A stretch of DNA of 61,689 bases from Halodesulfovibrio sp. (GTDB taxonomy: Bacteria > Desulfobacterota > Desulfovibrionia > Desulfovibrionales > Desulfovibrionaceae): positions 1-61,689 of the forward strand of contig NZ_JADMLB010000039.1 of the NCBI RefSeq assembly GCF_015482765.1, written 5' to 3'. Each line of letters starts with the position of its first letter. Within the stretch, counting starts at the first letter, position 1. The notes under the pieces are model-generated. The model had not been told where the DNA came from. It saw only the letters and a list, made by a program, of their open reading frames with translations, and ran no database searches. The translations under genes were made by a program, and so were the position numbers. Positions 1-61,689 of this stretch are shown piece by piece.

Positions 1-71
1 TCTCACAACTTGCTGGGCTATCGTTCAATTGGCAGGACGACGGGTTCTGGCTCCGTTAATCAAGGTTCGAG
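1..71. repeat. Terminal direct repeat, left copy
   Basis: These 71 bases are identical to 61619-61689. The repeat covers 13 bases of upstream DNA and the first 58 bases of tRNA-Gln. It is cut by the window edge, so its true length is unknown. It fits an assembler overlap at a repeated tRNA, a circular molecule, or two real tRNA-Gln copies. Confidence 0.97.
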
Positions 72-88
72 TCCTTGTAGCCCAGCCA
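14..88 (+). tRNA. tRNA-Gln (anticodon CTG)
   Basis: A cloverleaf can be drawn. The acceptor arm TGGGCTA (14-20) pairs with TAGCCCA (78-84). The anticodon stem ACGGG/TCCGT encloses the loop TTCTGGC with anticodon CTG, reading CAG. The T-arm TTCGAGT is present, followed by discriminator G and an encoded CCA at 86-88. Its own promoter would lie left of the window; the copy at the right end is preceded by TTGACA. Confidence 0.95.
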
Positions 89-195
89 AATTTTCTTTAA
101 CAACTTTTTGTTGTTTGCACAGATGAATATGTGTATGTAGGCCAAACAGCACATCAGTATTCAACTGCTGTAGTAGAAAATACAAGTTTTCAAGC

Positions 196-273
196 GTCCC
201 CATCGTCTAGCCTGGCCCAGGACACCTGCCTTTCACGCAGGCGACGGGGGTTCAAATCCCCCTGGGGACGCCA
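196..273 (+). tRNA. tRNA-Glu (anticodon TTC)
   Basis: The acceptor GTCCCCA pairs with TGGGGAC. The anticodon stem CCTGC/GCAGG holds the loop CTTTCAC with anticodon TTC. The T-arm GTTCAAAT is present and CCA is encoded at 271-273. It lies 107 bases behind tRNA-Gln and is probably in the same transcript. Confidence 0.96.
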
Positions 274-281
274 AGCAATTT

Positions 282-314
282 AAGCTCTTACACAAAAGTG
301 TAAGAGCTTTTTTT
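282..314. terminator. Rho-independent terminator of the tRNA unit
   Basis: A perfect 12-bp stem (AAGCTCTTACAC/GTGTAAGAGCTT) with an AAAA loop runs into a T tract. It ends the tRNA transcript on the plus strand and may also stop the minus-strand T6SS operon, whose last gene ends at 332. Confidence 0.93.
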
Positions 315-331
315 GTTTATGTAGACTGTTG

Positions 332-616
332 TTACCCGACAGTTACTGTTCCACTCCCGATGACGACTCCGCCACAAGTGATATCATTTCCGGTACGGGC
401 GGCTGGTTTCCCATCAAAAAAAACGGAACCTGAACCGTTTTTGATATTACGATTATGTTTGCTGGAACTTGGCTTATCATGCGGTGCTAACGGATCACCT
501 TTTCGCGCAGCTGGTTTACCATCAATCCTTATTGTTGATGATCCAGCAATAATAGGGGTTTTGTGGTAGCCATCGTGTTCAGTTCCAATATCTCCTAACT
601 TTGCTGCATTCCCCAT
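332..616 (-). CDS. PAAR-domain spike tip protein of a type VI secretion system
   Basis: This 94-residue protein is a single PAAR domain: glycine-rich, with paired GKPAARKGD and GKPAARTGND repeats and a late Cys (TCGG) of the kind used for zinc binding. PAAR proteins cap the VgrG trimer and sharpen the T6SS needle. No toxin extension follows, so this is a tip only. It is the last gene of the minus-strand hcp-vgrG-immunity-vgrG-PAAR run, 27 bases behind vgrG, and probably pairs with that VgrG. No core T6SS genes (tssA-M) are in the window, so the baseplate and sheath must be encoded elsewhere. Confidence 0.93.
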   Translation of the reverse strand: MGNAAKLGDIGTEHDGYHKTPIIAGSSTIRIDGKPAARKGDPLAPHDKPSSSKHNRNIKNGSGSVFFDGKPAARTGNDITCGGVVIGSGTVTVG

Positions 617-643
617 TTGTTACTCCTTACCTAGTGGTTTAAA

Positions 644-2563
644 TTATTTTGATGTGTCTGGAATAACAGGTTCAACAGGGCGTACTCCAGCAAAACCGGA
701 GCCATTGCCGGCACTACCACCAGAGTTCATATTGATTTTTGATCCAACAATGTGGACGCCGCCACCATCAATTTTCACAAAACTTCCGCCCACAGCTAAT
801 GTTAGCTCAGCACCGGCTTCTGCGACTATTTTTTGACCCGCATTAAGGTGAATTTCTGTGCCTGCTTGAATTACGTGATTCTTGCCGGTCTTAATATGAG
901 AAGAGTCATCAACGAAAACCGAATGCTGATCAGAGATTTGTGTTCGGCTTTCACCACCGATGGTAAGATGGCAGTTGTTATCGACCTGCTTAAAGGAGTC
1001 ATTTTCAATAAAGATATGAGAATCATTTTTTATATGATCAGTTCTGTCATGTTCGACAACAACATTCATATCTTTTTCAGCATGAATGTAGATTTCTTCT
1101 TTAGTAGCTTCGTCTTCAAATCGAACTTCATTTGCTCCTCTTCCCTTGTGTGTATCAGTTCGCAAAACAGTACGAGTCTTGTTTGCAGGGAGTTTGTAAG
1201 GAACAATATTAGAAGCGTTGTACGTGCGTCCTGTGATAATTGGCTGATCTGGGTCGCCTTCTAGAAAACTGACAATTACTTCGTGTCCAATTCGTGGAAT
1301 AGCAAGCATGCCATATCCGCGACCAGCCCATCCTTGAGAAACGCGAATCCAACAACTAGAGTCTTGATCAGCTTGGTTGTATCGATCCCACTTAAACTGA
1401 ACTTTAACACGTCCATAAGAGTCGCAATAAATTTCTTCATCATTAGGGCCTGTAACAACAGCAACCTGTGGTCCATCAACTCGGGGTTTTGGATTTGGTT
1501 TAGGTTTCCATGAAACATTTGATGGCACTAAGGAAAAATTATTGCTGTAAGTCGTCGCACCGTCTTCAGAAGGCTTTGATTGTTTCCCAAAGTGGCTAAC
1601 AGATACAGCCAACCACTCTCTGTTGCATTCTTTCTCAGGGTGCTCACTTAACGTAAATCTTAGGCCGCAAGCCATGTTGGGAACATTGCCGGAACCACTT
1701 GCAGTGATGGCATCACTGCGTAAATGGTCAATGCGGTTTGCAGTAAAGGCACATCCTTCTGTATCAGCCTTGTAGCGACCAGGGTAGTCGTAATGCTCAT
1801 AACCACCCCGTTGGTATTCCATATGGAGCCCGTTGGCTTCTTGTAAAAATTTGTGAGCAGGATTCTTGAATGAGTAGTCTTTGAGCGTGACAGTAGTTTG
1901 CCGCATTTTTGAAGAACGAGTGAATGAATTAATATAGGTGGTCGGGGCCATACCACCAGTAAGTGTATTGTATTCTATTTTTTCTTTAAGGATTGGAGTT
2001 GCGTAGACTTTGTCTACAAAGTGAAGAGTGTGTTTTCCTTTTTCATTAACGAAGTAATAGAGAATACCCTCTTCTGCAGCTATTCGTTCAATAAATTCAA
2101 GGTCAGTTTCTCGATATTGAACGCAGTATTCGCGTGGACTTGGGGTTCGCTTAAGGTCAAAGTTGTTATCAAGCGTACCTAATTCACCCAACAGTTGCGT
2201 AATGATCTCTTGAGCATTTTCTTTTTGGAACATCCTGCTGTTTTGACGCAATGAAGAACGCATAAGGGGCGGCACAAGTTGCACTGTGTAAAGAGTCTGA
2301 TGATGCCCTGTATCACCGCGGGTGAAGCTACTTATAATGCCATGAAATTCTCGCAAGATCTTTTCATTATGCATAATATAGAATGACGCAGTGTTATCAA
2401 CCAGAAATTTAGGGTGGATATCTTTTTTAGCACTTTCCAGCTCAATAGTGAAAACATACGGCTCAGAAAGTGTTTCGGTTCCAGAAAAATGAAGTACGTT
2501 AAATATTGTTTCTGATAGCCCATTGGCTTTAAAGGTAAAATGTAAGTCTCTATGTGCTGTCAT
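644..2563 (-). CDS. vgrG: VgrG spike protein (TssI), no effector extension
   Basis: A 639-residue VgrG of normal length. The N-terminal half is the gp27-like hub; the middle carries the gp5 OB-fold region (WIRVSQGWAGRGYGM and SFLEGDPDQPIITGRTYN); the C-terminal part is the beta-helix needle, ending in a Gly/Ser-rich tail. It trimerises on the Hcp tube and binds the PAAR tip encoded next. It is homologous along its full length to the first 630 or so residues of the large VgrG at 4796-10174 but stops where that protein starts its toxin domain. The sequence GAGAG precedes the ATG. A 98-base gap separates it from the upstream immunity-like gene. Confidence 0.95.
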   Translation of the reverse strand: MTAHRDLHFTFKANGLSETIFNVLHFSGTETLSEPYVFTIELESAKKDIHPKFLVDNTASFYIMHNEKILREFHGIISSFTRGDTGHHQTLYTVQLVPPLMRSSLRQNSRMFQKENAQEIITQLLGELGTLDNNFDLKRTPSPREYCVQYRETDLEFIERIAAEEGILYYFVNEKGKHTLHFVDKVYATPILKEKIEYNTLTGGMAPTTYINSFTRSSKMRQTTVTLKDYSFKNPAHKFLQEANGLHMEYQRGGYEHYDYPGRYKADTEGCAFTANRIDHLRSDAITASGSGNVPNMACGLRFTLSEHPEKECNREWLAVSVSHFGKQSKPSEDGATTYSNNFSLVPSNVSWKPKPNPKPRVDGPQVAVVTGPNDEEIYCDSYGRVKVQFKWDRYNQADQDSSCWIRVSQGWAGRGYGMLAIPRIGHEVIVSFLEGDPDQPIITGRTYNASNIVPYKLPANKTRTVLRTDTHKGRGANEVRFEDEATKEEIYIHAEKDMNVVVEHDRTDHIKNDSHIFIENDSFKQVDNNCHLTIGGESRTQISDQHSVFVDDSSHIKTGKNHVIQAGTEIHLNAGQKIVAEAGAELTLAVGGSFVKIDGGGVHIVGSKINMNSGGSAGNGSGFAGVRPVEPVIPDTSK

Positions 2564-2660
2564 TGGTATGCTCTCTCTTACTCACTGCTTTGTTGGTGTT
2601 AGTGGAGTCAGGTAGTAGAAGCGTTTTTAATTTATACTGTTTTTTTAGGTAGAGTCACCG

Positions 2661-3608
2661 TCAGATATTTTTTCCACTAGTGTAGCGAATCTCTAATGGG
2701 CTCCCTAGTGGGGCAATACTTTCCTGTTTGTTTTTTAGTTCTGCAACATACTCAGTATATTCTTCATATGAGAGTTTTTCCCAAAAATTTTGGGGTCTAT
2801 TGTTTTTCTTGTCATGTTGTATTGTTAATTTATCTAGAGACCTATATGTCTCTAGAATAGGTAAATCAGGTAATGGGCGATTTGTGTCCATATACCACTG
2901 AATAGTGTTCCATAGTCTTAGGCAGATATTTTTATTAGAATAGTCGCCATTGAATAGGTTACTTAATGTGATATCCTTTGTGCAATCATTTGAAATAGGA
3001 ATAAGGTGGAGCGAGTACATTGTTATACCGTTTCTAGTCATATTGGGGCGTAAGTGGCAATCACAGTCGGTAAAGAGAGTTGTGAATAATTTTTTATTAT
3101 TTTCGAAGCGAGTTACGGTTCCGTTTTTTCTATTTAATTCAAAATTTTTTTTGAAACCAATATGAGGAAGGAGTATGTATCTCCTTTCTTGGAGTTTGAA
3201 TATGATGATGAGTAGGATAGAAAGACAGAGTCCGCCAAGTAGGATATAAGTTGAGAAAAGTGCTTTTTTTAACTCCTCCCAAAGAGGGTCTGAGCCCACT
3301 AGTGCGATAATTATGTTACAACATATGAAAAATGGGAATAGAATGCGGCTATAAAAATGTGCTCCCATCAAGCTATAAAGGTAAATTGATGTATATTTAT
3401 TGGGCAGGTAAGCAACAATCTTCTCATGAGTTGCAGTGATTTTCCAAAAGTCAAAATTTTGCATTCCTTCAATGCACTCGATGCAGATACTATTTGTTGG
3501 GAAGGTGAAAGGGAGCTTACTATCTAATACTTCAGAGAAGCTTTTTTTCTTTTTTGTATCGCTGCGTACTATTAGGTCTCTTGAATTATAAGTGGAAGTG
3601 GGGTGCAT
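2661..3608 (-). CDS. Membrane protein, probable T6SS immunity protein (paralogue 1)
   Basis: About 315 residues with two pairs of hydrophobic segments in the middle (around 70-140) and a soluble C-terminal half. It is a paralogue of the next gene upstream; both contain a NRKNG/NRKTG-VTRFE/ITKFE motif and DTNRPLPD/DTSQPLPD, and end in a PLG-P-EIRY/LEY stretch. From memory this resembles the DUF6708 family of T6SS loci, which I could not check. The start was set at the ATG at 3608, preceded by AGGA, rather than the TTG at 3635, which has no SD. Position behind a VgrG with a membrane toxin suggests it protects the inner membrane, but no experiment is implied by the sequence. Confidence 0.7.
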   Translation of the reverse strand: MHPTSTYNSRDLIVRSDTKKKKSFSEVLDSKLPFTFPTNSICIECIEGMQNFDFWKITATHEKIVAYLPNKYTSIYLYSLMGAHFYSRILFPFFICCNIIIALVGSDPLWEELKKALFSTYILLGGLCLSILLIIIFKLQERRYILLPHIGFKKNFELNRKNGTVTRFENNKKLFTTLFTDCDCHLRPNMTRNGITMYSLHLIPISNDCTKDITLSNLFNGDYSNKNICLRLWNTIQWYMDTNRPLPDLPILETYRSLDKLTIQHDKKNNRPQNFWEKLSYEEYTEYVAELKNKQESIAPLGSPLEIRYTSGKNI

Positions 3609-3712
3609 TGTGCTTGTCCTAAAATTGATTTTCAAAGTGAAGCAGCTAGAGTCGGCTTAATTATTTATTTTAGGTGGTTCTGTTTCAAGGATAGAGGACA
3701 GACTGCCCCCCA

Positions 3713-3777
3713 AATGTTTCGGCCTTAGAAAATTGAAGCTCGTTAAATTTTTTTTAATAGCACATTGGCTTAAAAGT
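3713..3777 (-). pseudogene. Decayed 5' fragment of a vgrG gene
   Basis: About 65 bases align with 2468-2534, which encode residues about 10-32 of the small VgrG. Shared blocks include TGTTTCGG, CGTTAAAT, ATAGC and CATTGGCTT in the same order and spacing, with two single-base deletions that break the frame. The start codon region and everything downstream are gone. It lies between the two immunity-like genes and looks like the scar of a recombination that placed a new vgrG-toxin-immunity cassette in front of an old one. Confidence 0.8.
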
Positions 3778-3827
3778 CATCAATAATGAAATATTATTAA
3801 TGATTGCTGCGCCGTAAGTTTGGGGTA

Positions 3828-4796
3828 CTATTCAATTTCAACATCCTCAGCGTATTCTAACGGCACAGGTTCTCCTAATGGGATTGCATTTTGTTGTTCT
3901 TCATCGAGCTGGGTAAGCCTTTCTGTGTACTCACCATCGCTCATGTCTCGCCAATAACGTTCTTTACGACCCGTTTTTTTGTCAAAAACAGCAGTAACTG
4001 GATCTATTTTCCTGTATTTCTCAAGAACCGAAATGTCCGGAAGAGGCTGACTTGTATCCATATAACACTGGAACATATTCCATAGGCGAAGGTATTCTCC
4101 GATGTCAGTAAAGTCTTTTGAGAGTAAGCTGCTAATATTAATGCTTTTTCGAGTATTTTTGTATCGTGGGAATAGCTCAAGAGAGTAACGAGGAAAACCT
4201 TTATTGGTGTACCTTGTCATTAGATAACAATCGAAGTGCGTAAATGGTAATGAATACAGAACGTTATTTTTTTCAAATTTAGTTATCATCCCAGTTTTTC
4301 GATTAAATTCAAAAGCGGGTTGGGTACCCACTATCTGAAATCCTCTAGGTGTATATTCAATTATCAACCAAGGAGTATAGAGAAGAAATGAGATTAATAG
4401 TAGACCAAATAAGCTTGAATTTAATTCATTTGGGGTAAGAGTTAGGAAGTAATTCGGTGAATCTGGTGATGCAATAAAGTCAGATAATATTCCAGCTAGA
4501 TATAGAAATGGAAAACACATTTGCCAATAGCATTTTGAAAACGAGGCGCACAGATAGATGATCTTAGTTCTACGGTTAAATTCTTCACACTTTAATTTTT
4601 CATTATCAATAGAAGTAAAATCATCTAGCTCTGATGGGTAGTGTTCTTTGATTAAGCTTGTGCTAATTAGTGGTGTTGGTTTTGTGAAGGGAAGTTTTTT
4701 TCCAATTTTTTTTGCGAGCGTAAGTATAAAACCATTAGTTACTGAACGAGAATTTTTTATCGGTATTGTTGAGTTGTAAGCAAAATCTGTAGGCAT
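3828..4796 (-). CDS. Membrane protein, probable cognate immunity protein of the VgrG-VasX-like toxin
   Basis: About 322 residues, with hydrophobic segments around residues 90-115 and 135-160 and a soluble C-terminal half. It is a paralogue of the gene at 2661-3608. The ATG at 4796-4794 overlaps the stop of the upstream toxin gene (TAATG) and has AAGGA about nine bases before it, so the two are translationally coupled; the longer ATG at 4835 would overlap the toxin frame by 40 bases and was not chosen. Coupling to a toxin whose C-terminus is hydrophobic is the usual layout of a T6SS effector-immunity pair, like VasX/TsiV2. The assignment is by context. Confidence 0.75.
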   Translation of the reverse strand: MPTDFAYNSTIPIKNSRSVTNGFILTLAKKIGKKLPFTKPTPLISTSLIKEHYPSELDDFTSIDNEKLKCEEFNRRTKIIYLCASFSKCYWQMCFPFLYLAGILSDFIASPDSPNYFLTLTPNELNSSLFGLLLISFLLYTPWLIIEYTPRGFQIVGTQPAFEFNRKTGMITKFEKNNVLYSLPFTHFDCYLMTRYTNKGFPRYSLELFPRYKNTRKSINISSLLSKDFTDIGEYLRLWNMFQCYMDTSQPLPDISVLEKYRKIDPVTAVFDKKTGRKERYWRDMSDGEYTERLTQLDEEQQNAIPLGEPVPLEYAEDVEIE

Positions 4797-7700
4797 TATC
4801 TGATCCTTTTGATTAATAGTTCCGATGAGTACCATCCATTTTCATCTTTTTTAAAGCTTGGGGATTTACACGCAGCATTACTACCAATAGTTAATGGAAA
4901 CGTACAATTATCAACCTTAATTTGAGAACGAATGGTAAGTATCAGCTTAACTCTTTGTTTTTTTTGATTATTGCTTTTAAAGTCGCTAGTCCTAATGTAA
5001 TAAAGCGTTCCGTTTGGGCAGGATATCCCGTTTTGGGCAATGACGGTCTTAGGTTTAGTGAACTTCGTAAAAATAGAGCTTTCAGCTCTTGCTAGCTGGT
5101 AATAAATCGTTTGCTTAGGCTGCTTTTTTCCTAAAACAGCCCATGGGGCGTATTGAATAAAAAATGCGTGTGAAAAACCTTTTTTAGTTAAATTTTCTTT
5201 AGCTTCATTAGAGAGGTAGTTTAGCTTATCTGTCTCTAATAAAATTGGGTTAAAGTGAAATAGGCAGTCAAAAAAACCGTAGATAGCCATGTCCGGTGAG
5301 TGGAATTTTTTGTATTCAGGTAATGGAGGCATATTTCCGAACGGACTATTCTTTAACCAATTTTCGAGACGATCTTCTGTTGTAAGAGCCCCATACGTTG
5401 TTGTTGCAATAATAAAAATGAAAAAACCAATACTTATTGGTGAGAAAAAGGCAGATCCAGTGAGTATTGTTATTGATTGTCCAAAAATTCCAATTGCAGA
5501 TAATCCCGTAGCAATAGAAGCATCTATGTCATTTTTTTTATATAACTCATATGATTGTAGTGAGGTGCATACCGCAGATATCATCCCTGCGACTGCTGAT
5601 AAAGCCTGAAGTCTTGTTGCGTTTGTAAAATTTGAGATAAATTTCTTTCTAAGAGGAGAATGAAGGGAGTCTTTTAAAAAGAGTTCTCCTAAAAGATTTT
5701 TTCCAGTAGCGAAGTTAAAGGTCTCAAATCCTATTAGGGTTGCATCCAGCGTTGCTGATAAAAAAGCAAGTCTGTTCAAAAACGATTTTTTATTGTGTAG
5801 CTGATCTGACATTATTTTGAAATTAAGAAGCTCAACAGCAATCATGGCATAAGGAATCTTAAACTTTGCATAATAGTTACTTATAGATGCTTTTGTTGAA
5901 TTTTGTTCAATGACAGATTTATATTTTTTGTATGTCGCATAAAATTTTGAATCACGTGGAACAGCTGTAACTTTAGTTGAAATATTTTTACGAAACCTTT
6001 GGGTTGGCAAAGGTACTTCAGATTCAAGGCAAGCAACTCCATTTGTTAGAATTAAATTTGCCTGTACTTTTTCTCCTGAGTTATAATTTATAACTTTTTT
6101 AGGGGAGGTTGTACCAAGTTTCTCGTCTAACGTTTCTTTGCCAATAATAATGTAGTTTTTGGGAACGTTATCTTTCGTAACATAGATGAGCTCTCCCATG
6201 TTTCGATTATCAATCAGGCGACCTAAATTAAACACAGACTCGTAACAACTTTCGAATTTGAATGTTTTTACATCGTTTGATAAATCGCAAATAATGTCAA
6301 ATGCTTGTGATAGTATGGTGTTGACGGCCGTAATTGTTTTTCGACCAATATCTACTGCTGCTATTGGTGAAAGCTCAGGAACAAGCGGTTCATCTTCCAG
6401 GGAAGAAAATTTTGAAAGCGTTGTTTGCTCTAGCCGGGCAATGTTTTGACTACTTGCCTCCCCACTGCCGTCATTTTCTGGAGAGAAACTATGTAGTACC
6501 TTTGATAGATTTATATTTTCTTTAGTTGGAAACAAGAGATTATGCCATGGATGAGAACTATTTTTATCTATTATAGATCTAACATATTCAAGGTGGTGGC
6601 AGGGGCCTGGTAGGTTTCGTTTAAGAGTTGTTGTTTTGTTTATTGGGATTAACACAGTTTCTTTATTTATTGTGCATGTGTCAGTATAGCAATAGTCTAA
6701 TTGTGGATGATTAATGCTAAGTGCTCTCAATGCTTTGAAGGCGAGGATATGTGTAGCAATAGAGTTGTGCGAATCAAGAGATGAGTAATCTCCTAAGAAT
6801 TTTTCACTATGGGGGGTTTTTACAACACTTTTAAGGGAATATTGAAGACGGTGCATGTCTTCGTGAAACATTTTTCGTTCAGCTGTGTGGAGTGTACTAG
6901 AGAATAATGCCCCTAAAGATAGATCGATTTGTTTTTTACAATAATGTAGTGTGTTTGGATTGCCCTCGATTTTTGGTGAACAGATTATGCTGTTGATAAG
7001 GATTGCTGGTTCAGAGTACTTCTCTTTTTCTATTAATTCTAGCAGGTTGGATATGTAATCTTTAGCATTGTACACGCATTCAGCCTTTTGACGAAGAATG
7101 AATAAATAGTCATCAATGTGGGAAGTACGTATTTTTCTCTGTTTTAAATCCTTACAATAATCTTCAGATGTTTCTGAATTCCAATTAACATTTTTATTAT
7201 CTTTCCCACCTAGTTTTTTAAGAAGACAATACGCCTTAAGGCCGTACTCTAACTGGTATGGAGAGTCTTTTTCCACTAATTCCTCAACAGGTTTCCCGCC
7301 TTCTCTAAACGTCTTGATATCACTATTGATTTTAGATTGCGTCTCGTCAATGTAAGCTCCAGAGAGATCTCTGCTGTACTTGTATGGTTCAGCAAGGTTC
7401 ATTTCTATAGACGCATTACGTGGACGCATTTTATCCATGTTCTTAGGCATCGTGTACTTGGCAGTATTGGCACGAGCTGAAAATTCATTGTTCTCAATGT
7501 AATAATTAAGTCGAGCAGCACTTAGTTGAACATCAGAGTATGCAAGTTCAACAGAAGGGCGACGGGTATCTTTCTTGTAAGGAAGCCAGATTTCTTTCAA
7601 AGGATTGCCTGTTGGTTTTCTGTATCCTTTGATGAATTTCCCTTCTTCGTCTTTGAATGCCTCAAGGTTTACGTCAGCAAATTGTGGTTCACCATTTGGA

Positions 7701-10174
7701 GCTGTTACGTGAATTTCTCGCCATAACTTTCCTTTGTAAATCACATACACATACCCGTCACGAAGTGGAGCTATAAGTCTATGTTCGTCGATTCCTTTCT
7801 CATAAGTCGGTAATTTAGTTGTAGGAACAACGGCTTGGATGACGTGAGCTTGATCTCGAAGACGTCTGTTTCGTGGAGGAACGTTTTCGTAGAGCGGAAG
7901 AATTATATCGCCCTCGCTTCCTTTGATAGCTAACCTGATATCAATATTTTTTTCTTGGTCATTCCAATCCCAAGAATGAAGCATGGAACTTTCAAGTTTT
8001 TCTGTTTCTTTTTTTCCTTCTAATGCATTGAGCCTATTGTCTTCTTCAAGAGAATAGAATTGAAGGTACTGATCTTCTGCATGATCATGACCAGTTACTT
8101 CTACGAAGAGTTTACGCTCTGTTTTTTTCTGGAACGCAAGGAGCTTTTCTTTTTCCTCAGGCACAAAAACAGGGAGTGATTGACGGTCATGTTTGGTAGC
8201 AGGAATAGGAGTCCCCTCTGGGGTGAGGGTTGTATCAGCGCAGAGGGCACGTTGCACGACAGGAGGGAGCTCAGGACGCACACCACTGAACCCGCATCCA
8301 TCTCCCGCGGCTCCACCGGCGTTAAGATCAATTGCAGGTCCGCTGATGGTAACGCCGTATGGAGTTATCTTAATAAAGCTTCCTCCGGCTTTCACCGTGA
8401 TTTCATTTGAAGCTTTAATAACGGCTTTCGCTCCAGCTTCAAGATGTATTTGCGAACCAGCTTCGAGAAAATGCCCATCACTGTTTCGTATGTGTTGTGA
8501 ATCAGAAACAAAGAGGGAACTCATTTTGTTGATGGCAATATGTTGTTCACCATCAACAATGGTATGGTTGTTTTTGCGCACCATGGCAATTTCATCTCTT
8601 TTTGTGAGAGAGTGCCAGTTGTGCTCTATATGGTCGGTGTATGTGTTTTCAACAAGCATGCGGGTGTCACGTTGCGCATGCATGTAGATTTCTTCTTTGT
8701 CATCTTCATCTTCAAAACGTACTTCATTATGCCCAGCTGCTCTATGTGATTGGGTGCGAAGAACGGTTCGTGTTTTATTGCTGTCAAGAAGGTAGGGGAC
8801 CTTGTTTGTCTCATGATAGGTGCGCCCTGTTATGATGGGTTGGTCAGGATCCCCTTCTAAAAAGCTGACAATAACTTCATGGCCAATACGTGGTATAGCA
8901 ATTGAGCCATAGTGCCCACCAGCCCAGCCGTCTGAACAACGAACCCAGCAGCTTTGCATTTGGTCATTTCTATCATCCAGATACCAAGGGAATTCTACTT
9001 TAACACGCCCATAGCTATCACAGTTAATTTCTTCTCCCTCTGGCCCAACAACTTTCGCGATTTGCGGTCCATCTACTCGCGGCTTAGGAGTAGGAGTAGG
9101 CTTCCATTGGCGAGTATTGGGGATAACAGTAAATTCGTTTTGATATGTTGAAGCCCCGGATGTTCCCGTTTCTTCAGTAGCCTGTGGTTGAGTTCCGAAG
9201 TGAACTACAGATGTAACAAGCCATTTGCTGTTGAATTCAGGAATAGGGTGTTCTTTGAGAGTAAATCTTGTTCCAGCAACAATGGAAGGATTGTTACTAA
9301 TTCCCGAAGCGATGTAGGAATCTTTACGGAAATGTTCGAGACGAGTTTTTGTATAGTCTTTCCCAATGCAACTTTTTTTGAAGCGCCCTGGGAAGTCAAA
9401 ATGTTCGTATGATCGGTCTTTTTGTGAACTAAGATTTTCTTCTTCTGCTTTTTCAGATAAAGTTGTTTTCGGTGTCAGAAAACTATAGTCGCGTAGTTCA
9501 ACTCGTGAAGAAGCAAGGGTTGTTTTTTGTGCAAAGCTGCGAATATAGGGCTGTAAAGCCTTTCCGCCAGATTTTGCATTGTATTCAATTTCTTTTTTCA
9601 GAGAAGGTGTCTTGTATGTGTTGTCACAAAAAGTCACTACATCATTTTCTTCTGTGTGCTCGAAGAAATAAAAAAAGCCTTCCTCTGCTGCTAACCGGTC
9701 AATGAAACTCAGGGTGTCTTCTCGGTACTGAACGCAGTATTCACGTTTTGGCGATGTCTCAGGGAGAGCATCAAGGTTTACTGCGATCTTTTTTTCACTC
9801 ATTAATTTTTGAATGATCTGACGAGGATCTTTCTTTAAAAAGAAGCGACTGTTATCATACAATGAAAGACGATGAACAGCTGGAACGAACTCAACACTAT
9901 ACGCCGTTCCCCTGTGACCTGTATCTCCTTGTTTGAAGTCTGAGACTATTCCATGCCAGAGTTGTAGGTCATTGTTGTTGTACTTGACCTTAAGTACACC
10001 GGCTACATCAACAATCTTTTTAGGTAGGATATTTTTTAACCTGCTAATAAGCTTGATCGTAAATAAGAAGGGGCGCGAGAGGTGCTCCTCTCCTGAAAAT
10101 TCTAACACTCCAAAAGTGTCAGCAGGAAGATCGTTGATTTCAAATGTGAATACTAATCCAGTCTGTTTAGCCAT
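4796..10174 (-). CDS. VgrG fused to a VasX-like pore-forming toxin ('evolved' VgrG)
   Basis: At 1792 residues this is about three times a normal VgrG. Residues 1 to about 640 are a complete spike (hub, OB-fold with SFLEGDPDQPIITGRTY, beta-helix, ending near GFSGVRPEL). Residues about 790-860 contain APLRDGYVYVIYKGKLWRE, which resembles the N-terminal region of VasX-type effectors as I remember it. A long polar stretch follows, and hydrophobic segments appear at about 1465-1488, 1525-1548, 1555-1575 and 1572-1595, ahead of a roughly 190-residue soluble tail. The likely action is delivery into a rival cell and insertion in the inner membrane. It follows hcp in the operon and overlaps its probable immunity gene. 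Pore formation is inferred from the segments. Confidence 0.85.
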   Translation of the reverse strand: MAKQTGLVFTFEINDLPADTFGVLEFSGEEHLSRPFLFTIKLISRLKNILPKKIVDVAGVLKVKYNNNDLQLWHGIVSDFKQGDTGHRGTAYSVEFVPAVHRLSLYDNSRFFLKKDPRQIIQKLMSEKKIAVNLDALPETSPKREYCVQYREDTLSFIDRLAAEEGFFYFFEHTEENDVVTFCDNTYKTPSLKKEIEYNAKSGGKALQPYIRSFAQKTTLASSRVELRDYSFLTPKTTLSEKAEEENLSSQKDRSYEHFDFPGRFKKSCIGKDYTKTRLEHFRKDSYIASGISNNPSIVAGTRFTLKEHPIPEFNSKWLVTSVVHFGTQPQATEETGTSGASTYQNEFTVIPNTRQWKPTPTPKPRVDGPQIAKVVGPEGEEINCDSYGRVKVEFPWYLDDRNDQMQSCWVRCSDGWAGGHYGSIAIPRIGHEVIVSFLEGDPDQPIITGRTYHETNKVPYLLDSNKTRTVLRTQSHRAAGHNEVRFEDEDDKEEIYMHAQRDTRMLVENTYTDHIEHNWHSLTKRDEIAMVRKNNHTIVDGEQHIAINKMSSLFVSDSQHIRNSDGHFLEAGSQIHLEAGAKAVIKASNEITVKAGGSFIKITPYGVTISGPAIDLNAGGAAGDGCGFSGVRPELPPVVQRALCADTTLTPEGTPIPATKHDRQSLPVFVPEEKEKLLAFQKKTERKLFVEVTGHDHAEDQYLQFYSLEEDNRLNALEGKKETEKLESSMLHSWDWNDQEKNIDIRLAIKGSEGDIILPLYENVPPRNRRLRDQAHVIQAVVPTTKLPTYEKGIDEHRLIAPLRDGYVYVIYKGKLWREIHVTAPNGEPQFADVNLEAFKDEEGKFIKGYRKPTGNPLKEIWLPYKKDTRRPSVELAYSDVQLSAARLNYYIENNEFSARANTAKYTMPKNMDKMRPRNASIEMNLAEPYKYSRDLSGAYIDETQSKINSDIKTFREGGKPVEELVEKDSPYQLEYGLKAYCLLKKLGGKDNKNVNWNSETSEDYCKDLKQRKIRTSHIDDYLFILRQKAECVYNAKDYISNLLELIEKEKYSEPAILINSIICSPKIEGNPNTLHYCKKQIDLSLGALFSSTLHTAERKMFHEDMHRLQYSLKSVVKTPHSEKFLGDYSSLDSHNSIATHILAFKALRALSINHPQLDYCYTDTCTINKETVLIPINKTTTLKRNLPGPCHHLEYVRSIIDKNSSHPWHNLLFPTKENINLSKVLHSFSPENDGSGEASSQNIARLEQTTLSKFSSLEDEPLVPELSPIAAVDIGRKTITAVNTILSQAFDIICDLSNDVKTFKFESCYESVFNLGRLIDNRNMGELIYVTKDNVPKNYIIIGKETLDEKLGTTSPKKVINYNSGEKVQANLILTNGVACLESEVPLPTQRFRKNISTKVTAVPRDSKFYATYKKYKSVIEQNSTKASISNYYAKFKIPYAMIAVELLNFKIMSDQLHNKKSFLNRLAFLSATLDATLIGFETFNFATGKNLLGELFLKDSLHSPLRKKFISNFTNATRLQALSAVAGMISAVCTSLQSYELYKKNDIDASIATGLSAIGIFGQSITILTGSAFFSPISIGFFIFIIATTTYGALTTEDRLENWLKNSPFGNMPPLPEYKKFHSPDMAIYGFFDCLFHFNPILLETDKLNYLSNEAKENLTKKGFSHAFFIQYAPWAVLGKKQPKQTIYYQLARAESSIFTKFTKPKTVIAQNGISCPNGTLYYIRTSDFKSNNQKKQRVKLILTIRSQIKVDNCTFPLTIGSNAACKSPSFKKDENGWYSSELLIKRIR

Positions 10175-10233
10175 GAGTGTGCTCTTGTTCTGCGGTTACA
10201 GTATAAAAGGAACAGTCTTTTAAAGTTTTGTAT

Positions 10234-10261
10234 CTCCCCTGCACGCTAGAATGCAGGGGAG
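10234..10261 (-). terminator. Intercistronic hairpin between hcp and the large vgrG
   Basis: A perfect 10-bp stem (CTCCCCTGCA/TGCAGGGGAG) follows the hcp stop on the minus strand and is trailed by an A/T-rich run without a solid T tract. It probably attenuates the transcript, or protects its 3' end, so that Hcp, which is needed in bulk, is made in excess over VgrG. Confidence 0.7.
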
Positions 10262-10280
10262 TGTTTTAAGCTGAAGAAGG

Positions 10281-10796
10281 CTATGCGATAGGAGCGCGCC
10301 AGTCATCAGAACCGGAAGTACCAGCAACGGTGTGTTCCCAATCAATTTTACGGTAGGAAAGAGATACAGCGATGAGCTGAGTAAACTCTTTGCTCATGGA
10401 ATCCTGACAATGCGGCATGCCGCAATCAATATCTACAATGGTTGCATCAGTGAGAGTGGTGGTGAAGAAATGCTCCTGTTTTCCTTCAATGGAGGTACGG
10501 TACCACTTTAATGTTACTGTTGGCAGCATTTCACCAGAAGCAAGAGCGTTGTAAAGAAGAGGTACTGCTTTGTTCAGTGCTACAGTAAAACGAAAAGGTT
10601 TATGCACACGTTGACCGGAAGGCTGACCGGACTGTGGATCGGTAGGAACTGTTACGATATGTTTGAATTCTTGCACGAGCATTTCATCTTCGTGACCTTC
10701 AACGTAGATGTTACCTACAGAGTCAGCAGTGAATGCACCCGCAGTAATGTTGCCCTGAGTTTTACCTTCGATGGAAATATAACAAGGAGTTGGCAT
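10281..10796 (-). CDS. hcp: Hcp tube protein of the type VI secretion system (copy 1)
   Basis: A 171-residue Hcp of normal length, starting MPTPCYISIEG. Hcp hexamers stack into the inner tube that carries effectors and is topped by VgrG-PAAR. SD AAAAGGA lies 9 bases before the ATG. It leads the minus-strand hcp-vgrG-immunity-vgrG-PAAR run and has a sigma54-type promoter at 10839-10854 with three upstream palindromes. It differs from the copy at 11425-11940 at only three residues (Gly126/Asn, Ser133/Thr, Met134/Leu), although many synonymous codons differ. Confidence 0.97.
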   Translation of the reverse strand: MPTPCYISIEGKTQGNITAGAFTADSVGNIYVEGHEDEMLVQEFKHIVTVPTDPQSGQPSGQRVHKPFRFTVALNKAVPLLYNALASGEMLPTVTLKWYRTSIEGKQEHFFTTTLTDATIVDIDCGMPHCQDSMSKEFTQLIAVSLSYRKIDWEHTVAGTSGSDDWRAPIA

Positions 10797-10838
10797 ACTA
10801 TATCCTTTTGGAAAAAAGTTTTTGAATTTTAAAACTCT

Positions 10839-10854
10839 ATCAAGGAATATGCCA
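10839..10854 (-). promoter_or_regulatory. Sigma54 (-24/-12) promoter of hcp copy 1
   Basis: On the minus strand TGGCATATTCCTTGAT matches TGGCAC-N5-TTGC with the exact GG-N10 spacing, except that the -12 GC is GA. The other hcp has the same element with the same -12 change. It lies 43 bases before the ATG. Vibrio cholerae hcp operons are also sigma54-dependent (through VasH). Confidence 0.8.
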
Positions 10855-10907
10855 AATGCTATAATAGCCTAGTTTCGGTGTTCATAAATGGAGGACAGAT
10901 GGGTTTG

Positions 10908-10963
10908 GGCAACTTATTGCTTAAAAAAAAGGCAATTTTTTGCCAATTTGGCAAGAAGTTGCC
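10908..10963. promoter_or_regulatory. Three palindromic activator sites for hcp copy 1
   Basis: Three 14-base palindromes of form RGCAA-N4-TTGCY lie at 10908-10921, 10931-10944 and 10950-10963, centred 23 and 19 bases apart. The nearest is about 61 bases from the -24 element, where sigma54 activators (bEBPs) usually bind. The activator is unknown. Confidence 0.75.
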
Positions 10964-11256
10964 ATAATATTATACTGGGATTTTATTATAATTACTCTGT
11001 TATTCAAATGGAATGCAATTTTGAAATAGGAGTACCATGAAAAGTTTAATGTCTTAGTCATAGTGTAAATAAATTAGGCGGTACGTAACGAGCATAGAAA
11101 ACTATGAACTGAGAGAGCTGAAGGTACTATGAGTGTGTATTAATAAATACGAATGTATTTTTCATGGAGAGTTAAGCTGCATTGTCAGGTGATAAGAGCT
11201 TTACTGTTATATATCAAAGTAATTTTCCAAAAATATGAATAGAAACCGATAAGTGA
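10964..11256. other. Spacer between the two hcp control regions
   Basis: No gene is supported in this A/T-rich stretch. The only SD-led reading frame is a six-codon one at 11037-11057 (GGAG, then ATG to TAG), which may be a remnant or a chance match. Confidence 0.6.
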
Positions 11257-11313
11257 AGCAACAACTTGCCTAATTGGCAACTAGTTGCTTCTTTTTTTGA
11301 GCAACAACTTGCC
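11257..11313. promoter_or_regulatory. Three palindromic activator sites for hcp copy 2
   Basis: RGCAA-N4-TTGCY palindromes at 11257-11270, 11276-11289 and 11300-11313 mirror those of copy 1. Centre spacings are 19 and 24 bases, and the nearest lies about 61 bases from the -24 element of this hcp. Confidence 0.75.
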
Positions 11314-11365
11314 CGCAGTAGCTTGAAATAAAGAAAAAAGTGAGGAATAGAGCCAAAATCATTTT

Positions 11366-11381
11366 TGGCACACACCTTGAT
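11366..11381 (+). promoter_or_regulatory. Sigma54 (-24/-12) promoter of hcp copy 2
   Basis: TGGCACACACCTTGAT has a full -24 TGGCAC and a TTGA -12 at the correct spacing, 43 bases before the ATG. It is the mirror image of the copy 1 promoter. Confidence 0.82.
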
Positions 11382-11424
11382 AAGGAAAGGCATAACACAA
11401 AAACTTTTTTAAAAAGGATATAGT

Positions 11425-11940
11425 ATGCCAACTCCTTGTTATATTTCCATCGAAGGTAAAACCCAGGGCAACATTACTGCCGGCGCATTCACTGCTGATT
11501 CTGTAGGTAACATCTACGTTGAAGGTCACGAAGATGAAATGCTCGTGCAGGAATTTAAACATATCGTAACTGTTCCTACTGATCCTCAGTCCGGTCAGCC
11601 TTCCGGTCAGCGTGTACACAAGCCTTTCCGTTTCACTGTAGCGCTTAACAAAGCTGTACCACTTCTTTACAACGCCCTTGCTTCTGGTGAAATGCTTCCG
11701 ACAGTAACCTTGAAATGGTACCGTACTTCCATTGAAGGCAAGCAGGAGCACTTCTTCACCACCACACTGACAGATGCAACCATCGTTGATATCGACTGCA
11801 ACATGCCACATTGTCAGGATACATTGAGCAAAGAATTTACTCAGCTCATCGCAGTATCTCTTTCTTACCGTAAAATTGACTGGGAACACACCGTTGCTGG
11901 AACTTCCGGTTCTGATGACTGGCGTGCTCCTATCGCTTAA
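11425..11940 (+). CDS. hcp: Hcp tube protein of the type VI secretion system (copy 2)
   Basis: This 171-residue Hcp is identical to copy 1 apart from Asn126, Thr133 and Leu134. It diverges from copy 1 across a 628-base region. The sequence AAAAAGGATATAGT before the ATG is shared with copy 1. It stands alone on the plus strand, with no vgrG behind it, so it probably boosts the Hcp pool or serves another spike set. A hairpin at 11968-11992 follows the stop. Confidence 0.97.
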   Translation: MPTPCYISIEGKTQGNITAGAFTADSVGNIYVEGHEDEMLVQEFKHIVTVPTDPQSGQPSGQRVHKPFRFTVALNKAVPLLYNALASGEMLPTVTLKWYRTSIEGKQEHFFTTTLTDATIVDIDCNMPHCQDTLSKEFTQLIAVSLSYRKIDWEHTVAGTSGSDDWRAPIA

Positions 11941-12199
11941 TACTTCTCATAAAGACTGCGACGTGTTCCCGCATGTACTTGTTGCATGCGGGAGCGCAAT
12001 TTATACTACCAGTTAACTTTCCAGATCTTGCCATAAAGGAAAGAAGGCTGAAAAAACGTTCAAATTTCCCCTGACCGAACACCCCAGCAACTCCTTTAAC
12101 TGCGTTTGGATTTTTGCTGATGTCTCCCATTCGAACTTTTCTTTCAGGCACTTGAAAGCGTAATGCAAACTTACCTTGTACTACGGGATCGTTTATCAT
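11930..12199 (-). CDS. Small protein of unknown function (doubtful)
   Basis: An 89-residue frame starts at an ATG with GGAGG six bases before it and ends inside the 3' end of the convergent hcp. Its N-terminal two thirds (NPNAVKG, FGQGKFERFF) have a normal protein composition. I do not recognise a family. Against it, the frame runs through the hcp hairpin, and no promoter fits between its start and the terminator at 12221-12280, so it would need read-through. Confidence 0.35.
   Translation of the reverse strand: MINDPVVQGKFALRFQVPERKVRMGDISKNPNAVKGVAGVFGQGKFERFFSLLSFMARSGKLTGSINCAPACNKYMREHVAVFMRSIKR
11968..11992 (+). terminator. Hairpin behind hcp copy 2
   Basis: An 8-bp stem CCCGCATG/CATGCGGG with a 9-base loop lies 28 bases behind the stop. 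There is no T tract, so termination may be weak. Confidence 0.55.
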
Positions 12200-12220
12200 C
12201 AGCAACCTCCACGCAAACTA

Positions 12221-12280
12221 AAACCTCGCGTGTATGATCACAATTCGCCATTAGTTGTGTTCGGTACGCGAGGTTTTATT
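12221..12280. terminator. Terminator behind the DUF4434 gene, probably bidirectional
   Basis: The arms AAACCTCGCGT and ACGCGAGGTTT pair across a loop that has its own CACAA/TTGTG hairpin. A TTTTATTTTTT tract follows on plus and TTTTAGTTT on minus. It closes the minus-strand polysaccharide operon. Confidence 0.8.
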
Positions 12281-12301
12281 TTTTAGATGGGAAAGAGTAC
12301 G

Positions 12302-13288
12302 CTATGGTTGCGATGCAAGCACCTCTTGCAGAAGTTTGCTCGCTTTTTCTCCCCCTAACGGGCTCATGTATTCTGTCACGCTGAAAAGGATGACACCTTG
12401 AGGCGCATAAGGCACTTCTACAGCCAACTGTTGCTTGATTCGTTTGAGTGGTGCTGGAACAGCCTTGAAGTCAGTCCCTTCCTGTTGAGCAAAGAGTTCT
12501 ACAACAGGCTGAATAGTACATGCTGTGCTGGCAACCTCTTGCTGCATGCCTTTTAGGTAGAGCGAAACTTCTGAGGGCATCAGTTTCTTTGCACCGACAC
12601 CATCTTGGAACAGCACGCGTTCCAGCCCCGTTTTTTCAGCAACAGTGCACCAGAATTTTCCAAGTTTTTCAGGGGAAGCCCAGCCGTTTGAAAATGCGGA
12701 AATAGATATTGGTTTTTCCGGAATAAGAGAATCCAGATCATGCCTCAGGCCAGCAATGAACTCACAGAGAATTTCACGATTCGTCGGGTTCAACCAGGTT
12801 CTGTCATCAATTTCCTGTGATATATACCACCCTGCAAAAGAGGGAGATTTAGCAAGTACAGGAGCCAGTTGTGTAATTGCCTCAACTGTCCCCCGCCGGA
12901 TGCGCAAAAGATGCACTTTGATAAGGTCCGGCTCAGCTTTTATGCGCTCCCAGTATGAGCTTAGGAATAATCCCCCAACGGTTACACGTATTCCATTTGC
13001 TTCTGCATTACTCAGTAAAACTTTGAATGTTTCGAGACTCGGTTCAATGTTTTCTGTATCCGTCTGCGCATAAGCGTCTTCATAGATAGTCCATTGGACG
13101 ATAATTTCTTGAATTCCAAGCTGCTTGTATGTTTTGAATAACGTATTCCATTCGTCATCAGTCCAGCCATGCACAGCTTTTGTTGTTTGGAAAAACGTAC
13201 CGGATACTCTTTGTAAGGAGAAGCCCTTAGCGGGAAACATGCAAAGGCAACATACTGTGAATAGAGAAAAATAGAAGATGCGTTTCAT
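12302..13288 (-). CDS. Exported DUF4434 protein, glycosidase-like (YbcH-like)
   Basis: A 328-residue protein with an N-terminal signal peptide (KRIFYFSLFTVCCLCMF...AKG). The mature part looks like a TIM-barrel glycoside hydrolase of the DUF4434 type: SGTFFQ near the start, IIVQWTIYEDAY, GWYISQEIDDRTW with paired acidic residues, and FSVTEYMSP at the end. SD AAAGGAG is ten bases behind the nfrA-like stop, so the two are one operon. In E. coli, nfrA-nfrB is followed by ybcH, which I recall as a DUF4434 protein. The likely job is trimming or releasing the secreted polysaccharide in the periplasm; no substrate can be read from sequence. Confidence 0.8.
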   Translation of the reverse strand: MKRIFYFSLFTVCCLCMFPAKGFSLQRVSGTFFQTTKAVHGWTDDEWNTLFKTYKQLGIQEIIVQWTIYEDAYAQTDTENIEPSLETFKVLLSNAEANGIRVTVGGLFLSSYWERIKAEPDLIKVHLLRIRRGTVEAITQLAPVLAKSPSFAGWYISQEIDDRTWLNPTNREILCEFIAGLRHDLDSLIPEKPISISAFSNGWASPEKLGKFWCTVAEKTGLERVLFQDGVGAKKLMPSEVSLYLKGMQQEVASTACTIQPVVELFAQQEGTDFKAVPAPLKRIKQQLAVEVPYAPQGVILFSVTEYMSPLGGEKASKLLQEVLASQP

Positions 13289-13297
13289 GTTGCTCCT

Positions 13298-16200
13298 TTA
13301 AAATGTCACTCGAATATTTACACCAAGCCCTGAATGGGTCTCGTTATCGCCTGCAAGCTGCCTGTTGTAACTGTACCGGACAATAAGCTCCCACTCACGT
13401 TTGTATGAAATAAATTTATCTTCGCCCTCCAGCCAGCGAAGTGACAGGGCAGGGCCGCCTTCAATGTAACTTATGTCGTCTTTATCCGGATCAGTTTTTT
13501 TAAGTGTGAAATACAGATGCGGTGTAACGAGCAAGGCGTCATTGACGTTCCATGTGTGTCCTTGCCTTCCATGTAAGATGAAGACCGCACGGCTTCTGTT
13601 ATCAAGATATTTGTCAATTTCTCCAAACAGGAAGCTATAGTTCCAATGGGATTCTGCAGCCTTCATGGCCCACCCGTCGTCAATTGATCCCATAAGGCGA
13701 AGCAATGTATTTTCTTCTGCCAGCTTACCGATTTTAAAGAGGCGTTCTACCCCCACAGCAACGTTTGCATCCGTAAAAGGCTTGTAACGAATACCCGCAG
13801 CTCCTTGAGTACTGTCCGATTCAAAGTCTACAACACCGTTATCCATACGGGTCAGACTTGCCCGTCCTATAAATTGAAAGATTTTTCCGTTTCTAAACCC
13901 GAAACTTTTGGGGATGTAGCCCACTTCAATGCCAGCTGCATTGTCCAGAACACCTATCTGCACGCCTTGTGAATCAGAGATAAAATCACCATTTTCAGGA
14001 GCATATGAATAGAAACCGATGATGTTCCAACGGTTGGTTATGTTCCGCACTTCTTCTTTGAAGTCGTAGATTTTACGGCGTAACGATTCTTTGGTCTGAT
14101 CCGTATAGAACGGAGCGTTTTCAATGGATTTTTTGAACCAGTGAACAGACTTGTCATTTCGGTATAGTTGTTTGTTGATGTAGGCCAAATCTTCCACAAG
14201 TGAAATGTAGTCAGGGTCTTTCCCCTGTAGATATTCAAAGATAGGATCAACTTCTTCTAACTTGCCGGCTTTGTAATAAGCGTAGCCCAGTGCCATCAAG
14301 TACGTGTTGGAGTAATCAGTCTCCAATGCCCCGAGATACGATTCAATAGCGCCGTCAATGTCGCCGGCCGCTCCTCGTGCTTGTCCAAGCAGAAATTTGC
14401 GTTCAGAAGTTGGCTTGATATCGATAGCTTTCTGATAATTGTCCTGAGCAGGCTTGTAATCTTCGAGTGCCATATGGACACGACCAGTATCTTCAAAAAA
14501 CTGTGCACGCACGTCATCTGACGGTAATTCCGCAGCGGTAACAGCCTGAAGCGCTTCTTGTGCTGCTTCAAAATCTCCAGAAAGCCGTAGGACTCTCCCC
14601 AGCTGGTAGTAATCAAGAGCAGTAGGCGTAATGCTTAACGCTTTCCGATAACTTTCGGCAGCTTCAGCATAGCTTTCTTCACTCGTGTACAGGTAGGCAA
14701 ACTGGTCATAAAACTCGGCTGATTCTTCTAGAATTTCTTTCGGCGCAGACTTCAGAGCTTCTTTTTTGTAGTACAAAGCAATGCCGGGTTTGTTCAGCTT
14801 GTCGTAACAATACACAAGGGCAGAATCCGCTTCGTAGGATGTCCCAAGCTCTTTAGCTCGCAGCAGCTCTGTGACTGAATTTCGGTATTCTTTCACTCTG
14901 TACAAAGCCATGCCCATGTCGAACCGGAGTTTCTGATTATCTCCTCGCAAGGCGATGGCTTGATGCATGTACGTTACACCTTCTTTGACGCTATCAGTAT
15001 CCAGAAGCAGATAACCAAGGTTCACCAGCAATGTGTATCGCTGGTTTAACGTCAAATCAGTGCGGGGCATTTCCTTTTTGTAAAGGGCAATAGCGGCGGG
15101 CTTGTTATTTTGTTCTGCATAGATAAATGCCATCATACTTATTGCTTCAAATCTATCAGAACCATGTTGTGTTGCAGTGAATTTTTTAAGATTTTCCAAC
15201 GCCGCAGTGTTATTTTTAGCAGCAAAAAACGCCTCACCGGCACGCAGTAATAAAACAGCCTTAGCGGTATCCAAGTCATATGCCTGCCGGTAGAGTTTTC
15301 CGGCTTTGTTGTGATTGCCCATGCGGCTTTCGAGCGTAGCCATGCGCTCAAGAACAGCAAGCTTTTTGCCGGAGGTGAGCGATTTATCGGCAAGCAGCTC
15401 GGCATAGAGTGCCATGGCTTTTTGCTGCTGATTGTCTTTTTCGTAGGCATTGGCGAGCAACATGGAAATGTCATAACCAGTATGATGCGCTTGAAGTCGT
15501 TCAAGATTGGATATAGCCGCGTTCAACTCATCAAGTCGCAGTTGAACCCGTCCCAATGCTAACAACACGCTTCGATTTGTGGAGTCTTTAGACAATGCAG
15601 ATTGAAACGTCTGTTTGGCTGCAGCGTAATCTTTGTTTCCGTATTGCAAAAATCCAATAGCTTGCAGCGCATCTGTTCGGTCTTTTGCAGAAAGCGCATC
15701 AGAAGCAAGTGCTTTGGAAAAGGTTTCGATAGCTTTCTGTTTTTTGCCGAACCGCATATACGCAGTCCCAAGCTGAAGCTGGATCTGAGCTTTTTTTTCT
15801 GGCGCAGTCTCTTGAGAAAAAAGCAATTCATACGTGGCGACAGCAGCCTCCCACTCCTCGTTCAGTGCCTGCGCAGTTGCAAGAGAAAGCAGCAGTTCAG
15901 AAGAAGGGGTAAGCTCGGCTGCTTGGCTGAAAGATTGAATTGCAACAGGATACTTTTTAAGGGCAACAGCCGTGTGCCCGATTTGCTGTAAAATTTGTGC
16001 CTTGATTGCTGGATCTGTATTTCTCTTCTCCAACTCAGTGAGCATTTGAAGCGCTTGCGTGCCCTTACCTGATTTTTCAAGGATGAATGCTTTTAGTAAG
16101 AGTTGAGGTGTTCCGGATTTTTTTTGTATTGAAATATCAATCCATTGAAGAGCGTGCTTATAGCGTTTTTCTTCATACGCAATTGTGGCAAGGCGGTAAG

Positions 16201-16972
16201 ATACAGACGTGCGTTCAGGATCAAGCATGTACGCTTCTAATAGAAGTTTTTTAGCTTGAGCAAGTTCATCAGACTCAAGATGGATATCAGCCAGATCACT
16301 GAGTACGACAAGACGGTTGGGAACAGAAAGGGCGTCGTCTCCTGTGGCTGAGAGTGCTTTTGTGAAGGCTTTGCGAGCCTCAAGATGTTTACCGGAACCT
16401 TTCAGTGCAATGCCGGAAACATAGGCGTGTTGTACTTCAGGAAACGAATAGGTGTTTCCCTGCAACCTGTTGAGCAACTCTTCATATCGTTTTTCTGCCA
16501 GAAGTAGATTCACGGCGCTGGAAAAAGCACTCGTTGCATCGGTAGATGAAAGCTCGTTGTTATCAAGCTTGGTGAGCAAAAGCTGTAATGCTTCGCTGTT
16601 GCGATCAAGTTTTTGTAACGAGGTAACAGCCAGCATCAGCCCGTTAGGATTGGCAGGCTGCTTTTGGAGAACTTTTTGTGCCTGTTCCGCTGCCTGCTTG
16701 TAGCGTCCCAGATTAAAAAGAACCTGTGCATAATCCAGCCGTGATCCGATATCTAACGGGTCAATCTCTAAAACTTTCCCAAATTCAACAGCAGCTTTTT
16801 CATCATCCCCGTTTCGAATATGCTCATATGCTTTGTCTTTGAAGGGAAAGACTTTAATTTTGATGCGCTCCTCTTCAAGCCAGCCCCGTTCAGACGCAAC
16901 AGAAGTTGCCGGAACTGCGAACAGCAGAAATAGGCAAGCGAGGAGATAAAAGAACGTAACAGCACGAAACAT
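13298..16972 (-). CDS. nfrA: NfrA-like outer-membrane TPR/beta-barrel polysaccharide exporter
   Basis: At 1224 residues it has a signal peptide (residues 1-26), then some 900 residues of TPR repeats (motifs such as LDYAQVLFNLGRYKQAAEQA), then a C-terminal domain of about 250 residues with alternating strands that ends in Phe (NIRVTF), as outer-membrane barrels do. This matches NfrA, the outer-membrane partner of NfrB and phage N4 receptor, which exports the NGR polysaccharide. AGGAG spans the stop of nfrB, so the genes are coupled. The TPR part should face the periplasm and guide the chain. Confidence 0.82.
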   Translation of the reverse strand: MFRAVTFFYLLACLFLLFAVPATSVASERGWLEEERIKIKVFPFKDKAYEHIRNGDDEKAAVEFGKVLEIDPLDIGSRLDYAQVLFNLGRYKQAAEQAQKVLQKQPANPNGLMLAVTSLQKLDRNSEALQLLLTKLDNNELSSTDATSAFSSAVNLLLAEKRYEELLNRLQGNTYSFPEVQHAYVSGIALKGSGKHLEARKAFTKALSATGDDALSVPNRLVVLSDLADIHLESDELAQAKKLLLEAYMLDPERTSVSYRLATIAYEEKRYKHALQWIDISIQKKSGTPQLLLKAFILEKSGKGTQALQMLTELEKRNTDPAIKAQILQQIGHTAVALKKYPVAIQSFSQAAELTPSSELLLSLATAQALNEEWEAAVATYELLFSQETAPEKKAQIQLQLGTAYMRFGKKQKAIETFSKALASDALSAKDRTDALQAIGFLQYGNKDYAAAKQTFQSALSKDSTNRSVLLALGRVQLRLDELNAAISNLERLQAHHTGYDISMLLANAYEKDNQQQKAMALYAELLADKSLTSGKKLAVLERMATLESRMGNHNKAGKLYRQAYDLDTAKAVLLLRAGEAFFAAKNNTAALENLKKFTATQHGSDRFEAISMMAFIYAEQNNKPAAIALYKKEMPRTDLTLNQRYTLLVNLGYLLLDTDSVKEGVTYMHQAIALRGDNQKLRFDMGMALYRVKEYRNSVTELLRAKELGTSYEADSALVYCYDKLNKPGIALYYKKEALKSAPKEILEESAEFYDQFAYLYTSEESYAEAAESYRKALSITPTALDYYQLGRVLRLSGDFEAAQEALQAVTAAELPSDDVRAQFFEDTGRVHMALEDYKPAQDNYQKAIDIKPTSERKFLLGQARGAAGDIDGAIESYLGALETDYSNTYLMALGYAYYKAGKLEEVDPIFEYLQGKDPDYISLVEDLAYINKQLYRNDKSVHWFKKSIENAPFYTDQTKESLRRKIYDFKEEVRNITNRWNIIGFYSYAPENGDFISDSQGVQIGVLDNAAGIEVGYIPKSFGFRNGKIFQFIGRASLTRMDNGVVDFESDSTQGAAGIRYKPFTDANVAVGVERLFKIGKLAEENTLLRLMGSIDDGWAMKAAESHWNYSFLFGEIDKYLDNRSRAVFILHGRQGHTWNVNDALLVTPHLYFTLKKTDPDKDDISYIEGGPALSLRWLEGEDKFISYKREWELIVRYSYNRQLAGDNETHSGLGVNIRVTF

Positions 16973-16983
16973 TATATGATCTC

Positions 16984-19221
16984 CTAAACGCTGAGAAAGC
17001 GTTTAAGGTTCTCTTGTTGTATAGCCTCATGTTCAAGAAGCACCTCACCCAGCATAGGTGAGCGTTTTTTCTGTTCTTCAAGGGCAGCGCTTAACTGTTC
17101 AGAACGAATATACCCTTTATCGACTAAAAATTCTCCAATTTTCTTAGCTTGTTCCTGTCCAAGATATTCTTTATCCGCTTCAACAAGCTGTTCCTTAGTA
17201 ATAGCCTTCTGAAGAAGTAAAATATCCCCTAGAGAAGTGTAGCGGCTCCGCTGTTCTTTTAATGCACTTTGCAGCTGTTCAAGTGTAATCTCATTGGCTT
17301 CAACAAGCTTTTTCCCAAGCAGACTTGCATCTTCCAGATCATTTTGTCGCGCATATCCTTTTCGAATGGCAAAAGAGATGTCGCTTTTTGTCGCAAGTCG
17401 AAGCGTTATTGACTGATTGATCTCTTTTTCCAGTGCATGCAGCGTCTTTTCGTCAAGCATTTCGTTGGAAGCAACGGTCAATTGCCCGTTGCTTAGAGAC
17501 AGAGGATACACTGTATATTTGTACGCAAGTGAAACAGGGACGAGCTCAAGAACTTGCATAGGCGTTTGATATGGATCAATTTCCTGCGTTGCGACAGTAA
17601 ATTGTACCCCAAGAGCCTGAATAAGCTGGTCTTCAGTGATTAACCCTTGTTCAATAAGAATTTCACCAAGGCGTTTTTTAGATTTTTTCTGCGCGGCAAG
17701 GGCGTTATCCAGCTGCTCAATAGTCAAAAAGCGTCTGTCCAGCAGCAGGTCTTCGAGTTTTCGACGATATGCACGCAGCTCGTCTTCAGAAGGATACACG
17801 TGGGCGGTTTTATCCCATGTGGCTTTTTGCCCCGTAATCTTCGTTTTTGTATAAATGAAAATTGCTCTGTTCGTGGCGATAAAGTTGATAACGTTCGCCC
17901 AGAATAAGCGAGGAACCGCCAGTAAGCTTTGATACCAGCCGTACGTAATATACACGACCATAATGCGCATGAAGATTCGCAGAAAGAGAAAGAACAAGCA
18001 TGCGGAAACTAGCGCAATAGAAAGCGGTGTATCATCCACCAGAGGCGGAAGACGGTACTGCTCTGTTATGACGTTATATGCAAACAGAGAAAGAATAATA
18101 AGAAACAGAATGTTACCGATGAAGTTGGCAAGGTTGGTAATGATCGGTTTTCTGTCTCGGACAAGCATGTACCGGAAGGCCAGATTTCCGCGCCAGCCGA
18201 CAGTTGTCCAGCCTTGAAGGGCAATCCCCATAACCCATCGTGTTTTTTGGCGGATTGCTGTTTTCATGGTGTTGGGAAAGAATTCTTTAATAGAGATGTA
18301 TTCTCGCACCTGCTTTTCTTTGGGTTTTCCTGTGAAAATGCTTTTTACCATTTTAGGACGCCATATCCATTGGCGAACAAAGCCCTGTTTCAACCCGAAC
18401 TCTTTCGCTTTCAGGCCGAAATCATAGTCTTCCGTAAGAGAGTTAATATCGAAAAGAAGGTGTTTTTTCGCAGCCGCCATGTTCTTCAGCCCCTGCCTGC
18501 TGAAGCCGGTTCCGACACCTGCGGAAGGGATAGCACCAGTCAGTGCTTCACGCACAACAATGTCACGAGTGTGCGTTTCTGCAAATTCATCCATGTAGTG
18601 ATTGCCGGTAAAATCAGTCCATTTGCGCGCCATGGGATGAACCGGAAGCTGAATCATATCCAGAGTCGGAATAACGTAGTTGCACAGTTTCAGCAGGAGT
18701 GGATGAAGAATATCTTCCGAGTCTTCCATAAGGAAAATATCAAACTTTTTCCCGTGGTCTTCTTCGAAAACCTGAATACCTTTGTATAGCCAGTTTAAGC
18801 AGTCCGCCTTACTGGTAGGGCCGTCTTTCGGGGTAACAATACGTTCAACGTTATCGAAGCGTTCCCGCACAAGATCAACTTCACGCTGTGTTGCCGGATC
18901 ATTAGGGTAAGTGCCGACAAAGATAACGTAGTTGGAATAGTTCATCGTTGTCAGCGTGTTTTCAAGCATGCGCCGGATTACTGCGGATTCATCCCAGCAG
19001 GGCAGCATCATAGCAATAGCCTGTTCAGGCTTTGCAAGCAGCTGTGCTTCAGTCAAACGCTTGTGTCGTGTGCGGATGAAAAGAATGCGGTAGATTTTGC
19101 GCGTGAAGTAGCAAATGTCGATAAAGAATTCGTCGATGCCACTTATTACAAAAATAAATGCCACCGCATAAAAGACTCCTTTGAGTCCAAGAAAAAGAGT
19201 AACAGCCCATTCATCAAGCAT
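16984..19221 (-). CDS. nfrB: NfrB-like inner-membrane glycosyltransferase with c-di-GMP-binding MshEN domain
   Basis: At 745 residues it has an N-terminal membrane segment (8-28), then a family 2 glycosyltransferase with DGPTSKADC, an EDSED-type acidic motif and the processive QKTRW motif, then several membrane segments (around 350-450). From about residue 487 come MshEN-type repeats: RLGEILIEQGLITEDQLIQAL is a near-perfect c-di-GMP site, followed by VPVSLAYKYTVYPL. Two or three more half-repeats follow (KIGEFLVDKGYIRSEQL, MLGEVLLEHEAIQQENL). In E. coli, NfrB makes the NGR polysaccharide from UDP-ManNAc when c-di-GMP is bound. The wecB gene next door supplies that precursor. The SD is weak. 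Confidence 0.85.
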   Translation of the reverse strand: MLDEWAVTLFLGLKGVFYAVAFIFVISGIDEFFIDICYFTRKIYRILFIRTRHKRLTEAQLLAKPEQAIAMMLPCWDESAVIRRMLENTLTTMNYSNYVIFVGTYPNDPATQREVDLVRERFDNVERIVTPKDGPTSKADCLNWLYKGIQVFEEDHGKKFDIFLMEDSEDILHPLLLKLCNYVIPTLDMIQLPVHPMARKWTDFTGNHYMDEFAETHTRDIVVREALTGAIPSAGVGTGFSRQGLKNMAAAKKHLLFDINSLTEDYDFGLKAKEFGLKQGFVRQWIWRPKMVKSIFTGKPKEKQVREYISIKEFFPNTMKTAIRQKTRWVMGIALQGWTTVGWRGNLAFRYMLVRDRKPIITNLANFIGNILFLIILSLFAYNVITEQYRLPPLVDDTPLSIALVSACLFFLFLRIFMRIMVVYITYGWYQSLLAVPRLFWANVINFIATNRAIFIYTKTKITGQKATWDKTAHVYPSEDELRAYRRKLEDLLLDRRFLTIEQLDNALAAQKKSKKRLGEILIEQGLITEDQLIQALGVQFTVATQEIDPYQTPMQVLELVPVSLAYKYTVYPLSLSNGQLTVASNEMLDEKTLHALEKEINQSITLRLATKSDISFAIRKGYARQNDLEDASLLGKKLVEANEITLEQLQSALKEQRSRYTSLGDILLLQKAITKEQLVEADKEYLGQEQAKKIGEFLVDKGYIRSEQLSAALEEQKKRSPMLGEVLLEHEAIQQENLKRFLSV

Positions 19222-19288
19222 AGAGGTCTCGTGCTAACGTGAGGTTCGAAGTGTGCAGTCGTAGAAAAGCGTTGTTCAGTGGACGGTA

Positions 19289-20467
19289 TTATTCCGGTTT
19301 GTTGAAAACAAACGATTCACGTTCGCTCAGATACGGAGTTTTGCCGCTGTGCCACGTAAGAATTGCAGAGACAATTCGTTCGGAAGCATGTCCGTCTCCG
19401 AACGGATTGCCGGTTCGGGCAATTCTGTCCGCAAATTTGGAATCACTGAGTGCTGCTGTTGCCTGCGTGACAATTTCATCTGTATCCGTCCCCACCAGTT
19501 TGGAAACGTTGATGTTTACAGCCTCAGGGCGTTCTGTTGTTTTGCGCATTACCAGCACAGGCACGCCGAAGGTCGGTGCTTCTTCCTGCACCCCACCGGA
19601 ATCACTCAGCACAAGAGAGGCATGCTTCATGGTGGAAATAAAATCGAAGTAATCAAGCGGCTCGATAATGTGGATGCGCTTGTGCTCAGGAATGCTTTTG
19701 AACACAACATCGCGGACTTTCGGATTTTTGTGTATCGGGAACACAATTTCTACATCATCAAACCGCCGCACGATTTCATTGATGGCAGAGCAAATATTTT
19801 TGAGCGGTTCTCCCCACGATTCTCTGCGGTGTGCTGTCACAAGAATAAGCCTGTGGTTAGAAATGACAGCCTGTGCCACATCTTTCGGGAGTTCGGTTAC
19901 TTTGTTGGAAATTGTGTACAAGGCATCAACAACCGTGTTGCCGGTTGTGATGATGCTAGAAGGATCTACCCCTTCAGCCAGTAAATGATTGCGTGCCACA
20001 TAGGTGGGAGCAAAATTTAATGTCGTAAATGTGCTGATAAGCTTGCGGTTGGCTTCTTCAGGAAATGGGTTCTGCAAATCTCCGCTTCGTAATCCTGCTT
20101 CAACATGCCCAACAGGGATCTCACGATGAAAAGCAGCCAAGGCGCCGGCGAACGCTGTGGTCGTGTCCCCTTGAACCAGCAGCAGATCGGGAGATGTCTC
20201 TTCAAGCAACGCGTCCATACCGTTGAGTGCCCGGGCGGCAAGCTGGTTCAGATTCTGATTTTCTTTCATTAATTCCAGATCAATGTCCGGAGTAATGTTG
20301 AAAAAGGAAAAGACCTGATCGAGTTGTGAACGATGCTGACCGGTAGAGATAAGGTGCGTTTCAATATCAGGCACTGCGGTAAGGCATTGCAGTAGAGGCG
20401 CCATTTTGATGGCTTCAGGTCGTGTGCCGACAACAGCAGAAATTTTGAGCTTTTTATGTGGTGCCAT
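19289..20467 (-). CDS. wecB: UDP-N-acetylglucosamine 2-epimerase (WecB)
   Basis: It converts UDP-GlcNAc to UDP-ManNAc in the cytoplasm. The start was set at the ATG at 20467 (MAPHKKLKIS) because the family begins just before the GTRPEAIKM motif; that gives 392 residues, normal for WecB. GGGGGA precedes it. Other family motifs are EAGLRSGD and SDSGGVQEE with the catalytic acidic residues. It is first in the operon ahead of nfrB and nfrA, which fits the need of the NGR pathway for UDP-ManNAc. It could also feed O-antigen or teichuronic-type glycans. Confidence 0.93.
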   Translation of the reverse strand: MAPHKKLKISAVVGTRPEAIKMAPLLQCLTAVPDIETHLISTGQHRSQLDQVFSFFNITPDIDLELMKENQNLNQLAARALNGMDALLEETSPDLLLVQGDTTTAFAGALAAFHREIPVGHVEAGLRSGDLQNPFPEEANRKLISTFTTLNFAPTYVARNHLLAEGVDPSSIITTGNTVVDALYTISNKVTELPKDVAQAVISNHRLILVTAHRRESWGEPLKNICSAINEIVRRFDDVEIVFPIHKNPKVRDVVFKSIPEHKRIHIIEPLDYFDFISTMKHASLVLSDSGGVQEEAPTFGVPVLVMRKTTERPEAVNINVSKLVGTDTDEIVTQATAALSDSKFADRIARTGNPFGDGHASERIVSAILTWHSGKTPYLSERESFVFNKPE

Positions 20468-21170
20468 AACGTTATATCCCCCATATAATCGTGGCTGATT
20501 CGTTTGCCGAATATCTTTTGTGAGAGCCTGCGCTTGCTGCACACGCCATCTCATCATTCGTAAAGAATGAATTTTGAACGATACAAAGTGCTTGAACAAT
20601 TCAAAAATGAATAAACACCGTGCAAAAATGCACTGCATGTAAACTCAGTTTACTACTATTCAAGAGAAAGTTCTTTTGTATCTATTATGATGATGGCAAA
20701 TCTGCATGCGTATGCAGTATAGAAGTGGCTGTTCTCTGAAGAAAGAACAGTTCCCCCCACGTAACTATCCTTCCTTACTTTCATATCAAGACACTTATTT
20801 CAAATACAACTTTGAAAAGTAAGTGCTGATTTTTCTTAAGAACTACTAACAAAAGATAAAGACAAGAAAAGATATCGATAATGCTTGTTGATTATATCGT
20901 ATATATTTAACGGATTAGAATAACTGCATGCAAAATAAATTGTTAATTCTTTCTGACATGGAAAGTTGCATGATTTTTGGGCTGAAATAGTATGTAAGCA
21001 ATTACTTTATGTAGTCGATAGTTAGGAAGGTGGTGTATAATTAAGATCCTTAAATTATTCACGGTATGGACAAAATTGTGATGTGTAAAAAGGGAAGGGG
21101 AAGGTGTTTACTTTCTTTGGTAGCGGCGTATGCTTTGCGCACTATTTTTACCAATAACAAGGCAGTATAT
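20468..21170. other. Divergent control region between wecB and pepT
   Basis: No gene is supported in these 703 bases. It holds a 7-bp inverted repeat CTGTTCT/AGAACAG at 20729-20750, the imperfect palindrome TGCATGCGTATGCA at about 20703-20716, and a perfect TATAAT at 21036-21041 without a good -35, a plausible pepT promoter. The sites fit operators of the wecB-nfr operon, but no regulator can be named. Confidence 0.5.
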
Positions 21171-22421
21171 ATGCAGACTACAAAAGATATGACTTCTTTT
21201 TTGACAGAACGGCTCCTTCGCTATTGTGCTGTGGACACACAGAGCGATGCTGCTTCAACCACCCGCCCAAGCACGGAATGTCAACTTGTTTTGCTTCGCA
21301 TGCTCGTGGATGAACTGCACGAACTCGGCATAACGGATGCCTGTCTGACAGAGTATGGTGCTGTTCTGGCAACTATTCCTTCAAATGTTAAGCATACTGT
21401 GCCGACTATCGCTTTTGTTGCTCACGTAGATACTGCTCCGTCGTTCAAGGCAACAGGTGTTAAGCCGTTGCTGCATAAAGAATGGGATGGGGCGGATATC
21501 GTCTTGCCTGATAATCCAGAGCTTGTGCTTTCAGCCGAAGCTTTTCCTCTTCTTGCCGGAAAACAAGGTGAAGATATTGTCACTGCAAGCGGTACAACGT
21601 TGCTCGGTGCAGATGATAAAGCAGGCATTGCTGTTATCATGGGGGTGGTGCTCTGGCTTCGTGAACATCCGGATGTTCCGCACGGGGATATCCGCGTCTG
21701 TTTTACCCCTGATGAAGAAATCGGCGAAGGCGTTACCGATGAGCTTGTTCGTGATCTTGCATGTGATTTTGCATACACCATTGATGGTGAAGATCCGGGG
21801 ACTCTGACGTACGAAAGTTTTTCGGCGGATAAAGCAATCATTACCTTTGAAGGCGTGTCTATTCATACCGGTTCAGCCAAAGATAAACTGGTCAATGCGC
21901 TGTTTCTGGCAGCAAAATTTATCAATACCCTGCCACAAAACAGACTCACACCGGAAACCACATCAGGCTATGAGGGCTTTATCTTTGCAGATGAACTTTC
22001 CGGTAATGCTGCTGAATGTTCTTTAGAAATGAATCTGCGTCATTTTGAACTGGACGGTCTTGAAGAGCAGCGCGAACTCATCAGAGAAGCGTGTGTTCTC
22101 ATCGGGAAAACTGAACCTCGAGCAAAGATTACCTGTGAGTTTGCCGAACAATATCGCAATATGCGTTACTGGTTGGAAAATGATATGCGTCCTGTGGAGA
22201 TTGCGCGGGAAGCGTTTGAGGAAGTGGGACTGCAGGTTGTTGAAGAACCTATTCGAGGTGGTACAGACGGATCGTTACTTACTGAGAAAGGAATACCAAC
22301 ACCGAACATTTTTTGCGGAATGCAGAATGTGCACGGCCCATATGAATGGGTAAGCATACAGGATATGGAAAAAGCAATGCAGGTGTGTGTACTGCTAAGT
22401 CAAAAGTGGGCACATCAGTAA
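21171..22421 (+). CDS. pepT: Peptidase T (tripeptidase, M20B metallopeptidase)
   Basis: It removes the N-terminal residue from tripeptides in the cytoplasm, using two zinc ions. The start was set at MQTTKDMTSF (21171), with AAGG before it, because PepT begins just before the LL-RY motif; the protein is then 416 residues, a normal length. Metal ligands are visible in VAHVDTAP, GADDKAGIA, DEEIGEG, DGEDPGT and the late HGPYEW. A TATAAT lies 130 bases upstream. It is monocistronic by layout. Confidence 0.95.
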   Translation: MQTTKDMTSFLTERLLRYCAVDTQSDAASTTRPSTECQLVLLRMLVDELHELGITDACLTEYGAVLATIPSNVKHTVPTIAFVAHVDTAPSFKATGVKPLLHKEWDGADIVLPDNPELVLSAEAFPLLAGKQGEDIVTASGTTLLGADDKAGIAVIMGVVLWLREHPDVPHGDIRVCFTPDEEIGEGVTDELVRDLACDFAYTIDGEDPGTLTYESFSADKAIITFEGVSIHTGSAKDKLVNALFLAAKFINTLPQNRLTPETTSGYEGFIFADELSGNAAECSLEMNLRHFELDGLEEQRELIREACVLIGKTEPRAKITCEFAEQYRNMRYWLENDMRPVEIAREAFEEVGLQVVEEPIRGGTDGSLLTEKGIPTPNIFCGMQNVHGPYEWVSIQDMEKAMQVCVLLSQKWAHQ

Positions 22422-22557
22422 TAAAAACTTTCTAAGAGAGATTCTAACAGAAACGTGTATCAGTATGGGAGTAATGCTTCTATTATGCGACGCATAAGCT
22501 TTCGCATATGCATTTATTACGTCAGAAGAGTGGTGTAAGTCGTTTCTTCTTGTTTCT

Positions 22558-22600
22558 TGTGAAACACGTTGAGACACAAGGTGTGAAACACTTTGAGACA
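22558..22600. repeat. 19-bp direct repeat pair upstream of the purine permease
   Basis: TGTGAAACACGTTGAGACA (22558-22576) and the same with one change (22582-22600) are repeated with a 24-base period. Two phased copies ahead of a permease suggest a regulator binding site, identity unknown. Confidence 0.65.
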
Positions 22601-22650
22601 AGCTTGGCTCTTTTCTTGCGCTCTCATACGTTTTGGTGCATGGAGTGCGA

Positions 22651-22755
22651 GCCGACCGACTACCCATGGTCGGCTTTGCTGTTGTTAACGAGCAGAATCG
22701 CATTTTAGGGAGCACCTTCGACAAGGTGCGGCAATCCGTACGGGGACTGTACGGA
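22651..22755 (+). promoter_or_regulatory. Leader with three consecutive hairpins, purine permease mRNA
   Basis: Three stems follow one another: GCCGACC/GGTCGGC (22651-22674), CACCTT/AAGGTG (22713-22728) and TCCGTAC/GTACGGA (22735-22755), ending about 30 bases before the SD. No T tract follows any of them. It does not match the purine (guanine/adenine) riboswitch as I know it. It may be an unassigned leader element. Confidence 0.5.
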
Positions 22756-22803
22756 GCGTTGAGGTGAGGAAATGCGGTGATGTTACGTAAGGAGGATCTT
22801 GTT

Positions 22804-24117
22804 GTGAACAAGGGATTTCTTGAGCGTATGTTCAAGCTGTCCGAGCACGGCACTACTGTAAAAACAGAAGTGACTGCGGGCCTGACTACTTTTATGACTA
22901 TGGCGTACATTCTGGCTGTTAACCCTATTATTCTGGGAGCCGCAGGAATGGACCCGGCTGCGGTGTTTACTGCATCTGCAGTGTCCGCAGTTGTTGGTAC
23001 TTTGATTATGGCGCTTTTTGCTAACCTGCCGTTTGCGCTTGCACCTGGCATGGGCTTGAACGCATTTTTCGCCTACACCGTAGTTCTTACTATGGGCTAC
23101 TCTTGGCAGACTGCACTTACAGCGGTTTTCCTCGAAGGTGTAATTTTTATTCTTCTCACCGGTACCAACATTCGTGAAGCAATCATTAACAGTATTCCTG
23201 TTAACCTGAAGCGTGCTATCTCAGCAGGTATCGGCTTCTTTATCGCGCTTATCGGTTTTAAAAATGCCGGTATTGTTGTCGGTTCCGATGCAACCCTCGT
23301 AACTGTAGGTAACATTGCCTCAGCAGGTCCGCTTGTTTGTATCATCGGTCTTGTTATCATCGGCGTATTGTTCTCTAAAAAAGTTAAAGGCGCACTGCTT
23401 ATCGGTATGCTTGCAGCTACCATCATCGGTATTCCTTTCGGCGTAACCGATCTGAGTGCGTTTAATACAGACCACTTGTTCAGCGTTCCAAGCCTTTCTC
23501 CATTGATGTTCCAGTTGGATTTCTCCAATGTGTTCTCTCTGGATATGGCAATTATCCTCTTCACTTTCCTGTTTGTTGATATGTTCGATACCGTAGGTAC
23601 TCTTATTGGTGTTACTGCTAAAGCGAACATGCTTGACGAACGTGGTCGTGTACCGAATGCAAAACAGGCTCTGTTTGCTGATGCTATCGCAACTACTGCA
23701 GGTGCATGTCTCGGTACATCCACTGTTACCACCTTCGTTGAAAGTGCAGCAGGTGTAGCAGAAGGTGGACGTACCGGTCTTACTTCCCTGACTACAGCAG
23801 GTTTGTTTGCTCTGGCACTGCTCGTGGCTCCAATCTTCCTCGTAATTCCAGCTCAGGCAACTGCTCCGGCTTTGATTACTGTAGGTATGTTCATGATGAG
23901 CCCGATTCGTGAGATCGACCTTGACGATTACACCGAAGCAATCCCTGCATTCCTGTGTATCGTTATGATGCCTTACACATTCAGCATCGCAGAAGGTATC
24001 ATCTTCGGTCTTACCTCCTACGTTGTTCTCAAATTCCTCACAGGCCGTCGTGTTGAGATTCCGACTCTCGCATACATTCTTGTAGGTCTGTTTGTTCTGA
24101 AATTCCTTATGCACTAG
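22804..24117 (+). CDS. Guanine/hypoxanthine permease, AzgA/PbuG type (NCS2 superfamily)
   Basis: A 437-residue inner-membrane permease with 12-14 hydrophobic segments. Signature stretches are TAGLTTFMTMAYIL near residues 20-35, APGMGLNAFFAYTVV and DMFDTVGTLIGV, as in AzgA, PbuG and PurP. It imports hypoxanthine, guanine or adenine by proton symport; which one cannot be told. The GTG at 22804 was chosen because AAGGAGG lies eight bases before it; the ATG at 22777 has no SD and would place this SD inside the gene. purB is in the same window but not linked. Confidence 0.92.
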   Translation: MNKGFLERMFKLSEHGTTVKTEVTAGLTTFMTMAYILAVNPIILGAAGMDPAAVFTASAVSAVVGTLIMALFANLPFALAPGMGLNAFFAYTVVLTMGYSWQTALTAVFLEGVIFILLTGTNIREAIINSIPVNLKRAISAGIGFFIALIGFKNAGIVVGSDATLVTVGNIASAGPLVCIIGLVIIGVLFSKKVKGALLIGMLAATIIGIPFGVTDLSAFNTDHLFSVPSLSPLMFQLDFSNVFSLDMAIILFTFLFVDMFDTVGTLIGVTAKANMLDERGRVPNAKQALFADAIATTAGACLGTSTVTTFVESAAGVAEGGRTGLTSLTTAGLFALALLVAPIFLVIPAQATAPALITVGMFMMSPIREIDLDDYTEAIPAFLCIVMMPYTFSIAEGIIFGLTSYVVLKFLTGRRVEIPTLAYILVGLFVLKFLMH

Positions 24118-24152
24118 TTTGCATACGTAGTTTCAAGAGATAAAAAGCTCAT

Positions 24153-24185
24153 AAGCCTCTTGTGTTCGCACAAGGGGCTTTTTTT
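24153..24185 (+). terminator. Terminator of the purine permease gene
   Basis: A 12-bp stem AAGCCTCTTGTG/CACAAGGGGCTT with a TTCG tetraloop is followed by five more T. Confidence 0.95.
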
Positions 24186-24279
24186 ATCGCTTTTCACGCA
24201 AATACATTGCCTTATCATAGGTTTTATCTGCCGTTATTGGGATAGTATGAGTAGGCTTTTTTATGAAAAGGAGTTTGCC

Positions 24280-25248
24280 ATGGCCCGAGAACTGAGCAGT
24301 AAATTTATACATGATCTGCACGAAAACGGTCCCCTGTACCCGTTTCTGGAATTTGTCCGAAAAGATACATCTCTGGATATGCAGATTCGTCCGGATGAGG
24401 TGCATATTTATTATAGAGGCATTGCGCTGCTGATAGTCCGTTTACGGGCTGGAAAGTATGACATGCTGTTTAATCAAAATTACCTGACTAAAAGCTATCC
24501 GGTCGACCTGCCAAGCGTTGATAATACGCTGATGGACGAACCGGAACGATGGATAGATATTTTTGCAGAATTAAAGACCTGCATAGACGTCTACCTTTCC
24601 TGCAACGAAAAGACTGTGTATTCCTGTGAAGAACAGGTGGTGGTCAAAGACTTCTTGCAGACAACCATGCGCGAAAACAGTTATTCTGCAGTAGCTCCGC
24701 GTACTGATTATCATATTACCGACATCGATTGCCAAAGCTCGTTTTCAACCGGTGTTGTTATGCGCTTTGATATGCTCGGCGTATATTTACCGTCGGAGAT
24801 CGGTGCACGGATTGATCCGAATCCGGCACTTGCAGTGTTTGCAATGCGGTTTGGAGCAATGAATCTTACAGGGCCGTATGGTCTTATTCCGTATCTCGAT
24901 AAGCTTTTTAAGCTTGTTGATGAAACACATGCTCTGCAAGAGCTTGCAGAAGAAGTGGAAAACGTCTTCTACCAACGCAAGGAGCTTATGCTTCCCGGCA
25001 GTCAGGTAGGCCATAAAGGCGGTCTGCGGGAGATTATCAGCAATAAACCGCATCTCATTATCAATTTGGCAAATCAGGAGCCTGAAGGCTCAAAGCTGGC
25101 AGAACTGCTTGAATCCAAAAAGCTGCAAAGCGTAGTCGGATTGCTGAGTGACTCTCTCGATGTCAAATTTGTGCACTCAAGATTTATGGGATACGGCATC
25201 TATCGTAAGTGCCTGTACTCTATAGATGAGGTGAAAAACATTCTATAA
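24280..25248 (+). CDS. Protein of unknown function, 322 residues
   Basis: The start was set at the ATG at 24280, which has AAAAGGAG six bases before it. The protein has no signal peptide or membrane segment. It has mixed alpha/beta character, with HIYYRGIALLIVRL near residue 45, a ITDIDCQSSF acidic motif near the middle and HKGGLREII in the C-terminal third. I do not recognise the family. It lies alone between two strong terminators, so it has its own promoter and is probably cytoplasmic. Confidence 0.8.
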   Translation: MARELSSKFIHDLHENGPLYPFLEFVRKDTSLDMQIRPDEVHIYYRGIALLIVRLRAGKYDMLFNQNYLTKSYPVDLPSVDNTLMDEPERWIDIFAELKTCIDVYLSCNEKTVYSCEEQVVVKDFLQTTMRENSYSAVAPRTDYHITDIDCQSSFSTGVVMRFDMLGVYLPSEIGARIDPNPALAVFAMRFGAMNLTGPYGLIPYLDKLFKLVDETHALQELAEEVENVFYQRKELMLPGSQVGHKGGLREIISNKPHLIINLANQEPEGSKLAELLESKKLQSVVGLLSDSLDVKFVHSRFMGYGIYRKCLYSIDEVKNIL

Positions 25249-25279
25249 CGATAATCCTAATTATAATAGCGTTACTATT

Positions 25280-25313
25280 AAAAGTGCTCCTGCAATACTG
25301 TAGGAGCACTTTT
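25280..25313 (+). terminator. Terminator behind the unknown gene
   Basis: A perfect 12-bp stem AAAAGTGCTCCT/AGGAGCACTTTT with a 10-base loop and a short T run. Confidence 0.9.
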
Positions 25314-25422
25314 GTTAGTGAGTGCTTATCAGTAGGTTTTTATAGAGAACTGTGGACATATTTGTTTTCAGCACGGTATTGTAGCTCTGAGTTTTTATGG
25401 AGAGGGCACCATAGTGTAGTGT

Positions 25423-26205
25423 ATGAAAATGCATAAACGCATAAAAACTGGAGTGCGGTGGAGCATGTTGAAACCCAGTTTGGATGTTACGCAGAAAATT
25501 ACTTCTGTCGTAAAAAGAAAGTACAAAAACGTTGCTGAGTCGTTGGAACACCAGTTTCGGTATCCGACGGGAAAAGATGGCTTACAGGGATTACAGTATC
25601 CTCAAGAGCTGATCGAATGGCTGCCGGAAGAGGTTGCTCAATGGTATTGCGGAGTGGGAAATCCGTTTTCATTGAGCGAAATCCGTTCAGGAGACCATGT
25701 CTTGGATATGGGCTGCGGAGCAGGAATTGATACTCTCATTGCAGCAAAGCTGGCAGAGCCTGAAGGCTCAAGCATCGGCGTTGATTTTTCAGAAGATATG
25801 ATTCGTCGGGCGCAGAGTAATAAAGAGTTGGCTGGTGTAGAAAATGTTTCGTTTCAGGTTGTCGATGGAACGGAACTGCCGTTTATAGATGAGCAATTTG
25901 ATGTGGTGACAACAAACGCCATGCTCAATCTTGCCGTGGATAAAGAAAGCGTACTTACAGAAGCATACAGGGTATTGAAAAGCGGAGGCAGATTGCATGT
26001 CTCTGACCAGATACTCGTGGGAGCCGCCATGTGCAGCGAGCAGGCAATGGACTGCTGGTTTAAATGACAAGGCGGCGCTATACCGGAAACGGAGTTTCTG
26101 GCACTGCTTGAAAAGGTGGGGTTCAAACAGGTCAAGAAAGTTGCAGACACGGGCTATAACAGCTCGGATGTAACAAACGGGATGCTGTTTTTCGCAAGTA
26201 ACTAA
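25423..26205 (+). CDS. ArsM-like SAM methyltransferase, probable selenoprotein (UGA at 26065)
   Basis: A class I SAM methyltransferase of the arsenite methyltransferase (ArsM) type. YPTGKDG and GVGNPF stand near the N-terminus, DMGCGAGIDT is the SAM-binding loop, and GGRLHVSDQI follows. The frame meets TGA at 26065-26067 and then continues for 45 normal residues (QGGAIPETEFLALLEK...) to TAA at 26205, giving about 260 residues, the family length. The TGA falls before GGAI, where ArsM proteins carry an arsenic-binding Cys. A hairpin starts 15 bases behind it. Together this suggests selenocysteine and not a dead gene. The start is uncertain: 25423 has no good SD and 25465 has GGAG nearby. Function may be methylation of arsenite or a related metalloid or thiol. 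Confidence 0.78.
26083..26101 (+). promoter_or_regulatory. Putative bacterial SECIS hairpin
   Basis: CCGGAAAC-GGA-GTTTCTGG forms an 8-bp stem (one G-U pair) with a G-rich loop, starting 15 bases after the in-frame TGA. Bacterial SECIS elements sit in this position and need a loop guanine for SelB. Confidence 0.65.
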
Positions 26206-26209
26206 TTAT

Positions 26210-26241
26210 AAAAGGATGAGCAAATTGCTCATCCTTTTTTC
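26210..26241 (+). terminator. Terminator of the methyltransferase gene
   Basis: A 12-bp stem AAAAGGATGAGC/GCTCATCCTTTT followed by more T. Its position right behind the TAA at 26205, and not behind the TGA, supports the longer gene. Confidence 0.93.
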
Positions 26242-26441
26242 TTTTCCAAAAGACTCAATGACACGAATCTATGAAGGCTCGAGGTAACACGGCATTTGCC
26301 TGATATCTTTCTATGCACGCACGGCATAGGCAAAGATCTTTTAACACATTGCTTGAATATGCTCACGTCTTCTGAACAGCTGATCTTCTGTCAGGATGTG
26401 TAGGGAACATCTTTTATTAGCCTTTCGTTCATCGCTCCGCA

Positions 26442-27113
26442 TTACTTCGTAAAACGTAAGATCAGACCGCCCTTGTAGAGTGGAAGCGGACGTCGAAATT
26501 TATCCGAGGGTAATACCTTCAGAACATCATTTTCCAGATTGATCGTTCCGGCGAAACGGTCTCCTAGCGGGAGAGAGCCGATAAGTGTCAGCGTCGGCTG
26601 TTCCACCGGTCGTACTTCCAGTCCGAATGTCATTGATTCAGTTTTCGTGAAGACAAAGAAGAGCAGGGTGTGAAAGACCCCCGAGCCGCTTCCGAAGCTT
26701 AACGTATGAACAATGTTGATTCCTCCGGTTGTTGCTCCAACATAGATATAGCCGAACTCGCTATCGCCGTCTTTGTAGTAGACGTACGGCATCGCTTCAG
26801 TCGTCCGCACATGTACTTCACTGAAAAACTGATTGCTGATGTTAGCGTTATGCACGTTGATCGAAAGAATCTGTGAACCGCTGTCAGAGAGCGGGCCCTG
26901 CATTTCTTCAACAATTTTCGGATTGATAAATTCCTCTTTAAAAAAACTGTAGGTAGAAGTCTGCCAGTCGGGATCTACCGTCCAGCTGGTAGAAATTTCT
27001 TTTGTAACCGGAGGCGGCAGGGGGTTTTCCTTTTCTTTTGCACCGTGTGCAAAAGGGGTAATCATACAAAGCATAATGAAGCTGCAAAGCAGCGAGCATA
27101 GGATACGAAACAT
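26442..27113 (-). CDS. Exported protein of unknown function
   Basis: About 223 residues. The start was set at the ATG at 27113, preceded by AGGGAG, and gives a clean signal peptide (FRILCSLLCSFIMLCM, cleavage near AHG-AKE). The mature part is rich in beta structure, with GYIYVGATTGGINIVHT and GSGSGVFHTLLFFVF in the middle and a C-terminal PLYKGGLILRFTK. No family was recognised. It is probably periplasmic or outer-membrane attached. It is not clearly linked to the zraP module upstream, from which a minus-strand terminator at 27353-27381 separates it. Confidence 0.75.
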   Translation of the reverse strand: MFRILCSLLCSFIMLCMITPFAHGAKEKENPLPPPVTKEISTSWTVDPDWQTSTYSFFKEEFINPKIVEEMQGPLSDSGSQILSINVHNANISNQFFSEVHVRTTEAMPYVYYKDGDSEFGYIYVGATTGGINIVHTLSFGSGSGVFHTLLFFVFTKTESMTFGLEVRPVEQPTLTLIGSLPLGDRFAGTINLENDVLKVLPSDKFRRPLPLYKGGLILRFTK

Positions 27114-27352
27114 CTGATACTCCCTGAAGCTGTATAAAAACGGAACTGCAAAGCATCTGCAAAAAGCGTTGTGCGGTTGAGTAGTGCAGATGAAAAAACA
27201 GGCGGGTATTCCCGCATCCGTCATTATTGTAGCATGTAAGAAGGTGTTGGTAATGTGATTTTTCCCCGCAGAGCAAGCGGAGTGATGTTTTTGTAGCTGA
27301 ATAGGTGCGCGGGGAAGAATCGCTTGTGTGGCAGAAGCAGTCCATAGACGCA

Positions 27353-27381
27353 CAAAACCCCTGACCGGGGTAAGTCAGGGG
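27353..27381 (-). terminator. Minus-strand terminator
   Basis: The stem CCCCTGAC/GTCAGGGG with an 8-base loop is followed on the minus strand by TTTTGTG. It would stop transcripts coming from zraP or from an unannotated minus-strand RNA. Confidence 0.7.
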
Positions 27382-27421
27382 CACTGAAATTGTGTATGTT
27401 GCATAGGGGAAAGTGGATTAC

Positions 27422-27650
27422 GGTAATCGTTTTGATCTAGCCCTTCACTCTCCCCCCGCTCCGGTGCGATTACCAAGACCGTGGCAGGGAGATGCATTGA
27501 TCATGCATGAGTGAAGAACAAACCGTATTATCGAAAACTCCTGCTCAACTTTGCAGTGAGATTGGTAAAGTAAGGGGCGCAAGGCCCACAGAGGTGCGGC
27601 AACAAGCGTGCTGGTTGCTCTACCCGCATGTTGCCGCATCTGTTTTTTTA
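27422..27650 (+). ncRNA. Candidate structured RNA with terminator, no known family
   Basis: Several long-range pairings occur in a stretch without a supported gene. GGTAATCG (27422-27429) pairs with CGATTACC (27467-27474). CTTCACTC (27443-27450) pairs with GAGTGAAG (27509-27516), which would be a pseudoknot or an alternative fold, and ATGCAT/ATGCAT form a hairpin inside. TGCGGCAACA (27595-27604) pairs with TGTTGCCGCA (27629-27638) and is followed by seven T, a plus-strand terminator. No plus-strand gene follows, so it would be a free-standing RNA. It does not look like tmRNA, RNase P, SRP RNA or a cobalamin switch. Confidence 0.4.
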
Positions 27651-28139
27651 GTCGAAGAGCTTCGAGAAAAAGCTCTTCGCTTTTGGGGTGCTGTCATCTG
27701 TTTTCTGAGAATCTTCTGTTGCGGAATCAGTATCAGTGTCAGCGGTTCGGAACGCATCATTCGAATCAATCCAGTTTTTGGAGGGGATGAAGCCGTACTT
27801 TTTCATCATGCCCTCTTCGAACTCAACACGCTCTGCATGCAGCTTGGCGCGGAGTTCCTTCATGGCGTTCACGATCTTTTGAATATCGGAAACTTCGGCA
27901 TTCGGATTATTAGTGAGTGCCCGAAGCATAGTTTTTTTAGCCCATAATTCTTCACGAATGGGACGGGTCTTTTCTGTATATGCCTTGGTAATTCTGTGTA
28001 CATCCTGTTGCTGTGTCAGCGTCAGCTCTATTTTAGGAGCAAGAGCTTTTTTAGGAACAGCAATTTCAGTAGCGTCGGCAATAGTGCCGCTGGCAATTGA
28101 GAGTACGAGAATGAGAGCAATAAAAAGACGCAGAGCCAT
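27648..28139 (-). CDS. zraP: ZraP/Spy-like periplasmic stress protein
   Basis: About 163 residues. The start was set at the ATG at 28139 with GAGG before it, leaving a signal peptide (LRLFIALILVLSIASG). The mature part is helical, with LTLTQQQDVHRITKAYTEKTRPIREEL near residue 50, as in the LTXXQ group of ZraP, Spy and CpxP, and a Ser/Asp-rich tail. ZraP binds zinc and helps protect the envelope; in E. coli it diverges from zraSR under sigma54 control, and the same layout is seen here. The gene lacks the His-rich metal stretch of some ZraP proteins, so the signal may not be zinc. Confidence 0.8.
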   Translation of the reverse strand: MALRLFIALILVLSIASGTIADATEIAVPKKALAPKIELTLTQQQDVHRITKAYTEKTRPIREELWAKKTMLRALTNNPNAEVSDIQKIVNAMKELRAKLHAERVEFEEGMMKKYGFIPSKNWIDSNDAFRTADTDTDSATEDSQKTDDSTPKAKSFFSKLFD

Positions 28140-28220
28140 AAATAAGTACCTCATATATAAAAATGCAAAACAAGTATGAAAAAGAGCAGGTAAAAGGGTT
28201 TTGCACCGTATTTTTTTAGG

Positions 28221-28295
28221 GCGCAGCGTCACATCCTGAAAACAATTTTGTTGCCATACAATGAGAGGGTGAACTCATTATTCGTGACGCTGCGC
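28221..28295. repeat. 12-bp perfect inverted repeat in the zraP leader
   Basis: GCGCAGCGTCAC (28221-28232) and GTGACGCTGCGC (28284-28295) are exact complements 51 bases apart, inside the transcribed zraP leader. They could form a long mRNA stem or be two operator halves. Confidence 0.75.
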
Positions 28296-28349
28296 TCTAT
28301 ACGCTTCAGCAGCCAGTCGGGGGAGCTAGCTTGCTTATGTTTTCCTATA

Positions 28350-28365
28350 AGCAACGGGTGTGCCA
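28350..28365 (-). promoter_or_regulatory. Sigma54 promoter of zraP
   Basis: On the minus strand TGGCACACCCGTTGCT matches the consensus TGGCACG-N4-TTGCW at all key bases. It implies a leader of about 200 bases for zraP. The neighbouring ZraR-like regulator has the GAFTGA loop needed to activate it. Confidence 0.9.
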
Positions 28366-28464
28366 AAATATTCAACTCTCTTTTTGTCCTTGAATTACAA
28401 GGGAATAAAAAAAGTCGTGCTATTTCCTGTAGATCGGGGTAGAGACGCTATGTATAAAATCTTT

Positions 28465-28498
28465 ACGTTTTGCGAAAAACGTTTAATTTTTAAACGTT
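28465..28498. promoter_or_regulatory. Two overlapping palindromes, probable ZraR-like activator sites
   Basis: ACGTTTT-N4-AAAACGT (28465-28482) overlaps AACGTTT-N7-AAACGTT (28478-28498). They lie about 100-130 bases upstream of the zraP sigma54 promoter, the usual place for activator sites, and just before the histidine kinase gene. Confidence 0.7.
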
Positions 28499-28561
28499 AT
28501 TTTGTGTAACAGCATAAAATTATAGTATTTTATGCCTAAGCTGTTTGGAGTAAAGAGCGCT

Positions 28562-30430
28562 ATGCGTTCAAAAAATACACGTAAACAGACTGCGCCGAGC
28601 AGACTGCTTTCCCCGTATTGCATAGTAAGCGTGGTCTTACTTGTAGGATTAGGGGTCGCCTTTCTCACATACAATGCTATTCAGCAGAATATGAAAGAGT
28701 ATGTTCGTCTTTACGAAGATAAGGGCGCATCGCTGATCACTTCTGTAGAAGCCGGAGTTCGAACAGACCTTCGCAGCAGAAATTCCACAATCCGTTTAAA
28801 ACTTCTTCTGGATGAAATGGCAGATCGTCCGGAAATTTTCTTCATTGCCATCACGTTCAGTGACGGCACCATCATGCAGAGCAGCTTCAAAGAGGGACAA
28901 AAGCGAATGGAGTCCCAGTTTCTTCGGCGGATAAAAAATTTACCGTCAGGAGAAGAAGGGCGTTCAACAATATATACCGCGAATGAGCGGCAGATATTCC
29001 TCGCTTATCGGGCGTTTACTCCGCTTACCCGCAAAGAGCTTTGGCAAAAATTGCAGAAAGAGCCGACCTTGAAACCGTTAGAGCGCTTCATGCAATTGTT
29101 CCGTAAAAAGAAAGACGGGCAGAACTCGTTATCGGCAGCAACGCGACCGGAGAAGAAGGTTGATACCCAGAACTTAGCCAAGGATGTCAGTGCACTGCTT
29201 GAAACAGCAGGCGAGGATAAAGAGCCGCCTGTTATCTATGTAGGACTGGATGCACGCCCACTGCGGGAGTTGCAGCGGGCAAGTACGGTGCAGAACGTCA
29301 TTGTCAGCAGCAGTGTACTGTTGCTGGCGCTGGTAGGCTTTCTTTCTTTGTATTGGGCACAAAGGGCCAAACGTTCCCGCCAGAATGCCGGACGCAGCCA
29401 GGCAATGGTGCAGGAAGTAATGTACAACCTGCCCGATGGTCTGATTGTCACGGACAGTAAGGATCAGATTGTTTACATGAACGAGCTGAGCCGCGTCATT
29501 CTGCATTGTACATCAGACATTGTAGCCGGACTGGATGCAGCACAGGTGCTGCTGCCGGATCTGGTTCCATACTATATTAAAGCGAAAGAAGGTTCTCTGC
29601 GTCGTGAAGAGGTTATTGAACTTTCTACAGAAGCTCTTCCGCTTGTTCCTGTGGGCGTTACCGGCTCAGTCATAAAAGACGAACATGGAGTCATTATCGG
29701 CACTGTTTTTCTTATGCGGGATCTGCGCGAAATGCACAGCCTCCAGACAGAGGTTGAGCGGAAAGGTAAGCTCGCCGCAATCGGTTCTTTGGCAGCCGGT
29801 GTTGCGCATGAAATCCGAAATCCGCTCAGCTCTATCAAGGGCGGGGCAACCTATTTGAAGTCGCAGTTCTCACAAGGCAGTGCCGGAGAAAAAACAGCCG
29901 CCATTGTTATTGATGAAGTGGAACGTCTTAACCGTGTAATCACAGACTTGATAGGCCTTTCCAAACCGTCCGATCTTGCTATGAAGCCGGTAGCTGTTGC
30001 AGGTGTTGTGGAACACTGTACCGCCTTGATCTCGCAGGAAGCAGAATTGCGTGATGTTACGTTGTCTGTGGAAATTCCCGAAAATGTACCGGAAGTTATG
30101 CTGGATAAGGACAGGTTTTCACAGGTTATTCTTAATTTATGTTTGAACAGTCTGGATGCAATGGACGATGGCGGTTCCCTGCAGGTCAGTGTTGTGCCGG
30201 AAACGCAGTCGATAAGTGTGATTGTAGAAGATGACGGTGAAGGCATGGATACTGAGACAAAAGAACGGATTTTCGAACCATATTTTACAACCAAGTCCCA
30301 CGGAACAGGGCTTGGACTTTCCGTAGTTCATAAGATTATTGAAGCTCATAATGGAATTATTCGCGTGTTCTCACAAAAAGGAAAGGGAACACGATTTGTG
30401 ATACAGCTGCCTTGCTTGGATAAGGAGTAA
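28562..30430 (+). CDS. zraS: Membrane sensor histidine kinase, ZraS-like
   Basis: About 622 residues. Two membrane segments (about 24-44 and 240-262) enclose a periplasmic sensor. A PAS domain follows (about 280-400), then HisKA with VAHEIRNPLSSIKGG (His416) and an HATPase domain with NLCLNSLDAMDDGG and GTGLGLSVVHKI. It phosphorylates the regulator encoded next, with which it overlaps. The ATG at 28562 was preferred over 28532 because only the former has GGAG upstream. Divergence from zraP identifies the module as envelope stress or metal sensing. Confidence 0.88.
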   Translation: MRSKNTRKQTAPSRLLSPYCIVSVVLLVGLGVAFLTYNAIQQNMKEYVRLYEDKGASLITSVEAGVRTDLRSRNSTIRLKLLLDEMADRPEIFFIAITFSDGTIMQSSFKEGQKRMESQFLRRIKNLPSGEEGRSTIYTANERQIFLAYRAFTPLTRKELWQKLQKEPTLKPLERFMQLFRKKKDGQNSLSAATRPEKKVDTQNLAKDVSALLETAGEDKEPPVIYVGLDARPLRELQRASTVQNVIVSSSVLLLALVGFLSLYWAQRAKRSRQNAGRSQAMVQEVMYNLPDGLIVTDSKDQIVYMNELSRVILHCTSDIVAGLDAAQVLLPDLVPYYIKAKEGSLRREEVIELSTEALPLVPVGVTGSVIKDEHGVIIGTVFLMRDLREMHSLQTEVERKGKLAAIGSLAAGVAHEIRNPLSSIKGGATYLKSQFSQGSAGEKTAAIVIDEVERLNRVITDLIGLSKPSDLAMKPVAVAGVVEHCTALISQEAELRDVTLSVEIPENVPEVMLDKDRFSQVILNLCLNSLDAMDDGGSLQVSVVPETQSISVIVEDDGEGMDTETKERIFEPYFTTKSHGTGLGLSVVHKIIEAHNGIIRVFSQKGKGTRFVIQLPCLDKE

Positions 30431-30432
30431 TG

Positions 30433-31809
30433 ATGCCAGCGCATATTCTAATTGTTGATGACGACGGTTCGCACCGCACGGTACTCCGCACTATTATTGA
30501 AGACTGGGGCTATCAGGTTTCCGAGGCACCTGACGGGGAAACAGCTGTGGCAATGACACAGGAACGACCGTATGACAGTGTGCTTATGGATATCCGCATG
30601 AGCGGGATGGACGGCATTACAGCCCAGAAGCAGATAGCAAAGCATAATCCTTCGATACCGGTACTTATTATGACAGCCTATTCGTCTATCAATACGGCTG
30701 TTCTTGCTCTGAAACAGGGAGCATATGACTATCTGATAAAACCGCTCGATTTTGATGTTCTTAAATTGACCATAGAGCGCATGCTCGATCATACACGTCT
30801 TGCAGAAGAGAACCGCTCGTTAAAAGAGCAGAATTCAGAGAAAAACCAATTCGGCATGGTCGGAAGCAGCGATCGTATGCACGAACTGGTCGAAACCATA
30901 ACAACAGTTGCGCCAACTCATGCACCGGTTCTGATTACAGGAGAATCCGGCACAGGTAAGGAGTTGGTCGCTAAAGCCGTTTATCAGGCAAGCGAGCGCG
31001 CCGCAAAACCGTTTGTAACAATTAACTGTGCGGCGTTAAGCGAAAGCCTCTTGGAGTCAGAATTATTCGGGCACGAAAAAGGGGCGTTTACCGGTGCAGA
31101 TAAACGCCGTGACGGATTGTTCTGGCAGGCGGACGGCGGCACAATCTTTATGGATGAGGTGGGGGAAATTCCCCTCTCCTTGCAGGCTAAACTTCTTCGA
31201 GTTCTACAACAGGGCGAGCTGCAACGTGTAGGCAGCGATGCTATTCTGCATGTAGATATACGCGTCATTGCCGCTACAAACAGGGATTTGCAGGAAGAGG
31301 TCGCAAAGAAAACCTTCAGGGAAGATTTATTCTACCGCTTGAACGTAATTGGCCTCGAAGTCCCTTCATTGAGAGAGCGGCAGGCGGATATTCCCTTGCT
31401 GGCAGAGCATTTTATGAACATGTATGCGCAGAAGTACGGCAAAAATATTGTAGGCTTTTCTCCGCAGGCAATGGATGCTCTTGTGAATAACCCATGGCAG
31501 GGCAATATTCGGGAATTGGAAAATACAATGGAACGTGCCGTAATTATGGCCACAACCGAATATGTTACTGATAGAGAGCTTCCTGCTACGTTACGAAAAA
31601 GTATGCTGGAACAGACCGGCGGCACTTCCGGTGGGGCAGACCTTCCATTGGGTGACGTTTCTTTAGAAAGCCTTGAAAAACGTGCAGTACAGGCTGCGTT
31701 GAAGAAACATAAAAAGAAAGTTGATGCTGCCAGTGCGCTGGGTATTACCCGTGCAACCTTGCATAGTAAAATTAAGAAATACGGACTGGAAGAGCAGAAA
31801 CGAAAATAA
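30433..31809 (+). CDS. zraR: Sigma54-dependent response regulator, ZraR-like
   Basis: A 458-residue NtrC-family activator: receiver domain with phosphorylation site Asp53 (VLMDIRMSG), an AAA+ domain with Walker A GESGTGKE, sigma54 contact loop GAFTGA and RVLQQGELQRVG, and a C-terminal Fis-type helix-turn-helix (AASALGITRATLHSKIKK). It overlaps the kinase stop (TAATGATG); the second ATG has better SD spacing from AAGGAG. The likely target is the sigma54 promoter of zraP. Confidence 0.93.
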   Translation: MPAHILIVDDDGSHRTVLRTIIEDWGYQVSEAPDGETAVAMTQERPYDSVLMDIRMSGMDGITAQKQIAKHNPSIPVLIMTAYSSINTAVLALKQGAYDYLIKPLDFDVLKLTIERMLDHTRLAEENRSLKEQNSEKNQFGMVGSSDRMHELVETITTVAPTHAPVLITGESGTGKELVAKAVYQASERAAKPFVTINCAALSESLLESELFGHEKGAFTGADKRRDGLFWQADGGTIFMDEVGEIPLSLQAKLLRVLQQGELQRVGSDAILHVDIRVIAATNRDLQEEVAKKTFREDLFYRLNVIGLEVPSLRERQADIPLLAEHFMNMYAQKYGKNIVGFSPQAMDALVNNPWQGNIRELENTMERAVIMATTEYVTDRELPATLRKSMLEQTGGTSGGADLPLGDVSLESLEKRAVQAALKKHKKKVDAASALGITRATLHSKIKKYGLEEQKRK

Positions 31810-31861
31810 CAGGAGAACCGGAATCTATTCGGTTACTTCCCCATTATACCGTAGATGATGA

Positions 31862-31897
31862 AAGCGGATTACTTTGTATAGAAGTAATCCGCTTTTT
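31862..31897 (+). terminator. Terminator of the zraSR operon
   Basis: The arms GCGGATTACTT and AAGTAATCCGC with a 7-base loop are followed by TTTTTT. Confidence 0.94.
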
Positions 31898-32049
31898 TGT
31901 TGCAACAAGGTTGTAAGAAACACAATGTTGGAGAGTGCGTGCGATGGTGTATGAACATCCCTGTGGTTATATAATATTCAGGAAATACTGGAAAAAATAT
32001 CGTATTAGGTAGTATGAAAAAGAAAAAATACAACAATATGGTGTAATAC

Positions 32050-32853
32050 ATGAAGAGAAGATCGTTGAAGCAAATAGTCTATCATACAATGTACCTGCAA
32101 GACACACTTGCAGGGAAGATCTTTAACGTCCTTTTAATCACGTGTATCGTACTGTCTGTACTGGTTGTACTGGCGTATTCCATTCCTTCCGTGGCGGCTG
32201 AATATTGGTATGCGGTAAATTATTTGGAATTTTTTTTCACAGTTCTTTTTACCATTGAATATGTTTTAAGAGTGTGGTGTTCTCCGTTTCCTAAAAAGTA
32301 TATTTTCAGTTCTTACGGGGTGATAGACTTTCTTTCCATCGCACCTACATGGGTGACTATCATCTTTCCTCTTCTTCCTTCCTTGGCGCTCCTACGTCTT
32401 TTTCGAGTCTTGCGTATCCTCCGGCTAGTAAAGTTATTGCAGCATTTGAACGATACGCATTTAATGGTTCAAGTTTTGCGCAACAGCAAACGTAGAATTG
32501 CGGTGCTTGCAATGTGGATTATGGTGCTTGTGGTTATCTTCGGTACGCTTATGTATGTTATTGAAGGACAGGAGCACGGATTTACCTCTATCCCTACATC
32601 CATTTACTGGGCAATAGTCACACTGACTACCGTGGGATACGGAGACGTTGTTCCGGAAACGGTACTGGGTAAAGCCGTTGCGGCTTTAATCATGCTTCTT
32701 GGATATAGCATTATCGTAGTGCTTGCAGGTGTCATATCGCAAGAATTTGCTGATGTGAAAAAACAGGTGAACAAGATTGCATGCAGTGGATGCGGAATGA
32801 CAGACCATGCGTATGATGCACAGTATTGTAAGCATTGCGGCACACGACTGTAG
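32050..32853 (+). CDS. Voltage-gated potassium channel with C-terminal zinc ribbon
   Basis: A 267-residue Kv-type ion channel. Six membrane segments span about 25-235; the S4 segment has regularly spaced Arg (RLFRVLRILRLVK), and the selectivity filter is TVGYGD in TLTTVGYGDVVPE. After S6 comes a short tail with CSGCG and CKHCG, a four-Cys zinc ribbon. Such tails occur in archaeal and bacterial Kv homologues and may aid assembly or sensing. The gene stands alone between zraSR and the receiver-TPR gene. The SD is poor; the second Met at residue 15 is a possible start. Confidence 0.9.
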   Translation: MKRRSLKQIVYHTMYLQDTLAGKIFNVLLITCIVLSVLVVLAYSIPSVAAEYWYAVNYLEFFFTVLFTIEYVLRVWCSPFPKKYIFSSYGVIDFLSIAPTWVTIIFPLLPSLALLRLFRVLRILRLVKLLQHLNDTHLMVQVLRNSKRRIAVLAMWIMVLVVIFGTLMYVIEGQEHGFTSIPTSIYWAIVTLTTVGYGDVVPETVLGKAVAALIMLLGYSIIVVLAGVISQEFADVKKQVNKIACSGCGMTDHAYDAQYCKHCGTRL

Positions 32854-33180
32854 CACTGTTTTGTACAGTAAACTGTGTTTGTTTTTATGTGTTGATACTT
32901 TAATTGACACATATTACCATGCACTTACTTTGTTTATTGGAATTTTGTTTTTATTTTTCAATGATCCAATATTTTTTATGTATGAGCCGCGCAGAGGCGA
33001 CAGTGTTGTAAAGCCTCTCATCATTCCTATGAAGCTATAATACAGTTATGTACGTATAGAAGATGAAGTATGCAGCTGTGTTGTTGTGACTATGATCATT
33101 TTTTTTCTTGTTAAATACTAAGAATACCCGTTGTATTTGTGTGACGGTGTGTCGATAGAACTAGCCGGGCTGGAGCTCTT
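32854..33180. other. Intergenic stretch behind the potassium channel gene
   Basis: In 327 A/T-rich bases I see no gene and no strong terminator, only a weak ACTG-N7-CAGT hairpin just behind the channel gene followed by T-rich DNA. The next gene's SD lies at the end. Confidence 0.5.
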
Positions 33181-34536
33181 ATGTCGATGGAAAGTGTTTT
33201 AGCTAAAATGGAGTTTCGAAAGTTCGAGGCTAGCATAGTAGATTTCTTTTCCAAAAAGAATGGCTATGCGATTGTCTTGACTGAAGATACCAACTTTACG
33301 GCACTTTTGCGGCAAACACTCAACAAGCATCTCGGATTGCGGAATAAGTGTTTTTCGCAAGTCAGTACCGTTGAAGATACGATTAAGCAGATACGAAAAG
33401 AGCTTGCAGGCGGGAAAAAACTTCTCGTTTTTATTGAACGTATCCATAGAGATAAAGAAATGGCGTTTCTTGTACGTAAGGTTAAGAAGGATTTCGCCAA
33501 GTGTAAGGTCTTTATCACTATGACAGAAGCACCGCGGGAACAGTTCATTTTGTTACATGAACTGGGTGCGGATAATTTTATTACAAAACCCATCGCCATT
33601 AATACCTTTATCGAGAAGGTGGCACATAGCATCAAGCCGCAGGGAAAGCTGGGGCAGCTTATTGATATTGCAAAGACAATGCTTGAGCAGGGAGCGTATG
33701 AAGATGCCGCAAAAGTGGCGCGTACCGTGCTGAATGCAAAGCCGGATATGTCTTCTGCTCTGCTGGTTATGGGTGATGCGTATAAAGGGTTGAAGAAGTA
33801 TGAACAGGCACACAAGTGTTACCTTGGTGCCGGTGATTCAGCACCGTTGTTTCTTGATCCGTTGAAAAAGCTGGCAGATCTGTACGGTGTTGCCGGAGTA
33901 AAAAAGCGGCAGCTGGATTGCCTGACAAAGCTCGATAAAATGAGTCCACTTAACGTGGAGCGTAAGCTGGATATCGGACATATCCATGTGGAGCTTGGTA
34001 ACTACGTCAGTGCGGATGTGTATTTTGAGGGCGCTCTTCGTCAGGCGAATAAAGAAGCAATCGATTATGTAGGGAATGTGTCACAGCAAATTGCGTCTGC
34101 GTATGAAAAACGGGATCCGGCGCGAGCGGAGCAGTATTTACGCAGGGCGTTGCGAGCCAAAGGTGATAATCTCGATAAAGCGGATGTAGACACCTTTAAC
34201 AGCCTTGGCATTGTGTTGCGGAAACAGGGGAAATGGCGTCAGGCTGTTCAGGAATACAAGCGGGCATTGCAAGTGTCACGCAGGGATGAGAACCTGTACT
34301 ACAATATCGCTATTGCCCACGCTGAAGGTAAAGAGTTTGTGCAGGCGTCAAAATATCTTCGTAAAGTTATCCAGCTTAATGAAGATTTTGTGCGTTCAGA
34401 ACCTGCTATTGCGTATAACATGGGATTGATATTTTTCAGGGCGGTCGATCACGACATGGCAAAGGTGCATTTGCAGATATGCCTGAGTCTCGATCCAAAT
34501 CACCAAGGGGCAAAAAAAGTTTTGTCACTTATGTAA
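33181..34536 (+). CDS. Receiver-like domain fused to TPR repeats
   Basis: A 451-residue protein. Residues about 25-160 fold like a response-regulator receiver (YAIVLTEDTNFTALL, LLVFIERIHRD, ITKPIAINTFIEKV), with the conserved Lys of ITKP, but the phosphorylation position is Glu (FIE) and not Asp, so it may be locked or act without phosphate. Residues 165-451 carry about seven TPR repeats. GGAG precedes the ATG. It is likely a cytoplasmic scaffold or adaptor. Its partner is unknown and no kinase is next to it. Confidence 0.82.
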   Translation: MSMESVLAKMEFRKFEASIVDFFSKKNGYAIVLTEDTNFTALLRQTLNKHLGLRNKCFSQVSTVEDTIKQIRKELAGGKKLLVFIERIHRDKEMAFLVRKVKKDFAKCKVFITMTEAPREQFILLHELGADNFITKPIAINTFIEKVAHSIKPQGKLGQLIDIAKTMLEQGAYEDAAKVARTVLNAKPDMSSALLVMGDAYKGLKKYEQAHKCYLGAGDSAPLFLDPLKKLADLYGVAGVKKRQLDCLTKLDKMSPLNVERKLDIGHIHVELGNYVSADVYFEGALRQANKEAIDYVGNVSQQIASAYEKRDPARAEQYLRRALRAKGDNLDKADVDTFNSLGIVLRKQGKWRQAVQEYKRALQVSRRDENLYYNIAIAHAEGKEFVQASKYLRKVIQLNEDFVRSEPAIAYNMGLIFFRAVDHDMAKVHLQICLSLDPNHQGAKKVLSLM

Positions 34537-34554
34537 AAAAAATATTTCATAACA

Positions 34555-34638
34555 AAAAAAAGACAGCCTTTTTTCAAAAGTTGTTGCACAATCTACCACA
34601 GCGTAGTGCAATGAAATCAAAAAGGGCTGTCTTTTTTT
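34555..34638 (+). terminator. Long terminator with nested hairpins
   Basis: AAAAAAGACAGCCTTTTT pairs with AAAAAGGGCTGTCTTTTTTT across a 40-base loop that has its own TTGCAC/GTGCAA stem. Confidence 0.85.
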
Positions 34639-34787
34639 GTATTGAAAATACAGGAAAAGGATAAAAAAAGCTGAAAAAAGTCATTGCTCACAGATTTGAA
34701 ATCAGACTACTTGAGGTTATCTGCAAAAATTGATATAGATCGATTCACATCAAGAAAAACGTATATCTTCCTCGAGGAGGGGCGGAA

Positions 34788-35960
34788 GTGGCACACACTA
34801 AAGTAAACAAAACTATTGCTGAGATTAATGAGCGAATTCGTTCCGGTAAAGCTGTTGTATTGAACGCAGAAGAAATGACTGATGCAGTTCGTACAATGGG
34901 TAAAGAAAAAGCTGCCAAAGAGGTAGACGTTGTGACTACCGGCACATTTTCGCCGATGTGCTCATCCGGTCTTCTTTTCAACATCGGTCAGCAGGAACCG
35001 CCGACAATTAAAACATCCAAAGTAACACTCAACGGTGTGCCAGCATATGCAGGGCTCGCTGCTGTAGACAGTTACATCGGCGCAACTGAGCCGCGGGAAG
35101 ATGATCCGCTTAACAAAGTCTACCCGGGTCAGTTTAAATACGGCGGCGGTAACGTTATCGAAGATCTCGTGGCAGGGCGTTCAGTAGCACTGCGTGCAGA
35201 GGCGTACGGTACGGACTGTTACCCGCGTAAACTGTACGAACGCGATATTACTCTTGCGGATCTTCCGCATGCAGAGTTGTTCAACCCGCGTAACTGCTAC
35301 CAGAACTACAATGCAGCGGTGAACCTTACCAGTCGTATCGTTTATACATACATGGGGCCGCTTAAACCGAACATGCGTAACGTGAACTTCGCAACAGCCG
35401 GTTGTCTGTCTCCATTGTTTAACGATCCGCTCTTTAAGACCATCGGTCTTGGTACACGTATCTTCCTGGGCGGCGGTATCGGGTATGTAATCGGCGCAGG
35501 TACACAGCATGTACCGAATCCGAAACGAAACGAACGCGGACTTCCATTATCACCTGCCGGTACACTTGAATTGAAAGGTGATTTAAAACAAATGGATGCA
35601 AGATACTTGCGTGGTCTGAGTTTCTTGGGGTACGGTAACACCATGAGTGTAGGTGTCGGTATTCCGATTCCTATCCTTAATGAAGAAATCGCGTGGTACA
35701 CAGGTGTGGCAGACAGCGACATCCAGATGCCGGTAAAAGATTACGGGCATGACTATCCGAACGGATTACCGCGTGTGCTGCAACATTGTACCTACGAGGA
35801 ACTGAAGTCCGGTGAAGTTGAAATCATGGGCAAAAAGGTAGAAACAGTACCTATGACCAGTTACCCGATTTCACTCGAGATTGCAGACAAACTTAAAGAA
35901 TGGATTCAAAAGGGCGAGTTTCTTTTGAGCGAACCAGTGGAAAAAATACCCGCATGGTAA
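34788..35960 (+). CDS. DUF39 homocysteine-synthesis protein (aspartate-semialdehyde sulfurtransferase)
   Basis: A 390-residue DUF39 protein, the family shown in methanogens and sulfate reducers to make homocysteine from aspartate semialdehyde and sulfide-derived sulfur. Conserved stretches are TTGTFSPMCSSG (Cys58), KYGGGNVIEDL, YGTDCYPR (Cys144) and FNPRNCYQNYNAAVN. It starts at GTG, fixed by GAGGAGG upstream. No ferredoxin or NIL-domain partner is next to it; instead a LarE homologue overlaps its 3' end, which suggests LarE is its sulfur-handling partner in this organism. Confidence 0.9.
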   Translation: MAHTKVNKTIAEINERIRSGKAVVLNAEEMTDAVRTMGKEKAAKEVDVVTTGTFSPMCSSGLLFNIGQQEPPTIKTSKVTLNGVPAYAGLAAVDSYIGATEPREDDPLNKVYPGQFKYGGGNVIEDLVAGRSVALRAEAYGTDCYPRKLYERDITLADLPHAELFNPRNCYQNYNAAVNLTSRIVYTYMGPLKPNMRNVNFATAGCLSPLFNDPLFKTIGLGTRIFLGGGIGYVIGAGTQHVPNPKRNERGLPLSPAGTLELKGDLKQMDARYLRGLSFLGYGNTMSVGVGIPIPILNEEIAWYTGVADSDIQMPVKDYGHDYPNGLPRVLQHCTYEELKSGEVEIMGKKVETVPMTSYPISLEIADKLKEWIQKGEFLLSEPVEKIPAW

Positions 35961-36760
35961 ATACTGCTAAACTTGAAGCCCTTGAGTCTAAACTCAAGGG
36001 CTTTTTTTCTCCTGTTCTGGCTTTTTCGGGCGGTGTGGACAGTCGTTTTCTTGCGCATGTCATGTATCGTGCCGGAATTACATTCACGGCTGTGCATATT
36101 ACCGGTGAACACGTTCCGCGTGCAGAATCTGCTAAAGCACTCAATTGGCTGCAAACACACGATATTCCATATCAGGCTCTTCGTCTTTCTCCTCTGTCTG
36201 TGCCGGAAATCGCTGAAAACGGCTCTGCCCGTTGCTATCATTGTAAGCGTCTGTTGTTTTCTACTATTAAAGAGATGGTAGAGATCAATGACGGTGAGGG
36301 TGAGCAGCCGACAATTATCGACGGAACCAACGCATCCGACCTTGGTGAATATCGTCCGGGCTTGAAGGCGTTAGAAGAGCTGGGCGTGGTCAGTCCTCTT
36401 GCGTTGTGTGATATTTCTAAAGAAGAAGTGCGCGCATTGGCAGAAGCGACAGATATGGAACACTCAGACCAGCCTGCTACACCATGCTTGCTGACCCGTT
36501 TTTCTTATGGAACAACGCCGGACGAAGATTTGCTGCAGCGGGTGGAAGAATGTGAAGTTGCCCTTAAGCGGTACGGCCTGCAAAATTTCAGAGTACGTAT
36601 CCTTGATGACGGCACGCAGGTGCTGCAAGTTTCTTCTGATGAAAAAGGTGTGCTCCATAAGCATCACGAAGCTATTGAAGATACACTGCGCAGTGCCGGA
36701 TTCGATTCCTTTAAAATACACTGTTCCGAACGTGTAAGCGGGTTTTACGATCGTAAATAG
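35954..36760 (+). CDS. larE: LarE-family ATP-dependent sulfur transferase
   Basis: A 268-residue PP-loop protein starting at the ATG at 35954, which overlaps the stop of the DUF39 gene. The pyrophosphatase loop SGGVDS is at residues 25-30, CYHCKR holds Cys94 and Cys97, and PCLLTRFSYG holds Cys178, the position of the sacrificial or cluster-binding Cys of LarE. LarE gives sulfur to the nickel-pincer nucleotide of lactate racemase, but no larA, larB or larC is nearby. With three Cys it may be of the cluster-bearing, catalytic kind. The overlap with DUF39 points to a role in sulfur delivery for homocysteine. Confidence 0.87.
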   Translation: MVNTAKLEALESKLKGFFSPVLAFSGGVDSRFLAHVMYRAGITFTAVHITGEHVPRAESAKALNWLQTHDIPYQALRLSPLSVPEIAENGSARCYHCKRLLFSTIKEMVEINDGEGEQPTIIDGTNASDLGEYRPGLKALEELGVVSPLALCDISKEEVRALAEATDMEHSDQPATPCLLTRFSYGTTPDEDLLQRVEECEVALKRYGLQNFRVRILDDGTQVLQVSSDEKGVLHKHHEAIEDTLRSAGFDSFKIHCSERVSGFYDRK

Positions 36761-36850
36761 GGTCATTTGTGATTCTATAGCACTACTGGACAACAGTGTC
36801 CTTCTTCTGTATCATCCCGACTTTCGAAAAGACCGCTAAGGAGAATTACA

Positions 36851-36961
36851 ATGGCTCATAAAAAACATGAACGTAAGAAAGAACTCGATCGTCGTCGTCA
36901 TCGCCGTAAAAAAGCAATGAAACTTCGCATCAAAGAAGCTATTGCTGCTAAGAACGCATAA
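36851..36961 (+). CDS. Very small, highly basic protein (36 residues)
   Basis: The frame starts MAHKKHERKK and ends EAIAAKNA; over 40% of residues are Lys, Arg or His. AAGGAG lies eight bases before the ATG. It should form one long helix and could bind ribosomal RNA or nucleic acid, like small ribosome-associated proteins. It sits alone between larE and fmdB with hairpins behind it at 36977-37004 and 37049-37083. I recall similar short basic proteins in other Desulfovibrio genomes, without a function. Confidence 0.85.
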   Translation: MAHKKHERKKELDRRRHRRKKAMKLRIKEAIAAKNA

Positions 36962-37048
36962 GTTTCTTTACGATAAATTATCGGCTGCCTTAAAGCTCGA
37001 TAATGTTTTCCAGCTGCACTGCAGGCTGGAGAACGGCATTTTTCTTGG

Positions 37049-37095
37049 CAGCGGTTTCATGTTTATTAACAGTGAAGCCGCTGTTTAGCTTTTCT
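37049..37095 (+). terminator. Hairpin behind the small basic protein gene
   Basis: An 11-bp stem CAGCGGTTTCA/TGAAGCCGCTG (one G-U pair) is followed by TTTAGCTTTTC. A second, weaker stem ATTATCG/CGATAAT lies at 36977-37004. Confidence 0.65.
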
Positions 37096-37123
37096 AAGTT
37101 TTGTATTGTTGATGGAGGGTAGC

Positions 37124-37393
37124 ATGCCCATTTACGAATATCGTTGTAATGCGTGCGAACAAATTTTTGAAGAATGGACCACTTCCTGCTCAGAAGGTGA
37201 TGAGTCCATTAAATGTCCTGTATGCGGTGGAGTAGCCGAACGTATTATTTCCAACACTACTTTTGTACTTAAAGGTGGTGGCTGGTATGTTTCCGAATAT
37301 GGAAAAAACAGTGCCGCATCGAACCCCGCTAAAAAGGATATCCCATCCGGTTCTTCCGGGTGTTCCAACTCCTCATCTTCATCTGCATCTTGA
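37124..37393 (+). CDS. FmdB-family zinc ribbon protein
   Basis: An 89-residue protein with the FmdB pattern: MPIYEYRCNACEQ at the start, then CPVCGG, giving a four-Cys zinc ribbon, and a Ser-rich tail. The start was set by GGAGGG before the ATG at 37124. FmdB proteins are small putative regulators seen in many bacteria and have no firm role. It is followed by purB on the same strand. Confidence 0.9.
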   Translation: MPIYEYRCNACEQIFEEWTTSCSEGDESIKCPVCGGVAERIISNTTFVLKGGGWYVSEYGKNSAASNPAKKDIPSGSSGCSNSSSSSAS

Positions 37394-37476
37394 TAGATTT
37401 TTCGGCGGCCAGTATTGGCTGCCTTTTTTATGCATAACAACCTTTTAACCGCAACCTTATGTAAGAGAACGCTAAA

Positions 37477-38772
37477 ATGATCGATCGTTATACTCGCCCC
37501 GAAATGGGTCAGCTCTGGACGCTTGAAAATAAATTCCGCGTCTGGCTCGAAGTTGAAATCGCTGTTTGTGAGGCTTGGCACCGCCTTGGCGAAATCGATG
37601 ATGAAAGTATGAAGCAGATTCGTGAGAAGGCCGATTTTGACGTGGACCGTATTCTGGAGATTGAGGAAACCACACGTCACGACGTGATTGCATTCCTCAC
37701 TGCTGTAGAAGAAAAAGTTGGTCCGGCTGCCCGCTTCATCCACCTTGGCTGTACTTCTTCCGACATTGTAGACACAGCTAACGGCGTTCTGCTTTCCCGC
37801 GCAGGTGATATCATTCTCAAAGACTTTGAAAAAATGCTTGAGACCCTGAAAACCATCGCGCATGAGAATAAAGGTCGTCTGTGCATGGGACGTACCCACG
37901 GTATTCATGCAGAACCAACAAGCTTCGGTCTTAAAATGGCTGGCTTCTACGCAGAGTTCAAACGTCACTACGAACGTTTCAAAGCTGCTGTAGAGGGTGT
38001 ACGTGTTGGTAAAATTTCCGGTGCAGTAGGCACAATGGCAATGATTCCTGCGGAAGTTGAATCCATCACCTGTGAGGTGCTCGGTCTTGCTGTAGACCCT
38101 ATCTCTACACAGGTTATCAACCGCGACCGTTACGCTGCATACTTTACAGCTCTTGCTGTAGCAGCAGGCGGTATCGAGCGTCTTTGCGTAGAACTGCGTC
38201 ACCTGCAGCGTACCGAAGTGCTTGAAGCTGAAGAAGGCTTCCGTAAAGGTCAGAAAGGTTCTTCTGCAATGCCGCACAAAAAGAACCCTATTTCTGCAGA
38301 AAACCTTACAGGTCTTTCTCGTCTTGTTCGTACTAACTCTGTTTCAGCTATGGAAAACCAGGCGCTCTGGCACGAACGTGACATCAGCCATTCCTCTGTT
38401 GAGCGTGTAATTATGCCGGATACCACCATCCTTATGAACTACATGCTGAACCGTCTGTCCAACCTTGTTTCCAACCTGCGTGTGATTCCTGAAAACATGG
38501 ATCGCAACCTCGTTGGTTCAATGGGACTCTTCTTCTCCCAGCGCGTACTCCTCGGCCTTGTTGAAACCGGCATGGGTCGTCAGGATGCTTACGTAATGGT
38601 GCAGAAGTGTGCTATGGAAAGCTGGGACACAAAACAACTTTTTGAAGACCTCGTTCGAAAAGATCCAGAAATCAGCGCGCGTATTGCTCCTGAGAAAATG
38701 GATGAAATCTTCGACGCAAGCTACTACCTGCGCCATGAAGATTTGATTTTCGGTCGTGTGTTCAATTCTTAG
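37477..38772 (+). CDS. purB: Adenylosuccinate lyase (PurB)
   Basis: A 431-residue lyase of the fumarase/aspartase superfamily. It splits SAICAR to AICAR and adenylosuccinate to AMP in purine synthesis. Visible motifs are MIDRYTRPEMG at the start, LGCTSSDIVDT, the GRTHGIHAEP histidine region and the signature loop GSSAMPHKKNP. It is followed after 32 bases by pyrE, so both nucleotide genes probably share a transcript. Confidence 0.97.
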   Translation: MIDRYTRPEMGQLWTLENKFRVWLEVEIAVCEAWHRLGEIDDESMKQIREKADFDVDRILEIEETTRHDVIAFLTAVEEKVGPAARFIHLGCTSSDIVDTANGVLLSRAGDIILKDFEKMLETLKTIAHENKGRLCMGRTHGIHAEPTSFGLKMAGFYAEFKRHYERFKAAVEGVRVGKISGAVGTMAMIPAEVESITCEVLGLAVDPISTQVINRDRYAAYFTALAVAAGGIERLCVELRHLQRTEVLEAEEGFRKGQKGSSAMPHKKNPISAENLTGLSRLVRTNSVSAMENQALWHERDISHSSVERVIMPDTTILMNYMLNRLSNLVSNLRVIPENMDRNLVGSMGLFFSQRVLLGLVETGMGRQDAYVMVQKCAMESWDTKQLFEDLVRKDPEISARIAPEKMDEIFDASYYLRHEDLIFGRVFNS

Positions 38773-38804
38773 ATTTTATAGATAACAAAATTATGGAGCG
38801 GAAA

Positions 38805-39377
38805 ATGGCAGAACTTAAAAAACGACTTGCAAAACTTCTGTACGAGAAGTCTTACAAAGAAGGTGATTTCACTCTCGCTTCCGGCAAAAAGAGTGATTAC
38901 TACTTCGACTGCCGTCAGACCGCTCTGCACCCTGAAGGTGCGTGGTTGATCGGCAACCTTTTTTACGAACTCATCTCCGGTCTTGAGAATGCAGGAGAAG
39001 TAAAAGGCGTAGGCGGTATGACACTTGGTGCAGACCCGCTTGTAAGCTCTACTTCTGTTATTTCTTTTGAAAAGGGCGGACACCTTCCGGCACTTATCGT
39101 TCGTAAGCAGCCAAAAGGTCACGGAACAGGCCAGGGTGTGGAAGGTCTTGCAAACTTTGCAGAAGGTGATGTGGTTGTTATGCTTGAAGACGTAGTAACC
39201 ACTGGTGGATCAGTTATTACCGCAATTGAACGCATTGAGGCATCCGGCCTTAAAGTATCTTGCGTGTGTGCTGTTCTTGATCGCGACGAAGGTGGCCGTG
39301 AAGCGCTTGCAGAGCGCGGCTACAACCTTGTATCTATCTTTGATCGTAAAGAACTTGTTGCGCTTGCAACAAGCTAA
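38805..39377 (+). CDS. pyrE: Orotate phosphoribosyltransferase (PyrE)
   Basis: A 190-residue type I phosphoribosyltransferase that makes OMP from orotate and PRPP. The PRPP loop is VVMLEDVVTTGGS and the Lys-containing segment is IVRKQPKGHGTGQ. The ATG at 38805 is preferred because GGAG lies eight bases before it; the ATG at 38793 has no SD. A strong terminator follows. Confidence 0.96.
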   Translation: MAELKKRLAKLLYEKSYKEGDFTLASGKKSDYYFDCRQTALHPEGAWLIGNLFYELISGLENAGEVKGVGGMTLGADPLVSSTSVISFEKGGHLPALIVRKQPKGHGTGQGVEGLANFAEGDVVVMLEDVVTTGGSVITAIERIEASGLKVSCVCAVLDRDEGGREALAERGYNLVSIFDRKELVALATS

Positions 39378-39400
39378 TGCGGTTTCCAGGTAAAAGTTTA

Positions 39401-39431
39401 GAGTGCTCCTGCATGGGGGCACTCTTTTTTT
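39401..39431 (+). terminator. Terminator of purB-pyrE
   Basis: The stem GAGTGCTCC/GGGGCACTC is followed by seven T. Confidence 0.94.
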
Positions 39432-39573
39432 ACACTTTTTTCTGATACATAGAGCTGCAATTTCTTGACAACTTCCCTTGTCTCATGTCCTTTGTCAGAT
39501 TGGATTTACAATTGCTTTAGACTTCAAACCAGTTTCTGCGTGCGGGATTTGCTCTCCCGGAATAAGGATGTTC

Positions 39574-40827
39574 ATGCGCTTGTTTTCGTTACTTTTTCTG
39601 CTCGGTTTACATGTTTGCACTGCTTCTGTACCTGCGTTTGCCGGTTGGCAGGCAGTGGTTGCCGAAGAAGCCACAAAACTTCCCATGTTGGTTACGGTTG
39701 ATAAGTCAAAGCAATCTGCCCGCTTTTTCGGGGAAAAAGCAGAACAGCTGACTTCTCAGCAGGTTCCGTGCAGTTCAGGGCAGGTTAAAGGCGACAAGCA
39801 GCGTGAAGGAGATAAAAAAACTCCGGAAGGCATCTATTTTGTCGAAAACCGCCGCACCAGCGGACTTGATTACTCGTTGTACGGGAAAGAAGCCTATACA
39901 CTCAATTATCCCAATCCCGTAGATAAACTCCGCGAAAAAGACGGACACGGAATCTGGATTCACGGCAGGGGCACACCTATTGTTCCAAGAGAGACAAAAG
40001 GGTGCATTGCCATGAACAATCCGGATATTGCTGACCTCAATAAGCGAGTAACAATTAATACTCCTGTCATTTTGGCCGAACAGGTAGCACCATACTTTCA
40101 ATCAAATGCAGAATTCAATGCATTGAAAGAAAAAACACAGCAATGGCTCACTGCATGGCAGAACCGTTCTCCAGAATATTTGAAAATGTTCTCTTCCGAG
40201 GCATATTCAAAAAGCATGAATGAGTCATTTACAGCATTTGCTAAAAATAAAGAGCGTCTTTTTTCAAGACTTCCATGGATTATCACATGGACAAATATGG
40301 TCAACGTACTTCAAGGACCAGACTACTGGGTAACATGGTTTGATCAGTACTATCGCGCTCCGAACCTTGTAACACAAGGTGTACGGCGTTTATATTGGCA
40401 AAAAAATGATGCCGGAGAATTTGTCATTGTCGGTATGGAATGGAAAGAGAGGCGTCTGGGCATGGAGCAGGCGTACCTTGACGCTATGGTAGCAAATGTG
40501 CATAACTTTCTTGATGATTGGGTCACTGATTGGAAGACTGGTTCAGTGGAGGGGTACATCAGCAGGTATGCGATCAATGCGGTACAGGGGTCGCGTCGGG
40601 GTATTGATGCCATAGCAGCACACAAGAAAAAGCTGTGGCAGCAAAAAAAACCTGTTGAAGTTGTGCTTTCTGACATCAAGATGTCTATGTCCCGTCGGGG
40701 GCTTGAAGTAAGCATGAATCAATACTATGGAGATAGTACCGGATACACAGACCAAGGGCGGAAGACACTTGTCTTGCTGCCTGAAGGTGACCATTGGGTC
40801 ATTGTAAGTGAAGAGTGGAGATCCTGA
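39574..40827 (+). CDS. Exported L,D-transpeptidase with C-terminal NTF2-like domain
   Basis: About 417 residues. A signal peptide (1-23) is followed by a YkuD domain with IHGRGTP (His130) and TKGCIAM (catalytic Cys144), which cross-links peptidoglycan or attaches proteins to it. Residues about 170-415 hold two copies of a Trp-rich NTF2/SnoaL-like fold (KTQQWLTAWQNRSPEYLKMF and VHNFLDDWVTDWKTGSVEG), seen in other delta-proteobacterial YkuD proteins. The start at 39574 follows AAGG. The membrane protein at 40831 begins four bases behind the stop and is co-transcribed. Confidence 0.9.
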   Translation: MRLFSLLFLLGLHVCTASVPAFAGWQAVVAEEATKLPMLVTVDKSKQSARFFGEKAEQLTSQQVPCSSGQVKGDKQREGDKKTPEGIYFVENRRTSGLDYSLYGKEAYTLNYPNPVDKLREKDGHGIWIHGRGTPIVPRETKGCIAMNNPDIADLNKRVTINTPVILAEQVAPYFQSNAEFNALKEKTQQWLTAWQNRSPEYLKMFSSEAYSKSMNESFTAFAKNKERLFSRLPWIITWTNMVNVLQGPDYWVTWFDQYYRAPNLVTQGVRRLYWQKNDAGEFVIVGMEWKERRLGMEQAYLDAMVANVHNFLDDWVTDWKTGSVEGYISRYAINAVQGSRRGIDAIAAHKKKLWQQKKPVEVVLSDIKMSMSRRGLEVSMNQYYGDSTGYTDQGRKTLVLLPEGDHWVIVSEEWRS

Positions 40828-40830
40828 TAG

Positions 40831-41526
40831 ATGAGTGAAAAGTATAGTGTCCTCATAATGCGTGATGATACGAACGTACGACGATACAGGGTGAGTTCGT
40901 CCAGCTTAAGGATGCTGTTGGTCGTGTTGTTCTGCGTAGTGCTGGTTGCTGTATGCGGAATATTTACCAGCTTTTCACTGTGGGAAAAGAACACTGCTTT
41001 AATGAATGAACGGCATGGCGTGCAAAAAGAACTGCGCGACCTCAAGGTGTATGTTGAACGCCTTGAAAATATAGAACAAATTTTACAATCGAACGATCCT
41101 GAAGAATTACAGGCATTGTTTTCATCCATGAGCGTGGCAGCATCTGCCGAATTGCCGCCACCAATCGATCTTTCTTCCATTTTGAAAATTGTTGATACTG
41201 ACCTTGTAGAAGTTTCCAACCTGAAACTGCAAAAGGCGACAGGCGGCAACTTGCGTTTGTCTCTGAAGTTGGACAACAAAAATGCCAAGGGCAACATTCG
41301 CGGTTCCATTGCTCTTTCTTTCATTACAAAAGAAGGCAAGGTTGTTTCGATTGATGCCAACGAGAAAGATATGGATTTCAGCATTAACCGGTTCAAACGT
41401 ATCGTAACAACCTTTGCGGTACCCGAAGCGATGCTGATGAACGAAGCGTATGCACTTCAGGTAAGTATTACCAAAAACAAAACCACATTATTGCAGCGTA
41501 TCTATCCTGTGAAAGAGCTTTTGTAG
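40831..41526 (+). CDS. Single-span membrane protein with coiled coil, unknown function
   Basis: A 231-residue protein: a short cytoplasmic N-terminus, a membrane segment (about 28-50, LLVVLFCVVLVAVCGIF), a coiled coil (about 55-90), then a beta-rich periplasmic domain with the LRLSLKLDNKNAKGNIRG pattern. This shape resembles the N-terminal part of M23-type envelope proteins, but no peptidase domain is present. Its place directly behind an L,D-transpeptidase suggests a cell-wall role. Confidence 0.8.
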   Translation: MSEKYSVLIMRDDTNVRRYRVSSSSLRMLLVVLFCVVLVAVCGIFTSFSLWEKNTALMNERHGVQKELRDLKVYVERLENIEQILQSNDPEELQALFSSMSVAASAELPPPIDLSSILKIVDTDLVEVSNLKLQKATGGNLRLSLKLDNKNAKGNIRGSIALSFITKEGKVVSIDANEKDMDFSINRFKRIVTTFAVPEAMLMNEAYALQVSITKNKTTLLQRIYPVKELL

Positions 41527-41547
41527 CGTACAGTTGAAAGGAAAATG

Positions 41548-41582
41548 AAAAAGGGTGGAGTCCTAGGACTTCACCCTTTTTT
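41548..41582. terminator. Bidirectional terminator between convergent operons
   Basis: AAAAGGGTGGAGTCC and GGACTTCACCCTTTT form a 15-bp stem (one G-T mismatch), with T-rich tracts on both strands. Confidence 0.93.
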
Positions 41583-41648
41583 GTTTGCAATGTGATGCAG
41601 ACGCTGAACGCATAAAACAGCGTTTAGAGAGCCTCTATGTGCTGTCTC

Positions 41649-43034
41649 TTATTCTGACTGGATGTTGTATGAACGGAGCTTACGATACAGATAGCTGCGC
41701 TCTAAGCCGATGGCTTCAGCAAGTCTGGTAATGTTCCCGTCAAACTCTTTAAGCTTGGCTTCAAGAAAAGCAGCTTCAAAATGATTCCGCGCTTCTTTAA
41801 AGTCTACAGAACCACCGGAGATAAGCTGTTCAGAACCGGAAACAGGCTGCGGCATGAATTGAGAGAATTCAGGCGGCAGCATTTTGGCGGTAATAGTCTT
41901 TCCGCCGTACATAATCAGCATGCGTTCAACAAAGTTTTTCAACTCACGCACGTTGCCTGGCCATGCATATTGCAACAAGGCTTTAGTGGCATCATCATCA
42001 AATGTCAGCGGCTTGAATCCATGTTCAGCCACAAGCATGTTCACAAAATTTTCAATAAGCAGGATGACGTCAGAACCACGCTCACGAAGCGGCGGAACGT
42101 AGATAGGGAATACGCGTAAGCGGTAATACAAGTCTTCTCTGAAATTGCCTTCGCGGATCTCATCTTCAAGCGTCTTGTTTGTCGCAGCAATCACACGCAC
42201 ATTAACCTTGATGGTTTTGTTGCCGCCAACACGTTCAAATGACTGCTCCTGAAGAATACGCAGAATCTTTGCTTGCGTTTTCATGCTCATGTCCCCGATT
42301 TCATCAAGGAACAATGTGCCGTTGTTTGCCATTTCAAACTTACCGGTCTTTGGCTGGTCTGCTCCGGTAAACGCCCCTTTTTCATGACCGAATAATTCGG
42401 ATTCGATCAACTCTTCAGGAATAGCCGCGCAGTTTACCGCCACAAGAGGGTTGTCTACCCTGCGTGAATGAGCATGAATAGAGCGTGCGGCAATTTCTTT
42501 GCCGGTTCCGTTTTCACCGGTAATCAATACCCATGCATCAGTCGGCGCAACCCGTTCAATCTGTTCGCGTAACTCAACAACAGGAGCAGATTCACCTGTG
42601 ATTTCCACGGTCTGTTCAGTGCGGATGCGTGATTTAAGCGCAAGGTTCTCTTTGCGAAGATTTTGAAACTCCAGCGCCTTGTCCGCAGCAATCACAACCT
42701 TTTCAAGAGATAACGGCTTTTCAATGAAGTCATGTGCACCATATTTGATGGCGTTAACAGCAGTCTCAATATTTCCGTGACCGGAAATCATGATAACCGG
42801 CAAGGATTTGTCGTGCTGTTTTATCTGGGTCAGCACTTCCATGCCGTCCATACCGGGGAGCCAAATATCAAGAAATACGAGGTCAGGTGAAAGTTCTTTA
42901 ACGGCTTTGAGTCCAAGCTCGCCGCTTTCTGCCTCTTCAACACTGTAGTCTTCGTCTTCTAGAATGCCGCGCAGCGAAAAGCGGATTCCTTCCTCATCAT
43001 CAATAATTAATATACGAGCCTTGGACTGAGGCAT
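41649..43034 (-). CDS. ntrX: Sigma54-dependent response regulator NtrX
   Basis: At 461 residues it has a receiver (Asp56 in FLDIWLPGMDG), an AAA+ domain with Walker A GENGTGKE, the GAFTGA loop and RILQEQSFERVGG, and a C-terminal Fis-type helix-turn-helix (EAIGLERSYLYRKLRS). GGAG precedes the ATG. It forms a minus-strand operon with the NtrY-like kinase, an SDR protein and DUF4390. NtrYX responds to nitrogen, redox or envelope state depending on the species; its targets here are unknown. Confidence 0.93.
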   Translation of the reverse strand: MPQSKARILIIDDEEGIRFSLRGILEDEDYSVEEAESGELGLKAVKELSPDLVFLDIWLPGMDGMEVLTQIKQHDKSLPVIMISGHGNIETAVNAIKYGAHDFIEKPLSLEKVVIAADKALEFQNLRKENLALKSRIRTEQTVEITGESAPVVELREQIERVAPTDAWVLITGENGTGKEIAARSIHAHSRRVDNPLVAVNCAAIPEELIESELFGHEKGAFTGADQPKTGKFEMANNGTLFLDEIGDMSMKTQAKILRILQEQSFERVGGNKTIKVNVRVIAATNKTLEDEIREGNFREDLYYRLRVFPIYVPPLRERGSDVILLIENFVNMLVAEHGFKPLTFDDDATKALLQYAWPGNVRELKNFVERMLIMYGGKTITAKMLPPEFSQFMPQPVSGSEQLISGGSVDFKEARNHFEAAFLEAKLKEFDGNITRLAEAIGLERSYLYRKLRSYNIQSE

Positions 43035-43077
43035 AGCAGCTCCATGGGGTGATTAAACAGAATAGAAAATAAACAGC

Positions 43078-44016
43078 CTAAGGGCGAAGTAGATTGTTCA
43101 GAGCATCTTCAAGAGAAGGATACGAGAAGCAGTATCCGGATTCCAGCAGTTTTTCCGGCAGTACGCGTTGGCCTTGCAGAATGAGTTCTTCAGCCATTTC
43201 ACCAAGTGCCATACGTAAAACAGGAGCCGGAACCCGAAGCCATGAAGGCTTGTTAAGTACTTTTCCTAACGTATTGCAAAAAGCATCCATTGTTTCAGGA
43301 TACGGTGACGTAAGGTTGAATTCTCCGGTGCATGTAGGTGTGTTGATGATGTGGATAATTGCATCCACCTGATCCTGAATATGGATCCATGACATCACCT
43401 GCTTGCCGCTGCCAAGCGGACCGCCGACTCCCATGCGGAATGGCGTAAGAAATTTGTCCAGCGCACCGCCGTGTCCGAGCACCATTCCGGTGCGAATGAT
43501 AACGCGTCTGGTTCCGGTAACATCCATACAACTTGTGGAAGCTTCCCATTCTCTGCATACAGAGGCAAGAAACCCCTGACCGGCCGGACTGTCTTCAGTC
43601 ACATGACTCTCTTCAGGGGATGTAGGGTGCGAACCGTAAAAACCGATTGCAGAGCTTTGGATAACAACCCGCGGCTTTTCTTCAACCATGTCCATAGCCT
43701 TGCACATGGCAGTGCCTGCCACAATACGCGAATCACGTATGTCGGCTTTGCGTTCATCCGTCCAGCGTCCGGCGGCAATATTAGAACCGACAAGGTTGAT
43801 GACAACGTCGGCACCTTTTAAATGGGTAGCCAGCTGTTCAGGATTTTTCCCGTCCCATAACGCAAAATCCACATGGAAAGAATGCCCTTCCGGAATAAGG
43901 AAGCGGCCATGTTCCGGATTACGCGAGGTAACGACAACGTGAACATCATTTTCAAGCAGTCGGCTGGTGAGCGCCCGACCTATAAAACCCGAACCACCAA
44001 GAAGTACAGCACGCAT
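43078..44016 (-). CDS. TIGR01777-type NAD(P)-binding epimerase (YfcH-like)
   Basis: About 312 residues. The start was moved to the ATG at 44016 with GGGAG before it. LLGGSGFIGRALTSRL is the Rossmann GxxGxxG motif and SSAIGFYGSH holds the YxxxK-type region in degenerate form; QVMSWIHIQD and LPEKLLESGY follow the TIGR01777 pattern. Substrate and reaction are unknown for the family. Its place inside the ntrY-ntrX operon is unusual. Confidence 0.88.
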   Translation of the reverse strand: MRAVLLGGSGFIGRALTSRLLENDVHVVVTSRNPEHGRFLIPEGHSFHVDFALWDGKNPEQLATHLKGADVVINLVGSNIAAGRWTDERKADIRDSRIVAGTAMCKAMDMVEEKPRVVIQSSAIGFYGSHPTSPEESHVTEDSPAGQGFLASVCREWEASTSCMDVTGTRRVIIRTGMVLGHGGALDKFLTPFRMGVGGPLGSGKQVMSWIHIQDQVDAIIHIINTPTCTGEFNLTSPYPETMDAFCNTLGKVLNKPSWLRVPAPVLRMALGEMAEELILQGQRVLPEKLLESGYCFSYPSLEDALNNLLRP

Positions 44017-44075
44017 AGTTTCAGGCTCCCTCTTGTTCTGGGGTTGGAACATTTTTTATATTTAGTGCGCTATTG

Positions 44076-46283
44076 TTATACCACAGGAAGCTCTACTGTG
44101 ACAATGGTTCCTCCATGTTCAGGAGTGTTCGCCCGCACGTAGCCCCGATGATCACTGATGATAGATTTTACGATGGTCAAGCCCAGTCCGGTGCCGCCCT
44201 TTTTGTGGGAGAAATATGGCTCAAACAGACGGGAACGCTCTTCCTGAGTCAGCCCCGGACCATTGTCTTCCACATCAATACGCACAAGCCCGAGACTTTG
44301 TTTGTATTCCAGTGTCACGGTTACCGTGGCATTGTCTTTTCCTGTCAGAATCTCAGCAGCGTTGGACATGATGTTCATGAACACACGTTTCAGAGCAGAG
44401 CTGTCCATCTGGATTGTAGGAATATCGTTCATACGCTGGTAGTTCCAGCTGATGGTACTGTGCGAGTTTTTGTACAGCGTAACCAGTTCCTGCAGCAACG
44501 GATCAATTTCACCCGGAGCAAGCATAACTTCAGGTAATTTTGCAAATGCAGAGAATTCCTGAACCATGTTCTGTAACTCTTCAACTTCCTTAACAATCAA
44601 GTTTGTGCACTGGCTGAACGCAGGTTCATCAATCTGCTTGCCGTATTTACGTTGCAAGCGCTGTGCGGAAAGCTTGATCGGAGTGAGCGGGTTTTTGATT
44701 TCGTGTGCAATTCGTCGGGCAACTTCACGCCACGCAGCCATGCGCTGCATTTTTTCCAGTTCAGTAATATCTTCAATCACTGCAACAAAACCGAACTGGT
44801 TGGTGTCGTGAGCAGGCAGACCGATGGCACTGAGTAACAGCTTAAGTTCTCTGCCGCCGATGTTTACAGCTACTTCACGCTTCCAAGGTGATTCAGGGGT
44901 GGTCTGGAAATGTGTAACCAGCTCTCCAACCAGCTCACCTTCAACACGTGAGCGCAGAAGTGTGCGTACATTCCAGCCAATAAGAGATTGTGCGGAAACA
45001 CCGAACATGCTGGCGGCAGCTTTGTTGATAGTAGAAATCTGGCCGAGAGAATCGACCGAAACCACGCCCGCAGCCGTGTTATCAAGAACAGCCTCAATGT
45101 ATCGGTTACGTTGCTCTTTTTCGAGATTCTGCTTCTCAAGTTTGGTGTTTGCATCAGTAATGCTGTTACGGCTTTGCTCTAAATCTTCCGCCATGCGGTT
45201 AAAGGAGCCTACAAGAACACCCAGTTCATCGGTTGATCTGTCTTCAAGACGAACAGAAAGGTCGCCTTTGGAAATTCGTTCAGTCGCTTTTCCAAGCGCA
45301 AGAATAGGTTCGACAAGCTCTTTTGCAAGTCGGAAGCCGAACCACATGGCACCGAGAATAATAAGCAGGGTCACAACGCCCAGAATGAAGTAGAGCGTAA
45401 TTTTGAGCGGACGCTTGAGGGTACGCAGCTTTTTGTATTCATCAAGACCGCGAACAATGCGGTCAAGCTTGAACATGGTATCCTTGCCGATACTGCGCAC
45501 GAGCACGAGATAACCGGTCTTGCCTTCATCAACCGGCATAACGCCTACAGCATAGTCAGACGCACCACCAGGCCAGATGAGAGACCAGAAGCGGGGATTT
45601 TTTTCAAGGTTGCCCCAGTTAATGCGGCTCTTGGTTTCATCCCAAACCTTCTCAATGTTTTTTTCTCCGTGCCAGTTCTGCTCAGTACGCTTGGGCGTCA
45701 TTACGCCGACAACTGTCAGGTTGTATTCGGAACGTTTTTCTTCAAGGAAGCTGTCCATGCCTTTACCGCCCCACGCAAATTTGCGTTTGCGGATCTGGCC
45801 GATGATGTTCTTGCTGAAGTGTTCAAGATCGTTCAGAGAATCGGCATAGAACGTTTGTCCGATATCAAGGGCGGTTTCCATGGACGTTTCAACCTGATTT
45901 TTAAACCAGTAATCCACGGAGGTCTGCACAAACTGGGTGCTGATAAAAAACATGAGTGCTGTAGGAATCAGCGAAAGACACATGAAGACAAGAACAAGGC
46001 GAGTACGCAGATGAGAACCGAGTACTTTACGTCGTCGTTCAAGAATCAGCTTGATCCCGTTACGCAGAACAATGAACAGGATAAGTAATACGAGGATAAA
46101 GTTTAAGTTAAACAGGGCAAGAAATAAGTACGAGTCTACACCAAGGTACTTAAGCTCAATCCATGTAAGGGTGATGATAACGAGAAAAATGACAGCAGCG
46201 ACTACCAGCTCGCGTTTCCGTCGTTTTTTTTCGTGAGCATCAATTGCGTTTACTATAATCGTGCCCTGATCATTAGGGGTCAT
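44076..46283 (-). CDS. ntrY: Membrane sensor histidine kinase NtrY
   Basis: At 735 residues it has an N-terminal group of membrane segments (about 25-110), a periplasmic sensor, another segment (about 295-317), HAMP, PAS (about 400-500), HisKA with RRIAHEIKNPLTPIKLSAQRL and HATPase with MNIMSNAAEIL and GTGLGLTIVKSII. This order is that of NtrY. AGGA precedes the ATG, 18 bases behind the DUF4390 stop. It should phosphorylate NtrX, encoded two genes on. Confidence 0.93.
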   Translation of the reverse strand: MTPNDQGTIIVNAIDAHEKKRRKRELVVAAVIFLVIITLTWIELKYLGVDSYLFLALFNLNFILVLLILFIVLRNGIKLILERRRKVLGSHLRTRLVLVFMCLSLIPTALMFFISTQFVQTSVDYWFKNQVETSMETALDIGQTFYADSLNDLEHFSKNIIGQIRKRKFAWGGKGMDSFLEEKRSEYNLTVVGVMTPKRTEQNWHGEKNIEKVWDETKSRINWGNLEKNPRFWSLIWPGGASDYAVGVMPVDEGKTGYLVLVRSIGKDTMFKLDRIVRGLDEYKKLRTLKRPLKITLYFILGVVTLLIILGAMWFGFRLAKELVEPILALGKATERISKGDLSVRLEDRSTDELGVLVGSFNRMAEDLEQSRNSITDANTKLEKQNLEKEQRNRYIEAVLDNTAAGVVSVDSLGQISTINKAAASMFGVSAQSLIGWNVRTLLRSRVEGELVGELVTHFQTTPESPWKREVAVNIGGRELKLLLSAIGLPAHDTNQFGFVAVIEDITELEKMQRMAAWREVARRIAHEIKNPLTPIKLSAQRLQRKYGKQIDEPAFSQCTNLIVKEVEELQNMVQEFSAFAKLPEVMLAPGEIDPLLQELVTLYKNSHSTISWNYQRMNDIPTIQMDSSALKRVFMNIMSNAAEILTGKDNATVTVTLEYKQSLGLVRIDVEDNGPGLTQEERSRLFEPYFSHKKGGTGLGLTIVKSIISDHRGYVRANTPEHGGTIVTVELPVV

Positions 46284-46301
46284 AAAAAATCCTGCGTACT
46301 A

Positions 46302-46889
46302 TCAGTACGTAAAGTCCGTTGAGTATTGAATCGGAGGAGCCGGATCCCATGACCAGAAAAAGAAGGATTTCGTAAGCCATTCCGGAATATCCGTATTAAC
46401 CATCTCAACATTCAGTGTCACTCGGTAGTCATTACCGGAGGTCATAAGCGTTGTGCTGCCTACAGGCATAGACATGGTTTTCCATGTACCTTCAAGCAGC
46501 TTGCGCAGACTCTTGTTCCTGTGCGGAGCTTTGTTGTCCGGCATGGTAATGTAAAAATCTTTAGTCAGTGTGTCGTAATACAGGCGACTGTTCAGGGTTG
46601 TTTCAGCAAGGTTTTTTCTGAACCAGTACGAACGCGGTCGGGATAAATCCACACGGCAGGTCAGTTCAACCTGAACACCTTCGGTAAGCAGAACACGAAG
46701 TTGATCAAGTTGCGTAACGCCGACACCGAAGTTGAGCAGCAGAGCGCCGTCGGTTTCAGAAAGACGAAAAGATGTAAGGCGCATTTCCTGTGATGAAGCA
46801 TAAGCAGGAGCAGGCAGGGTTGCACACAGCAGGCAAAGTGCCACAGCGGAGAGCAGGAATGTGCGTAAGGTATTTGATACTCGGGTCAT
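46302..46889 (-). CDS. DUF4390 exported protein
   Basis: A 195-residue protein with a signal peptide (LRTFLLSAVALCLLCATLPAPAYA) and a beta-rich mature part (EVQVELTCRVDLSRPRSYWF-like core, SYWFRKNLAE). DUF4390 genes precede ntrY in many proteobacteria, and so does this one. It is probably periplasmic and may assist or sense for NtrY. It is the first gene of the operon. Confidence 0.88.
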   Translation of the reverse strand: MTRVSNTLRTFLLSAVALCLLCATLPAPAYASSQEMRLTSFRLSETDGALLLNFGVGVTQLDQLRVLLTEGVQVELTCRVDLSRPRSYWFRKNLAETTLNSRLYYDTLTKDFYITMPDNKAPHRNKSLRKLLEGTWKTMSMPVGSTTLMTSGNDYRVTLNVEMVNTDIPEWLTKSFFFWSWDPAPPIQYSTDFTY

Positions 46890-47051
46890 AGAGTCTCTGC
46901 TTGAGTTAGGGTCATTTTATTCACACCAAAATATGCCGGATTTTGTCATACAGTTTCGTCGTTGGCAAGCCGTCTGGAAGAATATTGACTACTATTTATT
47001 TCAACGTGATAGCGCAGGAAAGAATATGGCAATTGCGTAGTTCATAAAAAG

Positions 47052-47092
47052 AAAAACTGTGCCCGTGGTTACTGTATGAGGCACAGTTTTTT
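47052..47092. terminator. Terminator of the ribose operon, both strands
   Basis: AAAAACTGTGCC and GGCACAGTTTTTT pair with a 16-base loop; T runs follow on both strands. It lies 75 bases behind the rbsK stop. Confidence 0.92.
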
Positions 47093-47166
47093 GATGCATA
47101 ACGCTGACAGTAAAATAGCAATTACATAAGAAATTGCTGTAATACTCGCAGATGTATTGCAAAACA

Positions 47167-48090
47167 TCATTCTTTTTTCAAAAATTGATCCACTTCTTTT
47201 CTGGTGGGTATGGAGGGCTGCGCTCCTAACCGCGTTACCGCGATTGCTGCTGCACCGTGAGCAAAGCGGACAGCGTCATCCATTTCTTTCCCCTCCAGTA
47301 ATGCCGTAACAAGAGCACCGTTAAATACATCACCGGCAGCAGTTGTATCGATCGGGCGAACTACGAACCCTTCAAGAATTCGCATGCCTGAACTGTCGCT
47401 GATAAAGGCTCCTTTGCTGCCGAGAGTAATAACAACTTGCTCTACGCCTTTTTCATGGAACACAGCAGCAGCTTTGCGGGCATCTTCTTCTGTGTTTACC
47501 GCAATACCGGTAAGCACTTCTGTTTCGGTTTCGTTCGGTGTAATCATGGTGACATGCGCCAACAAAGAATCTGGAAGCGGGTGGGCAGGAGCCGGATTCA
47601 AAATGACTCTTTTTCCGGCAAGATGCGCAATTTTTGCCATTAATTCAATGGTAATAAGCGGGGTTTCCAACTGCATCAGTAGGGCATCTGCTTCTTCAAG
47701 CAGGCCAAGATGCGGCTCTACTATTTCCGGTAACAACCGTGCGTTTGCTTCAGGAGAAATACCGATGGTGTTTTCGCCTTCAGCGTTTACATAAATGATA
47801 GCAACTCCGGTGGGAGTGTCCGGCATCATCGTGACGCCGTCGGTATGAATACCGTCTACCTCAAAGGAGGTGATGCTTTTTTTGCCGAACGCATCATCAC
47901 CGACGCAGGCAATAAGAGAAATATCAGCGCCTAATCTTCCCGCAGCAACAGCCTGATTTGCTCCTTTGCCGCCGGAAACAACTTTGTATCCGTGACCGGA
48001 TACGGTTTCCCCCGGACGTGGAAACGCTTCAACCTGCAAAATATGGTCGGCATTAACACTGCCGAGAACAATAAGTTTTTTGTGTGCCAT
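47167..48090 (-). CDS. rbsK: Ribokinase (RbsK)
   Basis: A 307-residue PfkB-family kinase that phosphorylates D-ribose to ribose 5-phosphate. GGKGANQAVAAGRLG near residue 40 and the catalytic TTAAGDVFNGAL near 255 are the two PfkB signatures. GGAGAG precedes the ATG. It is last in the rbsDACBK operon, behind a long inverted repeat. Confidence 0.96.
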   Translation of the reverse strand: MAHKKLIVLGSVNADHILQVEAFPRPGETVSGHGYKVVSGGKGANQAVAAGRLGADISLIACVGDDAFGKKSITSFEVDGIHTDGVTMMPDTPTGVAIIYVNAEGENTIGISPEANARLLPEIVEPHLGLLEEADALLMQLETPLITIELMAKIAHLAGKRVILNPAPAHPLPDSLLAHVTMITPNETETEVLTGIAVNTEEDARKAAAVFHEKGVEQVVITLGSKGAFISDSSGMRILEGFVVRPIDTTAAGDVFNGALVTALLEGKEMDDAVRFAHGAAAIAVTRLGAQPSIPTRKEVDQFLKKE

Positions 48091-48106
48091 ATGCTCTCCG
48101 TATCTG

Positions 48107-48166
48107 ATTTCCGGCGGACAGACTTCTTGCCAGCGAGGTAATGCAAAACAGCCCGCCGCCGGAAAT
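48107..48166 (-). other. Intercistronic stem-loop between rbsB and rbsK
   Basis: ATTTCCGGCGG and CCGCCGGAAAT form a perfect 11-bp stem around a 38-base loop. It has no T tract. It probably stabilises the rbsB 3' end, giving more binding protein than kinase. Confidence 0.7.
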
Positions 48167-48173
48167 GAGCAGC

Positions 48174-49049
48174 CTACTTAATAACTTGAAGCGGAACAGG
48201 AATGTTTGCTTCTACTTTTTCACCTTTCAGAATTTTTGCAGCGGTTTCAACACCAAGCGCGCCGATAAGAGCAGGCTGCTGCGCGATTGTTGCAGCCATG
48301 TCACCGCGTTTTACTGCTGCGATGCCGTCTTTGGTTCCGTCAAAACCGATGATAACTACTTTTTTCCCTGCGGCCTTCACAGCCTGTACAGCGCCGAGAG
48401 CCATCTCATCATTCTGGGCAAATACGCCTTGAACTTCCGGCTGAGCTGCAAGCAGGTTTTCCATAACGTTCAGCCCCTTGGTGCGGTCAAAATCTGCCGG
48501 CTGACTGGCAAGGACTTTGAAATCGTTTGCTTTAACAGCTTCAGCAAATCCGGCACCGCGATCACGGGCAGCGGATGTACCTGCAAGGCCTTCAAGCTGA
48601 ATAACTTTTGCGCCTTTGCCCAGCAGCGAAGCCATGTAATCGCCTGCCATTTTACCGCCGGCAACGTTGTCAGAAGCAATGTGGCTGGCTACCTTGCCGC
48701 GTGTTGCGCCGCGGTCGAGAGTGATGACAGGAATGTTCGCGCCGTTAATCATACGGATAGCATTGGAAACAGCGTCAGAATCAGTCGGATTAATGAGAAT
48801 AGCTTTTACCCCTCGGACAGTAAGGTCTTCAGCATTCGCAAGTTCTTTGCTCGGGTCATTCTGGGAATCGAGCACAATCAGCTCCAGTCCCATTTCTTTA
48901 GCCTTATCAACTGCACCGTCTTTAAGGGACACAAAGAACGGGTTGTTCAGCGTGGATACAACCAGTGCAATGGTGTCCTTTGCCTGAGCAGGAATACAAA
49001 GAGCCAATGTAAGTACCAACGTCGCAGTTAAACCCAACAGTCTTTTCAT
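48174..49049 (-). CDS. rbsB: D-ribose-binding periplasmic protein (RbsB)
   Basis: A 291-residue periplasmic binding protein of the sugar type 1 family with signal peptide [22 protein letters not shown]. Residues [36 protein letters not shown] and [13 protein letters not shown] match E. coli RbsB closely. It delivers ribose to RbsAC. Confidence 0.96.
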
Positions 49050-49075
49050 TGTAACTTCTCCTTGAAATGAGGATC

Positions 49076-50026
49076 TTATTTGCTTTTTGTATCAATCAAC
49101 ACCGCCAGAAGAATAACCAGAGCTTTGGCAATCATCTGGTAGTAGGATGAAACATCAAGCAGGTTTAAAGCATTGTTAAGGAACCCGATAATCAGTGCTC
49201 CGAGCAGCGTGCCGATAATTGTCCCTTTACCACCCATAAGACTGGTGCCGCCGAGAACAACAGCCGCAATGGCATCCAGTTCGTATCCTGCACCCGCAGT
49301 AGGCTGGGCAGAGGAGAGGCGGGATGTGACAATGAGTCCGGCAAGGGCTGAAAGAACACCGGAGATGGCGTAGACATAAATTTTAATGCGGTCGACGTTG
49401 ATGCCTGACAGACGTGTGGCTGTTTCGTTCCCTCCGAGGGCGTATATGTACCGTCCGAGCCGCGTATGATTCAGTAAGTACCAGGCACCAAGAAAGGTGA
49501 CAGCCATAATCCATACCGGAACAGGCACACCGAAGAGATAGCCGGTACCTATGACCGCAAAGCTGTCTGCCACATCGGTAAAGCCGGTAGAGATAGGGCG
49601 TCCGTCTGTGTAGACCAGCGTCAGGCCGCGTACCAGTGTCATGGCAACAAGGGTGGCAATAAAGGCTTGTACCTTGCCTTTTGCGATAATGATGCCGGTA
49701 ACGCCGCCCACAATGGCACCGGCGGCAAGAGACGTCCCCACAGCCACAGCAACAGGCAGTTCTGCGGCAATAAGCGAAGCACCTATTGCACCGCATAGAG
49801 CAAGGATTGAACCGACTGATAAGTCGATTCCCGCGGTCAGAATAACCATGGTCATGCCCACGGCGATAACAGCATTAACCGCAGTCTGCCGCAAAATATT
49901 CAGGATGTTTCCGGTGGTAAAGAAGTTGGGATTTAACAGTGATACCACAAGAATCATCGCAAGAAGTGCGATAAGGGTTTTCTGCTCAATCAGCCGGGTG
50001 GAGAGAGATTTTTTCTGGATTGTCAT
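49076..50026 (-). CDS. rbsC: Ribose ABC transporter permease (RbsC)
   Basis: A 316-residue inner-membrane permease with 8-10 hydrophobic segments, [18 protein letters not shown] near residue 60 and the cytoplasmic loop [16 protein letters not shown], which contacts the ATPase. It lies 12 bases behind rbsA. Confidence 0.96.
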
Positions 50027-50038
50027 AGGTGTGTCATC

Positions 50039-51532
50039 CTAACGCGTCTTGCCTACAGCGCAGGCCATAATTGTTTCCTGATCAGCTTCGGCAGCAGTAA
50101 ATTCGCCACTGATGCGACCTTCATGCATAACAACGATTCGATCACTCATGCCCAGAATCTCCGGCATGTCGGAAGAAACAAGAATGATGCTCATGCCTTC
50201 CTTTTTGAATGTGTTAATAAGCTGGTAAATTTCTTTTTTCGCCCCGACATCAACGCCGCGTGTCGGTTCATCCAGAATCAGAACTTTAGGGCGAGTCATG
50301 AGTCCCTTGGCAATGGCTACTTTTTGCTGATTCCCGCCGGAGAGATTCCCTACAGCCTGTTTTCTGCTTGGAGTTTTGATGTTGAACGTTTCAATGTACT
50401 GGTTCACCGCATCCCGTTCTTTAGCATGGTACACTTGACCGGCTGCATGACTGAAATGTTTGAGTGCAGCCAATGTCATGTTTTCTTTGACAGAAAGTCC
50501 GAGAATCAGACCGTCGGCTTTACGGTCTTCACTGATAAAGGCAATGCCGGCTTCAAGTGCATCCTTCGGCGTACTGATGTGAACTTTTTTCCCGTTAATA
50601 ATAATGCATCCGCCAGTAACTGGGTTGGCTCCGAAAATAGCCTTCATAAGCTCTGTTCGTCCGGCACCCATTAATCCGGCAACGCCGACAATTTCGCCCT
50701 CACAAACTTCCAGACATACTTCGTTCACACCGTCGGCACTCAGGTTGTCGGTCTTAAGTTGCACATTACCCTTGGCAACAGCGATCCGTGGATACTGCTC
50801 CTCCAGTTTGCGTCCGACCATCAGTTCAATCATGGTCTCTTCAGTAAGTTCCGCCACAGGCATTTCTGCGATAAATTTGCCGTCGCGAAGGATGGTAACG
50901 TCATCACAGATATCAAAAATTTCTTTCAGTCTGTGGGAGATGTAGACAACGCCGTAATCTGCATCACGCAGTTCATTGATAACGGTGAACAATGCCTGCG
51001 TTTCGGTATCAGTGAGGGCATCAGTCGGTTCATCCATAATAATGACACGGGATTCAAACGAAAGGGCTTTGGCAATTTCGACCATCTGTTGTTCGCCTAT
51101 CCCTAATTCACCAAGTCGTGTCTTGGATGAACGGGAAATACCGAGTCGCTTAAGCAAATTATCTGCTTCCGTATACATGCGGTTCCAGAGAATATTCCCC
51201 AGTGATCCCACTTGTTCTCTGCCAAGAAAGATGTTCTCGGCAATGGAAAGTTCGGGCAGGAGATTGAGTTCTTGATGGATGATGGAAATTCCTGCTTTTT
51301 GAGATTGAGCAGGGCCTTTGAATGTCACTTTTTTCCCTAGGTAGGTCATGGTTCCGGCATCACGCTTGTAGATTCCGGTAAGTACTTTCATGAGGGTCGA
51401 TTTCCCTGCACCGTTTTCACCCACAAGAGCCATAACACGTCCTGCTGTAACGGTGAGATTAACACCGTCCAGCGCTTTGACCCCCGGGAAGCTTTTCTCG
51501 ATTCCTTCCAGTTTCAGCAGCTCGTTACCCAT
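50039..51532 (-). CDS. rbsA: Ribose ABC transporter ATP-binding protein (RbsA)
   Basis: A 497-residue protein with two fused ATPase domains. The first has Walker [15 protein letters not shown] and signature [15 protein letters not shown]; the second has the degenerate loop [16 protein letters not shown] and [15 protein letters not shown], the usual pattern for sugar importers. The ATG at 51532 has GGAG seven bases before it and is preferred to the TTG/ATG-like start at 51556. Confidence 0.96.
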
Positions 51533-51542
51533 GTTCGCTCCG

Positions 51543-51962
51543 TTAAAAAACAACACCGGATTTCAGTGTGATATTTGCATAAGGAGTAAACTCACCAGTG
51601 CGGATAATGGCAACGCTTTTTTGCGTGTTGGCTTTATATTCTGTGTGAGGAACGTATGAGATCGAAATTTCTTTTTCACGCTGTGCTGCAATCATAGAAA
51701 GATATTCTGTAGTTGTGGCGTGCAGGGCAGGGCTGATTTTAGGGAACTCTTCGGCAAGTTCTACGGATTCAATTTCCATTTCAGAAATGACCGCAGCAAG
51801 GGTGTCCATAAACGAAGGGATGCCTTCGGACAGGGCAAGGTCGATGCGTTGAACGTTTTTAGGAACGGGTAAACCGGCATCACAAATTGTCACTGCATCA
51901 AAATGACCCAGTTTTGCGATGACGTAGGACACTTCCGAATTAATAAGAGTCGCCTTTTTCAT
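51543..51962 (-). CDS. rbsD: D-ribose pyranase (RbsD)
   Basis: A 139-residue mutarotase that interconverts the pyran and furan forms of ribose so that RbsK can use it. His20 ([16 protein letters not shown]) is the catalytic residue of the family, and [18 protein letters not shown] closes the protein. GAGGAG lies before the ATG. It is the first gene of the operon. Confidence 0.95.
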
Positions 51963-52269
51963 GAATGCTCCTCTTTGCAGGATGTTCGATTAGTTAGGTA
52001 AACCACTAACTGTTGTATTGCGTCAAAAAAATGAGCAATACTCTCCAGCTGTGTTGAAGTTTGGCAGAACATATCACATTCGGCATAAAAAAGCTAAAAA
52101 ACGATGAGATGAAAAGACGAGGAACTCAGTACACAATTCATTTTGCGTAACAATTCAGAAAAAAAGCGTAGGAAAAGGAAAAATGAGGATGCGATGCGGC
52201 ATAAACGATGTCTTATGCAAATAAATGCAGACAGCATCATGATCAAAAAGAGCATAATTTGCACAAAAG
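51963..52269. other. Control region upstream of rbsD
   Basis: No gene is supported. It holds the two rbs palindromes at 51992-52041, a TTGACG (minus strand, near 52023) that may be a -35, and A/T-rich DNA of unclear use up to the hydF terminator. Confidence 0.55.
51992..52041. promoter_or_regulatory. Two palindromes upstream of rbsD, likely operators
   Basis: AGTTAG-N8-CTAACT (51992-52011) holds a nested GGTAAACC. GTATTGC-N13-GCAATAC (52015-52041) follows. They start 30 bases before the rbsD ATG. Neither matches the RbsR site of enterobacteria, and no regulator gene is in the window. Confidence 0.65.
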
Positions 52270-52307
52270 AAAATCCCCTGTGAAGCAGAAACATCACAGG
52301 GGATTTT
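52270..52307 (-). terminator. Terminator of the hyd maturation genes
   Basis: A perfect 14-bp stem AAAATCCCCTGTGA/TCACAGGGGATTTT follows the hydF stop on the minus strand, followed by CTTTT. Confidence 0.93.
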
Positions 52308-52318
52308 ATGGGCGTTTT

Positions 52319-53518
52319 TTACATGCCCAACGGTTGAATTACCCGATCAAGCACACCCTGAACCTTTGAGATAGCAACACCATAGTTGGTTGCCGGAACA
52401 TTGTGCGCGTTCAGGTCACGGATGCGGCGCATCATTTCAGACCTGTTGGACATGCAGCCGCCGCACATAATAGCGAGGCTGTATTTTTCAAGATGTTCAG
52501 GAAGATCATGGCCTGCAAACAGTTCGAATGTAAGGTCTTTTCCTGTGTATTTTTTAATCCAGTTCGGAATTTTTACCCGACCGATATCATCATCTACCGC
52601 ATGGTGCGAACACGATTCGTACATCAGCACAGTGTCGCCGTCTTCAAGGTCATCAATGGAAGAAGCACCATGAACAAGTTTTGGTAAGTCGCCTTTATAT
52701 CTTGCAAAAATGGTGGAAAATGTTGTGAGCGGAACTGAGTCCGGCACAATTTCAGCAACCTGATGAATAACCTGAGAATCTGTCACAACCAGAGCCGGCG
52801 GTTCTTTCAACGCACTGAGCGCAGCTTCAAGTTCTGTTTCTTTAACGGTTAATGCAAGGGCGTTAGCGTCCAGAACATCCCGTAAAACTTGAACTTGTGG
52901 AAGAATAAGACGCCCTTTGGGAGCGGCTCCGTCAATAGGTGCAACAAGAAGAACTGTCTGTTTCGGCTTAACCATATCACTGACAAGAAGAGGATCTTCG
53001 ATCATTTCTTTCGGTGCAGTTGCAATGATAAAGCGCTTAAGTTCTTCGATATTTTCACCTGTTGTAGCAGATACAGTAACGATGGAATGACCGGAACAAG
53101 CCTCCAGATCTTCTTGAGACGGCGTTGTGATATCGGTTTTGTTAAAGACAACAATGACAGGAAGATTCATGTCAGAAAGTTCTTTAAGCAGACGTTTTTC
53201 TTCCTGCTGCATGCCCTGTTCTGTAACAACAAGCATAGCAATATCAGTACGACGCAGCACTTTGCGTGTTGCAGCCATACGTTGCAGGCCAACGGTTCCG
53301 TAGTCATCAAGCCCTGCTGTATCAAAAAAAGTTACAGGGCCGATAGGATGCAGTTCGTAATGTTTACCGACAGGGTCGGTGGTGGTTCCCGGATGACCGG
53401 AAACAATAGCCACTTCCTGATCGACTAATGCATTAATAAGAGAAGACTTACCGGCATTACGACGACCGGTGAGTGTAATAATGAGGCGTACGCCTCTTGG
53501 AGCAGTTGTTGTATTCAT
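52319..53518 (-). CDS. hydF: [FeFe] hydrogenase maturation GTPase HydF
   Basis: A 399-residue scaffold that assembles the 2Fe subcluster of the H-cluster and hands it to HydA. The GTPase domain has G1 GRRNAGKSS (18-26), G3 DTAGLDDYG and G4 NKTD. The C-terminal domain has CSHH near residue 302 and CGGC near 351, which bind the [4Fe-4S] cluster. The usual HCxxC reads MCGGC here: the His is Met. It starts two bases behind the hydE stop, so it is coupled. Confidence 0.95.
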   Translation of the reverse strand: MNTTTAPRGVRLIITLTGRRNAGKSSLINALVDQEVAIVSGHPGTTTDPVGKHYELHPIGPVTFFDTAGLDDYGTVGLQRMAATRKVLRRTDIAMLVVTEQGMQQEEKRLLKELSDMNLPVIVVFNKTDITTPSQEDLEACSGHSIVTVSATTGENIEELKRFIIATAPKEMIEDPLLVSDMVKPKQTVLLVAPIDGAAPKGRLILPQVQVLRDVLDANALALTVKETELEAALSALKEPPALVVTDSQVIHQVAEIVPDSVPLTTFSTIFARYKGDLPKLVHGASSIDDLEDGDTVLMYESCSHHAVDDDIGRVKIPNWIKKYTGKDLTFELFAGHDLPEHLEKYSLAIMCGGCMSNRSEMMRRIRDLNAHNVPATNYGVAISKVQGVLDRVIQPLGM

Positions 53519-53519
53519 A

Positions 53520-54578
53520 CTAAATAGCCGGTTGAGCTCGGAATGTGCGTCGCATACTGGAGCCAGCTTGAGAACTGAGGGTAAAACCTGCTTGCTGGAC
53601 TTTAGATTGGAGCAGTTTAACGGCGGAATTTTGAGTTAAAGCAGGATCATTTTTACCGGGGTAAATTGAGTATTGGCTTCGGACTTCATCAGGAGTGATG
53701 GAAGGCATAATGACGTTTGCACCAGCATTGAGAGCATGAATACGACCATCATTATTGCGGACAGAGCGCAGAGAGTCCAAAGCGCTTGTCGCGGGAATAT
53801 TTGTAGCAGGATTGAGCAGACGAAGTAGAGCAGTAACGCGAAGGCTTTCCACGAGTGTACCTTGAGCAGCGTGTCGTAACGGCGTCTGGGGGTGAGGGAT
53901 AAACGGCCCGCAGGCTATCATATCCAATCCCATGGTTCTGAGGAGCAGTAAATCATCAGTCAGAGTTTCCTCTGTCATCCCCGGTAACCCGACAATTATT
54001 CCCGAGCCGGTTTCATATCCCAGCCTTTGTAGCGATTCAATGCGGTTCAGCCTGTCATAAAGATGTTGCCCCGGTCGATAGAGGCTGTGCAGATCTGTGT
54101 CTGTTGTTTCTATCTTGAGGAGGTATCTGTCAGCACCGCTGTCGCGCCATAGCCTGTAGACATCGTCCGGATGATCGCCAAGAGAAAGTGTAACTGCCAG
54201 ATTGTATTTCTCTTTGATGGCGCGGACAATTGTGTAGATAAAATGAGGGTTAACGTCTTCATCTTCTCCGGCTTGCAGGACAATTGTGCCCATCCCCATT
54301 CCTGCTGCAATTTCTACAGCTTGCATAATTTCATCATGGGTCAGCCTATATCGCAGAAGATCGGTGTTGCTATTACGTAATCCGCAATAGTGACAATTTT
54401 TTCTGCAGTGCGATGAAAACTCAATGACTCCCCGTTGATACACGGTGTTATTGAACAACGCTCGAGCAGTAGCTGTTGCAGCTGTAAACAGGGAGTTGTC
54501 AGCGTCGCTGAAGGATGTGCCTTCATAAGCGACAGGGCTTTTCAAAACTTCAATAATCTCATTACGTGTTAAAGACAT
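53520..54578 (-). CDS. hydE: [FeFe] hydrogenase maturase HydE (radical SAM)
   Basis: A 352-residue radical SAM enzyme starting at the ATG at 54578 with AAGGAAG before it. The cluster motif CRKNCHYC is at residues 58-65. LRYRLTHDEI, GLPGMTEETL and IPATSALDSL follow the HydE/BioB pattern. HydE helps build the bridging dithiomethylamine ligand of the H-cluster from HydG's product. A perfect 12-bp hairpin (54624-54651) separates it from hydG. Confidence 0.95.
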   Translation of the reverse strand: MSLTRNEIIEVLKSPVAYEGTSFSDADNSLFTAATATARALFNNTVYQRGVIEFSSHCRKNCHYCGLRNSNTDLLRYRLTHDEIMQAVEIAAGMGMGTIVLQAGEDEDVNPHFIYTIVRAIKEKYNLAVTLSLGDHPDDVYRLWRDSGADRYLLKIETTDTDLHSLYRPGQHLYDRLNRIESLQRLGYETGSGIIVGLPGMTEETLTDDLLLLRTMGLDMIACGPFIPHPQTPLRHAAQGTLVESLRVTALLRLLNPATNIPATSALDSLRSVRNNDGRIHALNAGANVIMPSITPDEVRSQYSIYPGKNDPALTQNSAVKLLQSKVQQAGFTLSSQAGSSMRRTFRAQPAI

Positions 54579-54623
54579 GTACAAAACTTCCTTAAAGAAT
54601 AGCAGTTGCGCGCTGCTAGGATT

Positions 54624-54651
54624 GCCGTCACCTTAAGAGTAAGGTGACGGC
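54624..54651 (-). other. Intercistronic hairpin between hydG and hydE
   Basis: GCCGTCACCTTA-AGAG-TAAGGTGACGGC is a perfect 12-bp stem with a tetraloop. No T tract follows on the minus strand, so it more likely stabilises or tunes the mRNA than ends it. Confidence 0.8.
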
Positions 54652-54730
54652 GAAAGCATGTGACTGAAATACTGCGTACGTAGAGCAATAACGTGCCGTG
54701 CTTTACGTTGGATGACGGCAGTAGAATCAG

Positions 54731-56140
54731 CTACAGGTAGAGGTCACGTTCTCCCTGTTCAATGCGCTTTAGGCGGGACTCGACAACAGAACGTCTGTCC
54801 TCGGGACAGTTTTCCACCTCGTTGGTGATGCAGTGTTTACCTGCTTTTCTGGTGGATTCTGAAGCGTAGTCCTCTAAATATTCCTGGAAGGTAAAGAGTG
54901 AATTCGGCAGACAATATTGCTGAATAAATCCTTTTTTCGCCAAATCCATGAAGTGCTCGCCAGTTCTGCCAAGGCGATAGCATGCTGTGCACCACGAAGG
55001 AAGATATCCGGCATCTACAATGTCTCGGATAACTTCGTCTAAACTGCGGTTGTCACTAATGCAAAATTGTTGCACTTCCGGACGGTCGTATTCAGGATCA
55101 CTATACGCGCCAGGATAGGTGCGCGAACCGGCACTAATTTGCGATACACCGATATCAAGTAATTCTCGGCGTAACGTTGCTGATTCGCGGGTACTCAGGA
55201 TCAAACCCGTGTATGGCACGGCAAGGCGCAGGATGGCAACTATTCGTTTGAAGGTCGTATCATCAATCGGGCATGGCGGATTGTACGCCATCTCTGCGTT
55301 AAGCGCAGGTTCAAGCCGTGGGAAAGAAATTGTATGCGGCCCTACGCCGAATGCTTTTTCCAATTCCTGTGCATGGGTTAGCAGCGCCAGCAGTTCGAAT
55401 TTATAATCGTATAAACCGAACAGCGCTCCCATACCGACATCTTCAATTCCAGCTTCCATTGCCCTGTGCAGTGCGTGCAGACGCCACAGGAAATCTTTTT
55501 TTACTCCGCCGGTGTGAACTGAGCTGTATGTTTTTTGATGATAGGTTTCCTGAAAACATTGGTAGGTTCCAATACCTACTTCCTGTAATTTTCGGAATCC
55601 CTCTACAGAAAGTGGTGCACAATTGACGTTGGCGCGTCGAATTTCACCACTTTTTTCAGAAACTGTGTCGTAAACAGTCTGGACAGTTTCTGCAATCCAA
55701 TCAGCATCAAGCTTTGGATGCTCACCATACACAAGAAGAAGTCTTTTATGTCCTTGTTCTTCAAGTGCTATGACATCACTTTTGATCTCTTCATGTGAGA
55801 GAGTTCGGCGTGTAAGATCTTTATTGGTTACATTGAAGCCGCAATACAAGCAACTGTTGCCGCACTCGTTTGTGATGTACATTGGAGCAAATAGTACAAG
55901 CCTGTTACCGTAGATTGCTTTTTTTACATGGCGAGCTGTTTCAAAAAGTTTTTCATCAAGTTCAGGATCTGTAACTTGAAGCAATGTTGCCGTTTCTTCA
56001 AGCGTAAGCCCTTTAGCCAGACGAGCTTTATTCAGGATATCCAGAACGTTGGCGCGTTCCGGTTTGGCAGCCAGTGCCAGAGTATTGTTTATTGCTTGTT
56101 CATCTATAAAATTTGTGAGCTCTGAGGTGTCATGCCGCAT
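54731..56140 (-). CDS. hydG: [FeFe] hydrogenase maturase HydG (tyrosine lyase)
   Basis: A 469-residue radical SAM enzyme that splits tyrosine to give the CO and cyanide ligands of the H-cluster. CGNSCLYC (Cys93, Cys97, Cys100) binds the radical SAM cluster; the C-terminal CTACYRLGRTGEHFM with a later Cys binds the second, iron-holding cluster. Length and domain order are normal. The SD (GGGA) is weak. It follows hydB after 98 bases that contain a hairpin. Confidence 0.96.
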   Translation of the reverse strand: MRHDTSELTNFIDEQAINNTLALAAKPERANVLDILNKARLAKGLTLEETATLLQVTDPELDEKLFETARHVKKAIYGNRLVLFAPMYITNECGNSCLYCGFNVTNKDLTRRTLSHEEIKSDVIALEEQGHKRLLLVYGEHPKLDADWIAETVQTVYDTVSEKSGEIRRANVNCAPLSVEGFRKLQEVGIGTYQCFQETYHQKTYSSVHTGGVKKDFLWRLHALHRAMEAGIEDVGMGALFGLYDYKFELLALLTHAQELEKAFGVGPHTISFPRLEPALNAEMAYNPPCPIDDTTFKRIVAILRLAVPYTGLILSTRESATLRRELLDIGVSQISAGSRTYPGAYSDPEYDRPEVQQFCISDNRSLDEVIRDIVDAGYLPSWCTACYRLGRTGEHFMDLAKKGFIQQYCLPNSLFTFQEYLEDYASESTRKAGKHCITNEVENCPEDRRSVVESRLKRIEQGERDLYL

Positions 56141-56185
56141 ACGGGTCCCGTTTGCTGTTTTGTACGGAAAGTTTCATGGAGAACA

Positions 56186-56212
56186 GGCACCCCTGTATTT
56201 TACAGAGGTGCC
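56186..56212 (-). other. Intercistronic hairpin between hydB and hydG
   Basis: GGCACCCCTGT and ACAGAGGTGCC pair over 11 positions (one mismatch or wobble) with a 5-base loop. It may lower transcription of the maturases relative to the structural genes. Confidence 0.75.
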
Positions 56213-56237
56213 TTCTTGGTTGTTTAGTAAGTGTACC

Positions 56238-56588
56238 TTACAAAGACAGTTCAACGCCTTTTTCTTTTAAGGCTGCCAGTCGCGCACTGCGGTCTGCAAA
56301 GTGTGTATGCAGGAGTGTCTCAGACTTATGGCTGCAAGGGCCTTCTTTAAGAAAGCCGTCTTTAGGAGAGTATAATTTTTTAATCATCGGGTTATCTTGG
56401 GATTTACGTAGCTTGTAGATGTTTTTGTCTGCATTGTAGACAGAAGCCTGACGTATACCGATGAATTCCAGTGTGGCAGCGGTTGCTTCTTTAGCTACAT
56501 TTAATCCGAGAACAGCGTACCCACATGTGATACCGGCAAGTTTGATGAAACCGCGACGACTGATTGTGCCGATGCTTTTTTTCTTCAT
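56238..56588 (-). CDS. hydB: [FeFe] hydrogenase small subunit, Tat-exported (HydB)
   Basis: A 116-residue small subunit with a twin-arginine signal (SRRGFIKLAG) and a helical C-terminal part that wraps around the large subunit. In Desulfovibrio the signal on HydB carries the folded HydA-HydB pair to the periplasm. GGGGGA precedes the ATG, 11 bases behind hydA. The length is close to D. vulgaris HydB. Confidence 0.95.
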   Translation of the reverse strand: MKKKSIGTISRRGFIKLAGITCGYAVLGLNVAKEATAATLEFIGIRQASVYNADKNIYKLRKSQDNPMIKKLYSPKDGFLKEGPCSHKSETLLHTHFADRSARLAALKEKGVELSL

Positions 56589-56599
56589 GCTTTCCCCCG

Positions 56600-57913
56600 T
56601 TAAGCGATTTTGCGTTTGGTGAAGCGACGGTTAATTTTAGCGATGGTAGACTTGAAAAGAGAAGCTTCAAGAATACCTGGTTCCAACGGTTGACCGCCAC
56701 CGTTAACGCAACCGCCCGGACAAGTCATAACTTCAATGAAGTGGTATGGGGATTTGCCTTCACGTACTTGTTCACACAATTCTGCGGCTTGTTCTAATCC
56801 GCTGACAACAGCAACTTTAACCGTACCGAAATTCGGCACCGGAATATCAGCTGTTTTCAAGCCGTTATTTGCGCGCACCATTTTGATGTCTGGATCAGCA
56901 AGTTTTTCACCGGAAAGTTCTTCATATGCAAGACGAAGTGCTGCTTCCATAACACCGCCAGAAGTTCCAAAGATGGTGCCTGCACCTGTGGACATGCCTA
57001 ATGCAGGATCAGCTTCTTCATCTGGAAGGGCATTAAAGTCGATGCCCGCTTCTTTGATGAGCCATGCCAGTTCGCGGGTGTTGATTGTAGCATCAATATC
57101 TTTAAATCCACTGGACTGTAGTTCAGGACGCAGTCCCTCAAATTTCTTTGCGATACAAGGCATGATGGAAACAGTGTAGATCTTTTTAGAAAGAACGCCT
57201 GTTTCCTGAGAACCGTAGGTTTTTGCGAGAGAGCCAAGCATGCCGATAGGAGAACGGCATGTAGAAAGGTGTTCATTTAAGTCCGGATAGAAAGTTTCTG
57301 CAAATTTAACCCATCCCGGACAACAGGAGGTAAACTGAGGAAGTGGCTTTTTGCCGTGCTTTACGCGTTCAATAAGCTCAGTGCCTTCTTCCATGATTGT
57401 TACGTCAGCTGCAAACTCAGTATCCCATATGTGATCGAAACCGAGACGGCGTAGAGCCGCGTGCATTTTCCCACCTGAATATGTGCCTGTGGAGCCGCCA
57501 AAACATTCACCAAGAGCATAGCGTACGGCTGGAGCTGGCATAGAAACAACAATAGTTTCAGGATCTTTAAGCTTTTCAAGGAGCTCTCCCACAAAGGAGA
57601 CCTCTTCATGAATTGCCCCGAATGGACAGTTTGCAAGACACTGGCCACAGTTAACGCATGCCACAGGATCGATAACGGCGTGTTCGCCATCTTCGGTTAC
57701 TTCCTGAATAGCTCCGGTAGGACAGTAGGATTCACACTCGCCACATGCCTGACAGTCATCCTGATTTACTTGTACGAAAAAAATATCTGCAGGATCAATG
57801 TCTTTTGGTGCGTTAACCTTGTATGTGATTCCTTCCATGGAAACGTCTTCCCCATGAACCATGGTCTGGATATCAGTAAGGTACGCAGGTTGGCTTTTAG
57901 CTTTCTCTGCCAT
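56600..57913 (-). CDS. hydA: [FeFe] hydrogenase large subunit (HydA)
   Basis: A 437-residue catalytic subunit that oxidises or produces H2. Two [4Fe-4S] motifs, CQACGECESYC (Cys54-64) and CVNCGQCLANC (Cys86-96), form the electron relay. The H-cluster signatures are TSCCPGW (195-201), MPCIAKKFE (251-259) and MTCPGGCVNGGGQP with Cys398 and Cys402. It has no signal of its own and rides on HydB, so it is periplasmic, probably exchanging electrons with cytochrome c3. The start is the ATG at 57913 with AAGGAG, not the TTG at 57916. The leader holds strong RNA structure and a CRP/FNR-type site. Confidence 0.97.
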   Translation of the reverse strand: MAEKAKSQPAYLTDIQTMVHGEDVSMEGITYKVNAPKDIDPADIFFVQVNQDDCQACGECESYCPTGAIQEVTEDGEHAVIDPVACVNCGQCLANCPFGAIHEEVSFVGELLEKLKDPETIVVSMPAPAVRYALGECFGGSTGTYSGGKMHAALRRLGFDHIWDTEFAADVTIMEEGTELIERVKHGKKPLPQFTSCCPGWVKFAETFYPDLNEHLSTCRSPIGMLGSLAKTYGSQETGVLSKKIYTVSIMPCIAKKFEGLRPELQSSGFKDIDATINTRELAWLIKEAGIDFNALPDEEADPALGMSTGAGTIFGTSGGVMEAALRLAYEELSGEKLADPDIKMVRANNGLKTADIPVPNFGTVKVAVVSGLEQAAELCEQVREGKSPYHFIEVMTCPGGCVNGGGQPLEPGILEASLFKSTIAKINRRFTKRKIA

Positions 57914-57951
57914 CAAAGCAACTCCTTATGAATCAAAAGAAAATAGATTTT

Positions 57952-58050
57952 GTGCCGTGCGTATATCTTGGCTGATATACGCAAAATCTGACTACATCTT
58001 ATTCATGCAGTGCCCGCTGCATTGGGTCGGTTATTCCGTACCGATGTAGT
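57952..58050 (-). promoter_or_regulatory. Structured hydA leader: three-way junction plus hairpin
   Basis: GACTACATC (57991-57999) and GATGTAGTC (58042-58050) form a 9-bp base stem holding two hairpins, ATGCAG/CTGCAT and TCGGT/ACCGA, a three-way junction. Closer to the gene, GCGTATATC/GATATACGC (57959-57982) sits within AGATTTT/AAAATCT. The order aptamer-like fold then hairpin then SD is that of a riboswitch or attenuator. I cannot match a known class. Confidence 0.6.
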
Positions 58051-58138
58051 CGGAAAAGTAAATTGCGGTTAGTTGTTATGCTTTTTATTCAACAATTACA
58101 AATAGTTTTTATGGATGGAAAGAGCTTCAAGGTATTGG

Positions 58139-58156
58139 TTGTGAAAAATGTTACAA
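58139..58156. promoter_or_regulatory. CRP/FNR-family site (HcpR-like) upstream of hydA
   Basis: TTGTGA-N6-TTACAA differs by one base from TTGTGA-N6-TCACAA, the site type reported for HcpR in Desulfovibrio. It lies 226 bases before the hydA start and upstream of the structured leader. Confidence 0.6.
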
Positions 58157-58222
58157 CTAACATTCCAAGAACATTGAAGAACTAATAAATGGGAATTTAC
58201 TATGTCACTTCTACGTTGCTTG

Positions 58223-58262
58223 TAAAAAAAAGACCTCTGAGCATCATGCTTAGAGGTCTTCT
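58223..58262 (-). terminator. Terminator of the chemoreceptor gene
   Basis: AAGACCTCTAAGCAT and ATGCTCAGAGGTCTT pair (one mismatch) and run into eight T on the minus strand. Confidence 0.93.
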
Positions 58263-58360
58263 GTTTATAGTTAAAAGGTGCCGCTCTAACTTTTGTTATT
58301 ATAGCAATGGAATGATCCATTGCTACTGTATGCAGGCAGTGATGTATCTACGGCCAGTAA

Positions 58361-60391
58361 TTATTGTTGGATTTCGCGCATAACTGCATCAAGTTTATGT
58401 GACAGTGCAGCGAGCGCTGTGACTGCATTTGCGGCTTCGATCATTCCCTGAGCTGCTTCTTGAGTTAGAGTATTAACCTCATCAGAAGCACGGGCGATTT
58501 GCTCCGATGCTGCTGATTGTTCTTCTGATGCTGTGGCAATAGAGCGAACCCTATCAGCAGTCTGCGTGCCGGCTTCAACAATCTGTTCAAGTGCAGTTCC
58601 AGCGTCCATGGTCAATTCAGTATTTTGCTCAATGTGATTTGCTACTCGTTCCATTTGGGTAAGGGTGGAGCGAGAGCTTTGCTGGATTCCATTAACGACG
58701 CTTTCCACTTCATTTGTTGCTTGCATAGTTTTTTCTGCAAGCTTTCTTACTTCATCAGCGACTACAGCAAAACCTCGTCCAGCTTCTCCTGCACGAGCTG
58801 CTTCAATTGCAGCGTTAAGAGCAAGCAGATTCGTTTGATCTGCGATATCATTAATAACGTTAATGATATTACCAATGGAGTCGGCCTGTGTGCCAAGTTC
58901 TGAAATTGTTCCGCGCATTTCCTCGGCGTATTGCTGTACTTCTTCAGTGGACTTTACAACATTGCGAACTAAATTTGCTCCATCAGATGCGGTAGACTGA
59001 GCAAGGTCGGCTTCTTCTGCAGCTCTTGCCGCGTTGCTGGCAACTTCAAGAGTTGTTGCATTCATTTGTTCGACAGCGGTGGCTGTTTCACTGATCCGTT
59101 CACTCTGAATTGAAGCGCCTTGTGTTGTTTGGTTGATTTGTGATTCAAGCTGCCCTGCTTCATGTGCAACCTGTTCTGCAATTGAGCTCGCTTCCTGAGC
59201 AGCACGGCTGATACGATGATTTTGTTCTTCGATTACTTTTTGTTGGTGATTCAGTTCGGTCAGGTCGTACCAGAAGGACACGGAACCGAGAATATTGTCA
59301 TCTAGGTCGTACACAGGTGTTGTTGTGGCATCAATCACTAAAGTTTTCCCAGAAGCCAGAGAGCGCTCACAGGTTACGTGTCTTGGTTTTCCTTCTTTAA
59401 TGGCCTGATCGGAAAGTGTCGCTCTATTTTTATCATCCCAGTAGAGTTCACCTGATCGAACGCCAATGTAGTCGTCAGGCTTTCCCGGTTTTTCCAGCAA
59501 AGTACACAGTTGTTGGTTGAGCCAGCGCATATTGAAATCTGACCCAACAATGCCACATGGCGTTGGAATTGCATTTAAAACGCCTTGTGCAAACCCGAGT
59601 TTTTCTTTGAGTTCATGAACCATACGGTCAATGGCTGTATAGAGAACAAGGATTTCACCAGAGAAAGAGGAGGAGTTCTTTGCGTTCAAATCGCCATCAG
59701 CGATTTTGTTAGCAAAAAATGTCAATTCTTCGAGTGGCTTGTTAATAGATCGGAAGACGAAAAAGGCTATAGCTAACCCAAGGGCTATGGCAACAATGCA
59801 TGCTATAATGATCATGTTTTCAGACTGCTGCATTACAGAGAGTGATTCTTTGCCTTCATCGATGAGTATCTTGTGGCTGAGAGAACCTAAAGTGTTCAGT
59901 GATTCTTCCATTTCGTGGATAGGCGCTTTGTACGGAATCATAAGCTTATTTGCATCAACGGCAGAGATGTTAGCTCCTATTGCTTTATCAGCAACTTTGT
60001 GAACGCCGTTAATGTATTGAGCATAGGAAGAAGAGAATGTTTTGATGAGCGTGCGTTGTTGAAGAGAGAGTTCGACAACGCCGGAAGAGAGTTTGGTAAG
60101 TGTTGTAATTTGTTTGCGAGTTTCATCACTTACGCGATGTAGTTTTTGTAGGTATTTTTGTTGTTTTTGTGGATTGCCGATGTTTAGGAAAATATCTTTT
60201 TCAAATCGGCGGTGCATAAGTAAGGCGTTTTTTAGCTCTAACGCTTGCTCACGAAATGCCATGTCATAGTTAACAAGCTCTTCTATTTGCGCAGTAGATT
60301 TTTGCGCAGAGTTGTACCCCATGACCCCAATCAGTAGCGACAGCCCAATAGCCGCACTGAACCCTAATAGTAGAAGCTTCTTTATCGACAT
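58361..60391 (-). CDS. Methyl-accepting chemotaxis protein with PAS domain
   Basis: About 676 residues. The start was set at the ATG at 60391 with GGGGT before it. Membrane segments at about 8-30 and 192-213 flank a helical periplasmic sensor (four-helix type); HAMP follows (214-266), then a PAS domain (about 290-390), then the signalling coiled coil with the conserved hairpin tip [19 protein letters not shown]. It relays a periplasmic or redox signal to CheA/CheW. No CheR tether is seen at the C-terminus (DAVMREIQQ). The ligand is unknown. Confidence 0.93.
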
Positions 60392-60893
60392 GAAATTACC
60401 CCGAAAAATTATATCTCTTACTGTAGGAGGTAAGAGATTGTGAAGGTTGTCTATCCGACAACTAGACAATGAAGTCTTACAAGATGGTGTGGTTCCGTGG
60501 CAAAAAAGAGTATGTAAATAAAATATTATAGTAATATTTTTTTCTACGACGCTATGTTTTTGTCACAAACATCTTGGTAAGGTTCATTTTGCAAGAAAAA
60601 AAACAGCTAGCAACAATAGACTGTTTTACTCGAGAATTATCGGCAGTAACTGACGAAAGTTTATCGTTTTTTTTAATGTCCGAGTTGTCTTGTGATGTTT
60701 TTTTATCATCAATCGGATGTAATACAATCTTTTGGGGAGTAATAAAAATAAACTAATGATGTATGATGTGAAAAAAAGATACTAACAATTTTAGATACTG
60801 CAATGTTAGTATTTAAAAGAGAAGCGTTTTAGATTTGTAATAAGGAGAAGAAGAAAGTTAGATGTGGTGCTAAACATAGTTGTTACATTGTTG
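60392..60893. other. Upstream region of the chemoreceptor gene
   Basis: No gene is supported in these 502 A/T-rich bases. Near the SD is a 9-bp hairpin ATCTCTTAC/GTAAGAGAT (60413-60437), and just upstream GTTGTC/GACAAC. Both are in the probable leader. A possible 60-codon frame at 60574 lacks an SD and has an A/T-driven composition. Confidence 0.55.
60771..60812 (-). terminator. Terminator of the CesT-like chaperone gene
   Basis: ATACTAACA and TGTTAGTAT pair around a 16-base loop and are followed by C and seven T on the minus strand. Confidence 0.88.
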
Positions 60894-61355
60894 TTATGCT
60901 CTATTAAAAATGTCATCCATAACTAAAGTAGATACAGAATCGGACTCTTCTTCAGATAACTTGTTTTGATCAGAGAAGGTTTCATACCATTTTAGTGCGA
61001 TACTAATAAATTCTTCAAAGAGTACTTCAAATTCATGTACTGTAGTGTTGTTTATTACTATGTGTTTTTGTAATGCGAGTTTTCCACTTTCACGTAGCAA
61101 TATAAATCTGGCACCAGCTAATTGTTCTCTGAACATGTTAAGCTCGAGAAGGTCTGCATAGATTTCTGGATTATCCGGAGAAATTGGTGAGATGAGTTGG
61201 ATTATGCCGTTAGAGTCGTCAAAAACAAGGCGCACTGTTACCTTATCGCAGACAGTGAGGGTGCTATACCCTTCGTTTTGTATCGTGAGAGGTTGTTGAT
61301 CAACGGTTTTTCCAAATCGTACGAGGACATCTTGAAGTGTATGTGTTGTTTTCAT
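60894..61355 (-). CDS. CesT/Tir-type secretion chaperone-like protein
   Basis: A 153-residue acidic protein with the CesT-fold pattern: LVRFGKTVD near the start, RLVFDDSNGIIQLISPIS, DLLELNMFREQLAGARFILLRESGKLAL in the middle and an acidic C-terminus. Class I type III secretion chaperones have this shape and bind an effector encoded next to them. Here no effector or injectisome gene is in the window, so its client must lie elsewhere, or the protein serves another role. It sits between the chemoreceptor and the tRNA-Gln copy. Confidence 0.72.
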   Translation of the reverse strand: MKTTHTLQDVLVRFGKTVDQQPLTIQNEGYSTLTVCDKVTVRLVFDDSNGIIQLISPISPDNPEIYADLLELNMFREQLAGARFILLRESGKLALQKHIVINNTTVHEFEVLFEEFISIALKWYETFSDQNKLSEEESDSVSTLVMDDIFNRA

Positions 61356-61585
61356 GGTAATCCTTGCTACCTTAATTGGGTTAGCTTTTATCTCTTTTCA
61401 AGATGGCTTGCTTAGGTTTTTATCACTTAATCGTATGGGAAAGTTGAGATATGGTTGGTGAAGAGTATATTACCTTCGTTGCAGTAGTATAGCATGCTGA
61501 TACCATAAAATTATACTTAGAAATTAGAGTTATCAGTCTAATAATTTGTTTTGAACGTTTTTTACGAAGAATATTTATTTTTCCG
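61356..61585. other. Intergenic stretch before the right-hand tRNA-Gln
   Basis: Nothing beyond the chaperone's upstream DNA is seen here; no gene is supported. The tRNA promoter begins at 61586. Confidence 0.5.
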
Positions 61586-61614
61586 TTGACAAAGTCTGGT
61601 CAGTCCCATAGTTA
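61586..61614 (+). promoter_or_regulatory. Sigma70-type promoter of tRNA-Gln
   Basis: A consensus TTGACA (61586-61591) is followed, 15 to 17 bases on, by CATAGT or TAGTTA as -10, close ahead of the tRNA. Confidence 0.7.
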
Positions 61615-61618
61615 CACC

Positions 61619-61689
61619 TCTCACAACTTGCTGGGCTATCGTTCAATTGGCAGGACGACGGGTTCTGGCTCCGTTAATCAAGGTTCGAG
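61619..61689. repeat. Terminal direct repeat, right copy
   Basis: Identical to 1-71. If the ends are joined, this promoter would drive the tRNA-Gln/tRNA-Glu pair at the left end. Confidence 0.97.
61632..61689 (+). tRNA. tRNA-Gln (CTG), partial, cut by the window end
   Basis: The first 58 bases of the same tRNA-Gln as at 14-88, up to the T-loop. The 3' part lies outside the window. Confidence 0.93.

Follow-up and report, generated by a model that had tools for sequence, protein, structure and literature searches.

A very probable selenocysteine at the arsenic-ligand position Cys224 of an ArsM-fold methyltransferase from Halodesulfovibrio sp.

The window analysed here is a whole stretch of 61,689 nucleotides from Halodesulfovibrio sp. 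(contig NZ_JADMLB010000039.1). In it an open frame on the plus strand, 25423-26205, has a single interruption, the TGA at 26065-26067, before it ends with the TAA at 26203-26205. This raises the questions of whether the TGA is decoded as selenocysteine (Sec) and, if so, on what the resulting enzyme would act. The original prediction, made from the DNA letters, was of an ArsM-like methyltransferase in which a selenol would change the affinity for a metalloid. Both questions bear on annotation: a gene model that ends at the UGA would cut off almost a fifth of the protein, and the label "arsenite methyltransferase" is a claim of activity that missing arsenic ligands put in doubt.

Recoding of the in-frame TGA

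The features that we place at the locus are collected in Table 1. As predicted, the frame runs on beyond the TGA for 45 codons. The predicted start at 25423 fared less well: in-frame stops (TGA counted) lie between the equivalents of 25423 and of the ATG at 25465 in four of the five genus relatives, and this ATG is kept in all six genus members, so that the gene probably starts at 25465 rather than at 25423. At its other end a stop stands at equal distance in all six (TAA in five, TAG in L021). The terminator-like hairpin with its T run lies 3' of this later stop and not of the TGA, as had been anticipated; it was found by eye in the window and recurs in five of the six genus members, the exception being L023. 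Terminator-like hairpins, again judged by eye, flank the gene on both sides. Decay of the gene was considered on account of extra stops in the genus copies (TAA or TAG plus TGA in three of them, three TGA in a fourth) and was rejected, all stops other than the shared TGA being 5' of the conserved ATG. Among 21 hand-chosen large ORFs of the window, 13 end in TAA, 7 in TAG and 1 in TGA.

Table 1. Features of the locus, numbered by position in the window
Feature	Position	Strand	Remark
Upstream ORF of no known family	24160..25248	+	362 residues; adjoins the gene in the same 6 genus genomes
ArsM-like gene, very probable selenoprotein	25465..26205	+	246 residues, Sec as residue 201; probable ATG start, by comparison
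Cys62 codon (YCGVGNP)	25648..25650	+	possible second chalcogen; two residues ahead of the Cys72 column
TGA, very probably read as Sec	26065..26067	+	column of CmArsM Cys224
Putative bacterial SECIS-type hairpin	26083..26101	+	8 bp with a GGA loop, 15 nt past the UGA; covariation and silent-site conservation
Stop codon TAA, taken as the true stop	26203..26205	+	read from the sequence and genus comparison
Terminator-like hairpin and T run	26212..26240	+	3' of the TAA; by eye, not program-called

We consider it very probable that the TGA is read as Sec, because its column holds only Sec or Cys, the codons after it are under purifying selection, the hairpin downstream has compensatory changes, and selA, selB, selD and tRNA-Sec are all in the genome. 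The homologue set, a sample and not a full census, comprised the 80 best of at least 260 loci confirmed in a scan and 20 further loci; of these 100, the near-copies L060 and L045 (of L027 and L025) were dropped from all counts, leaving 98 distinct homologues. The original prediction expected Cys or U in the column, and this is what the homologues have without exception (98/98): U in 37 and C in 61. Within the window clade U, encoded by the same TGA, stands in all 25 rows. A close homologue is present in six of ten genus genomes, the source genome included, with TGA at the same codon each time, and the other four contain distant methyltransferases only (best E-values 1.1e-5 to 3.5e-8). The best 26 matches from a draw of 395 phylum genomes have one TGA each, and 21 further phylum loci (L141-L161, one per genome, none from the window genome) all have TGA at this codon. 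For eighteen of the latter, no tested 40-mer recurs in earlier loci; L142, L145 and L156 do have some in common with them, and L161 (FAGVAN) lies outside the window clade proper. That independent assemblies carry the same TGA argues against sequencing error, a concern raised with the original prediction.

Pooled within the genus, pN/pS is 0.224 before the TGA and 0.291 after it, as against 0.920 for a control of 44 codons past the stop, which are non-coding and not truly aligned. By this measure we take the 45 codons after the TGA to be under purifying selection. Pooled pS in the genus is lower after the TGA than before it (0.456 vs 0.719), as an RNA element overlapping the coding sequence would lead one to expect. 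Reading through the TGA also raises the score against the best NCBIfam family from 233.5 to 300.9 bits. Scanned alone, the 46-residue piece from the TGA onward matches no Pfam family.

The predicted 8-bp hairpin with a G-rich loop 15 bases past the TGA is present, with a layout of 8+3+8 nt. The case for it as a putative SECIS-type element is one of covariation and silent-site conservation, not of stability, the folding energy of the single sequence being no more than slightly low (z -1.28 and -1.91). The six genus species share an invariant run at 26080-26105, their longest, which contains the hairpin; third positions are invariant at 8 of 8 codons there vs 32 of 231 outside 26065-26105 (Fisher p 3e-7, for a region chosen post hoc), and a run of eight did not arise in any of 20,000 shuffles of the 244 codon columns, of which 32 are invariant. 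Across the 25 window-clade rows 95.0% of helix cells are paired, compared with 84.8% after shuffling, and pairing is 68.0 and 56.5% when the helix is slid by one column. Cells changed on both sides number 22 vs 8.2 (sd 1.9) in shuffles, and the covariation score is 0.319 vs 0.153; for each of these three measures none of 500 shuffles was as high. Two other measures did not rise above the shuffles, namely pairs changed on both sides (3 vs 2.1; 66/500) and further pair types (9 vs 8.9; 346/500). Three of five pair measures thus exceed all shuffles, which ignore relatedness, and the pair count retains L027, whose hairpin is placed elsewhere. At the gathering threshold Rfam models found two tRNAs only in the window, and a search of viral contigs found nothing.

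Sec decoding in this genome had been predicted to show itself in selA, selB and selC. All three were found, and selD with them: selA scores 621.9 bits (cut-off 267.9), selB 389.3 (cut-off 242.25), selD 340.9 (cut-off 125) and a tRNA-Sec with anticodon TCA 84.6. The tRNA-Sec model also exceeds its cut-off at another locus (L002, 47.6 bits), where ARAGORN calls tRNA-Ser. selA occurs in all 21 genomes that hold the 25 best TGA matches; it occurs in 355 of 395 phylum genomes as well, so this by-eye comparison has low power. G413, an 82% complete genome with a more distant TGA-type copy, is not among the selA carriers. In the selD of the source genome (L170:1432-1620, C45) a TGA stands in frame within an AAGU motif; selD is probably a selenoprotein itself, and its TGA is a second sign of Sec decoding.

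That the TGA instead ends the protein, arose by sequencing error or is the trace of a decayed gene is very improbable: the unexceptional folding of the single hairpin, the four genus genomes without a close homologue and the terminal piece without a Pfam match would suit it, but it is opposed by the TGA shared across the window clade, purifying selection past it, the gain in family score and a terminator-like hairpin placed after the TAA, and we rejected error, pseudogene and plain stop on the conservation of the TGA in the genus, the pN/pS after it and the compensatory changes in the hairpin.

Fold, ligand positions and family tree

The predicted likeness to ArsM holds for the fold and for one ligand column, but not for the other ligands or for the family score. 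When translated with Sec, the protein matches the SAM methyltransferase family Methyltransf_31 (1.7e-30), and its AlphaFold2 model (pLDDT 91.6, pTM 0.91) has as top PDB matches two structures of CmArsM from Cyanidioschyzon merolae, 4fr0 (TM by query 0.72) and 6cx6 (0.73). CmArsM, CrArsM and human AS3MT account for all of the thirteen best PDB chains, with TM by query of 0.64-0.73. Alignment, model and PDB matches agree on an ArsM-type Rossmann methyltransferase fold. HMMER places the Sec column on Cys224 of CmArsM (the residue number was hand-counted on the alignment), which bears out the prediction that the TGA aligns with the arsenic-binding Cys before GGAL. Unlike CmArsM, however, the window protein has Val in the Cys72 column and Ala in the Cys174 column, and it has 246 residues vs 383. 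Cysteines at three or more of CmArsM positions 44, 72, 174 and 224 were the selection criterion for ArsM given in the available text of PMC5552862; the window protein has at most two of the four, whatever stands at 44. Its score against the arsenite methyltransferase family (NCBIfam NF008823 / PRK11873) is 173.9 bits vs a cut-off of 263. On these comparisons we regard it as an ArsM-fold relative and not as a demonstrated arsenite methyltransferase.

It shares this condition with most of its homologues. Both Cys72 and Cys174 are absent in 80 of the 98 distinct homologues, and in these one-ligand rows position 224 is Cys in 45 and Sec in 35. Cys72 is found in 17 of the 98, each of which also has Cys174, and one more row has Cys174 alone. 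A quick tree, built without the Sec/Cys column and rooted by choice on the 18 canonical rows, separates these from the 80 one-ligand rows (SH-aLRT 91). On one of its branches (84) fall all 25 window-clade rows, which were named by Cys62 together with three hand-chosen loci; each of them is Sec. Sec and Cys alternate on the one-ligand side, and the tree calls for at least six switches between them. The 70 one-ligand loci with names come under 13 NCBI phylum labels, of which two are archaeal; many of the loci are metagenome bins.

Of the 35 Sec rows on the one-ligand side, 22 have Cys62, the second chalcogen candidate, vs none of the 45 Cys rows there; all six genus members have it, and it is missing from 3 of the 25 window-clade rows. 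In the ArsM proteins of two loci (L030 and L034, from G038 and G055 of the same order), Cys72 and Cys174 are kept and a TGA occupies the Cys224 position (WCGUISGA).

Known selenoprotein relatives and genomic neighbourhood

Sec in ArsM-type proteins is already known, and the window protein is a stand-alone member of this group. Arsenite methyltransferase appears among prokaryotic selenoproteins in tables of PMC9312934 (2022) and PMC13188914 (2026), and arsM is named among selenoprotein families in a passage of PMC2398784. The PMC13188914 table gives the motif UxxG, citing Fomenko et al. 2007, and adds three fused families, for which it cites Haft and Tolstoy 2025. Judged by its table entries, the arsenite methyltransferase selenoprotein WP_011987699.1, given in both PMC9312934 and PMC13188914, is like the window protein in being of ArsM type with one Sec in UxxG. 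The fused families are described in their entries as fusions of ArsM with DUF2284 (NF041536), of ArsM with AhpD (NF041537) and of a methyltransferase with UXPK-star (NF047649), with 2, 3 and 2 Sec, respectively. These three head the NCBIfam ranking of the window protein, followed by PRK11873 arsenite methyltransferase. Their N-terminal module matches its residues 23-258 of 260 (numbered from a start at 25423) with E-values of 1.1e-89, 8.7e-86 and 4.7e-81, and the window clade of the tree includes fused examples whose Sec is in the same position. Unlike them, the window protein ends with its TAA after the module and has no second Sec domain; it stays below the full-length cut-offs of all three (300.9/575, 287.8/510 and 271.9/460 bits).

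Departures from the cysteine triad as such are likewise known, since enzymes that need two cysteines (going by a 2018 title cited in PMC8649762) and the one-cysteine TtArsM of Thermus thermophilus HB27 are in print. For the one-ligand sister family, we found no description in the open literature among the matches listed.

Nine window-clade relatives were scanned, over hand-chosen stretches, for fusion to a selenodomain, and five have one: L039, L041 and L052 score over the cut-off for ArsM/DUF2284, L043 over that for ArsM/AhpD and L044 over that for UXPK-star. L027, L047, L048 and L064 reach none of these cut-offs. Fifteen more clade members, counting the window and not L024, look stand-alone, with TAA or TAG at most 60 residues past the Sec. 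A split version of the DUF2284 or UXPK-star fusion was also considered and is unsupported, the partner domains not being found in the genus genomes: DUF2284 is in 0 of 10 (1 of the 21 genomes searched), and UXPK-star is over its cut-off in 0 of 10 (0 of 21), with weak matches under the cut-off in 3 of the 10.

The upstream ORF has no Pfam or NCBIfam match at 1e-5. The six genus genomes that have the gene also have this ORF, with at least 78% identity; three of the other four have none and one has a 36% copy. A terminator-like hairpin, seen by eye, lies between this ORF and the methyltransferase gene, so that the two are probably on separate transcripts. Further upstream is a PF00860 permease, and downstream are a minus-strand ORF, a short ORF of no known family and a ZraSR-like two-component system. 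The minus-strand ORF (26442-27353) has no family match, and a similar ORF stands beside the gene in all six genus loci. Automatic clustering of neighbourhoods was disturbed by shadow ORFs. No arsenic family was found among the ten neighbouring ORFs scanned. Elsewhere in the one-ligand family, ArsR-type regulators are near L041, L042 and L092 (from ten hand-picked proteins) and a phosphate transporter is near L048; DUF1638 genes, at L025:2793-3431 and L043:2102-2881, lie near two window-clade selenoprotein genes.

Candidate substrates

Our preferred reading, to which we give a probability of about 0.5, is that of an ArsM-fold methyltransferase with Sec at the Cys224 position that would act on an organometalloid or another one-coordinate electrophile. 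SelB and tRNA-Sec would recode the UGA with the aid of the hairpin just downstream, as the comparisons support, and the selenolate would then be the sole chalcogen left at the three arsenic-ligand positions. There it would most likely hold, or nucleophilically activate, a soft electrophile that needs a single chalcogen bond, for methylation; a dimethylarsenite-like compound or another organometalloid may serve as an example. Cys62 might act as a second ligand or as a resolving thiol. The logic is that of CmArsM, whose cysteines, in the available text of PMC3877260, bind arsenite by three, methylarsenite by two and dimethylarsenite by one; there the C72A mutant lost arsenite activity and kept that on methylarsenite, and C174A and C224A were inactive on both. 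With only the 224 position left, the usual handling of arsenite would therefore not be expected and a one-coordinate substrate becomes possible. Supporting context, in the form of ArsR-type genes and fused selenodomains, was seen in relatives and not in the genus. The step in the original prediction from selenol to altered metalloid affinity finds no support in its unqualified form, given the Val and Ala at Cys72 and Cys174 and neighbours free of arsenic families.

The same residue could also serve as catalytic nucleophile or redox switch in a methyltransferase for a non-metalloid substrate. The breadth of the one-ligand family, with its many phylum labels and metagenome bins, agrees with this, and repeated interchange of Sec and Cys on the tree is what one would expect of a catalytic or redox position; but the closest solved relatives are all arsenic enzymes, and some relatives lie near ArsR-type genes or have further selenodomains, and we hold this explanation to be unlikely.

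Less likely still is an ordinary ArsM in arsenic detoxification, with Sec replacing Cys224 and other residues replacing the lost ligands. Its strongest precedent is TtArsM, which according to the available text of PMC8649762 methylates arsenite to mono- and dimethyl forms with a single cysteine, histidines being proposed as other ligands. Arsenite is still a possible substrate on this account. TtArsM is like the window protein, by its description, in being of ArsM type and working with one cysteine; it is unlike it in that this cysteine is C77 and in that the same text does not describe it as a selenoprotein. The ArsM fold, the solved relatives and the occurrence of Sec at 224 in the Cys72- and Cys174-keeping L030 and L034 point the same way. 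Against such an enzyme are the loss of both Cys72 and Cys174, the inactivity of CmArsM C174A on arsenite and methylarsenite, a score under the NF008823 cut-off and the ten neighbouring ORFs without an arsenic family.

Extended from the single protein to the family, the preferred reading of a one-coordinate substrate becomes a more tentative proposal, which we put somewhat below even odds: a sister family of ArsM, spread widely over bacteria and also in archaeal metagenome bins, would have discarded two of the three arsenic ligands, kept a single Cys or Sec and methylated an organometalloid or one-coordinate substrate and not arsenite, and the window protein would be a Sec-only, unfused version of the building block of the fused multi-Sec proteins. 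Should the one-ligand family have another substrate, surveys of arsM-like genes could overcount arsenic methylation potential, and there would be a selenium-dependent methyl chemistry yet to be found.

A further arrangement was seen in a Campylobacterota relative (L056:3971-5332), where a further methyltransferase domain is joined to the Cys form. About 250 residues past the column are also found in seven similar loci, one of which (L092) has an ArsR-type gene beside it.
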